From Rhizophagus irregularis (taxonomy: Eukaryota > Glomeromycota > Glomeromycetes > Glomerales > Glomeraceae), in the NCBI RefSeq assembly GCF_026210795.1, contig NC_089454.1:992001-1056000 (forward strand): a stretch of 64,000 bases of DNA, written 5' to 3'. Every line of letters starts with the position of its first letter. Position 1 is the stretch's first letter. Under the pieces are notes generated by a model. It was not told the origin of the DNA and did not search any database. It worked only from the letters and a program-made list of their open reading frames with translations. The position numbers were made by a program, and so were the translations under genes. Below, one piece after another: positions 1 through 64,000 of this stretch.

Positions 1-1103
1 TTATTACTAAACGTGAAATATGAAATATTACCCAACAATAGAACATTTTTTGGTGATTGCGAAGGCTCAAGATCGCTTATACTCGAAATGGACATTTTAA
101 GGGAAAAAAGATAAGCTAGCTAGATAGTAAATTTTAAGATCTATTTATAAAATCTAAACAATAGATCTGCGCACACCTGTTGAGGCTTGTGCAGCCCGAG
201 AATGTATCATATGATCATTACAGTACTCTTAATCCAATCATAATTCCATGATGCTTCACAAAACTTGGTGTTATACATCGTTAATTTTTAATTTGTCTAC
301 TATATTTGCAATAATTTAACCATTTTGGCATTTCTAATCTCCCCTGATAACCAAGAGATCAAATGTGAAAAAAACCAACATTTTGATACGATATGGCGGC
401 TCAATTGTTGTTGGTTTCTCGAATTTTAAGACCGAGAAATTTATGGAACTGGGCTTAGCCGCTAATAACTTAAATAGTATTATGACGTAATCTATATTAA
501 TTTCCTTATTTAGGCTCCTTATTTCGATTATCTTTTTTTGGGATGACGTCAAGAGAGGCCAGTATGACCTTCCATTTTAGTAATTAGTAACATACTTTAA
601 AAATTATAATTTTGAATTGAAGGGGTTTAAACCGGTAATTACTAAAATAATTATTATACTTAAAAATATTTTAAAAATATGATAATTTAAATACAATTTT
701 AATTTTCATTTTTTTTTTAATTCCACTGCACATTTATTAAGAAACAAGTCAAGATTTTATAAATGTATAAATACATAGGGAGCTATCTAGACTATTTATT
801 CAAATTAAACTATTTATTATCCCATTTTGGGATTTCACATATACACAGTTGGGCATAGGGTTCCTTAAAATCAAATCAAATTAAATATCAAATATTTGTC
901 AAATTAACCAATTAAATTAAAGAATTTTCAAATCAAATCAAATCAAATTCCAAATTGTAGAACCCTAATCAGGAAGTTATAATACTATACAAATACAGCT
1001 CATATAAAATGAACTTTATCTTAATTCTAATAGTCTAAGCTTAACAAATTACAAAGCTAACTCCAAAATAAACCATATTAAGGATCAAACTAGAACTCTG
1101 CTT
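1..1103. other. AT-rich non-coding stretch with small inverted repeats
   Basis: No convincing gene. It holds a 75-bp foldback at 574-648 with perfect 13-bp arms (ATTTTAGTAATTA and its complement). It also holds a short candidate element at 856-967 whose ends are TAGGGTTC and GAACCCTA and whose inside is a run of AATCA-type repeats. The 72-codon minus-strand ORF at 334-552 has no recognisable family and no supporting exon. The rest is A/T-rich sequence without structure I can name. Confidence 0.5.
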
Positions 1104-1745
1104 ACTTATAATAAAAGTCACTGTATAAAATTGGCCCTTTAACTAATGATTTTACCTTATTTTTTTCTTAAATTCTATTGGTTAATTGGTTAAAAAAGAA
1201 AAAAATCCTAACAATGTAACATAAAATTTCCTTTTATAGGAGACCGTTAAAGCAGAGTAGAATCACATGACTTTCAAAATTTTTCTTTTTTTTAAATAAA
1301 ATAAACTCTTTATTATATACAAAACCTTTCAAATAAACGTATACTAAGTGCATTTTAACTGCAAGCTTACTTAGAGCACAAAATGAGGTTTAAAACACCA
1401 GTTTTGATTTATTCAACTTTTTCAATTTTGTTAAAATTGTTCTATCCTTTTTTGGGTATGATTAGCAAAATTCATTTGCTTATATGTAAAGTCAAAAACA
1501 TTGTTCAAAATCCACTTTTTCTTCTTAAATAAACTTGCGAAGCAGGCAAAATACATTTATTTAATGATTTTCAAGTTCACTTTAATTTTAGTTTATAAAA
1601 AATTTATTAAATCATAATAATTTTAAATCACGTGATTCTACCCCACTTTAACAGGCCCCTTTTATAGTAGGATTTGCAAAGAATTTTATATATAATTTTT
1701 ATCTTAAACCTAGAGGTGACCTATCTTATAAGTAAACAAAGTCTT
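1104..1745. repeat. Dispersed repeat family A, copy 1 (interrupted by a MITE)
   Basis: Bases 1104-1239 plus 1659-1745 align by eye with 16,018-16,225: both contain the runs TTATAATAAAAGT, AAATTCTATT, TAATGTAACATAAAATTTC and CTTATAAGTAAACAAAG in the same order and spacing. This copy is split by a 419-bp insertion at 1240-1658, and the second copy is not. Coding capacity is absent, and the class of the parent element is unknown. Confidence 0.7.
1240..1658. mobile_element. MITE with 9-bp target duplication (Mutator-like size)
   Basis: The ends are imperfect inverted repeats: the left starts GAGACCGTTAAAGCAGAGTA, and the right, complemented, starts GGGCCTGTTAAAGTGGGGTA; both continue into GAATCAC(A/G)TGA. 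Both ends are flanked by the same 9 bp, CTTTTATAG (1231-1239 and 1659-1667). The related sequence at 16,146-16,154 carries CTTTTATAG once with no insert, so it acts as an empty site. There is no ORF inside. A 9-bp duplication is typical of Mutator-like transposases; that class call is inference. Confidence 0.8.
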
Positions 1746-2549
1746 ATTAAACTTCCCTATGATCCTTACAGGTATTAGCAAAATGGTATACAAATGATTA
1801 GAATTAATATATTTTTATTTTGAGTTTCATCTACTAATAAATGTACTTGTTTAAAGAATACTATATAAAGAATTAGCATATTTTAGGATAGGAATTTATG
1901 AACATAAGAAAGCAGAGTTCTTTTAATACTTCATTAAACTAGTAGTCATAATAATCTATCTAATCTAAATAGATATATTAGGTCTATCTGATTACATTTC
2001 TAAGTAATCTAATATCTTTAATTTTGATGGTCTCTCTACTAATCAATTTGAATTAGTAAAAATTAAAAACTAAAATTCACTAATCCCATTAGCCTTCCTT
2101 TATAACCAATTTATATAAATCCAAAAAAGTTAAGTAATATCAAACTTCCAGTTCAAATGATCAATATTCTAATATCCCAGTTTTTTTAAAAAAAAACTAA
2201 GAATAAAAATGCTGAAATTAAAAGAAAAAAAAATTAAAAAAATAAAAAGAAAAGTCATAATCTTCAGAAAATTTTTAAAGAAAAACTAAGTAAAAAAATG
2301 AAAGTTTTTATCTACCATTTTAACATCTCAAATAACAATTGATAATAAAGAAAAAATCTACTTTTTAGATAACTACCTTTACTTTAACTTGTACTTTATA
2401 GTTACAATACTTTTAAAAAAAACTTCACATTAGTTTAAAGTTCAAAATCCAACTGTCTAATGTATAACTATTACAACTTTCAGAAACTCAATAAGTTTTA
2501 CAAAAGTAAAATTATCTTTGATAAAAACTGCTCCAAGTTAAGTAACTTT
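1746..2549. other. Gene-free AT-rich stretch
   Basis: No ORF, tRNA or clear repeat boundary. It has homopurine/A-rich patches near 2,180-2,310. Nothing here can be assigned. Confidence 0.5.
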
Positions 2550-3070
2550 CATCAGGAAATTTGTTTAGGCGTAATTTAGTGTAATATTTCGAAGGTGGTG
2601 TAAAATTTCGAAATATTACACTAAAAACAGAATATTACAAAAGTTTACGCTCTTAAATTTAAATAATTATAGTAATTTAAGAATATCTCACTATCTACTG
2701 ATCCAATCAAGACGATCTATAGCTCATTGGAATCAGCTCATCATAACGAATCGAATGGTGGTAAAATCGTATCTTTACGTTCGATAGATGGCTTTCTATT
2801 AATTTAAAACTTTATTGTATACTATAGAGCGTTCTATCAACCGTAGAAATGCGATTTACTACCATTCGATTCGTCTTGATGAGCTGATTCCAATGAGCTA
2901 TAGATCGTCTTGATTGGATCAGTAGATAGCGAGATATTCTTGAATTACTATAATTATTTAAATTTAAGAGCGTAAACTTTTGTAATATTCCGTTTTTAGT
3001 GTAATATTTCGAAATTTTACACCACCTTCGAAATATTACACAAAATTATGCCTAAACAAATTTCCTGATG
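2550..3070. mobile_element. Long foldback element, arms of about 240 bp
   Basis: Bases 2550-2795 and the complement of roughly 2830-3070 are nearly identical over about 215-240 bp with about ten visible differences, around a short centre near 2,800-2,830. The outer ends read CATCAGGAAATTTGTTTAGG. Each arm contains its own sub-hairpin built from GTGTAATATTTCG and CGAAATATTACAC. No target duplication could be found in the flanks and there is no ORF, so this is a foldback or MITE-type element of unknown superfamily. Confidence 0.8.
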
Positions 3071-3529
3071 TTATCAAAACTAGAAGTTAAAGGTTTGTTT
3101 AAGTTTTAAAAAATCTCTAAAAAGTCTATAAATAAAACTAAAAGTACTCTACAACTATTTAAGTGAGAAAAACCAAGTTTTTCCTTTAGCAACTTCTGTT
3201 AAAAAAATGGTCAGATGATTGGCAAATGAAAGATGTAATCAATTCCTTCCAATTTTAATTTTCAGTATATTTTAAAATATATTTTAAAGAAATTTAAATA
3301 TATTTTAAGTATAAATTTTTTTTATAAAAATACAGTATAGTTAAACTGGATTTTTAGATTTATTTTTCTTATAATAATAGATATATGTATATTATTATTC
3401 TAAATTTATAGAAATTTAATATTTATTACAGATTTAATAAAAATCTATTTAAAAATTGATTTCATTTATCATAAAAAATAAAAAATTATTATTATAAAAA
3501 TATAAGGTATATATTTAAAATTTACTAAT
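3071..3529. other. Gene-free AT-rich stretch
   Basis: About 460 bp of A/T-rich sequence between two inverted-repeat elements. Many TATTTTAAA-type runs; no gene or clean repeat. Confidence 0.5.
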
Positions 3530-3537
3530 TTAAAAAT

Positions 3538-3836
3538 AGGACCCCGGATATCTCCAAAACAGGTCATAAGTCACACTTTTGGCAGATTGGCCCATTTTTT
3601 CGGGGGAAACAAAAAATCGTTTTTTGTAAATATCTCGGCATCCAGTGGTCCAATTTTGATGAACTTTTTTTTAAATTGTAGAGCTAAATGAGGGCTACAA
3701 AATAAAAAAAAGTTCATTAAAATTGAATTACTGGATGCTGAGATATTTACAAAAAACGATTTTTTGAGTTTCAGCAAAAAGGGGTGTTTTTGGCCAAAAG
3801 TCCATTATGACCTTTATATTAGATATCCGGGGTCCT
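3538..3836. mobile_element. MITE with perfect 16-bp ends and 8-bp target duplication
   Basis: The terminal inverted repeats are perfect over 16 bp (AGGACCCCGGATATCT at the left, its complement at the right). The element is flanked by TTAAAAAT on both sides (3530-3537 and 3837-3844). The inside is itself a long imperfect palindrome: about 3,605-3,672 pairs with 3,707-3,770, sharing TTTTTTGTAAATATCTC and GCATCCAGT. An 8-bp duplication fits hAT-type insertion, though the ends do not match the usual hAT YARNG start. The minus-strand ORF at 3571-3777 is a by-product of the palindrome. Confidence 0.85.
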
Positions 3837-3889
3837 TTAAAAATTTTAATTAATAAAATTTATCTGTTATTATATTATTTATAAAATAT

Positions 3890-4260
3890 GTTTTTTTTTG
3901 CACTTGCGATATGTTGCATCTTTCTTTTTTAGTAATTTTTATATATTAATTATGTCAATCATTTTTATCACATAACTTTATTAAAATTTTTCATTTTTTA
4001 AAAAATTCTAGCATGAAACTTTATGCATTTACTATATACTATAAAAAACTTTATATTATGTGTATTTTTGACTGCTCTACAAGTTTTCTTAATATATCAA
4101 AAAAGATTTAGAATGGTATTTTTAACTTTTATATATAACATATTATAGGAATATGACATAATGTAAGTGTGATAAAAAATAAAACCCATTATTTATTATA
4201 TATAATTTTTACTTATATAAATTTAAATATATAATGCAATGGTTTTAATAGGATTTCAGA
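3890..4260. repeat. Dispersed repeat family B, copy 1
   Basis: Aligns by eye with about 14,850-15,140: TTTCTTTTTTAGTAATTTTT, GCAT(A/G)AA(A/C)TTTAT, the GATTTAGAATGGT(A/G)TTTTTAAC block and TTTTATATATAA(C/A)ATATTATA occur in the same order. A third weak trace, CTTCTTTTTAGTAA, lies at 12,168. Not coding; the parent element is unknown. Confidence 0.6.
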
Positions 4261-4309
4261 CATTATATGTACAATTCATAAATTAACTTTTGAGTAAATT
4301 TACCTAAAT

Positions 4310-4490
4310 TTTTGAAAATTAAAAATCAGTTTTTTACAATTATTTTAGTATTTAATGATCCAATTTATACTAATTTTTTGTTTTGTAGTTCTCATTAAGT
4401 TCTACAAAATAAAAAAATCTGCATAAATTGGATCACTAGATACCAAGATATATAATTGCAAAAAACTGAAAATAAAAAAATGCAAATTGG
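4310..4490. repeat. Decayed copy of the 3538-3836 MITE core
   Basis: The palindromic core of the 3538 element is recognisable here in the same order: a poly-A/T start, GATCCAATTT, GTAG..CT, CTACAAAATAAAAAAA, ATTGGATCACTAGATACC, then CAAAAAACTG. In the 19-base block matching 3,628-3,646, all eight differences are C to T or G to A relative to the 3538 copy. The terminal repeats are no longer visible. A weaker trace may exist at 10,555-10,680. Confidence 0.55.
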
Positions 4491-4549
4491 ATTTTTTTTA
4501 GTAAAAAGTCAGTTATTAATAGTACTGTATATTTTAATATTAAATTAAA

Positions 4550-4657
4550 GGTTCCTAGTTTTTCCAGGTTTACCTAAGGCCTTCCTAAGTGTTTCTCATC
4601 TACTGACAGCTTTAAGGTCATATAAGTGATCACTTTGGCTCTGAGAAAATACTACTA
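4550..4657. mobile_element. Short retroposon-like insertion with 17-bp direct repeats
   Basis: A 108-bp GC-richer block starting GGTTCCTAGTTTTTCC and ending ATACTACTA is flanked by TTTAATATTAAATTAAA at 4533-4549 and 4658-4674. A long, perfect duplication of this kind fits target-primed (LINE-driven) integration, as for a SINE. No poly-A tail or Pol III box is clear, so the class is inferred from the duplication alone; the flank is also low-complexity, which lowers certainty. Confidence 0.5.
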
Positions 4658-5130
4658 TTTAATATTAAATTAAAAAAACTATTCTATTTTTTATAAGAAA
4701 TTAAAAATTTTTTAATTTAAAATATAAGGTATTTATATTAAATATTTCTAATAAATTATTATTGATCTTTTATAATAAATAGTTATCTAATATTATATAT
4801 TAATAATTATTCTAATTATATAATCATTTATAATTAATAATATTTTTATTTTTTTACTTTTTTATAATTTTTTACTTTTTGCTTTATTATTAATAAGAAA
4901 AATTATTTTAATATTTTTCTTATATATATTTTTAAAGGTAAATGTATTATTAATAGTTAATAAAGTATTAAATAATTAATTGATATATAAATATTACTTT
5001 TATTGTTTTATATTTTATAAGTAAATATATTTTTATTATATGTAATTAATTAATATTGTATTTTATTAAACTAACTTGAAATTATAAAAGTATATCAAAA
5101 AAGAAAAATGGTAAGTTACTAGAATAATTT

Positions 5131-5256
5131 AAGATACTCATGGGGTATATTTGCCATTGCACTTAGGCAGGTAGGTAGGGGACTAATTTGTTATGTATTT
5201 GACCTACCAGTGAATTTAATAAAGCCGTCCTACTCCCTTTGAGGATAATGTTTAAA
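5131..5256. mobile_element. Possible short insertion with direct-repeat flanks
   Basis: A compositionally distinct 126-bp block (it includes GGCAGGTAGGTAGGGGAC and GCCGTCCTACTCCC) lies between AGAATAATTT at 5121-5130 and again at 5257-5266. It could be another SINE-like insertion, or a chance pair of AT-rich repeats around a conserved scrap. No terminal inverted repeat is visible. Confidence 0.35.
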
Positions 5257-5423
5257 AGAATAATTTTAAAAAAAAACTAAATATAAATTTATAAAATATT
5301 TATAATCTAATAAAAATTTTCAAAATGCAACCTTAATTATACTGGTCTAATTATAATAAATTGCTAAAATATGTTTTATGAGATATTTAGTTACTTTTCC
5401 TAAAATAAACCTCTACATCTGAG

Positions 5424-5528
5424 GCAAATGTATCTTTCTTATACGTGTACGACATACTATCTTATACGATGTGACATATACGTCGTATAAGAACATAGCA
5501 CCTGATCGTATAAGAACGATACATTTGC
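5424..5528. mobile_element. 105-bp MITE with 9-bp target duplication
   Basis: The terminal inverted repeats match at 21 of 22 positions (both begin GCAAATGTATC, then TTCTTATACG after one variable base). Both sides carry the 9-bp direct repeat ACATCTGAG (5415-5423 and 5529-5537). Inside are further CGTATAAGAAC / CTTATACGA palindromes. It is far too short to encode a transposase. The near-perfect ends suggest a more recent insertion than the surrounding decayed repeats. A 9-bp duplication suggests Mutator-like mobilisation. Confidence 0.85.
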
Positions 5529-5539
5529 ACATCTGAGGC

Positions 5540-8500
5540 TATCATGCTGTTACTCGAAGAATTCAGCCAGCCGAAAATCAGCTGAGTGATACTTAGATTG
5601 ACAATTTTAAGTGTATTTTAAAATTTATAGATATTTAAGTGTATTTAAGTATATTTAAATATATTAAATATATTTTAAAATTTAACTATATTCCTTGGAA
5701 ATTTTTTCTGGATCCTGATTGGCCAATATTATTATTTCGTTCACATATTATGTATCATCTGTATAATTATTAGGATTATCACACAAGCGAATTCATTTAA
5801 AATATACGATGAAACTTACGTTTGCATAATTTTAACAACATGATTACGGGTGAAATTGATCCCATCTTTCCTGTTAGCGGAAATCTATGTATTATTAATA
5901 AAATCGAATAATCGAATATTATAGGTTTCGCAGCTTAAACCAATCAGATGCAAAATTCACTTAATTTTCAAAAAATTAGATACAGTATATTGTAAACCTT
6001 ATTTTTTTCACTCGTAAGTTACCAATGCGGATTTTAAGATGGCGCTTTTACAATGTACTCATATTCTTGTGCTAAATTAAATCCATGTATTTAACGTATT
6101 TAGGTAAGATCAAATATACTATTTATCACCTCGCTCATGTGAAATTTACTGCGCGCGAATTTATTATATGTTACACAGCCATTTTATCGAAGCAATAAAT
6201 ATAATATTTAAACTCCGATAATTTCCGATTTTATTTATGAAATAAACTAGATAACTAGATTCTATCGTCGTAGATATTTACAAATTTTAATATCTAATAT
6301 ATACAACAAAACGTTTAGATACAAAGTATTCTTTACCGCCCTATTGTTGTGAAATACCTTAAATTACAATACCTTAACATGTGCTTATGAGATCTTATAA
6401 TTTTATTATAACCCAAAAATTTAAGAAGTATCATATATAATTAATAAAGATAACTTAATAAAATATAAACTAACAAACTAAATGAAAAAATTTTTTTTTT
6501 CTTAAGAAATAATTGAGAGTGCGGTGATCGTAGTTTGGTGAATTTTGGACCTAATTTCAAAATTATTATTAATAAACATATTAATTAACCCGCAAAGAGA
6601 TTGTTGGCCTCGTAAGCTTACCACTCCGAAGTTGATCTGCCGAGCTCAATCTTCAATCGTTCTTAAATAAAGAAACGAAAACACGCGTCAATTCGATTTC
6701 GAATCAAGAAAACGTTGGGGTAAGGAGGAATTTTTTTTTTTGATATTTTTTTTTTTTTTTTTTTTGTTAGTGGGTTCAGATCAGAACCACTTTTCATCAA
6801 AAGATTTTTCTGCCTTTTTATAAATTTTTAGATCACTAATTCGAGTAACTAAAAATATATATTTATTGCACATACCAATTAAAATTAAAACTAATCGATT
6901 AACTATATATGTGCATGATCATGATTGCAATACTAGAGTTAAACCTTATCCCTCTGAAACACAATAGAACGCCACGATCTTGTGAATTTAATGCATATTT
7001 ACATTAAATAATTTAAGGGGCTGCCACTATTTCTTTCATATATGCCATATATGCATAGTAATCAACATAGTTATGTATTGTAACTGATTGATTTCAAAAT
7101 TCTTAAACTAATTTTTTTTTATTCTTTTAATACTTTATTAGTATAGATCTATTTAAGATATTACACAAAAATTCAATCTTTGAATCAGGCTTTTAAAAAA
7201 GGAAATATTAAAAAGTTCAACAATAAGAATGAAAGTAATTTCAATTTCTACAAAGAAACTACTAATGGAAGAATGGAGTTTAGATCTGCTATGTGCACAT
7301 TTTTATACAAATACGCGTTTGACGTGTAGCCAGCGTGTAACAAAAGAATAAGAGACAATTGGTGCATGGTCACGTGACTATTTCTTCGCTTTGATAAAAT
7401 CAAAATAATCTTATTAATATAGAATGAATCTCCGTTGATAAACTAACTCAAAACTGAATTGTCTTTCCTAATACGTGTAAAAAAGAAGATATAACGGATA
7501 TTGCAAAGATGAAGATCTATCATAAATGTCAATATCGGATCTATTTCCAATTTATACAACTTATAGCGATTACTAAGTTTAATATTCTCTATTACCAATT
7601 TATAATAATTAAAAATATAACATACTAGTCTATTCAATATTAATTTATAACAATATATTCGGACAAATAATTTTAAAATACAGCCAGGATTTGATGTAAC
7701 AACTAACAACTATGTGATAACGAGTTTCATGCTTAAGATCATGACATATCAAACTATAAATTTGATTAAATTTTTTTATAAACCGGAAGGTTCGTTAATA
7801 TCGAGTTCTGACTTTAATCATAAAAGGATATGCGAATAAAAAGAGAATATAATAAAGAACAAGATAAAGACAGATAAACAGAGTATTCATATAGCGTTTA
7901 TTTTATTATACCAGTTTGTACTAATTTTTTTTTTTTTTTAGGCTGAAATTATATTTAATGTAAGTCTTCGAGGTTTACTTATACTAAACTTTAATAATGC
8001 TATTATTTATAATTATATTCAGTACATATCTAATAGTTGTTCTCCAAATACGGATCAAGTAAATTTCGTGACAAATAAATTATTTTAATGTATTCTATGC
8101 GTAGTGAAACAGATTTAAGAAAGATTATCAATACTTAAATCAGGTATTTAATAGCATATAATATTTATTTAGATAACTCTTAATATTCGTTTTTTAGAGT
8201 ATTTCAACCTTTGTAGAAGATTATATCACGTGGTAAATACACGTGATAAAAATAGGAGTGCAGCGATTAACTTGTGAATTGCTATTTCGGATTTCGGACT
8301 TTGACCGACGGATAAAACGAAGATGCTGTATGTCTATTGTAATATCCAAAACGGTATGTCGGATAAATAGATATAACGGATTTACACAATCTCTTTATTA
8401 AAATTAACAAAATTTTTTCATGAGATGTTATCAATTCGCACTAACAAATCGGTAAATGTGAGAAATTTCTGTAACAAGGTACGATAAACTTAAGTGCAAA

Positions 8501-8807
8501 TTTGGTACCAATTTGAGTTGATCAAATTCAATAAGTCTTGCCCAAATTTTAAACGAGTGTATAAATATGGAAAATTAAGGCTACTAGTTTTGGTCATTTG
8601 GCTATTTGGCTGGTTTGGCCCCGTGTAGAAATATCTGTAACGAGTGATGTAAATGAGTTGGTACAGCATAGCATCGTTTGAATTTCTGCGCATGCGATTG
8701 AAATGTGATAAGCGCGATTTTTTATAATGGAGCATACAATTTCAGTTACATATTTTGGAAGATTTGATGACTAATTTTACACTTCCTTAAGTGTTTTAAC
8801 ATATAAG
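5540..8807. other. 3.3-kb gene-free stretch
   Basis: No ORF with a recognisable product and no consistent exon chain on either strand. It is less extreme in AT content than the repeats beside it. At 6,595-6,660 there is a moderately GC-richer patch (CCACTCCGAAGTTGATCTGC) that I could not identify. Two minus-strand ORFs of 81-88 codons (7443-7709 and 8490-8735) show no family features. I see nothing else that can be named. Confidence 0.5.
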
Positions 8808-8973
8808 CCCTATAAAAAATTTTATCCGTTATTCTGTAAAAACTCCGTAAACCTGAACCTTTCACGGATCCATTCACAGAAAATATAAATAATTTGCTAT
8901 TAATTCCGGAAATATGAGCCTTTTACGGAAAAAAGACGGAATATAAAAGAACGGATAGACTTTTTTTATAGGG
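8808..8973. mobile_element. 166-bp MITE with CCCTATAAAAAA ends
   Basis: The left end CCCTATAAAAAA followed by TTATCCGTT matches the complement of the right end, CCCTATAAAAAA followed by TCTATCCGTT. The inside has paired TCCGT / ACGGA motifs. The flanks show AAG on both sides (8805-8807 and 8974-8976), a possible 3-bp target duplication. Non-coding; superfamily uncertain. Confidence 0.65.
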
Positions 8974-9136
8974 AAGACTTTCTATGACTTTTGGCTTTTT
9001 AAACCGACATCCTCCTCTTAGTTGCTTATTGTCGAGTAGTTTGAAGATTTTGAAAGAAACTGATAGAAAATATTAGAGTTTCTAATTCTAAAAACTGAAA
9101 AGAACTTTAATTCAAAAATTTTGAATCAAATATTAA

Positions 9137-9235
9137 GGGAATGACACTTATTTACGTCATATAAACTCAACCCCCGACATTATACTATTTGTATTAAAAC
9201 CTTTAACTACCGACGTAATATGTGTGTCACTTCCC
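9137..9235. mobile_element. 99-bp MITE with TAA target duplication (PIF/Harbinger-like)
   Basis: The ends GGGAATGACAC and the complement of GTGTCACTTCCC pair with a 1-bp gap, followed inward by TTACGTC on both arms. TAA flanks both sides (9134-9136 and 9236-9238), the usual 3-bp duplication of PIF/Harbinger elements. It is too short to code for anything. Confidence 0.7.
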
Positions 9236-9779
9236 TAATAAATTCCAGAATTTATTTAACTAGTTATATTTCGTAAGAAAGAAGTAAATACATTTAGATT
9301 AAGAAGAACATGGTAGTTCTTTTCTAAGAAATGGCCAAAAGATGAAATTTCTTTATTATAAGTATAAATCTAAAATAAAAAATATTAAACACATGCAATG
9401 TAATTTATTAACAAATACTGTACAAATAATAAAATAATTTTTTAATTCACATATTGTTTTCAATTCACACGAGTGCGAGTTAGAATTAAATAACTATTAT
9501 TTATAAAAAAAATTTTTTTTTTTTTTCGATATATAAAAAAACAAGTGAGTCAAAAGAGACAGACCGTAACAAACAGATATTACGCAAAATTCGAAATATA
9601 GTGGACACGCACTTGAAAATTTTTATTATCGGGATTGTCAGGTATTCGGGTTACTCGGCAAGTCGGGTTATTGGTGTTTATTTAAAAGATGAGTAAAAAG
9701 TCTATCAATATTGGAATAAAAAGTCTATCCTTATTAGTCAAAATAATTATATTACATATTACATATATACGGGACACAC

Positions 9780-9847
9780 TCGGTAAAACTCAGAATAAGG
9801 TAAAACCATATTGTTAGATTCGGATATTTTATTCTGAGTTATACCGA
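9780..9847. repeat. 68-bp inverted repeat
   Basis: Arms 9780-9797 and 9830-9847 match at 17 of 18 positions (TCGGTAAAACTCAGAATA). No target duplication is visible. It may be a tiny MITE or a remnant of one. Confidence 0.55.
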
Positions 9848-11592
9848 ATCTTACCTTCGACATGGAAATGAGGTATATTATGAAATCAACTGAAATTTCT
9901 AATTTTAACCGGAAGCCGGAGAAATTCTCCTCGTAACGAAATAAGAAGTGAACAAATAGGATTTTTTTACAGCTAATTTCAAAAAAGTTGGGACACTTGG
10001 CAAAATTTAAAGAACTCGGAAATATTTGGTAAAGCTTGATATAAAATAAAAATCATAGAATACTGTTACCGAGAATGGTGTGACAGTACTAATCTAGTTT
10101 TTTTACCTATAAGATTATTCAAATCTGTCCTAAAAACTATAATTATATAATTTAAAATATTATAACTCATTTAATTTATATAATTTACTATATAAAATAC
10201 TAAAATAATTTTAATGGTATATGATATATTTATAATTTAATTTTGTTAATAAAATTTTAATTAAATTACTAGTTGAATAGTTAATTACTCTAATTATATT
10301 TAAATAGAATTTTAAAAATTCAGATAAAATAAGTATTTTTAAATAACATAAAAAAAATACTTGTTTCTTAATATATATTTTTTATTAAATATATATTATT
10401 AAATTAAAATTGCCAAATAATAATAAACAATAAAATTTAAGATTAAACTTTATATTTTATAATAAAAATTTATAAAAAAAAAAGTTTTAGAATTCAAATA
10501 TTTTTAAAGTAAATTATAAGTTATACTTTTAATAAATTAGCCATTTTTAAAATTTAAAAAATTGTTTTTTGCAATATTTAGTATTTTTTAATAATTTTTT
10601 TTTTAAATTGTAAAGCTTTATTTTAAAAAATTATCAAAAAATGATTTTTGAATAATTTATAATAACTTGTATATTAGATGTTTAAATTCCTAAATTTTTT
10701 TTTTTGAAGAATTGTCACATAATTTCACTCTCTAAATATTATAAAAGTAAATGTAAAAAAGAAAATGAAAAAGTTAGTAGCCTTTGACAAAATTCTATGG
10801 AGAAAAAGAACTAACTAACTAAAAAAGAAAATTTTTGAAAAAATTTAAAATTAAACTAAAAAATTGACTCATTAATATTAAAAAGTAATATTCATTTATA
10901 TATTTTTAACTTATGTGTTTACTAATATTTTCAATTCAGCTATTTTTTGAATAATAATATCCAATTATTCAATTAGCCACCTTAATCTTTAGATTTAAAT
11001 CTGATTGAATACTTTTAAAATAATGTAAACTGCTATTTTAAATAACTGGATATGGAAATTAAGGGTAAAAATGTATTATAAAAATATATTTCAAAGATAT
11101 GGAATAAAATATCATTAGAGAAATATACAAAATTAATAAATACAATTTCAAAAAGAATTAATAATATTTTAAAAGCTAAAAAGGTATACATATTGGTAGT
11201 TAATTTTTAAAAGTAGTTTTATAAATAAATTTTATTATATATTTTCATTAAATAAAAAAATAAATAAAATTTATCTATTAAAAAAAATGCAACAGCATAA
11301 TCATTATGTAATATAAAATTCATTCAATTAAAATTGTTTAAAATCAATATATTATATTATATCATATGCATACTTTTCGTCAAAATGACAAAATACTAAT
11401 TAAATTTATTTTGACAGACGTAATGTATTTTGGCAAACGTAATTAAATTATAATAATTTTATAATAAATAGTGAATTGGTCTGTTCGCCAAAATACAATG
11501 TAATTAATTAGCAAAAAAGTATAATCACATGTATGATAAACTAAATATATATATTTATTTTATTTCAATTGAATATAGTTTAACAAATTTAC
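9848..11592. other. Gene-free, extremely AT-rich stretch
   Basis: Dominated by A/T runs from about 10,140 to 11,300, with a probable very decayed copy of the 3538-family core at 10,555-10,680. A weak palindrome surrounds 11,370-11,530 (paired CATACTTTT / AAAAAGTATA and two TGTATTTTGGC-type motifs). No gene. Confidence 0.5.
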
Positions 11593-11978
11593 TAAAGATG
11601 GCCCCAAAACCGAAATATTTCGGATTTGCCAAAATTCCGAAACCGTAGCCGTAAATTCAGCCAAATCCGAATCCGAAATTCCAGCCGAAATGCCGAAATT
11701 AAATATGTAAATTTGGCCGGAATTATGCACTTAATTCCGGCAGGAATTATATAATTTCCTAAAATGGAAATAGATGTTACACAAGATTCCATATTCGTTC
11801 CTACCAAAATCGATTTTTGTGGAACGGCTATCGCCAAATATAGAAATGATCGACGTATCCGTTTTGACCGGAATTACGATTTTCGGCTGGAATTATGAAT
11901 TCAGCCGAAATTATGAATTAATTTCGGAAAAATTTCGGATTTCGGATTTTTGCCAAATCAATTTCGGGGCCATCCTTA
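11593..11978. mobile_element. hAT-type MITE, 386 bp, 8-bp target duplication
   Basis: The ends are TAAAGATGGCCCC (left) and TAAGGATGGCCCC (complement of right), both fitting the hAT terminal rule YARNG. Both sides carry AAATTTAC (11585-11592 and 11979-11986), the 8-bp duplication expected of hAT transposases. The inside is filled with inverted CCGAAATT / AATTTCGG and CAGCCGAAAT / ATTTCGGCTG motifs. The two overlapping ORFs on opposite strands are palindrome artefacts. No transposase is encoded. Confidence 0.9.
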
Positions 11979-11986
11979 AAATTTAC

Positions 11987-13380
11987 ACATAATTTATAAT
12001 AAACAATTAAGGTATTACATTTCTTTTAATAGCTACTGTATTTTTAATAGAAATGATTTTATCTCAAGTTTTCAAATAATATAGTAAATTCAGATTAAAA
12101 AAATATTATAAATAATAATATTATTAACATAAGTTCTATTAGCTGATATCTGGTGATAATATATGCAACCTTCTTTTTAGTAACTGTTTATTTATCTTTA
12201 TTTTATTGTCTTTATTTAAAGGTAATAGATTAGTTATTATTTTGCAACTTTATACTTTATTAAGTTCAACTTGTAAAAAAATAATCTTATATTTTAGTTC
12301 AACTAATTAATAAAATAATTAGCATTTTCAGCTTTAACTTTAATATAATTCTTATTTTTTTTTTATACTAATATTTCAATGAAGTAAATGGCTGTATAGA
12401 TTTTTTTTCTTGAAAGGTTGTATTAATTGTAATTAATGTAATATTGAAAATTGAATTACTATATTAAACAAATTATCATTCTTATTATCTATTAGATTAG
12501 CATCATTCTGATTTAATGTGAAATTTATATTATTTACATTATCTGATATAATTAGCTGAATTTGTTCTTTTAAAACTTTTTAGAAGTTTTAATAAAAATT
12601 TTGCAGGTCTTTTCAAAGACAATTATAGTAATTTTCATATTATTTTTGACAAAAATATATTTAAACCTAGCATAATCTTATATTTTTAGTCCAACTTTTT
12701 CCTATATATTATTTTTTTTAAAAAAATGACTTGTTTTCTGGAGGAAATTTTAAACTGAAGATTTATAGGAAAGAGTTTGAAATTCCTAAATTTATATATA
12801 TATAATATATATATATATAATATTTTATTTACTTTACAAATTTACTTAAAGTATTAAAAATAGTTTTAATATTTGATAAAACTTTTTACTTTTTTTTTAA
12901 TAAATTATATAATATATTTAATTTTAATTGAAAATATAAAAAAATTTTTTTTTTTAAAAAAGTAAAATTTAAGCATTATATATTAAAATAGGTATTTAAA
13001 TTTATTTACTATTAAATTATTTATTAATAAATTAATAGTAATATAAAAAAAATAGACTGTTGCTAACTTTCTTTTCGGGTGAAGATCACCTTTTAGGGTG
13101 ATTTCACCTAAATGATTTCACTCACAATTAATTTATTAAATTTATTAAATTTGATTGGTGTAAATTTTAATATTTCTCACTTCGTAATTTGCATATAAAT
13201 CCTCTACAAAAGAAATTTTTTGATTGGCTAAATTTTTAAATAAATAATAAATAATGCTTAAAATATTTCCGCACTAAAAGTTTATAGCAATTTATTAATT
13301 TTTAATAGATTACATGAATCATTGATTGAAAAAAACAAACTCATACTATCCAAAATACTAGATTTTTTTGATAGGAATAA
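11987..13380. other. Gene-free AT-rich stretch
   Basis: A/T-rich repeats with an (AT)n patch at about 12,797-12,821. Near 13,078-13,120 lie paired GGGTGA / TCACC motifs and TTTCACCTAAATGATTTCACTC; the latter resembles 16,747-16,770, so a further dispersed repeat is likely. No coding sequence. Confidence 0.5.
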
Positions 13381-14200
13381 CAAAAAAAATGAGTCGCAAC
13401 GATAAAGAAAAGAGAATATGTAAATAAAAAAAGAAAAAAAAATGAGGGTGAATGGGAATGAAAGAAACAAAAGGGGAATTGAAGGAGGAACAAAATGGAG
13501 TGAAAAAAATGAAAGGGGCGAAAAAGATCAAGTGGGAATGGAAAAAAATGAAAAGAATGAAAAAGAGACAAGATGGAGCAAAGGGGAAATAAAAAGAATA
13601 AAGGGTAGTGTAAAGGAATAAAAAAGATGAAGCGGAAATAGAATAAAACAAAAGGAATGAAGGGTAGTGTAAAGGAATGAAAGAGAAATTGGAGCAAAAA
13701 AAAATAAAAGAAACGCAGAGAAAATAAAGAACAACAGAAAAAATAATGAAGAAACGAAAAAGAACAAAAAATGGAGAAGGAACGAAAATGAGATAAATAG
13801 GGGACCAAGTAAAAACCAAACCCATAAAATAAAAGAAGAAATAAAGTTAGTAGGGAACGGAAATTACATGTAATAAATAAACGAAAACAAAAAAATAAAA
13901 ACATATCTTAGTAGTTGCAGAGAAGAACTGAAAGATCTAAAAAGAGTGAAATACAAAATGTAAGAAATGAAATATAAAAATGAAATAAAAAATAAGAAAC
14001 GGCCTAGTGCTGGACATATATACCTTAATTGCAAAGCCGAAAGAGCTAAAGGACTTTAAAAAATGAAATAAAGTTAGTAGAAAACAAAATGCAAGAACGG
14101 AAATAAAAAAAAAGAAAGAAAATGTACGCGAGTGCCGTGCAAAGGAGCGAAAGGCCTAAAGAAAAAAAAGATTATTTAAGTACGTTTAAAAAAAAAAATA
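13381..14200. other. Long polypurine (A+G) tract on the + strand
   Basis: About 800 bp where the + strand is overwhelmingly A and G (most strongly 13,430-13,800) with rare C and T. It contains a direct repeat GGGTAGTGTAAAGGAAT at 13,603 and again at 13,662. It creates several Phe/Ser/Leu-only minus-strand ORFs (up to 187 codons) that are not genes. Such tracts can adopt triplex DNA; any role here is unknown. Confidence 0.7.
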
Positions 14201-15200
14201 AACATAAGAAATGATCAGTATATTAATTAACCAATAAAATTTAAATGAGGTAATATCACCGGGTAAATTATATAAAAATATATAAAATTATCAGGTTAAA
14301 TCACCCTAGGTGAAAAATTGCTAAATCACCCTGGGTGAAAATTAGTTATAATCAAAAAATTATTTAATATATAAATTAAAAAAAAATAAATAAAAAAAAA
14401 TAAAAAGAATAAATAAATAAAAATAAATAAATAAAAATTAAGGAAAATTAAATAAAAAATAAAACTAATAAAAGGTATATAGAAATTAGCTAATTTAATA
14501 AGATGAAAAAATTAGATCTTACAATTAGATTTTACAATATACAGTATATATATATTTTTTTCTTTTTCATTTTATTTGTTTCCATTTTTTGACAATGTAA
14601 ATCATATTTAATGTTATTTTTTTAGAATAGTTGATAGAATAATTTTTTTTTTAGAAGTTAGATTTTTTTCATTTAAAATGAGTAATGTAATTTCTTTATA
14701 GAAGTTTATCCTATAGGTTTGAAAGGTTTTCATTTTTATCATAATTTAAAAAAAAAAATAAAATAAAATAAAATAAAATTATAATATATTTTATAGTAAT
14801 ATTATATTTTCAGAAAAAATATTTTTATGTAAATATGTAATAATATACTTTCTTTTTAGTAATTTTTTCATAGTAAATATATTGATTATTACTTATTATA
14901 TGATATATTAAATTTTTTAATTTTTGAATAAATATCGCATAAACTTTATATATATATTATAGAGCTTTTAAAAAGAAATGTATTATATACATTTTTACTT
15001 ATTCTACAACTTTACTTAAAAATTAAAATATAATTTAGAATGGTGTTTTTAACTTTTATATATAAAATATTATAAAGAATGCATTGTAATATACCTGTTT
15101 ATAAAATTTAAACCCATATTTTTATAAATTATATATAATTTATTTATTAACAATTATTTAAATATTTAATAATTTAATTCTAATAATTTTTTTTTATTTT
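14201..15200. repeat. AT-rich DNA with dispersed repeat family B, copy 2
   Basis: Bases 14,250-14,345 contain two CACCC..GGGTGA-type palindromes (AATCACCCTAGGTGA and AATCACCCTGGGTGA). Bases 14,850-15,140 are the second copy of family B (see 3,890-4,260), sharing TTTAGAATGGTGTTTTTAAC and the AT-rich blocks around it. A/T microsatellite-like runs fill 14,360-14,470 and 14,740-14,780. No gene. Confidence 0.55.
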
Positions 15201-15215
15201 ATAAAGTTATAAATT

Positions 15216-15568
15216 CATTAGTAGATGAAGCCTTATTGTACCATTTTGCTGATAGGTGGAGGAATCCTGTAAGAATTATAGGGGGATTTAGTTGCTAACA
15301 ATCTTTTAGTTGTTGATACTTCTATAATGGTAATATGAATATTTTGGTGTATTTCAGCTTTATGTTATAGTGATTTTAGGTTTTTTACGGTTAGGTTGAA
15401 GGATTTAGGTAAATTTCATAAGGTGTAGCAATACACAGGTATAATCTTTTTAATATCAGTCTGATTAGGAGTTTAGTAGTAAGTAGTTGTTCATTATAGT
15501 TTTAATGCTTTTGTATTATTGCTCTAATGAAATAAACCTTACTAATTGCATTGCTTGTACCAAAAAAA
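15216..15568 (+). mobile_element. SINE-like retroposon, 353 bp
   Basis: A non-palindromic, GC-richer block begins CATTAGTAGATGAAGCC and ends GCTTGTACC followed by an A run. It is bounded by a perfect 15-bp direct repeat, ATAAAGTTATAAATT (15,201-15,215 and 15,569-15,583). A poly-A tail directly before a long variable-length duplication is the mark of LINE-mediated retroposition. There is no ORF, so a SINE or a truncated LINE tail. A weak Pol III A-box-like match (GCTGATAGGTGG) lies near the 5' end, but no clear B box was found at normal spacing. Confidence 0.75.
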
Positions 15569-16017
15569 ATAAAGTTATAAATTAAAAAAATTATTTAAAT
15601 TAAACTATTAAATGTAGAAACAATTGTATGCTTTTATTTTATATTATATAAAATATATAACAAAAAAAAATTACTATTTAAAAATAATATTTTTATATAA
15701 TTTAAAACGTTAAAAATACTTTATTCTTTGCATTTTATAAATTTTATTGATTTTATTACAAGGTATTTACAAAAAAAAATTTTGTTTATTTCAGTTGTAT
15801 TTTTTTAAAAAAAAAAACATTCTGCTATACATTTATTAATTTAAAAATAACTAAATATATATAGTAATAAAGTAAAATAAATATCTTTACAAAGAATAAT
15901 TAATAAACTATTTATTATCTTTATTGAGATTTTATATAAACATAGTCAGGTATATTACTCTAACTATACAAGTAAAAGAGTTCAAAAATTCTAATATTTT
16001 AGTATATAATAGGATTT

Positions 16018-16225
16018 TACTTATTTATAATAAAAGTTACCATAAAAAAATTGGCCTTTTGTTAATAATTTTTACCTTACTTCTTCTTAAATTCTATTAG
16101 TTAATTAGCTAAAAAAAAAAATCATAATAATGTAACATAAAATTTCTTTTATAGTAAAATTTGTAAAAAATTTCTTATTTTAGATTTGAAAGTAATATAT
16201 CTTATAAGTAAACAAAGTTCTTGTA
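16018..16225. repeat. Dispersed repeat family A, copy 2 (empty site)
   Basis: Second copy of the repeat at 1,104-1,745. Here the sequence runs uninterrupted through TTTCTTTTATAGTAAAATTTG, whereas copy 1 carries the 1240-1658 MITE at exactly this point. It supports the boundaries of that insertion. Confidence 0.7.
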
Positions 16226-16426
16226 TAACACTTTATAATTTAAATATAACAAACTTATAAAACTACTTTTTTCTATGACTTGTATTATCATATATTAGTA
16301 AAAATCAAGGTTTTCCATCTAAAGTAAAATGGCAAGTTATGACTATCAGATTGCATTTAGATTGCAAAAGTTATTTATTTATTTGTATTTTTTCTTACAA
16401 TATTTTTTAAATATTATATAAAGAAA

Positions 16427-16560
16427 ATTGCTAAAGCTCACCAGCGGTGATTATCACTATACCAGCATTAAGATGCACTTTTGGCTTAAATTAAAATTTA
16501 ATAAAACACTGACTAGCATTACATTATAAATCCACCTCACTACTGATGATATTTAGCAAT
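16427..16560. mobile_element. MITE-like inverted-repeat element, 134 bp
   Basis: Both arms start ATTGCTAAA and continue TCA(C/T)CAG..GTGA, matching at 18 of 23 positions after the first base. No target duplication was found. Related TTGCTAA plus TCACC/GGTGA motifs occur singly at 13,063-13,095 and 14,313-14,335, so this may be one member of a local family. Confidence 0.6.
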
Positions 16561-18461
16561 ACCTTTATATAAAAAATAAAAAATATATTTATTTTATATT
16601 TAAATAATAAAAATTAAATTTATAAAATATTAAAATAAAGAATTTATTCTTTATTTTGAGATAAACAATGCTATTACTCATTCTTTTAATTAGATAATCT
16701 TGTAAAAATTTAATTATTTAATAATTATAATAATTATACTCTTTATATGAAATCACTTAGATGATTTCACTCATATATAAATTTAATTAAATTATTAAGA
16801 TTATTTTAGAAAATAATTAATATCAGAAAAATTAAATGCATGTAATTAATAATTTACTATATCTATTCCTTTTAAATTATCCAATTAATTTTTAATGTGA
16901 AAAAATGTAAAATTTATATGTACCATTCTATATAATTTTAAGAATCCAAGCAACATGGATTTTATTTTATGAAATATATATGTTTATGTAATAAAATTAC
17001 AAAAATCAGTCTTTTTTCCTGAATTTTAAACTTGTGAAATGGGCTAAATAAAATATTTTTATTTTTATATTTTAAATTAGAAATAATTTTATAAAATGAA
17101 TAATGTTATACTTTATTTTTATATAAGGCTAAGGTATAATATATTAAAGAATTCAGAAAAATTAAAAAAATATATTTAAACTATTTTTCAGTATTTCTTG
17201 TTTTGAATTTATAAAACCATTAATTTAATATATACTTTCCAACAAAGTATTATTTATTAATTCATCACAAATGAATGCATTTATCACCATTTTATTCATT
17301 TTATTCATTTTATTTTACTAGAAACATCACTCACTATACTTTACTCTCTGTAATATCCCCGTACAGTATATGGCTATATGGCTATATGCAAGTTACCCGA
17401 GTGGTTTTTTATTAAAATGAACAAAAAAAGAATAAAATCATTCCTCTCCGATTATCTGATCTATTTGATCATAATACTTAACCTGATTTAGTACTTAAAA
17501 ATTTTGGTATGTAAAACTTAAAAAATATAACCTCACGTGATAATTAACCAATCGTAAGTAGTTACACGTGAATTTAATGTAATGTGAGACAAATAGAATT
17601 TCGACAAAAAGAACGTACCAAAATACATTAACGCATAATCTCCCTAAAGGTAGTAGTGTACAAAATTTCGCCAAAATTTGGATAAAGTTAATCCTTGTAT
17701 AGTATCTATAATATCCTCTTCCCCGGTCCGGGGTAAGCATGTGAGCATCACATGATGAATTTATTTATTTATTTAAACACGTGAAAAACTTTTCTAACAA
17801 TCTAAGCCGAAAAATCCATGGTTTTTTTTATTATAAAAACGAATGTGTAAGATGTGTAAAATGTGTAAGATGTGTAAGGAATACATGGAAGAAAAAAAAA
17901 TTAAAGAGAGAAAGGAAATAAAGATTTAAGAGGAAAACCAATAAATTTGTTCCTAATTTATAACATTAATTTGAATCGAAAATTAATTAATTAATTAATT
18001 ATATACAAAAAATTTATAACATATTTACATAAAATTTAGTTTTTTTTTCTCATTTCTTTGGTCTTTATAATCATAAATTAATCATTAGTATAAATCATAA
18101 AAGTTTTTAATGGTAAATTTTTTTTTTCCATATATTAGTCAATACCCAATTATTCGAACGAAAGAAAGAAATAAAAATCGAATCTTATTACGAAAAAGAA
18201 AATCAAACGAAAAGGAATGTAAATTAAAAAATCTAAACTCGTTCACATACGAAATAAAACGTAGATGATTTCGAATCTTTACAATTTTTAAAAAAAAGAA
18301 AGAATTAATACAAAAAAAAATTCGAATAAATTTAAATGTTTTGAATTTAATCAATTTAATCTTTTTTTTTTACCTGAAAGAACATAACTTTTAAATTTGA
18401 TTCTTAATAGGAATCTATTGAATCCATTGAATCAAAGATACATGAAGTTGGTCTTTTAAAA

Positions 18462-18463
<2 letters not shown>
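16561..18463. other. Gene-free stretch, transition out of the repeat-rich part
   Basis: AT-rich repeats end at about 17,300; after that the sequence is less repeat-like but still has no convincing gene. ORFs of 70-90 codons on the minus strand (17,495-17,740; 18,139-18,354) lack family features. Nothing else is visible. Confidence 0.5.

Positions 18464-18499
<36 letters not shown>
18464..18499 (+). repeat. (GA)18 microsatellite
   Basis: Thirty-six bases of uninterrupted GA. It gives the Ser-Leu run in a spurious minus-strand ORF. A likely length-polymorphic marker. Confidence 0.95.
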
Positions 18500-18505
<6 letters not shown>

Positions 18506-20489
18506 TTTGTTTTTTTTTTTGTGGTGGATATATAATTGATATAAACCACAACCTTTAAAATTGAGAAACTTTTAACGGTCTTATATAGTTGAATTTGACA
18601 TAAGTTACTAAAATAGAAAAACCTTAACAATTTTTCCAATTCGTCTGATGAATCTGATGAAAGATTTTTCTTGATGATCCGTCCGATCACTTATACTTAC
18701 GTACGTAAATATAATTAAAAGAATTGGTTCATAAAATTAAAATTCTTGGACATACTAAAAATAAAAAGGAAAAAATTTTTTTCTTACTAGTAAAAATTGA
18801 GAATACCAATGGGATAAGATTCAGCCAAATAACAAAAAAGCATCATGGCATCATTCATGCTTGTAATTCCTTTCAAAATCAAATGATAATTATTACGCGA
18901 AGCAAGCCATCATTCCAGATCTTTAATAATCTTTAATAATATGTATTATATGTATTTCAATTCCCGTGCTACAAACGAATTTGAATAATTCATTGAAACT
19001 TAAATGTGTCTGACAAATATTAATAATAATTTTACCTAATAATATCACATGCATTTTTTATCGTAAAACATTACAAATATTCATTAATATATCAAGGAAA
19101 TTTTTATGTAAGCTGGAATAAAAAGGATAACCAATGATGATAATATTATAAGATTATAATAACTTTTTTAAGATAATCAAAATGCCTTATCAAATTATAT
19201 AGGGAAACTTTTATTTCCCGCCATTCAAAAAATAGACGAGTCAAATTTGATGCACCCCCTGCATAGACACTTTTATAGGCACTTCTTTTTTTAAAATGCA
19301 TGAATTTCTAAACTAATTTATACTTATTATATATATAAAGATATAATCTGCATATATTTTCTATCACGGGAAGTTCATTCAAAATTTTATTTATACCCAT
19401 TGAAAAACTTTTATGTCCGCGATTTTGAACTTTATCATAAAAAATGATCGGTTGAAAATATGAAATAATAAAATAAACTAACTTAATTTATATATATTGA
19501 ACATGACTAACAAGTTTAGTCATAAAATTACGCGTATAATTTTATAAAAAAAGAGACTAACTTTTTATTTAACTTTAAAGCCGAACTCGGGGATAATTTT
19601 TAGTTGGAAAAACTTAATTAGGATAAGATAAAATAATAGAGCCTAGTAACCTAAATTAGATAAATTAAAAAATTTAAAAATTAAATGAAAAAAATGAATG
19701 ACCTTTAAAGGCTTTAATTAGCATTAATTATTATTATTATTTTTTTTTTTAATTAAGTCTAAAAATAAAATAAAATTTTCTTTCTTACCTCATTCGCGGT
19801 TATTCGGTTACACAAGGGGTACGTTTTTTTTTTTTATTATCTCCACATTGATTTACTTTAAAATCAAAGGACTTAAACCTTTTATTTAATTGATATTCAA
19901 GTTGATTTACAAATGATAATGATTGGACGAATAGGAAAGAAAATAAAAGACGGATCATGTAAATTTTCTTTTATGTACATCCGGAGATAAAAGAACTTTA
20001 TGTAAATTATTACATCGCTTTATTACGTTTGATGTTACACGAAATTTTTAACATTGTTAATTAAATTCACGAAATCCACGTTTTTTGTTACATAACTATT
20101 ACTAATACCGTTACCTTTGTAGTGCAGAACTGTCTGTGCATTAAAAGAAAATTTTGTGTTTTCGTGTTGTTGTTCAATAATATGAACAAATTTGAACAAT
20201 TTAAAGTGCAAATCTTATTCGCACATGACAATTTTTTTTTTGTTTTTTTTTTCTTTTGTTGTTGTTTTTTTTCTTGTTTTTTTTCATTCCCCACAGAATT
20301 TGAAAAAAAAAATACTCCACAAAAGAATCAAAGATAAATTAATTAAAATCATCATTATCATTATTTGTTATAAGTGATAAGTGATAAAAACAAACAAACA
20401 TTAATGCAAATATTTGATACGACATAAATGGGACTTTAAAACTTTAATTCATTGTGTTAAATGTAGTTAAAATGGGTTAATATTTTAAA
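18500..20489. other. Gene-free stretch
   Basis: About 2 kb of AT-rich sequence with poly-T runs. No recognisable coding sequence, RNA gene or element boundary. Confidence 0.45.
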
Positions 20490-20899
20490 TTTTAAGATTG
20501 TATATTTTGGGAATATTGTAGAATATTGTATATTTTGGTATATTGGAACATTGTAATTTGGTATATTATAGAATATTGTATACTTTGGAACATTGTATGT
20601 TTTGGAACATTGTCATATTGTATACTTTGGAATATTGTAGAATAATGTATACTTTGGAATATTGTAGAATAATGTATATTTTGACATATTGTATACTTTG
20701 GAATATTGTATATTTTGACATATTGTATATTTTGTAATATTGTATACTTTGGAATATTGTATATTTTTGACATATTGTATACTTTGGAATATTGTATAGG
20801 ATTGCAATATATTGTATACCTTGGCAATATATTGTATATTTTGGCAATATATAAATGAATAACCTTGGCAATATATGCAATATATGGCAATATATTGTT
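20490..20899. repeat. Degenerate AT-rich minisatellite
   Basis: About 400 bp of imperfect tandem units close to ATATTGTATACTTTGGA, with variants ATTTTGACATATTGTA and GGAATATTGTAGAATA. Because the unit is open in several frames, it makes overlapping ORFs rich in Y, I and Q on both strands; none is a gene. Confidence 0.85.
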
Positions 20900-20901
20900 A
20901 C

Positions 20902-20966
20902 AACTTACAAACTCACAAACTTACAAACTTACAAACTTACAAACTTACAAACTTACAAACTTACAA
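20902..20966 (+). repeat. 8-bp tandem repeat (CTTACAAA)n
   Basis: About eight near-perfect copies of CTTACAAA directly after the ATATTGTA minisatellite, with one CTCACAAA variant near the start. Confidence 0.9.
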
Positions 20967-23939
20967 GTTACAAGAATCCTGATTGTTATTTATATTTTAT
21001 AATCATTACATTTAATTTTTTTTTTTTATTTATTTTTTTAAAAAGTAATAAATTCATTATATTTTCATTAATCATAAAAAAAATTTTTTTTTTGGAATTG
21101 AATGGGTGAAAAAAAATCAAAAAAAAAATATATCATCAGACGAGGCAAAAATAATATAAATCTTAGAAAAAATAAAATAATTATATATATCATAAAATTA
21201 ATAAAAAAAAAAACGAATGTTTAGGGGGAGATTTTTTTTTTTAAGCGATTTTTTTAGGACGACACGAAAAAAAAAAGATGATCAAATTTAAACGAGAATT
21301 AAAAAAAAAATAAAAAACGAATAAAAGAGAATAAAAAATAAAATTAAAGATTTTTCTTTTCAAGAAAAAAATCGATTATTTTTTTCTTGTTTGAGGGGAA
21401 AATAAAAACATTATATATTTATATATTTACAAATTCGAGAATTGAGAATTTTTTTTTCTTATAAAAAAAATTTTTTTTTTTTTTTTTTTAATAAGTCTCT
21501 CACAAATGAGGATAAAAAATAAATAAAATAAAATGGAAATGGTCTCTCTTAAATTTTTCATATTTTAAATAAATTTTTTTTTTTTACAGGAGAATAATTA
21601 TATTTAATAAAAAGAGCTTTTGAGCTTTTGAGCAAATTATTATTTTTTTAAAAATGGTTTAAAAAAAAAAACCATGGACAAAGGCTTATTATTGTTCTTA
21701 AAAATATTCGAGAAAAAGAACCGGAAAAAAAAAAAATATAATTTTATACTGATATCACAATTAAGTGATCAGTAAAAAAAAAGATCGAATTTAAAAGATC
21801 GAAATGAGTTGGTATAATACGCGTTACAAAATTTTTTTTTTCCGCTCTTAACCGAATTATTTCAGAAAAAAAAAAGGAAAAAAATTTTTTTTTTTTTTCT
21901 TCTTAATGGTGGGATTTAACCACAAATCTTTCTCCTAGCGAAAAATATGAGTGAATTTATAGATAACGGAAAATTCATGTGACCATGAATTTAAAGTTTA
22001 TTTAGTGATCCAACTATATGGATTAAATTAAACGATATTTAGTAAAAAAAAGTTAAATCCCTAATCAGGTTAATATTTTTTTATGGTCAGTTGGATGGGG
22101 AGTGGACAAATAAAATAACGTAATAAAATGTATAAACGTAAATAGAATGTTTTTAATGCCCGCCGTTGATCTAAGCCACAAAAATATTAATATTTAACAC
22201 AAAAAAATTTTAAACACAAAAATTACAAAAATCTTACAAATCCACAAAAATTCCAACAATGGACATTACCGAAGATTACCATTCATTCAGCCTTCCAATT
22301 TAATTTGTGTACAGATAAACAATTAGAACGCGCATTATTTAAAAAAGAAAAAAACTTTTTTGTGTACCAAAAATATTCTAAACTCCTTTTAAATACTTTT
22401 CTCACGATAAAGTTTACTTAAATATTTAACCAAATATGTAAATAAAGATTACTTCGTATATAGAAAGAATGAATGAGAAATTTTGGTGAAAAGTTCCTCA
22501 AGATTCTAATTATTATTCTTTAAAATTCTAGTACAAAAGAATTATAAAATGGGACTAGTAATAGAGTAATAGTAGTTAATAGTCTAATTACTTATTCTGA
22601 TTAACCAAAAACCGTGATTTTTATTTAATTTAAAAGGGGTTAGTAATATAATATACATACGAATTATAACGTATAAGCCCATTTCACTTATAGGGTAAAT
22701 AGATTGAATTCATATTATTATTCGTTAAAAATTAAAAAAAAAAAAGAAATTTTTTTGACCAATAAAAAAAATAATGATGTAGATGACACGGATGATCCTA
22801 ATCATTATTTTAGTATTTTCACGCGATTATCCTTCTGTAATTCACCAGCCATCAATAAAAAACTTTTTTTTAAGACTCATTTAGTAAAATATAATGTTGA
22901 AATTTATTACATATATTTATATAACCCAAAAAAATAATACAAAAAATAAACCAAAATAAATAAAAAAAAACCAAAATAAAAACTAAAATAAAATAAAATA
23001 AAAGTAATAAAAACAAGGTAAAATAAAAGTTACATTTTTTGAAAAAAATCAAAATTTATTTATTTCGATTCCGATTAAAAAAAAAATCATACTTCTTAAG
23101 TAAACCTTAATTTGTTTGTTAGGTCTAGTTCTTACGAAAGAAAATTTGAATATTGTAATCGAAAAAAAAAATAAAAAGTAAAAAAGTAAAAATAAAAACA
23201 CGAGAATCAATAAAAAAAAAAAAGTGAAAGGAAATCGAAAAGAAAGTAGAACCAAATCATAAAAAGGAAATCGTTAAGATTATAAAAAAAAAGGACTTTG
23301 TAAATTACAAAGATAAACGATTATGAATTCACGAAATAAAACAAATTGAAAAAAAAATAATAAAAATAATATCGAAAAGGAAAACGATTCGAATACATTT
23401 CACTATATTTGGACAATGTTTATCGTTAATGGATTAAAATATATAAATGATAAAAGAGGATTTCTTACCAAATTGAAGATCAAATATGATTGGTACAAAT
23501 TTAGTTTGATAAATTTGATGTGCTAAAAAAAAAAATTCGCGTCCGATAAAAATAAGATTTTTTTTTTTTGGTTTTTTTGTTTTTTTTTTTGTTTTTTTTT
23601 TGTTTTTTCTTGATTTTTTATTTTTTATTTTTTCTTAAGTGGTGGAAAATTTTCCACAAACTTTTAATTTCATAAAGATTCATGGGTATATATATAAATT
23701 CTTATAAATAACTAACTTATTTTAAATATTTATGACATCAAAATTACAGGTCTCTTATGACGTCTAAAGTTACATACATGGTTAGAAATTTATAAGTGAT
23801 ATATAAGTTATATAATGTTTACATATCTGATATTATAAAATCATATCACATAAATACATTACTTGTTATGTATTCAATGTATCAAGTATTACAAACAATG
23901 AATTTTTTTATATCAAGTATTTACAAAAAGTTTAAATGT
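20967..23939. other. Gene-free stretch with dense A/T homopolymers
   Basis: Many A or T runs of 8-18 bases. No ORF with a recognisable product on either strand; predicted ORFs here are K/F/I-rich homopolymer readings. Confidence 0.45.
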
Positions 23940-24071
23940 CTAAAATGGTAATTCTTTACGATATCTAGATCGACTAAACACAGGGAAATTATTATTATTT
24001 TCATTCATAGAAATTTCTGTCGTGTCTTCTTCCCCTTGTGTCATTTTTCTTTCAAAGTAAAGATTTTCGAT
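23940..24071 (-). CDS. Possible terminal exon of an unidentified gene
   Basis: On the minus strand an acceptor-like CTTAG is followed by 43 sense codons and a TAG stop. The peptide starts IENLYFERKMTQGEEDTTEI and ends SRSRYRKELPF, an ordinary charged composition quite unlike the homopolymer ORFs around it. It could be a last exon or, starting at the inner Met (24,044), a 34-residue micro-ORF. No upstream exon could be linked with confidence, and no family is recognised. It may still be chance. Confidence 0.3.
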   Translation of the reverse strand: MENLYFERKMTQGEEDTTEISMNENNNNFPVFSRSRYRKELPF

Positions 24072-24243
24072 CTAAGATGTATTAAAAAAGTTTATAAATT
24101 ATAATCTGTTACGTGTATTTTATTTACAGAATGTTATCCTTATTGAAAGTGAGATGACAATGCATCAAATAACAAAGATTTTGTTACGTGTATTGTTTTT
24201 ATTGTTGTTCAAAGAATGGAGACGATCTGATTTTTTTTTTATT

Positions 24244-24294
24244 GATACGAATGATACGAATGATACGAATGATACGAATGATACGTGTAAATAA

Positions 24295-24330
<36 letters not shown>

Positions 24331-24350
24331 TTATTTATTTATTTATTTAT
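24244..24350 (+). repeat. Compound microsatellite (GATACGAAT)n-(TA)n-(TTTA)n
   Basis: Four and a half perfect 9-bp GATACGAAT units (24,244-24,285), then a TA run (24,298-24,326), then TTTA units to about 24,350. Non-coding. Confidence 0.9.
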
Positions 24351-26322
24351 TTTATATATTTTTAATAAATATATTTACCTTTATCACATTACACATTATA
24401 TCAATAAAAAAAAATCTAATATATACATATATGTATAATTAATTAAAGTTAAGATTTTTCTTTGTGTAAATAATTAAATTCAAAAAGATTTTTTTTTTCT
24501 TTGTGTTTAAAATAACAAACTTACTTGATCATTGTAGAAAAAAAATTCAGATATCACAAATATACATGTTTCTTTGTTTGTTTCAATAAATTATCACGTA
24601 ATTTATTAGATCATTATATTGTGGCAAATAAGAATGAGTTACTTTTATTTAAAGATTATTATTATTATTATAATTTATATATTATCTATCTATATATATA
24701 TCGATAAATAAACATATTACAAACAATAATAACCTTTGCTTTGTTCCACATTTATTTGATTCACAATGACTAAATGACTCTGGAACGCGAATAATAAACA
24801 ACGTAATCATAATATTGCGGGAAAATGATTTAAATTCCTTATTAAGTCGTAAAGTCGTAAACCTTATCTTTTTTTTTTCCCATCTTATTCTAAAATTCGA
24901 TTATTTATTCGGTGATTTACATGTCGCGTAACATAATAAAGGGTACATTTAGTCATGAATATTCTAATTGGAATCAATTCTGATAATCATCAAATAAATT
25001 TTAATTTTAAAAAGTTTATAATATATTGATGTAAAAATGTCTTTGAAAAAAAAAAAAGAAAGGAAAGAAAAGAAGAAGAAAAAAGGTAGGGGAAAAAATG
25101 TGTACAAAATAAAAATGCATAAAATATCTAATTCAATGTCACACGAATTAAATCGTCACACAACGTAAAAGCCACAAGCCACATTCACATATCTCGGCTT
25201 ATAAAACTTTTCATTTTTTTTTTTCCGATTTTATCATTTGTAATAATATGAATGGTATGATGTCGCCTATATAAAATGACCGAATTGTAAAATCTGAATT
25301 TGAAATACATATATGGTAGAGTATAAAAAATTTTTCCCAAAATCCATCACTTTTTCGGAATTCAAGTAATAATTTTGCGCGTATTCCATCATTAAACATG
25401 TAACACTGTGAGAATCGGTTTGTCATGTTATATTCGATAAGAAGATAAACGATTTTCCGTTTACCCGTTTATCCGTTATCCAATTTGTAAATATCAGGTG
25501 AAATTATCCTTTATTTGGGTAATCATTTTATGTAATATTCGTATGGTGGTCTAGTTATAATTCTTGAAAATTATATTCTACCACAAGTAATATTTCCTGT
25601 AAATATTTTTTATCTTGAAGAGAATAAATTATCTTTTTATATATATATATTTGGATAAATTAATTTCTTGCCCGGTTATGATCGTCATTGAATGGATAGG
25701 AAAAATCATTGAAAAAAATATAGTTTATTTTATTTGCCGATTTTGTAAACCGGCAATGTTTAAATTAGAAATGTGGTCTTTTTTCAAATTACATAACTTT
25801 TTTTGTTTTACAATATTTTAATAGCGTGAAATTTATTATAAAATTAAAATGTTTTTTTTAATATTGTTCAAATACTGTATATTGCAATCGAATCTAATCA
25901 ATTAAATTAAATTAGTCAAGTCGTCTTTTTACCCATAATTAAAAAATTGCATAACAATATCTTTAATATTGTGGAATTTTTTAAAAAAAAGATTTTTTTT
26001 TAGTCATAAAATAGTCATAAAAGTGTATAAAGTGTAGCAATTAAATTAAATTAGACAAGTCGTCTTTTTTATCCATAATTCAAATTACATAATTTTGTTT
26101 TACTAATATCGTTCAATGTATTGCAACGAATTGAACAATTAAATTTTGTTTAATGAAATTAGAATTCGAATTACATAACTTTGTTTTACAATAAATGTTT
26201 AAATATCGTTAAATGTATTGAATCGGGCATCTAAATTTTTGTGAAATTCTTAGTTTTTTTTTTTTAACCATAAAATGTTTAGTGGAATTCTCAAAATATG
26301 TTTAAATATTGTTCAACGTATC
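24351..26322. other. Gene-free stretch with loose direct repeats
   Basis: Around 25,900-26,230 a block containing AATTAAATTAAATTAG(T/A)CAAG followed by TCGTCTTTTT and a following ATTGAACAATTAAAT-type sequence recurs in degenerate form, suggesting local duplication. The 71-codon minus ORF at 25,211-25,426 has no recognisable features. No gene can be supported. Confidence 0.45.
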
Positions 26323-26429
26323 GCAACGAATCGCGTCAAGATCCAAGAGCCAAGACTTGTCCTACGCCAATTAAAGCAACGAATCGCGTTAAAGATCCAA
26401 GAGCCAAGACTTGTCCTACGCCAATTAAA
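26323..26429 (+). repeat. Tandem duplication of a 53/54-bp unit
   Basis: Bases 26,323-26,375 and 26,376-26,429 are almost identical (GCAACGAATCGCGT, AAGATCCAAGAGCCAAGAC, TTGTCCTACGCCAATTAAA in each), differing by one inserted base and one substitution. The unit is distinctly GC-richer than its surroundings. Near-identity implies a recent duplication. Confidence 0.9.
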
Positions 26430-26829
26430 ATATCTAGCCATCTTTCTTCAAAGTATAATTCTTGATAACTTTTTTCCGTTGTTAAAACATGATTTTAATA
26501 TTCTATATTGATTATTTATGTCACAGTGATAGAAAATTGTGTATATATAATATATATGTTAATCGATCTTTCCAATATGACTTTTACATGTAGTGCACGT
26601 ATTCATGTAGTGCCTTTATTTTATTCAAAGACACGTTTTTTAAAAACAGTCTTGCATGACCTTCAAATTTTTTTAAATTACCTTAGCTTGATTATTATCC
26701 CTTTCTCCTTTTTTATGACGAAAAAAAAAAAATTATTAAAGTGAAATGGAAATATTAGATGAAGAAATAGAAGAAATTAATGATATAAAAAATAAAAAGA
26801 TCAGTTATATAAAAAGAGAAAGGATTTCG

Positions 26830-27288
26830 CTAGTATAGTATTTCACCAGTATTTCACCAGTGTTTCACCAGTATTTCACCAGTGTTTCACCAGTGTTTCA
26901 CCAGTATTTCACCAGTATTTCACCAGTATTTCACCAATATTTCACTGGTATTTCACCAATATTTCACTAGTATTTCACTGGTATTTTACTGCATTTCACT
27001 AATATTTCACTAATATTTCATTAATATTTCACCAGTATTTCACCAGTATTTCACCAGTATTTTACCTGTATTTACCTATGTATTCACCTGTATTTTACCT
27101 GTATTTCACCTAGTATTTCACCTAGTATTTCACCAGTATTTCACCAGTATTTCACCCGTATTTACCTATGTATTCACCTGTATTTTACCTGTATTTCACC
27201 TAGTATTTCACCTAGTATTTCACTAGTATTTCACTAGTATTTCCCTAGTATTTCACCAGTATTTTACTAATATTTCACTTGTATTTTT
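26830..27288 (+). repeat. Minisatellite, unit TATTTCACCAG
   Basis: About 450 bp of tandem 11-13-bp units, mostly TATTTCACCAG with GTTTCACCAG, TATTTCACTAG, TATTTCACCTAG and TATTTTACCTG variants. A higher-order block (ACCTGTATTTACCTATGTATTC.. and ACCCGTATTTACCTATGTATTC..) occurs twice, so unit groups have been duplicated together. It lacks the spacer pattern of a CRISPR array. Confidence 0.95.
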
Positions 27289-30200
27289 TACTAAACAAGG
27301 AAAAAAAAAATTAGGTGTACTTGAACGTTGCGAGCGTTACGAGAAAACGATGACCCTCTGACCCTCTTGATCAAAAACTAAATCTCGACCTAATTTCTCC
27401 TGCTATAAATTATAAGAGTGATTCATGAAAAAATGGTATTTATTTGTAATAAAAATACCGTATTTGACTGTTATTAAACACTCCTTATAAATTGGCTATT
27501 AAAACATTAAATAAAAGTCCATTTACGTTGATTATTTGCAGGATTATTGCTCTTAATCATTAGATCTTTGTTGAAAGACTAGATCAGGAATTATGACATT
27601 TTTAAATAGCAAAGAAGGGGATGCTTTAATAACGGTCAAATACGATGTAATTTATAAGAACTTTATAAGAGCTCTTTTTTTTCTTTCTTTTTTTTTTTAG
27701 GAAAGAAAAAAAATTTTCATACTTTTTATTTTTGGCCGTAATTACTCTCTTTTCTAAATACATAAAGAAAAAATCAAACACAGTTAGTTTATAAAAAAAA
27801 ACGCCCATAACATGACAAATAATAATTATAATAATAATAATAATTATCATTATTGTTATTATTAAATCTTAGGTTGGTTTTCAAAAAGATTTATGCTATT
27901 AAATATACAAACTAACTCTAAATACGTACTTTCATAGATGAGCAACTTAAACGCTTTTAAGATTAGGATTAATTTGATCGTATAAATTACACCAATTACA
28001 CCAAAAAAAATTATTTATATGTATTATTTGGGACCAAACATGGAGAAAAATTTTTAAAAAAAGATCTTTCCTAATTTGTATCCGATTGTCGAAGGTGTAG
28101 TTCGAGAAAGAATCATAAGGTCATGAGAGAAATAAATATTTTTAATAATAAAAAAAGGTAAAAAAAAATAAAAAAGAAAAAAAAAATTGATTTGCTATGT
28201 TGTTGGACAATAAATAAGTCGTTAAAAAAGAAATGATCACATGAATTATTGCATAGTGCATACGGCATTGTTCTATAAATAGAAATTCCGTGATTTACCG
28301 CAATACTGCGCAATTAAAAATTTGGTAAGAAATTTTTAATGGAAAATTTTGTGAAAGGAAAAAAATTTTTTAATAAAAAAAAAAAAATTTTAACTTTCAG
28401 GTATCACAAAACATAGTATATTATAATTAATTGTGAGAAAGTTGAACAAAGAAATCATTTTTATTTATTTATTTATTTATTTATCACGAGCATTAATTTA
28501 TATTATTAATTTATTATGTTTACATAATTTTTTTGTCTATATAATTGTATAATTATATAATTAGCTATAATTGCAGAAATTGCAGAATTGTATAATTATA
28601 TAATTAGATATAATTATATAAATTGTATTATTTGTATATAATTGTGTGATTCTATAATGTAAATATTATCGTTATCGGATAATCCGGATAAACGCGTGAA
28701 TTTATTTTCATACGCGATTTTTCGATTTTTTTTTAGATAGATTTTCAAATATATAATATAGATAACATAAATGGCGCGTTTTTTTTTATAAATATAACCA
28801 TAATTAGTGGTAATAATACTTTTTTTAGGTTAATCGACGCGTTGTTAGAATAAAAGACCAAATTTTACATTAAATATTTTTATTTTGTCAAACAATAAAT
28901 ATTATATGCAGTATATTTCTTTAAAAAAAAAATTATAAATATTATTAAAATAAATAAATATTATTAAAAATAAATAAATATTATTAAAATAAATAAATAT
29001 TATTAAAAATATGTAAACCTATAAAAATCCGGGTAGGTAAAAACGAACGAATTATTATAAATTTCAAACTATACTGTTTACCTTATCTAGAATTAACTTT
29101 GATTATTATGTTTTTTAATTTTACTTTTTTATTAGTATTGTTTTCTTTTAATGGATTATTATATTATATGCTGAGATTCTATATGAAAATACCTAATGTG
29201 GAAGACAAACAAAAAGTTTATGAATATTCTTTTCTTTGTTAATAATATATAAGAAAAATATTTATAATTAATTTTTCATGTTTGTTAAAATGCATGCATA
29301 CATAAAAATATTTAACTTTTTTCTTCGTTAAGAATACATTATTATATCTTATAAAGGAACCAATTAATTTTTGATTAAGAAATCCCAATTTCTAAAAATG
29401 ATGATCTAATGCGGAGAATCCCAGATCTGTTTTTTTTGGGCGTTAAGTGAGATCAACGATTAGCATTATAAAAAATTACCTTTTTTGTACCGGAATTCCC
29501 CCTCCGATTATAATTTATGTTAGAAAAAAAAACAAACATCAAAGAAAAATAAAAACATTTTCGAATTATTTGAAATATTAACTTAATAAACAACCGATTC
29601 AATGCACTAATCAGTAGGCCTAGGCTAATAATCAGTAGGCTAATATTAATCAAATTAATTTTTGAAAAATATAAATTAAGTCTATTTTTTTCTATTTTGT
29701 CAAAAAAAAAAAAAAAAATAGATCAAATTCCATCAAACGAACATGTTCAAAACGTTCAAAGAATTCTTTAACGATGAATTTTTTTTCTTTTCCTAATGTA
29801 AATCGGCTCATAAAATGATGGATTTGATTATATGAAAATGAAAAACAAATCTCAACTTTCATTCTCAATATGAATGAATTATTCCATTCTTTTTTAAAAA
29901 AAAACATTATGATTAATTATGTTTTCGATTGATTTTTTTTTTTGTTCCATTACTCCATTATTTCTATTATAATTTCGGCTCATTTATTTTATTATTAAAA
30001 TTAGAATATCTGAATATTTGACCAAATGAAAACAAATATATGTGAACATATTTTCTATTTTTCAATTTTTCTATTTTTCAATTTTCTATTTTTCAATTTT
30101 CTATTTTTCAATTTTCTATTTTCTATTTTCTATTTTTTTTATAATTTCGTTATATCCTCTTTTTTTTTGAAAGATCAGAAAGATCAAAAAGTTTCAAAAC

Positions 30201-30559
30201 TTATTTTTGTTCCATAATATACAGTAGTTCTACCTAAGTTTAAAACAATTATGATTAATTTCTTATAAGTAAAATGTTTAGAATTTTTTTTTTATTATTT
30301 AAAATTATGTATGTCCTCCTTTCACTCCCTTTACGCATTTTATGCACTTTATGCACTTTATGCAGCCAAAAAAGAATATGAGAGACCACGAAAAATTTTA
30401 TCTTTGAACCTCGAATTATTATCGTTTCGACGTTTCGCATATCCGAATTACTCGAATTATTAGTATATTTTATTTTATTTTATTTTTTTTATTTTATATT
30501 TTATTTTTTTTTCGTTTCGAGTTTTAATTATTACTATTTTTTTTCTTATTTCTTTTTTA

Positions 30560-30593
<34 letters not shown>

Positions 30594-31648
30594 CTTCTTT
30601 TTTTATTTTTTCGTTCGGTTAAAAAAGTATATTTGAAAAAAAAATAATAAATAAAATAAAAAGTTCATTAATTTTTTTTTTATGGTGGAAAATTTTTCGG
30701 TTATGAGCAAATTAAATATTTTATTAAGTGACGCGAAAAGTTTTGCCTGTGTCGATCGAATTAAAATATTTGCTGCGTCATCTGCATCCATATAAACTTA
30801 TTATACTTTTTGTAAACTTTTTTTAAAAAAAAAAAAATTAAAATAATTTTTAGGCGTAAAATATTGTAAAGTAATACAAAATAACAATGAAAACAACAAA
30901 ACGGAATCCATAAAAGAAGTTATACAACAAAATTGTGTTACTTTGTAGTACATATACATCTTTTTTTTTTCAATTTTCAATAAACTATAAATCTATAATC
31001 AGTAAAAAATAAAAATTTGATGAAATGAAATGATAAACTTACCCAAACTTTAACCCCCCTAAAAAAAAGTTTATTTTATGAATTCCCGCTTTTTCTCAAT
31101 ATTTTTCATTATTTTTTCTCTTTTTATTAAAAAGGGAGGTTCAAAAAGTAGTAAGCATGTTCAAGTGATCATTTTTTTTTTTTTGGGTTACACGACCCTT
31201 CATATATGTGAAACTAGTCTATTACCCTGAAAATTTTTTTTTTTTTGTATAAAAAGAATTTCTAAACAAAAATTCATTAGTTTGTGTTACAATCGAAGAA
31301 TAATTGTTAAACTTATTTTCGTTTCAATAAAAACTTTTGGATGAATTCTTTTTTGGTTTCGTGATTTTTTTTTTCTTTTATTTAATATCAATATCTAGCT
31401 GGGTCTAAGATTATATATATATATACGTAATTTTTTTTTTCTTTCTTTTTTTATTATTATTATTAAGAAGAAAAAAGTATAAAAAAAAAAAAAAAGTTAC
31501 AAAAAAAAAATTTGATATCGTCTCCAAATGGTTGAATTTATATAATTCATATAAAAGGTATATAATAATTAATTTGTTTTATAGAATCATATATATTTTT
31601 TAAAATACCTACAAACAGAGATTTTATCAAATTCATTTAAAATAAATC
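27289..31648. other. Gene-free stretch with short tandem repeats
   Basis: Contains an AAATAAATAAATATTATTA array at 28,932-29,010, a TTTTCTATTTTTCAA array at about 30,051-30,140 and a TA run at about 30,563-30,592. At 30,681-30,794 both strands carry short (37-45 codon) charged reading frames that could be exon fragments, but neither could be linked to another exon. No gene is supported before the F-box gene. Confidence 0.45.
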
Positions 31649-33524
31649 ATGATGTGTGGCATTTTTTCACAACTGGTAAGTTTTTATTTATTTTATTCTC
31701 GATATAAAGACGCTACATAAGAAAAAGAAGAAAAGGACGCTACGTAAGAAAAAGACGCTACGTAAGAAACACAAAAAGATACTTTTACTTATTTTTCTTT
31801 CTCTTTTATTTTTTTTTTAGTGTTGTTGGGTTAAACGTAACCCGGAACCAAATAAAACAGTAAAAACAAAGAGATCATTTAATTTTAACAAATCATTCAA
31901 TCGTTCAATAATGAGATCATCGATTGGAAATAACGGATATACTATGGCAAATCTTTTACATTCGGATTGTTTATTAAGAATATTTCAATATCTTGAAGAA
32001 GATTACGTTACTTTATATTCATGTTCATTGGTTGATAGATATTGGTGTCAAACAGTTATACCAATATTATGGAGTAATACTTTAAGGATTAAAGAATTAA
32101 AAGAAAAATCTGAAACAATTCAAGGTTATTTAATAATTAATACATATTTATCAACATTACCTATTGAAAAAAAACAATTATTTATAGATAAAGGTATTAA
32201 TTTATCATCAATCTCCAATTATCTTCCAACTTTTAATTATTCATCATATTTAAGAGTTATTGATATGAGATGTTTATTCCTTTTTGTTAAATCTTGGATA
32301 CAATTTACGATAAAACAACATCAACAACTTCAACAACAACAACAACAAAATCAACAAAATCAACAAAATCATTCATCATCATTATCTTATAATTCAAAAC
32401 AAGTTCAATTTATTTTACAAGAATTATTAAATCTTTTTTTTAAAAATTCACCTTGTATTCATATTATTAGAATTAATATTTCGGATTCTGCTGAATTAAT
32501 AAAAAATTCTATAGAACAAATCCCAAAACCAAAAAAATGTTTGGCAAATTTAAGAGAACTTGTATCATATTGGGATGAACGTCAAGTTATGGATAATATA
32601 TTTCATGAATTAAGTAAGGTTTCATTATTTATAGAAAAATTAGATTTAACATTATTTCATATAACGGTAGAATTAACATCTTTAATAAGAGTTCAAAGAA
32701 ATTTAAGTAATTTAACTATTTGTAATAAAATAAGTCCTTCAGCTCATTTTGATCCTTGGATAGAAGGTGAAATAGGTACTGCTTTAATGGAAATGTCAAA
32801 TTCTATAACTCATTTAGATTTAGAAAAAGAAAAATTTCCTTTAGATTCTTTAAGTAATTTTAATAATTTGATTGAATTAAGTTTAAAATATACTGGTAAT
32901 GAAAATTTTCAACAAAAAGATTGGTTACCTTTATCAAAAATTTCTTTAAAAAAATTGGAAAAATTTTATTTTGAAAGTAAATCACCAATTTATTTAGAAA
33001 TTTTTGTTGATTTTATAAAAAATTCTGGTAATAATTTACGTCATATAACAATTCATGGTTGTCAAATTTGTGATCCTGAAAAATCAAATTCTTTATTAAT
33101 TACTATAGCAGAAAATTGTCATTTATTAAAATTTTTTGATGGTCCAATAAGATCTGAAAATATTCAAGAATTAGGTAAATTATTAGATTCTTGTTTAAAT
33201 TTATCTGAATTATATTTACATCCTTCTACTTCAAGATGTTTTTCTCCTGTACCTAGAATGAATTTTGATTTATTATTTAATGAAATTACTATTAAATCAA
33301 AAAATGATTTGGAAAAATTAGCTATAGTACATGGTTGGAAAATTACTTCAAATTCTTTAGAAAATTTTTTTGAATCTCGTAAAAAAAGATCTTTTAAACC
33401 TATAGGTTTTTATTGGGAAAGTTCTTGTACTGTATTTAAAGGTATAAGTAATATTTGTCAAAAATATGAAAATCTTGGTGTCGTTCAAGATTTTAAACAA
33501 ATTTATTATCAAAAACATTATTAG
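31649..33524 (+). CDS. F-box / leucine-rich-repeat-like protein
   Basis: The predicted role is substrate receptor of an SCF ubiquitin ligase. The F-box-like segment is LLHSDCLLRIFQYLEEDY to VIPILWSNTLRI, the layout seen in the large glomeromycotan F-box family. The rest is an irregular Leu-rich repeat region (for example ITHLDLEKEKF, LIELSLKYTG, LRHITIHGC) to the end, with a poly-Q/N insert (CAA/AAT codons at 32,324-32,370). The main ORF starts at Met 31,911, and Met 31,944 directly precedes the F-box. A small upstream exon, 31,649-31,675 (MMCGIFSQL), followed by a GTAAGT..TTTAG intron (31,676-31,820), joins in frame and would give 576 residues; this extended start is plausible but unproven. 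The substrate is unknown. A GTGAG minisatellite starts within 10 bases of the stop. Confidence 0.85.
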
Positions 33525-33530
33525 AGGTGT

Positions 33531-33875
33531 GATGGTGAGTGAATGATGAGGTGTGGGTGTAAAGGTGTGAGTGAATGATGAGGTGTGGGTGTAAAGGTGT
33601 GAGTGTAAGGTGTGAGTGTAAGGTGTGAGTGTAAGGTATGAGTGTAAGGTGTGAGTGTAAGGCGTGAAGTGCGAGAAATGCGTGAGTTGTGCGTGAGACA
33701 TGCGTGAGACATGAGGACATGAGATATTTGTTGTGAGACATTAGATGTGGGAGGTGGGAGGTGAAAGATGTGAAAGACCCACGAGAAAAGACTCACGAGG
33801 AAGGACCACGAGGAAGGACCACGAGGAAGGACACGAGGAAGGACACGAGGAAGGACACGAGGAAGGACACGAGGT
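33531..33875 (+). repeat. Two-part minisatellite abutting the F-box gene
   Basis: The first part (to about 33,700) is built from GGTGTGAGTGTAA-like units with GTGAATGATGAGGTGTGGGT variants; the second (33,781-33,875) from CACGAGGAAGGA 12-13-bp units. It is G-rich on the + strand and much GC-richer than the surroundings. It likely forms the 3'UTR or immediate downstream region of the F-box gene and generates the T/H/S/P-rich minus-strand ORFs, which are not genes. Confidence 0.9.
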
Positions 33876-34401
33876 GGAAATAGATCTTTCGATGTAATCA
33901 TCAAAAGAAAAATATAGATCCTTTAAAAAAGGAGATAGATTGGATACATCATCATCAACCACGTTTGTTAAACGTTTGTTAAAAAAAATTCCCTATATAT
34001 AGTAATATATAATAATACTTTGATAGTATTATAAAAAAAAAAATTATAAAAAAAAAAATTTTTTTTTTTTTTGTTGCATCAAATAAATTCAATTTTGCAG
34101 TTATTTACAAAATTTTTTATTTTTGTATATAAATATTTTAAAACTTTTTATTATTTTATTCAATTAAAAAAGAATTCGATTACTTTCAATTCAATTACTT
34201 TAAATATTTTAAATATTCAATCTTTAAATTCAATTGGAATTCAATTGCTTTAAATTCAATTACTCAATCTTTAAATTCAATTGGAATTCAATTACTTTAC
34301 ATTCATACTTTTAAAGAGGAACTGCTTCGTTAAGCAAAAATTACAAGCTTTTTTATTGATGAATGTAACTTTAAAAGAAACAATTAACAATAATAATTAA
34401 T

Positions 34402-36659
34402 TTAATTTAATTCAATTCTTTCTCCTTTATACATCATCAAATTTGGTTTTGGTATATATAGATACTACAAAAAAATATATATATAGATTAATAAACAAAA
34501 ATTTAATAACATCATAAACATCATGTTAAATTTTGTATCATACTTACATCTCTATATAATCCATCACATTTCATTTCCATAAGACATTTATAATTAAATT
34601 TATCTTGTTCAAGAAATGTTTTATATAACAAATGATCCCGTGGAACTATTTGTTTGAAATGTTTTCTAACGATATCCCAACCAATACCATTATAATGAAG
34701 ATTTAATGCACGAGCAAAACGGTGAACATTACATAGTATCAATGTATGATACAAAATCTTATAAACCTATTAAATAGGGGAGGAAAGGTAAATTAATCAA
34801 CAATGGTCTTTTTAAAAAATTATTTGTAACATCGTAACATGCCATACCTCTGGGAAATCTTTTGCTTCAGTAAAACTTTCTTCTAATACATCAACTCTTT
34901 CTCCTATACTTTCAAAAAGTGTATCCTGATGATGTTTAATACCACCAAAATCTCTAACAACAAATCCAACAAGTTCTCCACTTTTTGAATCAAATCTTGC
35001 TAAAACATTTTGTAGATGAGCTTCAAATGAAAATCCATTAACGAAAACTGGTGGAAGGAATGCTTTAAACAAAATCGAAACGAATCTATAATAAAGAAAG
35101 TTAAACACAAAACATCCCTTCTTTTTTTTTTTTAAATTAAAAAATTAATTACTTACCTATCAAAAAAATCAATTCTTTTTTGTTCAGTATCTAAATTCCA
35201 AACCTTTTCCACTACACTTTTACCAAATTCATCTCTTTCAACTAATGCAGCACATATAATAACACGTTCACCATCAGAATTCAATTCATTAAAATCTTCA
35301 CGTATAATACAAGTTGAATGTTTAGCAATGTCAAAATCTTTTTCTATAGAATAAACACCAGCAAATTCTTTACAAACTTTTAATAAATTACGATCAATTT
35401 CAAGTTTATCGATAATACTTCCAAGTGCTGGTCCAGAATGAGTTGACCAAGGCGTAACAGTACGCAATGCTGAAGTAACTTTTATTCCCAATGGAAGCTT
35501 AATTGCTATATCATTTAATTCTGGTATAACAACAGTTCTAAGTGATGCTTGACTTTTTGCTTTAATAGAATATTTTTCTGGTAAAATGTTAGCAAATGGA
35601 AATTTTGATTCAATATTTGGAATTTGCAATTCATGTACTGGGATTAAAATTGTATTTTTTGATGAAGGTGGTGGGGATGGCAACAATTTCGTGATTTTTT
35701 CAATTGTTTTTTCATATGAACCTCGAATCACCATTTTGTCAAGTGGAACTTCAATAAAACGAATTAATGGATTCATGAAATCATACGATCCTGGTAAAAT
35801 TTCTTGAATTGGCGATATTGCATGACGTGCTTTATGCATCTTTTATCGGATGACAAGATGATGATGTTAGAATAAATGTTAAAAGTTATCGCGTGAGTAA
35901 CGTGTGACCAAGAATTTTTTAAAAGGTTAATTACCGGATGAAATGCATGACCTTCGAGTAAACTTTGTTCCCATTCAACACTTGATGAGAAATTCAAAGA
36001 AAGCTGATGTTTATAATTTTTATAAGTAATCTCTAATCAGAAAGAAAAAAGAAAGAAAAGATTAAATTGATAAATTGATAATTGAACAATATTAAAAGTG
36101 TACGTGGCCATTTTCACCAATCAATGAAGGTCCCTTTACCTTGATATTGAACAGAACTATTAATTTCCGCGATAAGTTGATTGGAAATATCATTTTCCAA
36201 ATTCATCCAAACTCCAAATATTCTCATCAATTCAACAGCAGAAATTTCTTCAATTGAATCATTTGAATCATAAGATGAAAAAATGAAATTCATTGACGAT
36301 TTAACATCATTATTTTGGAATGATAAATTTTCTTTAATTTTGATTTTACCAACAGGAAAAATCATGTCCCATGGATCAATGAATTCAACTTTATCAAAAT
36401 GTTGAGTAGATGATGTCATGGGTTTATTTAAAGTTTGAACCGTAATAATATAATTTTCATAATTAAAATTTGTTCTTTTGAAATTTGGTAGAACAAAAAT
36501 CATTCCACCGGATGTTTTAATTTGTTTGAAATCATTTTTTGGTATATTATTGTTATTTGATAGAAATACGGTATTTACGATTTCTTCATTTATTATACTT
36601 GCTAATAAACGTGAAGCCGTAGCAAAATTCGCTCGTTTATTAAAAGAAATACCATCCAT
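34402..36659 (-). CDS. NIS siderophore synthetase (IucA/IucC family)
   Basis: Six exons: 36659-36140, 36032-35935, 35839-35157, 35085-34848, 34766-34548, 34464-34402; all GT-AG and in frame, 606 residues, normal for the family. NRPS-independent siderophore synthetases adenylate a carboxylate such as citrate and condense it with an amine or alcohol. Motifs seen: EGHAFHP-MHKARHA (about 200-213, spanning an exon junction; family form GHPxHPxxKxR), ASLRT (304-308, ATP site), IKLPLGIKVTSALRT (about 319-333), EAHLQN (455-460) and RD (478-479). The start is Met 36,659; an in-frame Met at 36,728 would add 23 residues but lies in a less family-like segment. Divergent from the antiporter gene, with four ATCWGATAA sites upstream. 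Rhizoferrin synthetases of Mucoromycota belong to this family, so a rhizoferrin/glomuferrin-type product is inferred, not shown. Confidence 0.9.
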
Positions 36660-36910
36660 TATAATAAGGAGAAATTTTTTAAAAAAGTCAGAACAAGAGC
36701 GAGGGATTTTCGCAAGTCCTGAATTCAAAGGATAATTATACTTATATTTGATATTTGATCATCAAAAAAAAAAAAAATGAATAGGGGAACATTAAAGAAT
36801 GACAACCGGAAAATATTTCATCCCATTCAATTAATTGATCCATTCCATTAATTCATTCAATATAAATTACAAGAATATGAATTTTTCTTTTTATTGCCGT
36901 TTTTAAATTT

Positions 36911-36927
36911 TTATCTGATTATCTGAT
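36911..36927 (-). promoter_or_regulatory. Tandem ATCAGATAA iron-GATA sites
   Basis: Two exact copies of ATCAGATAA on the minus strand, overlapping by one base (36,911-36,919 and 36,919-36,927), about 250 bp upstream of the siderophore synthetase start. ATCWGATAA is the site of fungal iron repressors of the SreA/Urbs1 type. A CCAAT pentamer lies at 36,960-36,964, which could serve a HapX/CCAAT complex but is common by chance. Function is inferred from the consensus and position. Confidence 0.6.
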
Positions 36928-37066
36928 TAGATTAATAATGATTTTCAAATATTCATCTTCCAATATTTCTTTTTTTAAAGGAAATAAACGGTTTGATCCG
37001 TTATAAAAAAACACTTCACATGGTTATTTTGTTAAACATCCAGTCGAAAATGAAATTTTTTTAAAA

Positions 37067-37092
37067 TTATCAGATTTTTTAATTTATCAGAT
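37067..37092 (-). promoter_or_regulatory. Second pair of ATCWGATAA (ATCTGATAA) sites
   Basis: Two exact ATCTGATAA sites on the minus strand at 37,067-37,075 and 37,084-37,092, about 410-435 bp upstream of the synthetase start and in the same orientation as the first pair. Together there are four exact matches within about 180 bp, whereas only isolated single matches were noticed elsewhere (near 12,541, 17,454 and 63,804). Confidence 0.6.
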
Positions 37093-38298
37093 TTCCTTAA
37101 AATGGTTATGAGCCGCGTTATTCTCAGCTTATGTTATATTCTGGAAAGAATTTGTGTAAATATTTACAAAAAAAAAAAATTATCGCAGTTTGTTGATTGG
37201 TTTCGAAGATAAGAATAAAACCCGATCCTTTAAATTAATCATTCTGAATAATTTTTTTTTAAGCTGTATTACACATGCATTTGATCTTGTTTATTTAAGC
37301 CTTAAAAAAGCGAATGATTTCTAAAGTCGGTCAAATTAATTCCCGGTCCTCCTTTTTATTAATTAATGAACCATAGAAGTGTCAACTTTTGTATTGTTAA
37401 TAATGAGAATAAAATTTTATTTTTAAAATAAAATTACATAAATTATCCCAAATTAAGTAACCTGAGTGACCTAATCTTGCAGAATGGGCGCTAATATTAA
37501 GCAAAGTATCCTCAAAGATCCGAATGATAAGTGCTTTTGATCGTCATGATAAATTAAACGTTCGAAAAAAATAGTAAAATAGAAAAATCTAAGACGAATG
37601 CTAATTTTCTTAATTGGGTAATTAACTATTTTATAAGGTCGATCAATAGTCAGCCTAATAAGTGCTTGCATAACTGCTGCGCTTACGCAGCGAATAAAAA
37701 TCCCCCTTTTTTTTATTAAAAAAAAAAACTTTTTTAAAACCTAATCATCTTTACTTCTCTACTCTATTTCACAAAATTTAGATCGAACATTTACGGTTAA
37801 TAGTTGTTAATAAGGAGGGTGTTTTTTTAAAAAAAAGAAGAATGATAAATTGTGAGTTCGTGACATTTTAAAGTTGATAGGCGTTATTTCTGAGCATCTT
37901 TACTTTTATTGGTATAACTCATATCTTAGATTTCATTATATCACGTGTTTTCTACGAAACTATTTACGGCGTTATTACAATATATTAAGATATTTTACAA
38001 TATAAAAACTTAAATAATTAATTGTATTATTCCCGAGTTTTCTTTTAAATAACATCGACTCGATTTTTTCTTCCCAAAAATTTATAAAAAAAATTTCAAA
38101 ATTTTTTTTTTTTTACGGAAATATTACGGGGTTAACTTTATATATATCCAGGAAACAGGATATTGGGACTGTTGTTCTGTTCTTTGGGCTCACTCTTTAT
38201 ACTTTATTGCAATTGCAATTCTAAAATTTTTCTGGGAATCAACTTTTTTTATTAAATAATAACTTTATTTTTTCATTACGAACAAAATAAAAAAAAAA

Positions 38299-41200
38299 AT
38301 GAGTCCATTAATACATGTTGAAGAAGTATCAGTTGTGATTGCTGTTCTTGGCGGTTTTATAATTATATTCGGTCTTGTATCGTTTTTTGTTAAAGAACGT
38401 TTATATTTATCGGAAGCTCGTAAGTATATATATATATATTCATGATTAGGTCGTTCCAATAATTTTCTAACGTCTCTCATGAGGGTTAAATCAAACGGAA
38501 AATTTTAGGAATCAGAATTTTCGGTTATAATTATTTGTCAAAATGTAAAGAGGGACGATATGTTGGAACGGCCTTATTTAAAACAAACTGATCGTTACAC
38601 ATCTGCAATCTTGAGTAGATCTTTCCTTTTTTGATAGTACAAAAAAAAATTCGCGTTCACTAACTAATAATTTTATGATTTTAATAGTTGTCTCTGTGAT
38701 AGTGGGTATAATACTCGGTCCAATAGCTTTAGGATTACTTGATCCTTTTCATTGGGGCCCAAAAGATGATATTACTTTTGAATTTACGCGTATTGTTATT
38801 GCTATTCAAGTATGTAATTGATTTTATTTAATCATCATCATCATCATCATCATCATCATTGTCGTCGTCGTTATCGAATTATTGTTCTTTTCTAACTCTA
38901 ACTTTGAATTATCCTTTATTATAGGTTATGTGTTCTGGGGTCGCATTACCAAAGTAAGTTTTCTCATTAATCTTTTGTGAAATTGTGATTTTTTTTTTCT
39001 AAATTTTTAATTTTATGTAGAGCATATCTTGCCAAAGAGTGGAAATCACTAATTATTTTGCTCTTGCCAGTGATGACATACATGTGGGCTGCCAGTGGAC
39101 TAATAATTTGGTGGATAATTCCAAAAATAAATTTGGTAAGTTATGTATTTAATCAAAATCTGTTATTTAAAAAATTTATTTAATACGATTTTGATAGCTT
39201 GAAGGTTTGGCGATAGCAGCTTGTGTAACTCCAACCGATCCAATTTTGGCTAATTCCGTAGTCAAAGGTCGTTTCGCAGAAAAGCACGTGCCACCTCATG
39301 TGCGCAATTTACTGTCAGCTGAGAGGTAAATGGACGCGTCTATGAAAATAAATTCCTATGGGTTATGGGTTTTAAATTAACACATTAAGTTATGTAGTGC
39401 CTCAAATGATGGTCTCGCGTATCCATTTTTATTCCTTTCAATATATCTTATGGAAGAAGTTTCAGTTGGTAAAGCCATTGGAAAGTGGTTCTTATTTGCC
39501 TGGCTTTATCAAGTTGCATTAAGTTGTGTGATAGGAGTTGTTGTAGGTTATATCGCAAGAAAATTATTGTATCTTGCCGAGAGAAAGTTTGTATTAAGAT
39601 TTTTCCAATCCATTTTTTCTTTATAAAGCTTACGTATTAACGTATTTGATTAATTTTTTAGTCGATTGATTGATAAAGAATCTTTTCTTGTATTTGCAAT
39701 CGCATTAGCTGTGAGTTACTCTTATCTTATTTCTTTTTATGGTTTAAATGATTGATTTTTTTTTATATTTACATTAACATTTTTTTTTTTTGAAATAAAT
39801 AAAAAAAGTTATTCTTGATGGGAATTGTGTCTATTATTGGTAGCAATGACCTGTTTGCTTGTTTTATGGCTGGTACTTCATTTACGTGGGAGTAAGTGTA
39901 ATAATATTATTGTCATATACTTTCCTAGTAACTTAATAACTAATAAATTTATTGATTTATGAAACAAGTGATTGGTTTCGTAAAGAGACTGAAGAGGCTC
40001 ACTTACAGGAAGTTATTGATATGCTTCTCAATCTAGCGGTTTTTGTATGTTACTTCTACTTCTATTATTCATTATTAGAATTCGTTAACCGATTTTTTAC
40101 TTACTTTAATATGGGTTACCTTTTATAAGGTATATGTTGGTACTATTATTCCTTGGTCAACCCTCCAAAATGCTACTACTGAAATTACAGTCTGGAGATT
40201 AATTGTTTGTGCTGTGTTGATTTTATTATTGCGCCGTCTTCCGATTGTCTTGGCATTAATGAGATTCATTCCCGCGATAAAAACTTATCGTGAAGGTAGG
40301 ATTTTACAATTGTTTGAGCGAAACTCTTGATATGTTATATTTACATAGTATATTATAGTATATTGCGTAAATTATATCACGATAATACATTGATTTTTTT
40401 AAAAAAACTAATTTCTTCAAATCAAAAATAGCGGCATTTACGGGATGGTTTGGACCAATTGGTTAGTTAAAGTCACGTGATTATTTTTTCTCGTTACCAT
40501 GTTCAATATAATATTCAATATTCTAACCCTTTACCTATAGGAATTGGCGCAATTTACTATGTGTCTTTAATTAAAAGACGTGTAAGTGATACGAGTACTT
40601 TATATATGGATGTTGAACCAGGTAATATTTTTAATTTGGTCGGTTTACAAATAACATTCCGTACCTTTGATCGATCACTCAATGCATTATTTAATTTATT
40701 TTATAGTTGTTTATTTTTTGGTTATAAGTTCTATATTAGTCCATGGAGTTACAATTCGTAAGTGAAATTAAAAATTTATTATTATTATTATTATTTTTCA
40801 TATATTGTTTTCGTATTATTAATTATGTTAAAATATTATACAATTTCTTTTTTTAGCTTTGGTCAAGATCTCAAAGAGGTAATTTTATTGTTATGATATT
40901 CGATGATAATTCGACGTAATACTCAAAAAAATTTTTTTTCAAAAAACCTGTTTTTTAGAATAAACACTCTTAACACTCGATCATTGACAGGGGGAACAAT
41001 GAGTAATCAAGTATCTCGATTACCAATAATCGGATTTGGAACGGAACTTATCTTCCGCCCTAAAACAGATAAGGACAAGGCTCCAACACCTAATGAGGGA
41101 TCTACTTCTTCAACATCACCTAATGAAAAAACCGCATCTTCAACACCATCTAATGAAGAAATGCCATCTTCAACAACAACAATAATTACAGTGGAATCAG

Positions 41201-41631
41201 ATCCTGATATACAAATAAATGAAGGTAATATGACTTCGACTTCACCACCAGAACAAGGAAATATTGAGGATAAAAGAGAACCAAAAGAGGAAAATGAAGA
41301 ACATCAACGTTTACGAATTGATATACCACAAAATTTAATGGATAAAGTTACTAAAAGACCACGTATTGATCCTAATGATCGTTCAGGTTCAAATAGTTCC
41401 AAATATGCAATATGGGATGAAGGAGATTCTTATATTATAGAAAATTATGATGGTGAAGATATACATGTCATACCATCATCATCGCATAATACACCTCCTC
41501 AGGAACAAAATCGAGGGTATTTCTCAAGGAGAAAGAATACAAATAGTACAGGAGGTTCATTGGGATCACCTGGTTCACCTAAATCACCTGATGACTCGTC
41601 AGGGGGGCCCACAACAACAAAATCCGTATGA
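38299..41631 (+). CDS. Plasma-membrane Na+(K+)/H+ antiporter, Nha1/Sod2 type
   Basis: It exchanges intracellular Na+ or K+ for H+ at the plasma membrane. Fifteen exons, 644 residues: 38299-38419, 38688-38809, 38925-38953, 39021-39135, 39198-39325, 39398-39586, 39662-39710, 39809-39891, 39969-40044, 40130-40295, 40432-40461, 40541-40621, 40707-40757, 40857-40878, 40959-41631. Family motifs: [20 protein letters not shown] with [24 protein letters not shown] (the ESGxNDG region), [21 protein letters not shown], and [11 protein letters not shown] joined across exons 13-14. Residues 1 to about 415 are membrane segments; about 421-644 form a Ser/Thr/Pro/Glu-rich cytosolic tail, as in fungal Nha1. 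Exons of 29, 30 and 22 nt are unusually small. The acceptor of exon 8 is A-rich and that junction is less certain. Confidence 0.9.
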
Positions 41632-41690
41632 TTATTAGGAATAAGAACTTTTACCTACGTAATAATATAAATTTTTTTTAATATTAGATA

Positions 41691-41704
41691 GGCGCTACTG
41701 CGCC
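41691..41704. other. GC-clamped mini-hairpin
   Basis: GGCGC, loop TACT, GCGCC, sixty bases after the antiporter stop codon in otherwise AT-rich DNA. It would fall in the 3'UTR if transcribed. Similar tetraloop hairpins occur at 37,676 and 47,300. Role unknown. Confidence 0.6.
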
Positions 41705-41942
41705 ATATTTAAATGATGCAATGTTTTATCATAAGATAATTGCATAATTTGCATAATTATTATATCATTAATTTAGAGAAATCATGATGTCATGCAAAAA
41801 GTCGGTTTGTATAAAAAATGCTGATTTTCTTTTAGAAATTTTAAAAAAAAATAAAAAATTAAAAATTTAATTTTAAACCGAAATTAAGAAAAGCGTGTGA
41901 TTTATAAATTCTCTTTTAAAATAAAAGTTACATATAACAAAC

Positions 41943-42155
41943 ATGAATGTTGGTGATGTAATTGAAGCAGAAATGAAAACTCCGAAATATTATAAAAAAC
42001 ATGAATATTTTTCAAAAAAGGATATAAGGAAAAATGTTGAAGATTTAAAGGAAAATAATGTAATTATGTGGAAAAATAATTATACAAATTTTATTTTGAT
42101 TGGCATATTTCTTACTGTTATATCTTATATATTAAAAATTCGGGGTTATTTTTGA
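41943..42155 (+). CDS. Small membrane protein, unknown function (70 residues)
   Basis: Single ORF starting in an A-rich start context (ACAAACATG). The first 45 residues are hydrophilic and Lys/Glu-rich (MNVGDVIEAEMKTPKYYKK..). They are followed by one hydrophobic segment, FILIGIFLTVISYIL (about 50-64), and a basic end, KIRGYF: a tail-anchored layout. Composition looks like a real protein rather than an A/T reading frame. No family recognised; the ORF is short enough to be chance. Confidence 0.45.
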   Translation: MNVGDVIEAEMKTPKYYKKHEYFSKKDIRKNVEDLKENNVIMWKNNYTNFILIGIFLTVISYILKIRGYF

Positions 42156-43162
42156 AGGAATTTTTAATTTGTGATATATTACTTAATTTCCCTGCATCCA
42201 ATATCACCCCGCTATTCTTATACTATTCCTACTTCACCTAGTTTAATATATTTTTTTTTATTCTGTTTAACGAGATTTGATATATCAAATTGCAGAATCT
42301 TTTTAAACCCATTCATCAAATAAATGTAACTTCTAATTAAACCCCCCTAGATATTAACCTTATTTAGTTATTAGCATTAATTTAGTGGTAGTCGAGAAAC
42401 ATTTATTATTATTAAAAAACCAAAATATTTTGAAATGTGATCATACAAAAAAAGCAATAATAATAATTTATTTGATTATCCAAAATGAATTTTATCATAT
42501 ATCGTCATTTTTTTTAATTACCCTTGAATTGTTTCAGTTTTATAATTTTTATTTTTCGGATTATCCGCGGGTAATAACTAACCAAATTTAGCTTAAACTA
42601 AATGAATTTGGTAAATTAGGGTACACGAGTTAAATGATATTCGAAATTTGAAACAATTAAAATGTCGCAATACATACAAATACATAATGAAATGTTAAAC
42701 AAACCTAACAAACCTGCATTTGTTTTATGGATACTATAATTTAAGTTTTACTACGGTGAAACACGATTGCTTGCTTTGATCAAAATATTTTATAATAATA
42801 TTCATTATAATTTAATTTGTTCGGTGTAATTTTTTAATTTTCAAATTCAAAAAAAAAATAATTTTTAACCGGATAAAACCTTTGTAAAACTTCAATTAGT
42901 ATTAACGAAAAATGGTTGGCTCAACTGATTAGCAATATACACAAATCTGTATAAATGTAAATCCATATGAATCCAAAAAATAAAATGTATCTTATATATC
43001 CTTACTTTTTATGTTGATTACAGGTTTTTTTTTTTCACTCTCTTTCTGTTTAGCTTTCTCATTTCTTACATTCATTTTAATATCATTCATTTCAGTGATT
43101 TGAATGAATCGGAATTATTAGTGACGTTTTACTTTTCTTGACAGAGTAAATAGATTGAGAGT
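42156..43162. other. Intergenic region upstream of the LEA-like gene
   Basis: AT-rich, no clear gene. At 43,011-43,100 an ATG opens a 30-residue, strongly hydrophobic reading frame (MLITGFFFSLSFCLAF..) ending just after TTTCAG; it could be a signal-peptide exon of the next gene, but no well-scored donor joins it in frame. Confidence 0.45.
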
Positions 43163-45106
43163 ATGTTTTCTTCTAGTATTAAACGCGATGGTCGTTTTTA
43201 TTTATTTGAAAATATTAAAATATCACTTTATACTAAACGAGAAGAACTAAAATTAGACGTATCAACAAATGTTGAAGTTAATACGCCAATAAAAGAAGTA
43301 GTAGATAATAAAGTAGATGATGCCAAAAAGGTAGTAGATGATGTTGACAAAAAAGTAGTAAAGGATCCTGTCAAAAAAGTAGATGATACTACCAAAAAGG
43401 TAGTTGATGATGTTGGCAAAAAGGTAGATGATGTTGACAAAAAAGTAAATGATACTACCAAAAAAGTAGTGGATGATGTTGGCAAAAAGGTGGATGATGT
43501 TGACAAAAAAGTAAATGATACTACCAAAAAAGTAGTGGATAATGTTGACAAAAAGGTGGATGATGTTGCTAAAAAGGTAGATGATACTGCCGATAAGGTA
43601 GTGGATGATGTTGGCAAAAAGGTGGATGATGTTGCTAAAAAGGTAGATGATACTGCCGATAAGGTAGTGGATGATGTTGGCAAAAAGGTGGATGATGTTG
43701 CTAAAAAGGTAGATGATACTGCCGATAAGGTAGTGGATGATGTTGGCAAAAAGGTGAATGATGTTGCTAAAAAGGTAGATGATACTGCCGGTAAGGTAGT
43801 AGATGATGTTGGAAAAAAGGTGAATGATGTTGCTAAAAAGGTAGATGATACGGTAGATAATACTATCAAAAATCCAATTAATGAACTTCCAAAGGCAGTT
43901 GATCCAGATAATAATAAAAATCCACTCGATAATCTTCCGGTCAAGAATCCTCTCGATAATCCTTTAGTCAATAATCCTCCAGCTGATAATCCCATAGATA
44001 TCAATCCTCCAGTCGATAATCCCTTAGGCAATAATCCTCCGGACAGTAAGCTTCCACCTCCAGTTAATAATCTTCCGGTCAATATTCCACCACCACCAGA
44101 TAATAATCCTCCAAATAATCCTCAAGATAATAATCCTCCTCCAGACAATAATCCTCCAAATCCAAATAATCCTCCAAATAATCCTCAAGACAATAATCCT
44201 CAAGACAATAATAGTCCTCCAGCTAATAACAACCCAGATAATCAAAATACGCCAGAGGCGAATAATCCTAACGAAAACGCAAGTCCTCCTGTTAATAATA
44301 ATATTGTAAATCCACCCAATGCACCTGCATTACTGCCTCCGGACTCAGAGACTCCACAGAATCCTCAAGATCCTCAGGATCAAGATAAATTTAAATCAAA
44401 AGATGATCCATTAGGTCTTAAATCTAATAACTCACAAAATAACACTGAAAATGCAACTGGTTTAAACGGTTTTGATCCAACGAAAACAAACGATCCTTCA
44501 TCAGGTACAGGTTCTTCAATATCACCGACAATTGGCACGGGGAATCCAGGAAATCCGCTGGATCCAAGTTCTCCATATCATATACCTGCTATGATTGGCA
44601 TTGTTGTAGCAATTTTTATGGCAACATTTGTTTTAATTGTTATATTAAGGAAAATATTTTCAGATACGTCGAAAAAATCTCGTTATCAACGAACATATTC
44701 AGTGGATGTGGGTAAACTAAATCAACAACAAGATGCTATGACAGATCATAGTTTACCTCAATGGTCTTCAAATAACCACATTGAAGAAATAAGAGCACCT
44801 TCTCCAACTATTACTATTACTGGAGGATCATCTCTCCTTCCAAATTCTCAATTAATAGACATTGATTTAAATGAAAATGAAAATATATCTACAACACAAA
44901 CAAATGAAAATAACATTAAACCTATAGATTATAATGAGCTTGTAAAAAGATCAAGTTTATTAAGATATTATGCTAAAGATTTTGATGATGATACAGGAGA
45001 AGAAAATAATAACGAAAGGGCTGAGACTGAATCTGAAATTAGTAGTGCTTATGGTTTACCAAAACAACTCGACAAAATTGTTACTTGGGAAGAATGTATG
45101 AGATAG
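43163..45106 (+). CDS. Single-pass membrane protein with LEA-like 11-mer repeats
   Basis: A 647-residue ORF in four parts. About 48-232: amphipathic repeats of 22 residues (two 11-mers, KKVDDVAKKVD and DTADKVVDDVG), alternating Lys and Asp, like group-3 LEA or apolipoprotein-type helices. About 235-440: Pro/Asn-rich linker (NNPPDNNPP-like). About 475-500: one membrane span (AMIGIVVAIFMATFVLIVIL), followed by RKIFSDTSKKSRYQR, which by the positive-inside rule puts the last 145 residues in the cytosol. An outside N-terminus needs a signal peptide, and none follows Met 43,163, so a 5' exon is probably missing. Function unknown; a cell-surface or wall-spanning sensor is one possibility. Convergent with the next gene, 266 bp apart. 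Confidence 0.7.
   Translation: MFSSSIKRDGRFYLFENIKISLYTKREELKLDVSTNVEVNTPIKEVVDNKVDDAKKVVDDVDKKVVKDPVKKVDDTTKKVVDDVGKKVDDVDKKVNDTTKKVVDDVGKKVDDVDKKVNDTTKKVVDNVDKKVDDVAKKVDDTADKVVDDVGKKVDDVAKKVDDTADKVVDDVGKKVDDVAKKVDDTADKVVDDVGKKVNDVAKKVDDTAGKVVDDVGKKVNDVAKKVDDTVDNTIKNPINELPKAVDPDNNKNPLDNLPVKNPLDNPLVNNPPADNPIDINPPVDNPLGNNPPDSKLPPPVNNLPVNIPPPPDNNPPNNPQDNNPPPDNNPPNPNNPPNNPQDNNPQDNNSPPANNNPDNQNTPEANNPNENASPPVNNNIVNPPNAPALLPPDSETPQNPQDPQDQDKFKSKDDPLGLKSNNSQNNTENATGLNGFDPTKTNDPSSGTGSSISPTIGTGNPGNPLDPSSPYHIPAMIGIVVAIFMATFVLIVILRKIFSDTSKKSRYQRTYSVDVGKLNQQQDAMTDHSLPQWSSNNHIEEIRAPSPTITITGGSSLLPNSQLIDIDLNENENISTTQTNENNIKPIDYNELVKRSSLLRYYAKDFDDDTGEENNNERAETESEISSAYGLPKQLDKIVTWEECMR
43380..43860 (+). repeat. 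66-bp in-frame coding repeat
   Basis: Units of 66 bp (22 codons) beginning GTTGGCAAAAAGGT(G/A); the three central units (about 43,609-43,800) are almost identical, and outer units are more diverged. This pattern suggests growth by unequal exchange within the open reading frame. Confidence 0.85.
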
Positions 45107-45372
45107 AAAATAAAAAAATTTTAATTTTTATAAATCATCAATGGACATTCCTTTAATTCTAGACTTTTTTTGTACTTTATTTCTTTTTGTTGATTCAAAT
45201 TAATAAAATGTACTAACGTTAATTATAAATTGTATACACTAATTATATTATGTGAAAAATATTTATATCACTTAATTTCAACTTGTTTTAATGTTTAGAA
45301 TATTTTATTTAAAGATAATTAAAAGTTGAGCGAGTATATATATAGAAATGAACTAATCTCAATTTCATACCT

Positions 45373-46143
45373 TTAATGTATATCTATTTCTGTCATTTCT
45401 TCTTGAACAGAAAATGGATTATCCTTCATATACGCAGCTACATTACTTTGATATTTTATCACTTCCAAATATTCAATAATTTTCTTCAATTCAGAATCAT
45501 CCCCATTACGTGAACTTTTGAGATCAAATTCACGTGGATGAATTGCATTGAAAGGTTGCAATTTAGTTTTATGTCTAGAATCATCAATTAAAATGGTATT
45601 CGTAGGATCCAATGTTAACTCGGAAGAACTTTTCAATGTATACTTGGAAAGATTGCCATTAGCAATTTGAGAATTCAAATCATTCCAAACTATTTCCAAA
45701 TTTTTAAAAGGTACAGTATGCCTTTCATATTCTCTTTTACTAAGACCAAATTTATCACGACCCCAAATAGCAATTAGTTTTTCTCTTTGATTTCCAAATA
45801 TTAAATCTACCATAATTTTAGCATTTTCAGGTCTTGCAGTAGTCCAAATCATCACCAAGAAATTACCATCAGTCAAAAGATAATCAATAAATTCTTTGAG
45901 AAAAGGACGTAAAGTTATCTTACGAGTTTTCTTCCGATAAACTAAGGTTCCATTTAAATCTAATATAATTAATTTTGGTGAAGGTTTTGCAAGATTAATT
46001 GAAGGTATAGAAGTAATATTTAAATATTGTTTTGTTGGAGAAGTTCTTTTTTTTGACCAAAATGACCAAATTAACCATGTCCAAAATGACCGAAGTAACC
46101 GAAATGGCCGAAATAACAAAAGTGAAGAAAATGATGATCCCAT
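45373..46143 (-). CDS. FCP1/NIF-like HAD-family protein
   Basis: Single-exon, 256 residues. The HAD fold motifs are in order: ILDLNGTLV (Asp62 as nucleophile), MIWTTARPENAK (motif II, hydroxyl residue), and NTILIDDSRHKTKLQPFNAI (motif III/IV, DD pair), the FCP1 homology layout of small CTD-type phosphatases. The second Asp of the usual DxDx(T/V) is Asn here, which removes the general acid and may weaken or change catalysis. The N-terminus reads MGSSFSS, a possible N-myristoylation signal (Gly2, Ser6), followed by an aromatic-rich stretch with Arg residues (LLLFRPFRLLRSFWTWLIWSFW) likely to sit in or on a membrane. Substrate unknown. Confidence 0.8.
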   Translation of the reverse strand: MGSSFSSLLLFRPFRLLRSFWTWLIWSFWSKKRTSPTKQYLNITSIPSINLAKPSPKLIILDLNGTLVYRKKTRKITLRPFLKEFIDYLLTDGNFLVMIWTTARPENAKIMVDLIFGNQREKLIAIWGRDKFGLSKREYERHTVPFKNLEIVWNDLNSQIANGNLSKYTLKSSSELTLDPTNTILIDDSRHKTKLQPFNAIHPREFDLKSSRNGDDSELKKIIEYLEVIKYQSNVAAYMKDNPFSVQEEMTEIDIH

Positions 46144-47035
46144 GTTGTCCAGATATCTATAACCGACATTTCAAAACGGTTGTTGAGATTTAAATATTAA
46201 ATTGACAAAAAATATAAAATATTTACCTACAAGTTAGTTTGAGTCAAAAAACCAATATGCTTGTGCTGCTTGTGCTGCTCAATTATTATTAATTTCCTCC
46301 TTTAGAAATTTACCATGTTACCAAGGGATTTGATTGGACGTAATTTTACCAATAACGATAATCTACAATTCTATGCGTATGGTTTGTATTGTAACGCTTA
46401 CATGATACATACCGTTACGCAAGTCGTCAATGTTGGATGAGAATCTTTTAGACATTTCTGATAATTTAATAAAAACTTTTTCTTCAATCGAATATTCAGG
46501 TTTTCCATTAAAAGTTTTATAATAAATTTTCGAGGATCATGAATGATGGTATATAAGTAGGTGTTTGATTTGATTGAAATTTTTTTTTTTTAAAGGATTA
46601 ATTTTTTTCTTTTTATAATCTTTCGTTAAATTATTTTACATCAAAAAATTGTTCGTTCTCACTTAATTATAATTGCAACTTGAATATACTTGAATATATT
46701 GTCACTTTCATAAGAATTTTTTTTTTTTACATAAATGAATTTTCTTTTGGTGATTCTTCTTTTCGATTTTCTTAATAAATAATGAATCGAATAAATTCTG
46801 AATAAAATAAAACGGCCGAGAATCACATCAAACAATGTCAAAAATATATATATACACCTAAATTTTTCAGAAGTTTGATTATTTCTAAAAATGTTCAAAA
46901 AAATATATTCAAATATAACAACGATAACGGTAACAACGGTAATATGGTGTAATAAATTTTATTAATAAAATAATAAAAATAAAATATGTAAATTTTACAT
47001 ATAAATTAAATTAACTCTACCTAAAGATCTGATTA
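46144..47035. other. Gene-free region upstream of the FCP1-like gene
   Basis: Likely holds the FCP1-like promoter. The minus ORF at 46,659-46,898 is K/I/F-rich and not convincing. Otherwise nothing visible. Confidence 0.45.
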
Positions 47036-47140
47036 CAGTCAAATCTATAAATGCACCATTATATATACCTTCTCTAAATGCACTATTATAAAAATTATGT
47101 ATATGAACCCAAGGGGGATGCATTTATAGAGAGTTGACTG
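47036..47140. mobile_element. Tc1/mariner-type MITE 1, 105 bp
   Basis: Ends CAGTCAAATCTATAAATGCA and the complement of TGCATTTATAGAGAGTTGACTG pair closely. TA flanks both sides (47,034-47,035 and 47,141-47,142), as for Tc1/mariner insertion. Non-coding. Confidence 0.8.
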
Positions 47141-47200
47141 TATTCCTGTTTACTTTAGCAGTAACAGGTGTTGGTGGATTTTCAGTAATCAACGATAGTA

Positions 47201-47631
47201 TGGTGGCTGTCACCTATAAACAACAATAGTCCGAAATTTTGAAATTTATTTATTTATATTGTGTAACTTATGTTTTAAAGTACTTTGTCAAAATATTAAT
47301 TGCCGCGTGAGCGGCAAAATTTTTTTTTTGCCATATTACATGGAATTCTTGTGGATTTCCATGGAATTTTTGTAAAATCCATAAAAATTACATGAAAACT
47401 AGTCCGAAATTTTATATTTTTATTATTGCTACTTATTAAAATTATCCAACTTTAGCCCATAATATTAATTAAAATTCTTATTAAATTCTATAAAATAATC
47501 CGATAGAAATGTTCAGTACATGTTGCTATATCATTTTATCGGTTTAGTTTTTTCTTTTTACTATTCAATTTACAATTTATAAAAATTTGAAGTCACTTAA
47601 TATTAGTGTGGTTTATAGGTGACAGCCACCA
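47201..47631. mobile_element. Tc1/mariner-type MITE 2, 431 bp
   Basis: Perfect terminal inverted repeats of 21 bp beginning TGGTGGCTGTCACCTATAAA, flanked by TA on both sides (47,199-47,200 and 47,632-47,633). The inside contains a GC-clamped hairpin at 47,300-47,317 (TTGCCGC, loop GTGA, GCGGCAA) and repeated TCCATGGAAT/TCCGAAATTTT scraps. No transposase ORF. Confidence 0.85.
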
Positions 47632-48013
47632 TAGTATGATTAAAAGCGAAATCAGATCAATTTCTAACAAGCAATCTCAAATTTAGAAACTCGATGATAA
47701 CATCACTCATGATACAGGTCTAGTATTATTTTCGCAAAAACTGGAACTGTAACTGAACTATTCAATGAACCCAAGAACACAACTGGAACTAAGTCCGAAC
47801 TAAAATATGTGCTTCCAAATTATTTATCCAAGTTGTAGTTTTTTCTTTATCTCACAATTTTACTATGTAATGGTAAAAAAACTTAATTTATGCGAATTTT
47901 ACTAAATTCATGCAAGCTAAAGTAATATAAAAATAATGGAATAAGCGGAACATATGATACTATCAAGGAGGGGGGAGTACGAGTCCCAGCAACATATTAT
48001 TTCTTTGCTACTA

Positions 48014-48195
48014 CAGTCACCTCGATATACCGATATTCGATATACCGATATACTATTAAAAACTTGTTATACCGATAAAATTTTATTTTCCCACTATATG
48101 TGAGGACATATAAATATCGGTATAACTTTGATATAACGATATTTTCTAAAAATTTCATATATGTCCCGACATATCGTTATATAAAGGTTTGACTG
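48014..48195. mobile_element. Tc1/mariner-type MITE 3, 182 bp
   Basis: Ends CAGTCACCTCGATATACCGA and the complement of CGTTATATAAAGGTTTGACTG; both begin CAGTCA like MITE 1. TA flanks both sides (48,012-48,013 and 48,196-48,197). Internal GATATACCGATAT / ATATCGGTATA palindromes. Confidence 0.8.
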
Positions 48196-50761
48196 TATAC
48201 AGATAATTTCTATGTCTATACCAACTACAAGATTCTTACACTTCCCTCTATAAACACAATTTATTAATAATATCATCCAATCATACATATGATATTTTCG
48301 CCTATTTGCATTACTCTTATCGTTTTGAACCGCGATGATCCATTTTCGGTCATCAGTATGCAAAATAAACCATTATATTAGTGAAACATGTTCGGCCGAA
48401 AAAAAAAACAGGTCGAATGTTCTATGTTATCAGACAAATCAAATAAACGAAAAATACAAATGATAAAGGTGTTTCGATTTTATTATCACCAGTACAATAT
48501 TGTGCACTTTCGATCGAATTTCATTAAACAAGATTTTTGGTCCATATTATTTATTTTTTCATTTGAAAAAAGAAAATTGGCAAACGTATCCATCAATGTA
48601 ATTTGCTTTCCTATATGTAGCTCCATATTTTTTTATTAATGTATTTCATGGGAATATTCGTAATTCCATGACGCAACCGTGAACATTAAATATTTTCGAG
48701 AAATAAGTATTCGTTCCTGCTGAATATAATTTGATGATCATCGTCTAATTACATAAATCATAATTTAACAGTCATTAGGGGAGGGCACCGGACCGACTGA
48801 TCAATCTACAATTTTTTGGTCATAGTGCCGGTCCGAGCTATTAGTGGTTGAACTTTAATCCTTGAACTTGTTGGAACCAAACTATTCCTATTCTTTACTA
48901 CCATTAAACCTTATGAATTATGTTAATAAAGTCCAATTCTTGGCGATTTCAACAAACACTATAAATGCTATTATACCTTGTTTATGATGTAACATTTACT
49001 TTTAAGTGCATTAACAGTTTATTTGTAAATTGTAATATAAATACATAGTAAATAATAAATGGTTAGACTCCCGGCTCCCCGTAAAGGTGATACCGTGATA
49101 AATAGCTTAATAATAAACGGTAAAAATGGGAACATAGAAGGGTGTGACGCATTGTAATAACCAACAAACAGTACATAACCCGCATAACTTCGCAGCCAAA
49201 CCCAGAGGGGATTAAATCCAAATTCCAATAGTATTTGCATTTATTTTATAAGGATTAAATTTGGTTTAAAAACATTACTTTTTAAAGAAATATTATAATT
49301 GCAAAATAGACAGAAAAAAAATGTAGACAAGTAAAAGATTATCTATGTTTATAATAATTAATTGGACACATATTGTTTCAAATTTTATTAAATTGCCATA
49401 TTTAAATAAAGTAACCGTAAAATATCTTTAAAGTTCTTTCTCCCTTGCAAAATAGTTGGTCTGTATTAATATAATTTATTAGTAAGTGTTATACAATGAT
49501 CAAGATAAGTAAGAACCACACATGTGGATATTACAAATTAATGCAACACAAAAATCATTGCACGGATTTCGGATGGAAATTTCGTATGAAAATGGAAACC
49601 AGTCATAATTCTATTTATAAATTTTAAAAAAATTCTGTTCTTTCTTTCAAAAAATGGAATTGATTTTACATATATTACTTGGAATATTCTAATTTCTTTT
49701 TAAAAAAAAAAAAAATTAAAATTAAAAAATTCTCCAATTCTCCAATTAATTAATACATAATCAAACAATGCTAGATAATAATAATAATACGATATGTTAG
49801 GTCATAAACTCATAAGCAATGTTTACCACTCCTCGGTTTAATTTTAGAAAGGCCCAAACATTTAATAATTATTCTTCTCGTAAAAGGACCACATCATTTG
49901 TTTTTAAAAATCCGTTTTCTTAATAAAAGAATTACCCAAAAAAGTAAAGGATTAGTCATTTTCGCTAACCAATTGGTTCTTTAATAGATTTCGTGACACA
50001 AACTACAAATAAAAAAACCGCATACAAACACCGATCGTTTTTCGCATTAAATATTACTCAATGAAAAATTCATTAAACTATTTTAAATCAACAATTGGTT
50101 CAAATAAATTATATTCAAATCGAAAAAAATAAATAATGCTCCCCTCTTAAAAAAGTATGGGTTGTAAAATTTCCTTTGTATTACAAACAGTAAAAAAAGA
50201 ATGAATTACATTATCATATATATAAATTTTATTTATTTTTATTTTTTTTTTTACCGAAATTTCTCTTTTCATTTCTTTCTTCTAATATTTAATTCTTTCA
50301 TTAATTTACAAGGTTTGCAAAAATTCATTTTTTTTGCCCTTGAGTTTATTTTCGAGGTAGGAAAGAAAAGAAAAATATCGTTCTTTTATTTTTTTTTTCC
50401 TTTCCTCCATGCATAATATTATATCCTACAGTCTCGATGCGATTGAAAAATTCCTTTACCTAGACATCCTTTCATCATCATCGTTTAATCCCTCTCCATC
50501 TTAGAATTTTTTTTTTTATATTCTACAAGAAAAAAAAAATAAAATAATAATCTCATATAAACTCAAATAATAATCCTTTAACTCATTCTCTTTTTACCAT
50601 TAATTTCGAAAATAAAAAAAAGAAAGCTAATTACAATATTAAATACCTTTTCCTATTTTCATAATTAGAAATTAATTTAATTAACGAAAAACATTCGTAA
50701 TAATAATTTTTCTAATCATTAAATTTTTCCGAACATTTTTTTTTTTTCCATCCATTTCCAA
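48196..50761. other. 2.5-kb gene-free stretch
   Basis: No supportable gene. At 49,055-49,210 a moderately GC-richer patch gives a 73-codon minus-strand ORF (..YYNASHPSMFPFLPF..) that I do not recognise. At 48,780-48,835 the inverted motifs GGCACCGGACCGA / GTGCCGGTCCGA form a weak palindrome, perhaps an element remnant. The last 600 bp (T- and CT-rich) probably include the promoter of the next gene. Confidence 0.45.
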
Positions 50762-53700
50762 ATGATTTTAAATAAAATAGAGATACGTTTTAGTATATGG
50801 TTACTCTTAATATTTTGTTCATATTTTATAACATTAATTCACCAATCGGAAAGTTATAATGGTTCAAATTTATTAAGACAACGATATTTATTTAAATCTG
50901 ATTCTTTAAGATTTAAAAGAAATTATTATTATAATAATGGTTTTTTAAATCATAATAAAGAAATTTTTCGTAGGGCTGAACCTAATGCTAAAAATAATAA
51001 TGATGGAAAAACACCTAAACCGGAAAAAACTGAAGATCCTGCTCCTAAAAAAGAGAATAACCAACCCAAAGAACAACCCAAAGAACAACCCAAAGAACAA
51101 CCCAAAGAACAACCCAAAGAACAACCCAAAGACCAACCCAAAGACCAACCCAAAGACCAACCCAAAGATGAACCCAAAGACCAACCCAAAGACCAACCCA
51201 AAGACCAACCCAAAGACCAACCCAAAGACCAACCCAAAGACCAACCCAAAGACCAACCCAAAGACCAACCCAAAGACCAACCCAAAGATGAACCCAAAGA
51301 CCAACCCAAAGACCAACCCAAAGATGAACCCAAAGACCAACCCAAAGACCAACCCAAAGATGAACCCAAAGACCAACCCAAAGAACAACCTAAAGAACAA
51401 CCCAAAGATCAACCCAAAGATCAACCCAAAGATCAACCCAAAGACGAACCCAAAGACCAACCCAAAGAACAAACCAAAGACGAACCCAAAGATCAACCCA
51501 AAGATCAACCCAAAGATCAACCCAAAGACGAACCCAAAGATCAACCCAAAGAACAACCCAAAGAACAACCCAAAGACGAACCCAAAGATCAACCCAAAGA
51601 TCAACCCAAAGACCAACCCAATGATCAACCCAAAGATCAACCCAAAGATCAACCCAAAGATCAACCCAAAGAACAACCCAAAGATCAACCCAAAGACACT
51701 TCACCAAAAGATAATACACTTGATCAACCAAAAGATCAACCAAAAGACATTCCGAAAGACAATACAGATAACAAACCTGATCAACCAAAAGACCAACCAA
51801 AAGACATTCCGAAAGACAATACAGATAATACACCAAAAGATCAACCAAAAGACGACAAACCCAAAGATATTCCAAATGATAATGCACCCAAAGACACTCC
51901 AAGTGACGCTCCAAATGATAATGCGCCAGCGGATGCTCCAAAGGTTATTACACCTGATCTACCCAAAGACACTCCAAAGGATGATACACCTGATAAACCA
52001 AATGACAATCCAAAGGATGATAAACCAAAGGACGCAGACACTCCTATAATTGATTTACCTGGAGATGCTCCAAAGGATGATACACCTAATAAACCAAATG
52101 ACAATCCAAAGGACGATAAACCGAAGGACGCAGACACTCCTATAATTGATTTACCTGGAGATGCTCCAAAGGATGATACACCTAATAAACCAAATGACAA
52201 TCCAAAGGACGATAAACCGAAGGACGCAGACTCTCCTATAATTGATTTACCCGGAGACGCTCCAAAGGATGATACACCTAAAAAACCAAATGACAATTCA
52301 AAGGATGATAAACCCGATAAACCAAAAAACACAGACACTACACCCGGAGACGCTCCAAAGGATGACACACCTGATAAACCAAATGACAATTCAAAGGATG
52401 ATAAACCCGATAAACCAAAAGACGTAGACACTCCTATAGTTGATTTACCCGGAGACGCTCCAAAGGTTGACACTCCTATAATTGATTTACCTGGAGACGC
52501 TCCAAAGGATGATACACCTGATAAACCAAATGACAATTCAAAGGATGATAAACCCGATAAACCGAAAAACACAGACACTACACCCGGAGACGCTCCAAAG
52601 GATGACACACCTGATAAACCAAATGACAATTCAAAGGATGATAAACCCGATAAACCAAAAGACGCAGACACTCCTATAGTTGATTTACCCGGAGACGCTC
52701 CAAAGGTTGACACCCCTATAATTGATTTACCCGGGGACGCTCCAAAGGATGAACCTAAAGGTGCCCCAAAGGATGATAAACCTAAAGACCCAAAGGATGA
52801 TAAACCTAAAGGCGCCCCAAAGGATGATAAACCAAAAGACCCAACAAAGGATGAAAACCCCGATAAACCAGAAGACAATCAACCCATAGACAATCCTCTA
52901 CCCGATTTACCCGGGAGCGCTCCAAAGGATAATAACCCAAAAGACAAACCAAAGGATGTTAAATCTGATAAACCAAAGGATAATAAAACTGATAAACCAA
53001 AGAATGACACACCAAAAGATCTACCCACGATAGATTTACCAAAAGCGACACCAGTAGCCAATCCAAATCAAGGAAATTCTACAGATACACCGAAACAAGG
53101 AGATTCAGATGCCCCAAAACAAGGGACAGATATTCCAAAACAAGCAACAGATATACCAAGTTCTATCCAACCTATAAGTACAGATCAAGGAAATGAAATA
53201 CCAACAACAACTAATGATTCAAATCTTCCAAAGGCAACAGAACCTCCTTCTGAAACTAATATAGCCTCAATTGCTACTCCGAAAGTTGATACGAATATAG
53301 TTCCAACTGCTACTCCAAATGTTGGCAAACCTAAAATACCTGATGAGGGTGGAGAAAAAGAAGGTTCCGAAGTTGCTGGTTTTCCTAAAGCAACACCAAC
53401 AAATGATGTGTTTAACCCTCCTACTTCGATAGTAATACCTCCAGTACCAACACTTACTTCAACAACTGACTCATCATCTTCGCCTAATATACCTCAAGAA
53501 ATTGCTGTTGTTGATAACCCAGATAAAGAAGAAGAATTGTTAAAAAGTTCAGGTAAATATCAGAAATTATTAGTAATAAGTTTCTTGGCGCAAAATTTTT
53601 TTTTATAAAGTCATATATATATTTTTTAATTAAAAGTTTATTTTAATATGTAAATTTTATTTTAATTTCTTTATTAAACTTTTTTTTCTTTTAGACAAAG

Positions 53701-54313
53701 AAACAGAGATCACATTAAAATTAAATAAAATTAATTGGGAAAGTGTAGTGAAGGATTCTACATTTGCAACACAAATTGCACGATTCTTGCCCAGAGATCT
53801 TGCTAAAAGTATTGGAATACCAGAAAGTGAAATAAGAACAATTAAATTAGAACGTTCTCCTGATAATAATGTGTACATAAAATTAGCTATTCCGAAGAAA
53901 AGTGAAAATGATGTAGCTAAAACTATCGAAAATCCTGGAAGTAAATTCTATACTGAAGGAACAGAATTGAATCAATTTGTGGATAAATCATCTTTTAATT
54001 TTTCAGGTAATAAAAATTTTATTGAAATATTAAATTTTTGATGTCTTTTTAACAAAGATTAAAATTTTTATTTTTATTTTTATTTTATTTACCAAATTTA
54101 GAAGGATCAACCGAGTCAGTCCCTTCAAGCATAAGTAAACCACCCTCAAATAGAGGGTCAGTAATCGGAATTATAGTTGGTTGTACTACAATTTTATATG
54201 CAGGTTTAACAGCATTATACATACGATCTCAAAGAAAGAAAAGACAACTCCAGTTACAAGAACAGCAAGAAGCTTACTTTTCTAGCTCTAAAATCTATAC
54301 ACCTGTTGTGTAA
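50762..54313 (+). CDS. Mucin-like single-pass surface protein, PKDQ repeats
   Basis: Three exons: 50762-53552, 53695-54006, 54102-54313; 1104 residues. The N-terminus (about 1-32, FSIWLLLIFCSYFITLI) looks like a signal peptide. About 100-320: tandem PKDQ/PKDE/PKEQ tetrapeptides. About 390-700: longer repeats around DAPKDDTPDKPNDN and TPIIDLPG. Then a Thr/Ser/Pro-rich stalk, and in exon 2 a roughly 100-residue non-repetitive domain (KINWESVVKDSTFATQIARF..) resembling an SEA-like or stalk module in size only. Exon 3 gives one membrane span (VIGIIVGCTTILYAGLTALYI), a stop-transfer RSQRKKRQ and a short cytosolic tail ending YTPVV. Together: type I membrane protein with a long, extended, highly hydrophilic ectodomain, as in fungal signalling mucins; the exact role is unknown. 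Confidence 0.8.
51061..51700 (+). repeat. 12-bp coding repeat CCCAAAGACCAA
   Basis: More than fifty tandem 12-bp units encoding PKDQ, with GAA, GAT, GAC and CAA variants. The unit has no stop in several frames on either strand, so long false ORFs (247, 354 and 151 codons) overlap it. Arrays of this kind are expected to vary in length between strains. Confidence 0.95.
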
Positions 54314-54746
54314 TAAATTGGAAGCATACAATAATACTAAACTATTATTATCTATCGTAATTATTTGTCTAAATTAGTGTAATTTATATTGTTTGTTGTA
54401 TATTATGTACCCGCTTGTACGAGCTTTCGCTCTAATGTTGTAACATATTACCTTGACTGCAAGTCTTGCACTATGCAGGATCAACAGTTTATTACCCAGG
54501 AACGGAAGGATATTAAATTTGGTGAAATAAACAAAAATAATTTGCATACATTTTTTTTTGCAGATTATTAATAATGAAAAAAAATTGTCGGAGTTATGGT
54601 TGATAAACCGATAAATATAAAAGAGTCGTCTGGAATTGAATTTCTTTTTTTTTTCTCTTCATTAATTTCACGATAATTTCTTTTTTTTTCCTCATAAATT
54701 TCACGATAAAAAATTTAATTTTTTTTTTTAAAAAAAAACAATAATA

Positions 54747-55333
54747 ATGTCTTACGCACCAACTCAACAAATGCAAATGTCTCAACCTCCTGCTACTTCA
54801 ACAGGAGAATGGAAACACGGTTTATTTTCATGCTTTGACGATTGTGGTTTATGTATGTAAAAAGTAAATAAATCTTTCCAAACTATAACAATATATAATT
54901 AAAGTAATTTTTTTTTATCAGGTCTTCAAACAACATGCTGTCCATGCATAACTTTTGTAAGTAATAAATTTCATATGCAAATAATACATAAATTATAAGT
55001 TCATATATGTAAACTGGACATCTTTTATTTATAGGGGCAAAACGCATCGAAGCTAGGAGGGAGCTGTTGTATGTGTTGTTGTGTATATACCTTTTCTTCT
55101 TGTGTTGCATGGATACTTGGAACTTCGAAACGTGGAGAAATTCGAGCTAGATATGGCATTAGAGTAAGTAACCATAAAATTTTTTGATTATTAGAACGAC
55201 TTTTTTATAAAAAAGAAAAAATTTTAATTTTGATATTTTATTTTATTAGGGAGGTACATGTGGAGATTGTTGTACACATTTATGCTGTACTTGCTGCGCC
55301 TTAATTCAAGAAGCACAACAACTCAAAGAATAA
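54747..55333 (+). CDS. PLAC8-family cysteine-rich protein
   Basis: Four exons: 54747-54852, 54922-54956, 55035-55163, 55250-55333; 117 residues. Typical PLAC8 layout: [35 protein letters not shown], then a cysteine-dense hydrophobic segment (CCMCCCVYTFSSC), then RARYGI and GGTCGDCCTHLCCTCCALIQEAQQL. In plants and fungi the family (PCR, FW2.2, cornifelin-like) sits in membranes and affects metal efflux or cell size; which applies here is unknown. Exon 2 is only 35 nt. The first 20 residues are Gln/Ser/Pro-rich, as is common before the domain. Confidence 0.9.
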
Positions 55334-56810
55334 ACCACTTTTTTTTTATTTTCTTATAAAATTATAAGACTTTCTTAAAGAAATTTTAGATCTTTATAAT
55401 TCTTAGATCTTTATTTATATTATTTATATTCTTTATAATGACTTCAAGAAATTTTAAATCTTTAAAATGTCCCTTTATTATAAACTTAATTTAGAGTTTC
55501 GTTTTAATATTTCATTATAAATTTATTCAGGTATCGTTTAATCGATTTCATTATAAACCTATTAAGTTTTTCATTATTAAGATTCGAAGATTAGAAGATA
55601 ATATTTTTCTTTTTTTCCGATTATATCAATAAACATATAAATAAATATATATATATATCACTAATTTGTTATAGTAAACAAAAAACCTGTCAAGTTAATC
55701 AATTCGTGAGAAATAGTCAAAATGGAAATAATTGGAATTTAAAAAAATTTGGCTCAGGGGTAAATAATAAATCTCATCATGTGTTACGGTGTTACGGGTA
55801 AATTTAATAACCTTTTTTGGTTTCGCGTAATATCATTGATCCGTCCTCCGTCCTTAAAATGTAAATTCATTTATGAATGAAAATACGAGTTTATACTTTA
55901 AAAGTAAACAAACAAAAATTTAAAATTTTCTAAAATCATTAAATACTTTCCTTTCAAAGATGACATTATAGAAATCGGATAGGAAAGTATAAAACAATGA
56001 ACTAATTATTTAAATCTACCTGCACGCCAATTTTCTATGATAGAAATTTCTTAGACGTAAGTATTTTTTTAACCTTTTTGAAATAAATAAATGGAAATAA
56101 ATGAGCCACATCATTATTTGTGGCTGATAATAACATAAATACCCCCTCTAACCCTATTGATGTTTTACATATGTTCTTGCATGACAAATCAAGTATCATT
56201 ACACAAATTCTGTATTCTGTGGTGAAACAGAAAAAAAGAATGAATGAAATTATGTATGTGTAATTCAAATTTGTTAATGATTTAACTAATATAGAAATCC
56301 ATTTGTATTTTAAGTATAATATATTAAATCCAAAAAATTACTATAAAATAAAAAACAGGGTGAATGAATTTGACAATAAGAAAAAAAAAGGTTCATTCAA
56401 ATTATAAAAAAAAAAACAAAAGTAAAATAAATAATAAGATTATTAATCACGAAAAAGATCCATAACAAATTTGTAAAAAAGTTAACTATATAAGCATGTT
56501 ACAATTATTAAAATGGTTTCTTGTATGAGGCAGATGTATATTTTATTGGCGGTTAATACTTATCAAGTTTATAAAATTATGACAAATAAAAATTTTATTA
56601 TACATGATGATACGTTATCTGAACGTTCTTTTTTATACGTATCAATGAACACAACACCTTATTTTTTGCTTATCGATTGAATATATAAAAGAAGTATTTT
56701 TTTTTTATATTTTCTTTTTTTTATTTTTTATTTTTTTAAAAAAAAACAAATATTTCGAATTGTGTAAATTTTCTTCTTAATAATAATTACTTTTTCTTTA
56801 TTTCTTTAAA
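55334..56810. other. 1.5-kb intergenic region
   Basis: AT-rich; no recognisable gene. The first 200 bp repeat AAATTTTAGATCTTTATAA-like sequence loosely and are probably the PLAC8 3' region. The T-rich DNA before 56,811 is likely promoter. Confidence 0.45.
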
Positions 56811-57317
56811 ATGCCAATGACGACTAATTTTGAGTCAGAATTTTCAACACAACCAATACAACAATCTACCAGGAGAAAACCTCTTGCAAAAAATAGGCTC
56901 TCCGATATTCGTCGTAGATTTTCATCATTCTCTCCTCGAAATTCAATTATATTTTTGAAACCTGATATACAAAAAGAAGAAACAAATTTCTTTTTATTTG
57001 TCAAAGACAATAATAATTCGTCTCAAACGAAGCATAAAAGATCAATTTCAGAGTCATATAAATTTGACTTTGAAGATTTTGATGACTTTGATGACTTTGA
57101 TGACTTTGAGGACTTTAATTTCGAACAATATACTCCCATTTTTACGAGAAATAAAAATCAAATGAACAAAAATTATGAAGAACCAACAAATGAAGTTATC
57201 TTGGATGAACCTTCTTCATCTTTAATTAAATCTGTAATAAGAAGGTTTACTAAACTTAAGAAGAAACACGATGAGGATAAAGAATATCAAGATGGAAAAA
57301 CTAATCCTTTTGAATAA
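56811..57317 (+). CDS. Small hypothetical protein with acidic DF repeat and C-terminal NPF
   Basis: Single-exon ORF, 168 residues, no family recognised. A basic Arg/Ser-rich N-terminal half (RRKPLAKNRLSDIRRRFSSF, SPRNS) is followed by KHKRSISES. A strongly acidic repeat then follows (FDFEDFDDFDDFDDFEDF, about 84-101), and a basic helix-like segment (SLIKSVIRRFTKLKKKHDEDKE). It ends TNPFE: NPF is the motif bound by EH domains of endocytic proteins. RRXS-type sites (RRFSS, KRSIS) could be kinase targets. An endocytic or trafficking adaptor is one possibility, from short motifs only. Confidence 0.6.
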   Translation: MPMTTNFESEFSTQPIQQSTRRKPLAKNRLSDIRRRFSSFSPRNSIIFLKPDIQKEETNFFLFVKDNNNSSQTKHKRSISESYKFDFEDFDDFDDFDDFEDFNFEQYTPIFTRNKNQMNKNYEEPTNEVILDEPSSSLIKSVIRRFTKLKKKHDEDKEYQDGKTNPFE

Positions 57318-58374
57318 TTAATTTAATGAATATATTTGGTAAGATATTGGAATTATAGCTTAGTATAATTTGCAAAATTTATTTATATGTTATATATTTA
57401 TGTTATTACTTAATTAAGTTGTACATTTTTAATTTTTCGGGTTATATCGTAAAAAGATAATACTAAACCTTATATTCTCACGTTTCAAAAAAAAAAAAAA
57501 AAATTTTATTTCTATATTTGTTTTTATATCTTTAAAAAAAAAAAGATTTGGATTTGTAAATATCTTATATATACATATTGTAGGGTTATATGTGACTTGG
57601 CAAATTGTCAAATTGGCAAATTGGCTGTTATCATCGCACATCATACTCCGATAAATACATTATTAAACTTTATATTTTGAGGGTTCTTCATATGATCAAC
57701 CAAATTAAAAGATAAACGCCAAGACTTTTTTTGTACTCAAACTTTATCGGAATTTTAGTATATAACATATCACTTAATATATTTGTAAATGTTTTTTTTT
57801 TTAAATTTTGTTCTTCAAATAAAAATGAACCAATACTTTTCTAATTTTCCATTCCTTTAAGGGGTTTAGGAATTTTAATAACAGAAAATCATTACCAAAT
57901 TTATATTTTAGCCGCTCTTTGAAGAATTATTGTGAAATATGTATGATACCTTATCAAATTTATTCCCGCGTTTAATAATGATCGCTTTCAATTGCACTAC
58001 TTATCAATCACTTTTAAACAATGTAAAAGTATCGTAAAAAAAAAAATATTTGTCGCTTATTTCTTATTTGTATTACAATTCATTTTCAAAGATGTGTGAT
58101 CGAACAAGACATATTATTCTTTGAAAATTTAATTTAATTTAAAAGAAATTTTGTTGCCAAGGAAGAAGGATTAACATGTCAATCCAATAAATTGAAATGT
58201 AGTTCATTTCCTTTTACCTTTTTGTTATGAATGGCAAATTTTGATTATATAAAAGTATAAAAGACATTAAAAATTAAACTTTTCCTTATTTAATCCTCTT
58301 TTCTTTTTCTCCCCCAAGATTAGAAAATTTTTTTTTTTTCCTGACAAATTTTCTTTTTTTCCTTATGATAAAAA
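57318..58374. other. 1.06-kb intergenic region
   Basis: AT-rich with A/T homopolymers; the minus ORF at 57,429-57,644 spans a poly-A run and is not convincing. The CT-rich stretch just before 58,375 is probably the ammonium transporter promoter or 5'UTR. Confidence 0.45.
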
Positions 58375-60169
58375 ATGTCAGAAACATCTCAACCTTCTCA
58401 ATTTAAAGAGGGTGATATAGCATGGATGCTAACCTCAACGGCATTCGTATGGCTCATGGTAATTTCTATCTTTTTTATCTTTTTTTTTTCCTTCCCTCGT
58501 AAAAAAAAAATAATGTTTCCCAAATTCAATAAATCAAAAAATGTTTTAAGATACCTGGTGTAGGATATTTCTATAGCGGAATGGCAAGGAGCAAAAATGC
58601 ACTATCTTTAATATTGTTCTGCTTCTTGTGCGTGCCAGTAGTTGCAATGCAGGTAAAAGAAACTTTTTTTTTAAATTAACGGGGATTATCCGTTATCATT
58701 GTTATCACGATAATTTTGTGGAATTCTGTTATCTGTGTGGCGCAGCACTCCTTATCTAAATTTTACTTTTCTGTAAAAATAGTGGTTTATATGGGGATAC
58801 AGTCTTTCATTTAGTAGGACAGGTGGTTTATTTATAGGGAATTTACGGAATGCATTCTTCATGAATGTTAGAGGCGAACCAACTTTAAAGGCTGAATCAC
58901 TTCCTGAAATTGTACATGCTATTTATCAAGGAATGTTCGCAGCAATTACACCATCATTAGCAATTGGCGCAGCTGCTGAACGTGCTCGCATGCTTCCCTT
59001 GCTTGTATTTATTTTCGTTTGGTCAACATTGGTTTATGACGTAATCGCTTGCTGGATTTGGTCGGCGAATGGCTGGTTTAAGACTATTGAAGGGCTTGAC
59101 TTTGCTGGTGGTACTCCGGTACATATTGCATCTGGGGCTGCCGCGCTTGCATATTGTGTGGTTCTCGGAAAACGTCATGGTCATGGAAGGGACGAATTTA
59201 AACCTCATAATAATGTGAATGTTATTCTTGGTACCGTATTTTTATGGTTTGGATGGTTTGGATTTAATGGTGGTTCCGCTTTTGGAGCGAATACTAGAGC
59301 AGCAATGGCTATTATGGTTACAAATACGGCCGCTTCTTTTGGAGGTCTTGCATGGATGTTAATGGATTATCGATTAGAAAGAAAATTTTCTGCTTTAGGG
59401 TTCTGGTAAATAATTTAACTTATAAAAACTGGGGATCATATAAAGAAGGAAAAAGGAGGGAGGAGGAAAAAAAAAAAAGAAAGCAGAAGATTAATTAATA
59501 TAAATTTATTTAAAATTATATATTTAGTTCAGGTGCAGTCGCTGGCCTTGTTTGTATAACACCAGCGAGTGGATATGTCTCACCTCCCGTCTCTGTATTA
59601 TTTGGAATTACTGGTGGTATAGCATGTAATTTGGCCGTTAAATTAAAACATATTTTAGATTTTGATGATGCTCTAGATGTTTTTGCTGTTCATGCAGTAG
59701 GAGGTGTAGCCGGAAACACGCTTTTAGGTAATTCTATATATATATATATATATATTTCATAATATGATTTAAAAGAAGTCATACATGTTCTTACTAAATC
59801 GTTTTTATTTCAGGTATTTTCGCTGATAAAGAAATGGCGGCTTTAAATGGAGAAATTATTCATGGAGGTGCAATAGATGGTCATAGTGTTCAATTAGGAT
59901 ATCAGATAGCTTCTTCAATTGCTGGTCTTACATATTCCTTTTGTATTTCTGCATTAATTTTATATGTTATGGATAGAATTCCTTGTTTAAAATTAAGAAT
60001 GGAACCTGATGAAGAAGAAATTGGTACCGATGAAACTGAATTGGGTGAACCTGCCTATTATTTCCTTGATAGGGTGGTGGCTTCAATTCAAGTACAAATT
60101 GCATCTAAAACAATGAGTTCTCCCCAACAAACACAATTACAATCAATTGATCATATACATTATTCTTAA
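58375..60169 (+). CDS. Ammonium transporter (Amt/Mep/Rh family)
   Basis: It takes up NH4+/NH3 across the plasma membrane. Five exons: 58375-58458, 58551-58652, 58783-59405, 59528-59727, 59814-60169; 454 residues, within the family range. The sequence follows the Amt pattern throughout: GVGYFYSGMARSKNAL, WFIWGYSLSFS, QGMFAAITPSLAIGAAAERAR, FAGGTPVHIASG (first pore His), NVILGTVFLWFGWFGFNGGS, and DVFAVHAVGGVAGN (second pore His). Both twin histidines are kept, so transport is expected to work. The cytosolic tail (about 395-454) is acidic, then Gln/Ser-rich. Arbuscular fungi have several AMT genes; I cannot tell which this is. Intron 4 carries a short TA run. Confidence 0.95.
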
Positions 60170-61092
60170 AAAAGTGTTAATAAAAAAAAAAAACTCACAT
60201 TCATTTAGAATATTATAATAATTATTATTTCTATCACTCGCATTTATTTAATTTATTTAATTTAGAATCTAATTTATGTATTTATTAAGTACTCACATAA
60301 TGTTTTATGATGAGACGATCCTTGGGTAGGTATAGGTAAAATTTATAAGGTATATAAGATTTTTTTTAAAAATAAATAAAAGGTATTAATTTTCACGTGA
60401 CGATAATTACTGCTTGGGTTGCTTGGTTACAATTGATCGGTAATTTAATCGCGTAAATACAAAAATATCATGATTTCGTGAAACTTAAAAAGCTTAAAAA
60501 AGCTTAAAAAGCTTTAACTTGTAGATATACCGACTGCGTATGGCTAACTTTTCAAAGGCTTATATTTTATTTTTATTAATAAAGGCTTAGATTGCACAGC
60601 CACTTATTGCCGAAGATGAAAAATATGAATCTCTTTTTTGAGGAGGCTTTTTTTAAAGATGGTGAGATTTTCAAAATAAATGATCGGTATAAATTATCGA
60701 TCGCTTTATGTCATTTATCTTTATCTATATAATATGAAAGTTTTTTTTGATTATTTATTGGTAACGGGAAACAAAAAAAAAAATTTTTTTTCCCTTATTT
60801 ATTTGTGGCTTGGCAAATTATTGTGGCTTTGGTTTCTTTTGAATCAATCGGTTAGTGATAAAATTCATTCAATAAATTTCGTTAAAGCGGAAAAGAAAAA
60901 ATTCGGAAAGTAATTTATATGATTTTAGCCATTTATGATATATATGTATACGATATTTTTAAAAAAGCCACTAATTAAAAAGTTCTTTAAAAATACGCAC
61001 AGCATTTTAGACAAGTGAAAATAATTTTAATTTTTTATTTTTTTTTTCCCCCTCCACTCCAAGAAAAAAAAGGAAAAAAAGGAAAACGTTTC
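60170..61092. other. 0.9-kb intergenic region
   Basis: No gene. A short array of AAAAAGCTTA repeats lies at about 60,485-60,515. T-rich and C-rich DNA before 61,093 is likely promoter or 5'UTR of the next gene. Confidence 0.45.
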
Positions 61093-61682
61093 ATGATGAA
61101 TTTTAAACCATCGTCATTATTCTTCTTCTTCCTTGTTTGTCTTATTATCATCACTACTTCAAAAGCAGATGAACTATTTAAAGTCAAAATAATATCACCA
61201 ACAGACGGTCAAACTGTTAACAAAGGAGAATCACTTCAGATTAAATATGAAACTACTAGCCTAGAAAGTGATGAAATTTGTTCGCTCCATGTTATTTTGC
61301 TCAGTCCAGAAAAGTATCAACTTTACCAAATCGTAGCCGATCAAAGTGTCGATGGCAAACCACACGAAGTTACTGTTCCTTGGGAAAGTTTGGCATCTTA
61401 TTCATCTTATTCATCTTTTTATATTCGTAAGTATAATTTATGGTAATTTGAGTTGAGTGAATTAGATAATTGAATTTCGTGAATAAATTCTCTCTCTTTC
61501 TCTTTTTTTTTTTTAAAAAAAAATTAGGATTCTATGAGAATTATAAAGCAGGTAATTATAATTTTATTTATTTGTTAAACAAATATAAATAACAATGCTC
61601 ATTATATCGCAAATTTAAAAATTCAGCCAACAGTGAATCTGTCCAACGTGTTAGCAAAGATATAAAATTTGTAATTTCTTAA
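61093..61682 (+). CDS. Secreted KRE9/KNH1-like small protein
   Basis: Three exons: 61093-61426, 61528-61551, 61627-61682; 137 residues. Signal peptide SSLFFFFLVCLIIITTSKA, then one beta-sandwich-like domain. It begins VKIISPTDGQTVNKGESLQIKYE and ends with FYIRFYENYKA and DIKFVIS, the outline of the fungal Kre9/Knh1 (Ser-Thr-rich GPI-anchored) N-terminal family linked to beta-1,6-glucan and wall assembly. Exon 2 is 24 nt; without the second intron the frame would end after a lysine/asparagine tail that does not fit the family. An in-frame Met 26 codons upstream is less likely because it precedes the signal peptide with a charged stretch. No GPI signal; probably freely secreted. Confidence 0.8.
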
Positions 61683-62613
61683 TTTCTTTCCTAAAAGAAA
61701 TAAATATCCTTTTGATTTCGAAAAGTGGGAAATCAAAATTTCGATTTTATTTTATTATTATTTTTATTTTATTTTTTTCTTGTTTAAAAATATATTAGAA
61801 AACATTCATCCAATGTATTTATTATATACACACATATATTTTTTTAATTATTTATTTTTGGGATGGTTTTTGATGATGGTGATTATTTATAATGTATAAT
61901 AAATATATTTTGCTTCTTTCGTAGACGTAAAAAAAATTGGTTTTTTTCTATATATATATACGTTAATCTGCTATCAAGTTATACTAGAAATAAAAAGAAT
62001 TTTCTTAATCTTTTTCGTATTTTCACACGTAAATTTCTTTAAATCCTTCATTTGGGATTTTCTCCTTAAAAAAACTTTTATAATGATTGACAATTAATCT
62101 AAAAAGAGCTTAAAATGACACGAATATAAGCGCCAATTGACTCTTATTGGTAAGGTCAAACTGATTATACGCAGGTTACAACTTTTTATTCATTCACTTT
62201 TTGTTTTGTAAACATATACTTTATAACATTACCAATTTTGAACAATGTGCTGCGCCCCAGCGGACTGAAGCCCTCGGTGATTTCCGGAAAGTTCTTGAAT
62301 CGTAATTTTATATATATTACCATACATTACCCGCAGTAATATCACATTATAAATGGTAAGTAAAATTACATCAATAAATTGTCATTCCGGTTATACCAAA
62401 TTAGTATATAAAAAGCCACAAAACAAATATAAACTTTTAGCTTGAGCCAAACTTTTCAATTTTTCTCTTTCTCCTTTTCTTTTTTGTTTTTTTTTCAAAA
62501 AAAGAAAAAAAAAATTTTTTTTATATTACAACTATTGAAAAAAAAAAATTGAATAAAATTTTTTATCTTTTCATTCAATCCATAATTCAATTTTTTTTAA
62601 AAAAAAGTTTCTT
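61683..62613. other. 0.9-kb intergenic region with a GC-rich island
   Basis: At 62,247-62,302 a block containing GCTGCGCCCCAGCGGACTG and GCCCTCGGTGATTTCCGG is sharply GC-richer than its surroundings. It is open in one frame on each strand but only for about 25 codons. I do not recognise it; see findings. The rest is AT-rich, and the last 150 bp before 62,614 are T/A runs. Confidence 0.55.
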
Positions 62614-63913
62614 ATGCAGAGTATTTCGTTACAAGATAATAAGTCAGAGGTTAACCGAATTGTGGAAGAAATATATTCAAAAATACAATATACTATAAAT
62701 CCTATTGACGCTTCAGATCGAGTTCTTGTTGCAATAATTAAAGCATTAATATCTTTAAATAATGACCCATCAAGCCCAAGACAATTGGCGGCATGTATAC
62801 AAAAACATGGTTTTACGCAGTTAGGGTAAAGTAAATTAAATATTAAATTTTTTTTTTTTTTTTTTTTTAATTATTAAATTATATTAATAAAAAATATTTT
62901 ATCTTAATTAGTGGTCAAACTCCTTATGCGACAGTATCAGGTCATATATCGACACATTTTTCTCGTGTTCGTAATCAAGTAGTTCCAAATCCAATCATAG
63001 GAAAACAACCTCATCCAACAATCGCAAAGAGATCACTATATTATTTCCTTGATCCTGATAATATTTTAAGAGAGTTACTTAAAGAATATTTTTCAATTGA
63101 TGAAAATTTACAAACTCAGTTAACACCATCTTCACCGGTTAAAAGCGAGTCTGATGTTTCAATAATAAATGGGAATCAATATTGTGCTGAAACTCCTCCT
63201 TCAACTCCATCTTCGATGAAAGATATCGAAGAGGATGACGATGATGTAATAAATAAACCTATTAGTGATAGCGATAATACGGAAACGTATAAAAGCGAGG
63301 TTGAACCTTCTACTGCGCCTCATGGGACTATGGATGACGTGATAGGCAAAAAGAACTTTATAGAAGGAATGAATGGTGTTACACCACCATCATCTCCTCC
63401 AAATTACTTAACATTTCCACAATATTTGCCTGAGATCACACAACGTAATCCTGGATCTCCAAGAGTTCCTTTAACCCCTGATATTCATATAACGAAAATA
63501 AATGGATTAGAAGTTTTTACAACAAGAATAAAAACTTTGCAAAATATTATTATATTATTACGAAGAGTTGATAATAATTATGTTGACAAATATTCATTAT
63601 TACAAGTTGGTGGTCGAAGACCAAGAAACAGTGATCGAAAATGGTATGTAATTTATTAAATAAATTTAAAAGAATTCGATTAATAAAAAAATAAATAATA
63701 ACTTTATTTATTTATTATTAAAGGATTATGTTAGAAGAAGCACAATCAATAGCAATAGAATTAAATATTGAACAAACCCTTGGCATATTTCTTTATTCGA
63801 GATTATCTGATTATTTTGATTTCGACTTGGATTATGCTACAATAAATAATGGTTGTTGTTATCCGTTAGCATATTGGTTTCAATGTGTTAATCCAAAAAT
63901 TTTTGTTGAATGA
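62614..63913 (+). CDS. GDS1-type winged-helix nuclear regulator
   Basis: Three exons: 62614-62825, 62912-63643, 63724-63913; 377 residues. Residues about 35-110 (VLVAIIKALISL..SPRQLAACIQKHGFTQL-GGQTPYATVSGHISTHFSRV) match the fungal GDS1 / HARE-HTH-like winged helix: a helix, a recognition segment with TPYATVSGHIS, and a following PHP..RSLYYFLDP. The middle (about 135-235) is acidic and Ser/Pro-rich and probably disordered. A C-terminal segment (VFTTRIKTLQNIIILLRRVDNNY .. RKWIMLEEAQSIAIELNI) is conserved-looking but I cannot name it. Likely a DNA-binding regulator; yeast Gds1 affects growth on non-fermentable carbon, which may not carry over. Confidence 0.75.
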
Positions 63914-64000
63914 CATATCCTAAAATTTAGGAGGAGATTAATCGACTCTTACATCTTAAAAAAAGAAAAATAATAATTATATCATTAATATTATCAAACG

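What the first reader, a model, noticed from the sequence alone, without database searches (positions are those of the whole stretch)
34402..37092. NIS siderophore synthetase with four clustered iron-GATA sites: candidate glomuferrin/rhizoferrin locus
A complete six-exon IucA/IucC-type synthetase (606 codons) keeps the ATP-site SLRT, the substrate-site HLQN and RD residues and the GHxxHP motif. Four exact ATCWGATAA sites lie within 180 bp, 250-435 bp upstream. In fungi this site binds iron-repressive GATA factors (SreA, Urbs1, Sre1). Rhizoferrin in Mucoromycota is made by this enzyme family, and a rhizoferrin-like compound (glomuferrin) has been reported from Glomus. A gene plus iron-type promoter in this DNA would give the pathway a genetic basis.
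Basis: partly seen in the sequence, partly recalled or inferred. Interest (0 to 1): 0.92.

Follow-up and report, generated by a model that had tools for sequence, protein, structure and literature searches.

The report
Probable siderophore gene with iron-type promoter
This fungal genome, probably that of a mycorrhizal fungus, carries one intact gene for a rhizoferrin-type iron-scavenging molecule, of a kind reported since 2014; what looks new is a tight cluster of iron-repressor-type binding sites in front of it, and similar sites in front of a putrescine-making gene and an oxidase gene.

Summary
A six-exon gene on the minus strand (36659-34402, 606 aa, five GT-AG introns) encodes an IucA/IucC-FhuF siderophore synthetase that keeps 26 of 28 near-invariant columns of 41 prokaryotic relatives. 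It is the only such locus found in the 146.7-Mb genome. Four exact ATCWGATAA sites lie 252-433 bp upstream; 0 of 60,000 simulated promoters had four within 182 bp, and background is about 0.07 site/kb.

The gene is not new. Tamayo 2014 reported one iucA/iucC gene, RiSid1, in Rhizophagus irregularis; Koczyk 2021 found the family throughout early fungi, Glomeromycotina included. An SreA-type site upstream of the rhizoferrin gene is in print for Mucor.

What I add: the genome has an SRE/Urbs1-type repressor gene. Five exact sites in 150 bp stand 0.9-1.0 kb upstream of a multicopper oxidase gene, and a palindromic pair 0.5 kb upstream of one of two ornithine decarboxylase genes (putrescine is rhizoferrin's backbone). 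Iron permease, reductase-like, citrate synthase and TRI12-like transporter genes show no cluster. Close pairs are hardly enriched genome-wide.

Best reading: an iron-repressed rhizoferrin-type synthetase. Product and regulation are inferred. 'Glomuferrin' as the product is doubtful.

The parts
36140..36659 (-). NIS synthetase exon 1, with ATG at 36659-36657
   Evidence: open frame, donor GTAAAG at 36139
35935..36032 (-). exon 2 (carries GHAFHP, residues 201-206)
35157..35839 (-). exon 3 (ATP-site SLRT, residues 305-308)
   Evidence: Pfam IucA_IucC over residues 192-406
34848..35085 (-). exon 4 (FEAHLQN and VRDF)
   Evidence: FhuF domain residues 430-576
34548..34766 (-). exon 5
34402..34464 (-). 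exon 6 with stop codon TAA
36911..36919 (-). iron-GATA site 1, ATCAGATAA
36919..36927 (-). iron-GATA site 2, ATCAGATAA, overlaps site 1 by one base
37067..37075 (-). iron-GATA site 3, ATCTGATAA
37084..37092 (-). iron-GATA site 4, ATCTGATAA
36660..38295 (.). intergenic region shared with a divergent gene whose likely first exon begins near 38296; the sites are 0.25-0.43 kb from the NIS ATG and about 1.2-1.4 kb from the neighbour's
   Evidence: hand-joined exons; Na_H_Exchanger 21.0 bits, below the cut-off of 26.2

Best explanation
The gene encodes a fungal NRPS-independent siderophore synthetase of the rhizoferrin type (type A'): it would adenylate citrate with ATP and join two citrates to one putrescine, making rhizoferrin, which is secreted and brings back Fe(III). 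When cytosolic iron is plentiful, an SRE/Urbs1-type GATA repressor, encoded elsewhere in the same genome, would sit on the four ATCWGATAA sites 0.25-0.43 kb upstream and shut the gene; when iron is scarce the repressor would leave. The same repressor may also govern one of two ornithine decarboxylases (putrescine supply) and one laccase/ferroxidase-type oxidase.

Shown: intact coding sequence, family, catalytic residues, a single locus found, the site cluster, the repressor gene's fingers and cysteine-rich region, the sites at the other two genes. Inferred: substrate, product, secretion, binding and iron response.
For: Pfam IucA_IucC 6.3e-27 and FhuF 5.5e-9. Residues aligned with AcsD of the Protein Data Bank: H170/H202, S279/S305, R281/R307, T282/T308, K293/K320, R305/R332, E442/E455, H444/H457, N447/N460, R463-D464/R478-D479 (the AcsD match itself is weak, E 0.026, and H444 and R305 are known from mutants, PMC3323832 passages; the roles of the rest are recalled). 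26 of 28 columns that are at least 90% one residue in 41 prokaryotic relatives are kept, the start methionine being one of them. The best NCBIfam model is FslA, rhizoferrin synthesis, 55.0 bits, ahead of SbnC 28.7 (far below the models' own cut-offs). One IucA_IucC locus found in the genome. Two ornithine decarboxylase genes are present.

Regulation: the site cluster. A two-finger GATA factor with both fingers C-X2-C-X17-C-X2-C and CPGDGHCDGTGGSSSCDGC between them, at C13:2955783-2956253, the layout that PMC2848559 gives for iron GATA factors; no other of the 26 GATA loci has a C-X5-C-X8-C-X2-C stretch. Five exact sites in 150 bp, 0.9-1.0 kb before the ATG of a multicopper oxidase (C26:442559-442708). 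A palindromic pair 490-509 bp before the presumed ATG of one ornithine decarboxylase (C13:2702573-2702592). Only 16 convergent pairs with a gap of 0-30 were found in 146.7 Mb; two of them fall in 100,930 bases upstream of 26 iron-related candidates, expected 0.011 (post hoc). Mucor rfs goes down with excess iron and has an SreA site upstream (PMC9226013).
Against: No close relative of known product was available: the 80 prokaryotic matches kept are 20-29% identical, the branch is very long (3.22 changes per column, with a long-branch warning), and no fungal Rfs sequence could be searched. FslA being the best NCBIfam model is weak evidence, since FslA was also the best model for 10 of 10 bacterial and archaeal relatives scanned. 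Both FTR1 loci, all 5 ferric-reductase-like loci, 3 TRI12-like loci and both citrate synthases lack any cluster upstream, so this is no textbook SreA regulon by the exact motif. With one mismatch allowed, clusters of 4 or 5 occur in 3 of 245 background windows. Close pairs are at or near control level genome-wide: 83 against 46, 7 against 6, 16 against 19. The oxidase and decarboxylase finds are post hoc. No transporter or modifying enzyme was recognised beside the gene.
Confidence: 0.57

Rival explanations
1. An active NIS synthetase, but with another product: a citrate or dicarboxylate amide built on another amine or amino acid rather than rhizoferrin, still controlled by iron.
For: Sequence distance is large (20-29% to the 80 prokaryotic relatives kept; branch 3.22), so substrate choice cannot be read off; the Rhizopus enzyme takes diaminopropane, cadaverine and ornithine as well as putrescine (PMC7857480 passages).
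Against: [quoted passage not shown] The decarboxylase with an iron-GATA pair points to putrescine.
Confidence: 0.22
2. The gene is a rhizoferrin synthetase, but the GATA sites serve another GATA factor (nitrogen, light, development) and the gene does not answer to iron.
For: The genome has many GATA-finger loci: 26 matches, several of them two-fingered. An ammonium transporter gene lies in the same window. FTR1 genes lack the motif.
Against: ATCWGATAA is the extended motif over-represented in the SreA regulon, and it fits known sites of the U. maydis and S. pombe orthologues (PMC2610380 passages). A dedicated SRE-type factor exists, and the richest non-repeat cluster found is at a multicopper oxidase gene.
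Confidence: 0.14
3. The site cluster is a chance product of AT-rich, repeat-prone intergenic DNA and has no function.
For: Close pairs are near control level genome-wide, and the first two sites are a short tandem repeat. Arrays of 4 or more sites also arise from simple repeats elsewhere: C2:3498377-3498439 and C12:2429904-2430011. Relaxed-motif clusters of 4 or 5 occur in 3 of 245 background windows.
Against: Two of the four sites are not part of that repeat; 0 of 20,000 simulated sequences at each of three Markov orders had 4 exact sites within 182 bp; Poisson expectation of such a cluster in the whole genome is 0.003.
Confidence: 0.07

Closest known systems
RiSid1, putative iucA/iucC siderophore protein of Rhizophagus irregularis (Tamayo 2014, PMC4196481; passages and section 13 read)
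   Same: Same family (IucA/IucC with FhuF-like C-terminus), one gene reported there and one found here; very probably the same gene
   Different: No sequence was available to prove identity; the word 'GATA' does not occur in that paper's main text, and it leaves siderophore production uncertain
Rfs, rhizoferrin synthetase of Rhizopus delemar and Mucor (PMC9226013, PMC10700112, PMC7857480; passages read)
   Same: NIS synthetase of a Mucoromycota fungus that suffices alone in Rhizopus; the Mucor rfs upstream region also holds an SreA motif ATCWGATAA
   Different: Product not shown here; Rfs sequence not available for comparison; number of sites in Mucor not seen (supplement)
FslA-type bacterial rhizoferrin synthetases (NCBIfam NF041038)
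   Same: Best NCBIfam model, residues 296-553
   Different: 55 bits against a cut-off of 1000; the model is also the best for 10 of 10 other relatives scanned
AsbB and AcsD (solved structures 3to3, 2w02)
   Same: Same family by sequence (AsbB E 3.4e-10; AcsD E 0.026); all catalytic positions checked against AcsD are kept
   Different: 76 identical of 294 aligned residues to AcsD; different substrates
SreA/Urbs1/SRE iron regulon of Dikarya (PMC2610380, PMC2848559; passages read)
   Same: Extended motif ATCWGATAA and a two-finger GATA factor with a cysteine-rich region
   Different: FTR1, reductase-like and TRI12-like transporter genes lack clusters of the motif here

Membership tests
NIS synthetase (IucA/IucC) superfamily | IucA_IucC domain followed by FhuF-like domain | tested here: met
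   95.1 bits (cut-off 25) and 37.2 bits (cut-off 25.2)
NIS synthetase (IucA/IucC) superfamily | ATP and citrate site residues intact | tested here: met
   26 of 28 near-invariant columns; the two exceptions are E to D at 226 and A to S at 453
Type A' rhizoferrin synthetase (Rfs/FslA) | groups with Rfs, FslA, LbtA, SfaB/SfaD in a tree | tested here: inconclusive
   long branch beside Nannocystis (94/88) with a long-branch warning; none of those reference proteins was knowingly in the tree; FslA is the best NCBIfam model but also for 10 of 10 relatives
Type A' rhizoferrin synthetase (Rfs/FslA) | makes dicitryl-putrescine from citrate, putrescine and ATP | not testable with these tools
   needs protein and mass spectrometry
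SreA/Urbs1-type iron regulon target | over-represented ATCWGATAA upstream | tested here: met
SreA/Urbs1-type iron regulon target | genome encodes a two-finger GATA factor with cysteine-rich region | tested here: met
   layout as described in PMC2848559
SreA/Urbs1-type iron regulon target | motif shared by the other high-affinity iron uptake genes | tested here: inconclusive
   no cluster at 2 FTR1, 5 reductase-like, 3 TRI12-like loci and 12 of 13 oxidase places; cluster or pair at 1 oxidase and 1 of 2 ornithine decarboxylases
SreA/Urbs1-type iron regulon target | transcript falls with iron | not testable with these tools
   no expression data on this gene under iron were seen in the passages read
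RiSid1 | the iucA/iucC gene of Rhizophagus irregularis | tested here: inconclusive
   species not given; loci found: IucA 1, FTR1 2, VIT1 3, TRI12-like 3, as PMC4196481 gives 1, 2, 3 and 3 SIT, though TRI12-like loci were not shown to be SITs; 13 multicopper oxidase places against 'at least nine' in PMC11836134

The most novel reading that the evidence does not exclude
In this fungus, one iron-sensing GATA repressor ties together a private supply line for rhizoferrin: the synthetase (four sites), the ornithine decarboxylase paralogue that makes its putrescine (palindromic pair), and an oxidase of the laccase/ferroxidase kind (five sites), while the FTR1 reductive-uptake permeases are outside this control. 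A duplicated decarboxylase would thus have been recruited to siderophore production.
Probability: 0.3. Interest if true: 0.68.

Novelty: new member of a known kind. Interest (0 to 1): 0.5.

Why it matters
Whether arbuscular mycorrhizal fungi make their own siderophore was called uncertain in 2014 (PMC4196481), and the status of glomuferrin as a siderophore is disputed (PMC13136457). One gene, its likely repressor and two further candidate targets, all with coordinates, turn the question into a handful of direct tests. If right, iron uptake by these fungi would have a second route beside RiFTR1, switched by a regulator of a kind known from many other fungi.

Tried and rejected
Bacterial gene transfer: rejected as a recent event. 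A scan of one genome for each of 84,980 prokaryote species with the protein confirmed nothing (36 stretches matched a pattern). Of 44 plasmid records with a match, the 30 listed are 21.6-26.6% identical and all 44 below 60%. A vertical fungal family is what PMC8070225 reports.

Full regulon by exact motif: searched and not found at FTR1, reductase-like, TRI12-like and citrate synthase genes. For FTR1 a relaxed motif (one mismatch outside GATA) gave at most one site per 200 bp. Upstream of the SRE gene there are one exact and two one-mismatch sites close together; 15 of 245 background windows have 3 or more such sites, so this is not beyond background.

Gene cluster: the neighbours are an F-box-like frame (resemblance recalled, no Pfam hit), an Na/H-exchanger-like gene, repeat proteins, a phosphatase and an ammonium transporter; none was recognised as a siderophore gene.

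Identity of the C26 oxidase with RiMCO1 or RiMCO3: could not be decided; nearest solved structures are laccases, Fet3 (1zpu) lower. Only the first 428 residues were modelled. Its close paralogues on C15, C5 and C10 (66-79% over the main segment) lack a cluster near the gene; the one on C10 has a repeat-like pair 4.4 kb from the matched exon.

The other five of the seven tandem-pair places (L060-L064) have 2 or 3 sites within 200 bp; no iron gene was recognised by eye among their reading frames, and no family search was run on them. The 14 other convergent-pair places were not identified, one of them (C1:6012363) being the same as L060. Structure prediction was not tried, since the spliced protein is not in the window letter for letter.
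Full report
What is there. The stretch 34402-36659 on the minus strand is a complete six-exon gene of 606 codons plus a stop, with five short GT-AG introns. It is an NRPS-independent siderophore synthetase: IucA_IucC (residues 192-406, 6.3e-27) followed by a FhuF-like domain (430-576, 5.5e-9). Aligned with AcsD, every catalytic position checked is the same residue, and 26 of 28 columns that hold one residue in at least 90% of 41 prokaryotic relatives are kept, the start methionine counted as one. This looks like a gene under selection, not a relic. It is the only IucA_IucC locus found in the genome, which has 146,748,485 bases in 32 contigs; the window is C26:992001-1056000.

Organism. It is not named. 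The loci found, one IucA, two FTR1, three VIT1 and three TRI12-like, agree with the numbers printed for Rhizophagus irregularis (one RiSid1, two FTR, three CCC1, three SIT; PMC4196481), though I did not show that the TRI12-like loci are SITs. There are 13 multicopper-oxidase places where PMC11836134 reports at least nine genes (section 5). I treat R. irregularis or a close relative as likely, not proven.

The promoter. Four exact ATCWGATAA sites lie 252-433 bp before the ATG, all in the gene's direction. They are about 1.2-1.4 kb from the likely start of the divergent neighbour near 38296, so they belong to this gene if to any. In 185,037 other bases the motif occurs 13 times. Under that density such a cluster is expected 0.003 times in the whole genome, but repeats break this assumption: at least two arrays of four or more sites elsewhere are plain tandem repeats (C2:3498377, C12:2429904). 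Simulated sequences of the same composition never gave four within 182 bp (0 of 20,000 at each of three Markov orders; four or more anywhere in 0, 0.00015 and 0.00025), and no background window of 245 held more than two exact sites within 200 bp. With one mismatch outside GATA allowed, 3 of those 245 windows do hold four or five, so the exactness of the sites carries the argument. The reversed motif is absent from the same intergenic stretch.

The regulator. Of 26 GATA-finger matches, one pair at C13:2955783-2956253 has the layout of the iron repressors: two C-X2-C-X17-C-X2-C fingers with CPGDGHCDGTGGSSSCDGC between them. No other of the 26 GATA loci has a C-X5-C-X8-C-X2-C stretch in any frame. 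PMC2848559 (passages) gives two fingers around a cysteine-rich region with four conserved cysteines as the mark of SREA, SREP, URBS1, FEP1 and others; the exact spacing as canonical is recalled, not read. I modelled only the finger exons, not the whole gene.

Other genes with the sites. The seven genome-wide places with the tandem 17-mer include this promoter and C26:442592. The latter turned out to be part of five exact sites within 150 bp (442559-442708), 0.9-1.0 kb upstream of the ATG (441678) of a multicopper oxidase whose first nine exons read through without a stop, with a signal-like N-terminus by eye; its best solved relatives are laccases and, lower, Fet3. In R. irregularis two oxidases of this family, RiMCO1 and RiMCO3, improve growth of a yeast fet3 mutant, and RiMCO1 rises 2.3-fold without iron (RiMCO3 1.8-fold, p = 0.089; PMC11836134, passages); I could not tell which one, if either, this is. 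A search for ornithine decarboxylase found two genes. One has TTATCTGATCAATCTGATAA, two exact sites in a palindromic arrangement, 490-509 bp before its presumed ATG; the other has none in the 1.5 kb held. Only 16 convergent pairs with a gap of 0-30 were found in the genome (the tool skips simple repeats), so a pair in either decarboxylase upstream stretch is expected 0.0003 times. Over 26 upstream stretches, 100,930 bases counted from the first matched exon and so in part coding, two convergent pairs were seen where 0.011 were expected. These figures are post hoc: the oxidase was found through the motif, and decarboxylase was one of several families that I tried.

What does not fit. The two FTR1 loci, five ferric-reductase-like loci, three TRI12-like loci, two citrate synthases and 12 of 13 oxidases have no cluster near the gene. 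Single exact sites lie upstream of a few (the SRE gene, oxidases C28 and C14, one C30 reductase-like gene, one TRI12-like locus), which is about background. Genome-wide, close pairs are not enriched, or only mildly: 83 against 46 for direct pairs, many of them repeats, 7 against 6 for the tandem, 16 against 19 for convergent pairs. So either few genes are under this control, or the repressor also accepts looser sites. VIT1 upstream regions were not examined: letters had run out when the VIT1 loci were found.

What it makes. [quoted passage not shown] NCBIfam's nearest model is FslA (55.0 bits), but that says little, as FslA was the best model for all ten prokaryotic relatives scanned. The tree puts the protein on a branch of 3.22 changes per column next to Nannocystis (94/88), with a warning about long branches. 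Glomuferrin as the product is doubtful: synthetic glomuferrin gave no colour change in the CAS test and may be a dehydration product of rhizoferrin (PMC13136457, passages).

Novelty. The gene is known in print, very probably: RiSid1, 2014, 'highly expressed in mycorrhizal roots', with siderophore production left uncertain (PMC4196481, section 13). The family is conserved in early-diverging fungi, 'even in Glomeromycotina', as a single-gene cluster (PMC8070225, passages). An SreA motif upstream of rfs is known in Mucor lusitanicus, where rfs falls with excess iron and where citrate synthase and ornithine decarboxylase transcripts move with oxidative metabolism (PMC9226013, passages). I found no paper on iron-GATA sites or an SRE factor in Rhizophagus: 'rhizophagus' with 'srea' gave 0 papers, 'risid1' gave one, the 2014 paper, and 'atcwgataa' gave ten, none on a mycorrhizal fungus by title. 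The library holds open-licence papers only. So the gene is an old member of a known family; the promoter, the repressor gene and the possible link to a decarboxylase are the additions.

Verdict. Its claim to priority does not. The residual interest is a testable iron circuit in a probable obligate symbiont, with a hint that putrescine supply is wired into it.

Noticed in passing
G000 C26:1063580-1064286 (-), 7.6 kb past the window's end: A VIT1/CCC1-type vacuolar iron transporter gene lies about 35 kb from the synthetase on the same contig; its upstream region was not read.
   Followed up: no
L094 980-1040 and L095 887-947: Both ornithine decarboxylase genes share a 61-base, nearly identical stretch in the presumed 5' leader, split from the coding exon by an apparent intron; it may be a translational control element.
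   Followed up: no
50723-53608 (+): A 961-aa open frame of PKDQ/PKDE repeats behind a signal-like N-terminus, open in several frames because of the repeat.
   Followed up: no
43154-45106 (+): A 650-aa open frame with VDDVxKKV repeats, a proline-asparagine stretch and one segment that looks membrane-spanning by eye.
   Followed up: no
58783-60169 (+): Ammonium transporter exons (Pfam 3e-58 over the first; the second, 59798-60169, was not scanned).
   Followed up: partly
45373-46170 (-): NIF-type phosphatase (Pfam 2.7e-19).
   Followed up: partly
62871-63659 (+): Open frame with a GDS1 winged-helix match (Pfam 8e-9).
   Followed up: partly
33520-33880: Minisatellite of GGTGTGAGTGTAA-like and GGACACGAGGAA-like units between the convergent F-box-like frame and the synthetase.
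   Followed up: no
G000 C2, C4, C12, C14, C15: A 33-base repeat TTATCAGATGCTGCTTTACCACCAGATGCTGCT recurs at several places and makes false iron-GATA arrays, possibly protein-coding repeats.
   Followed up: no
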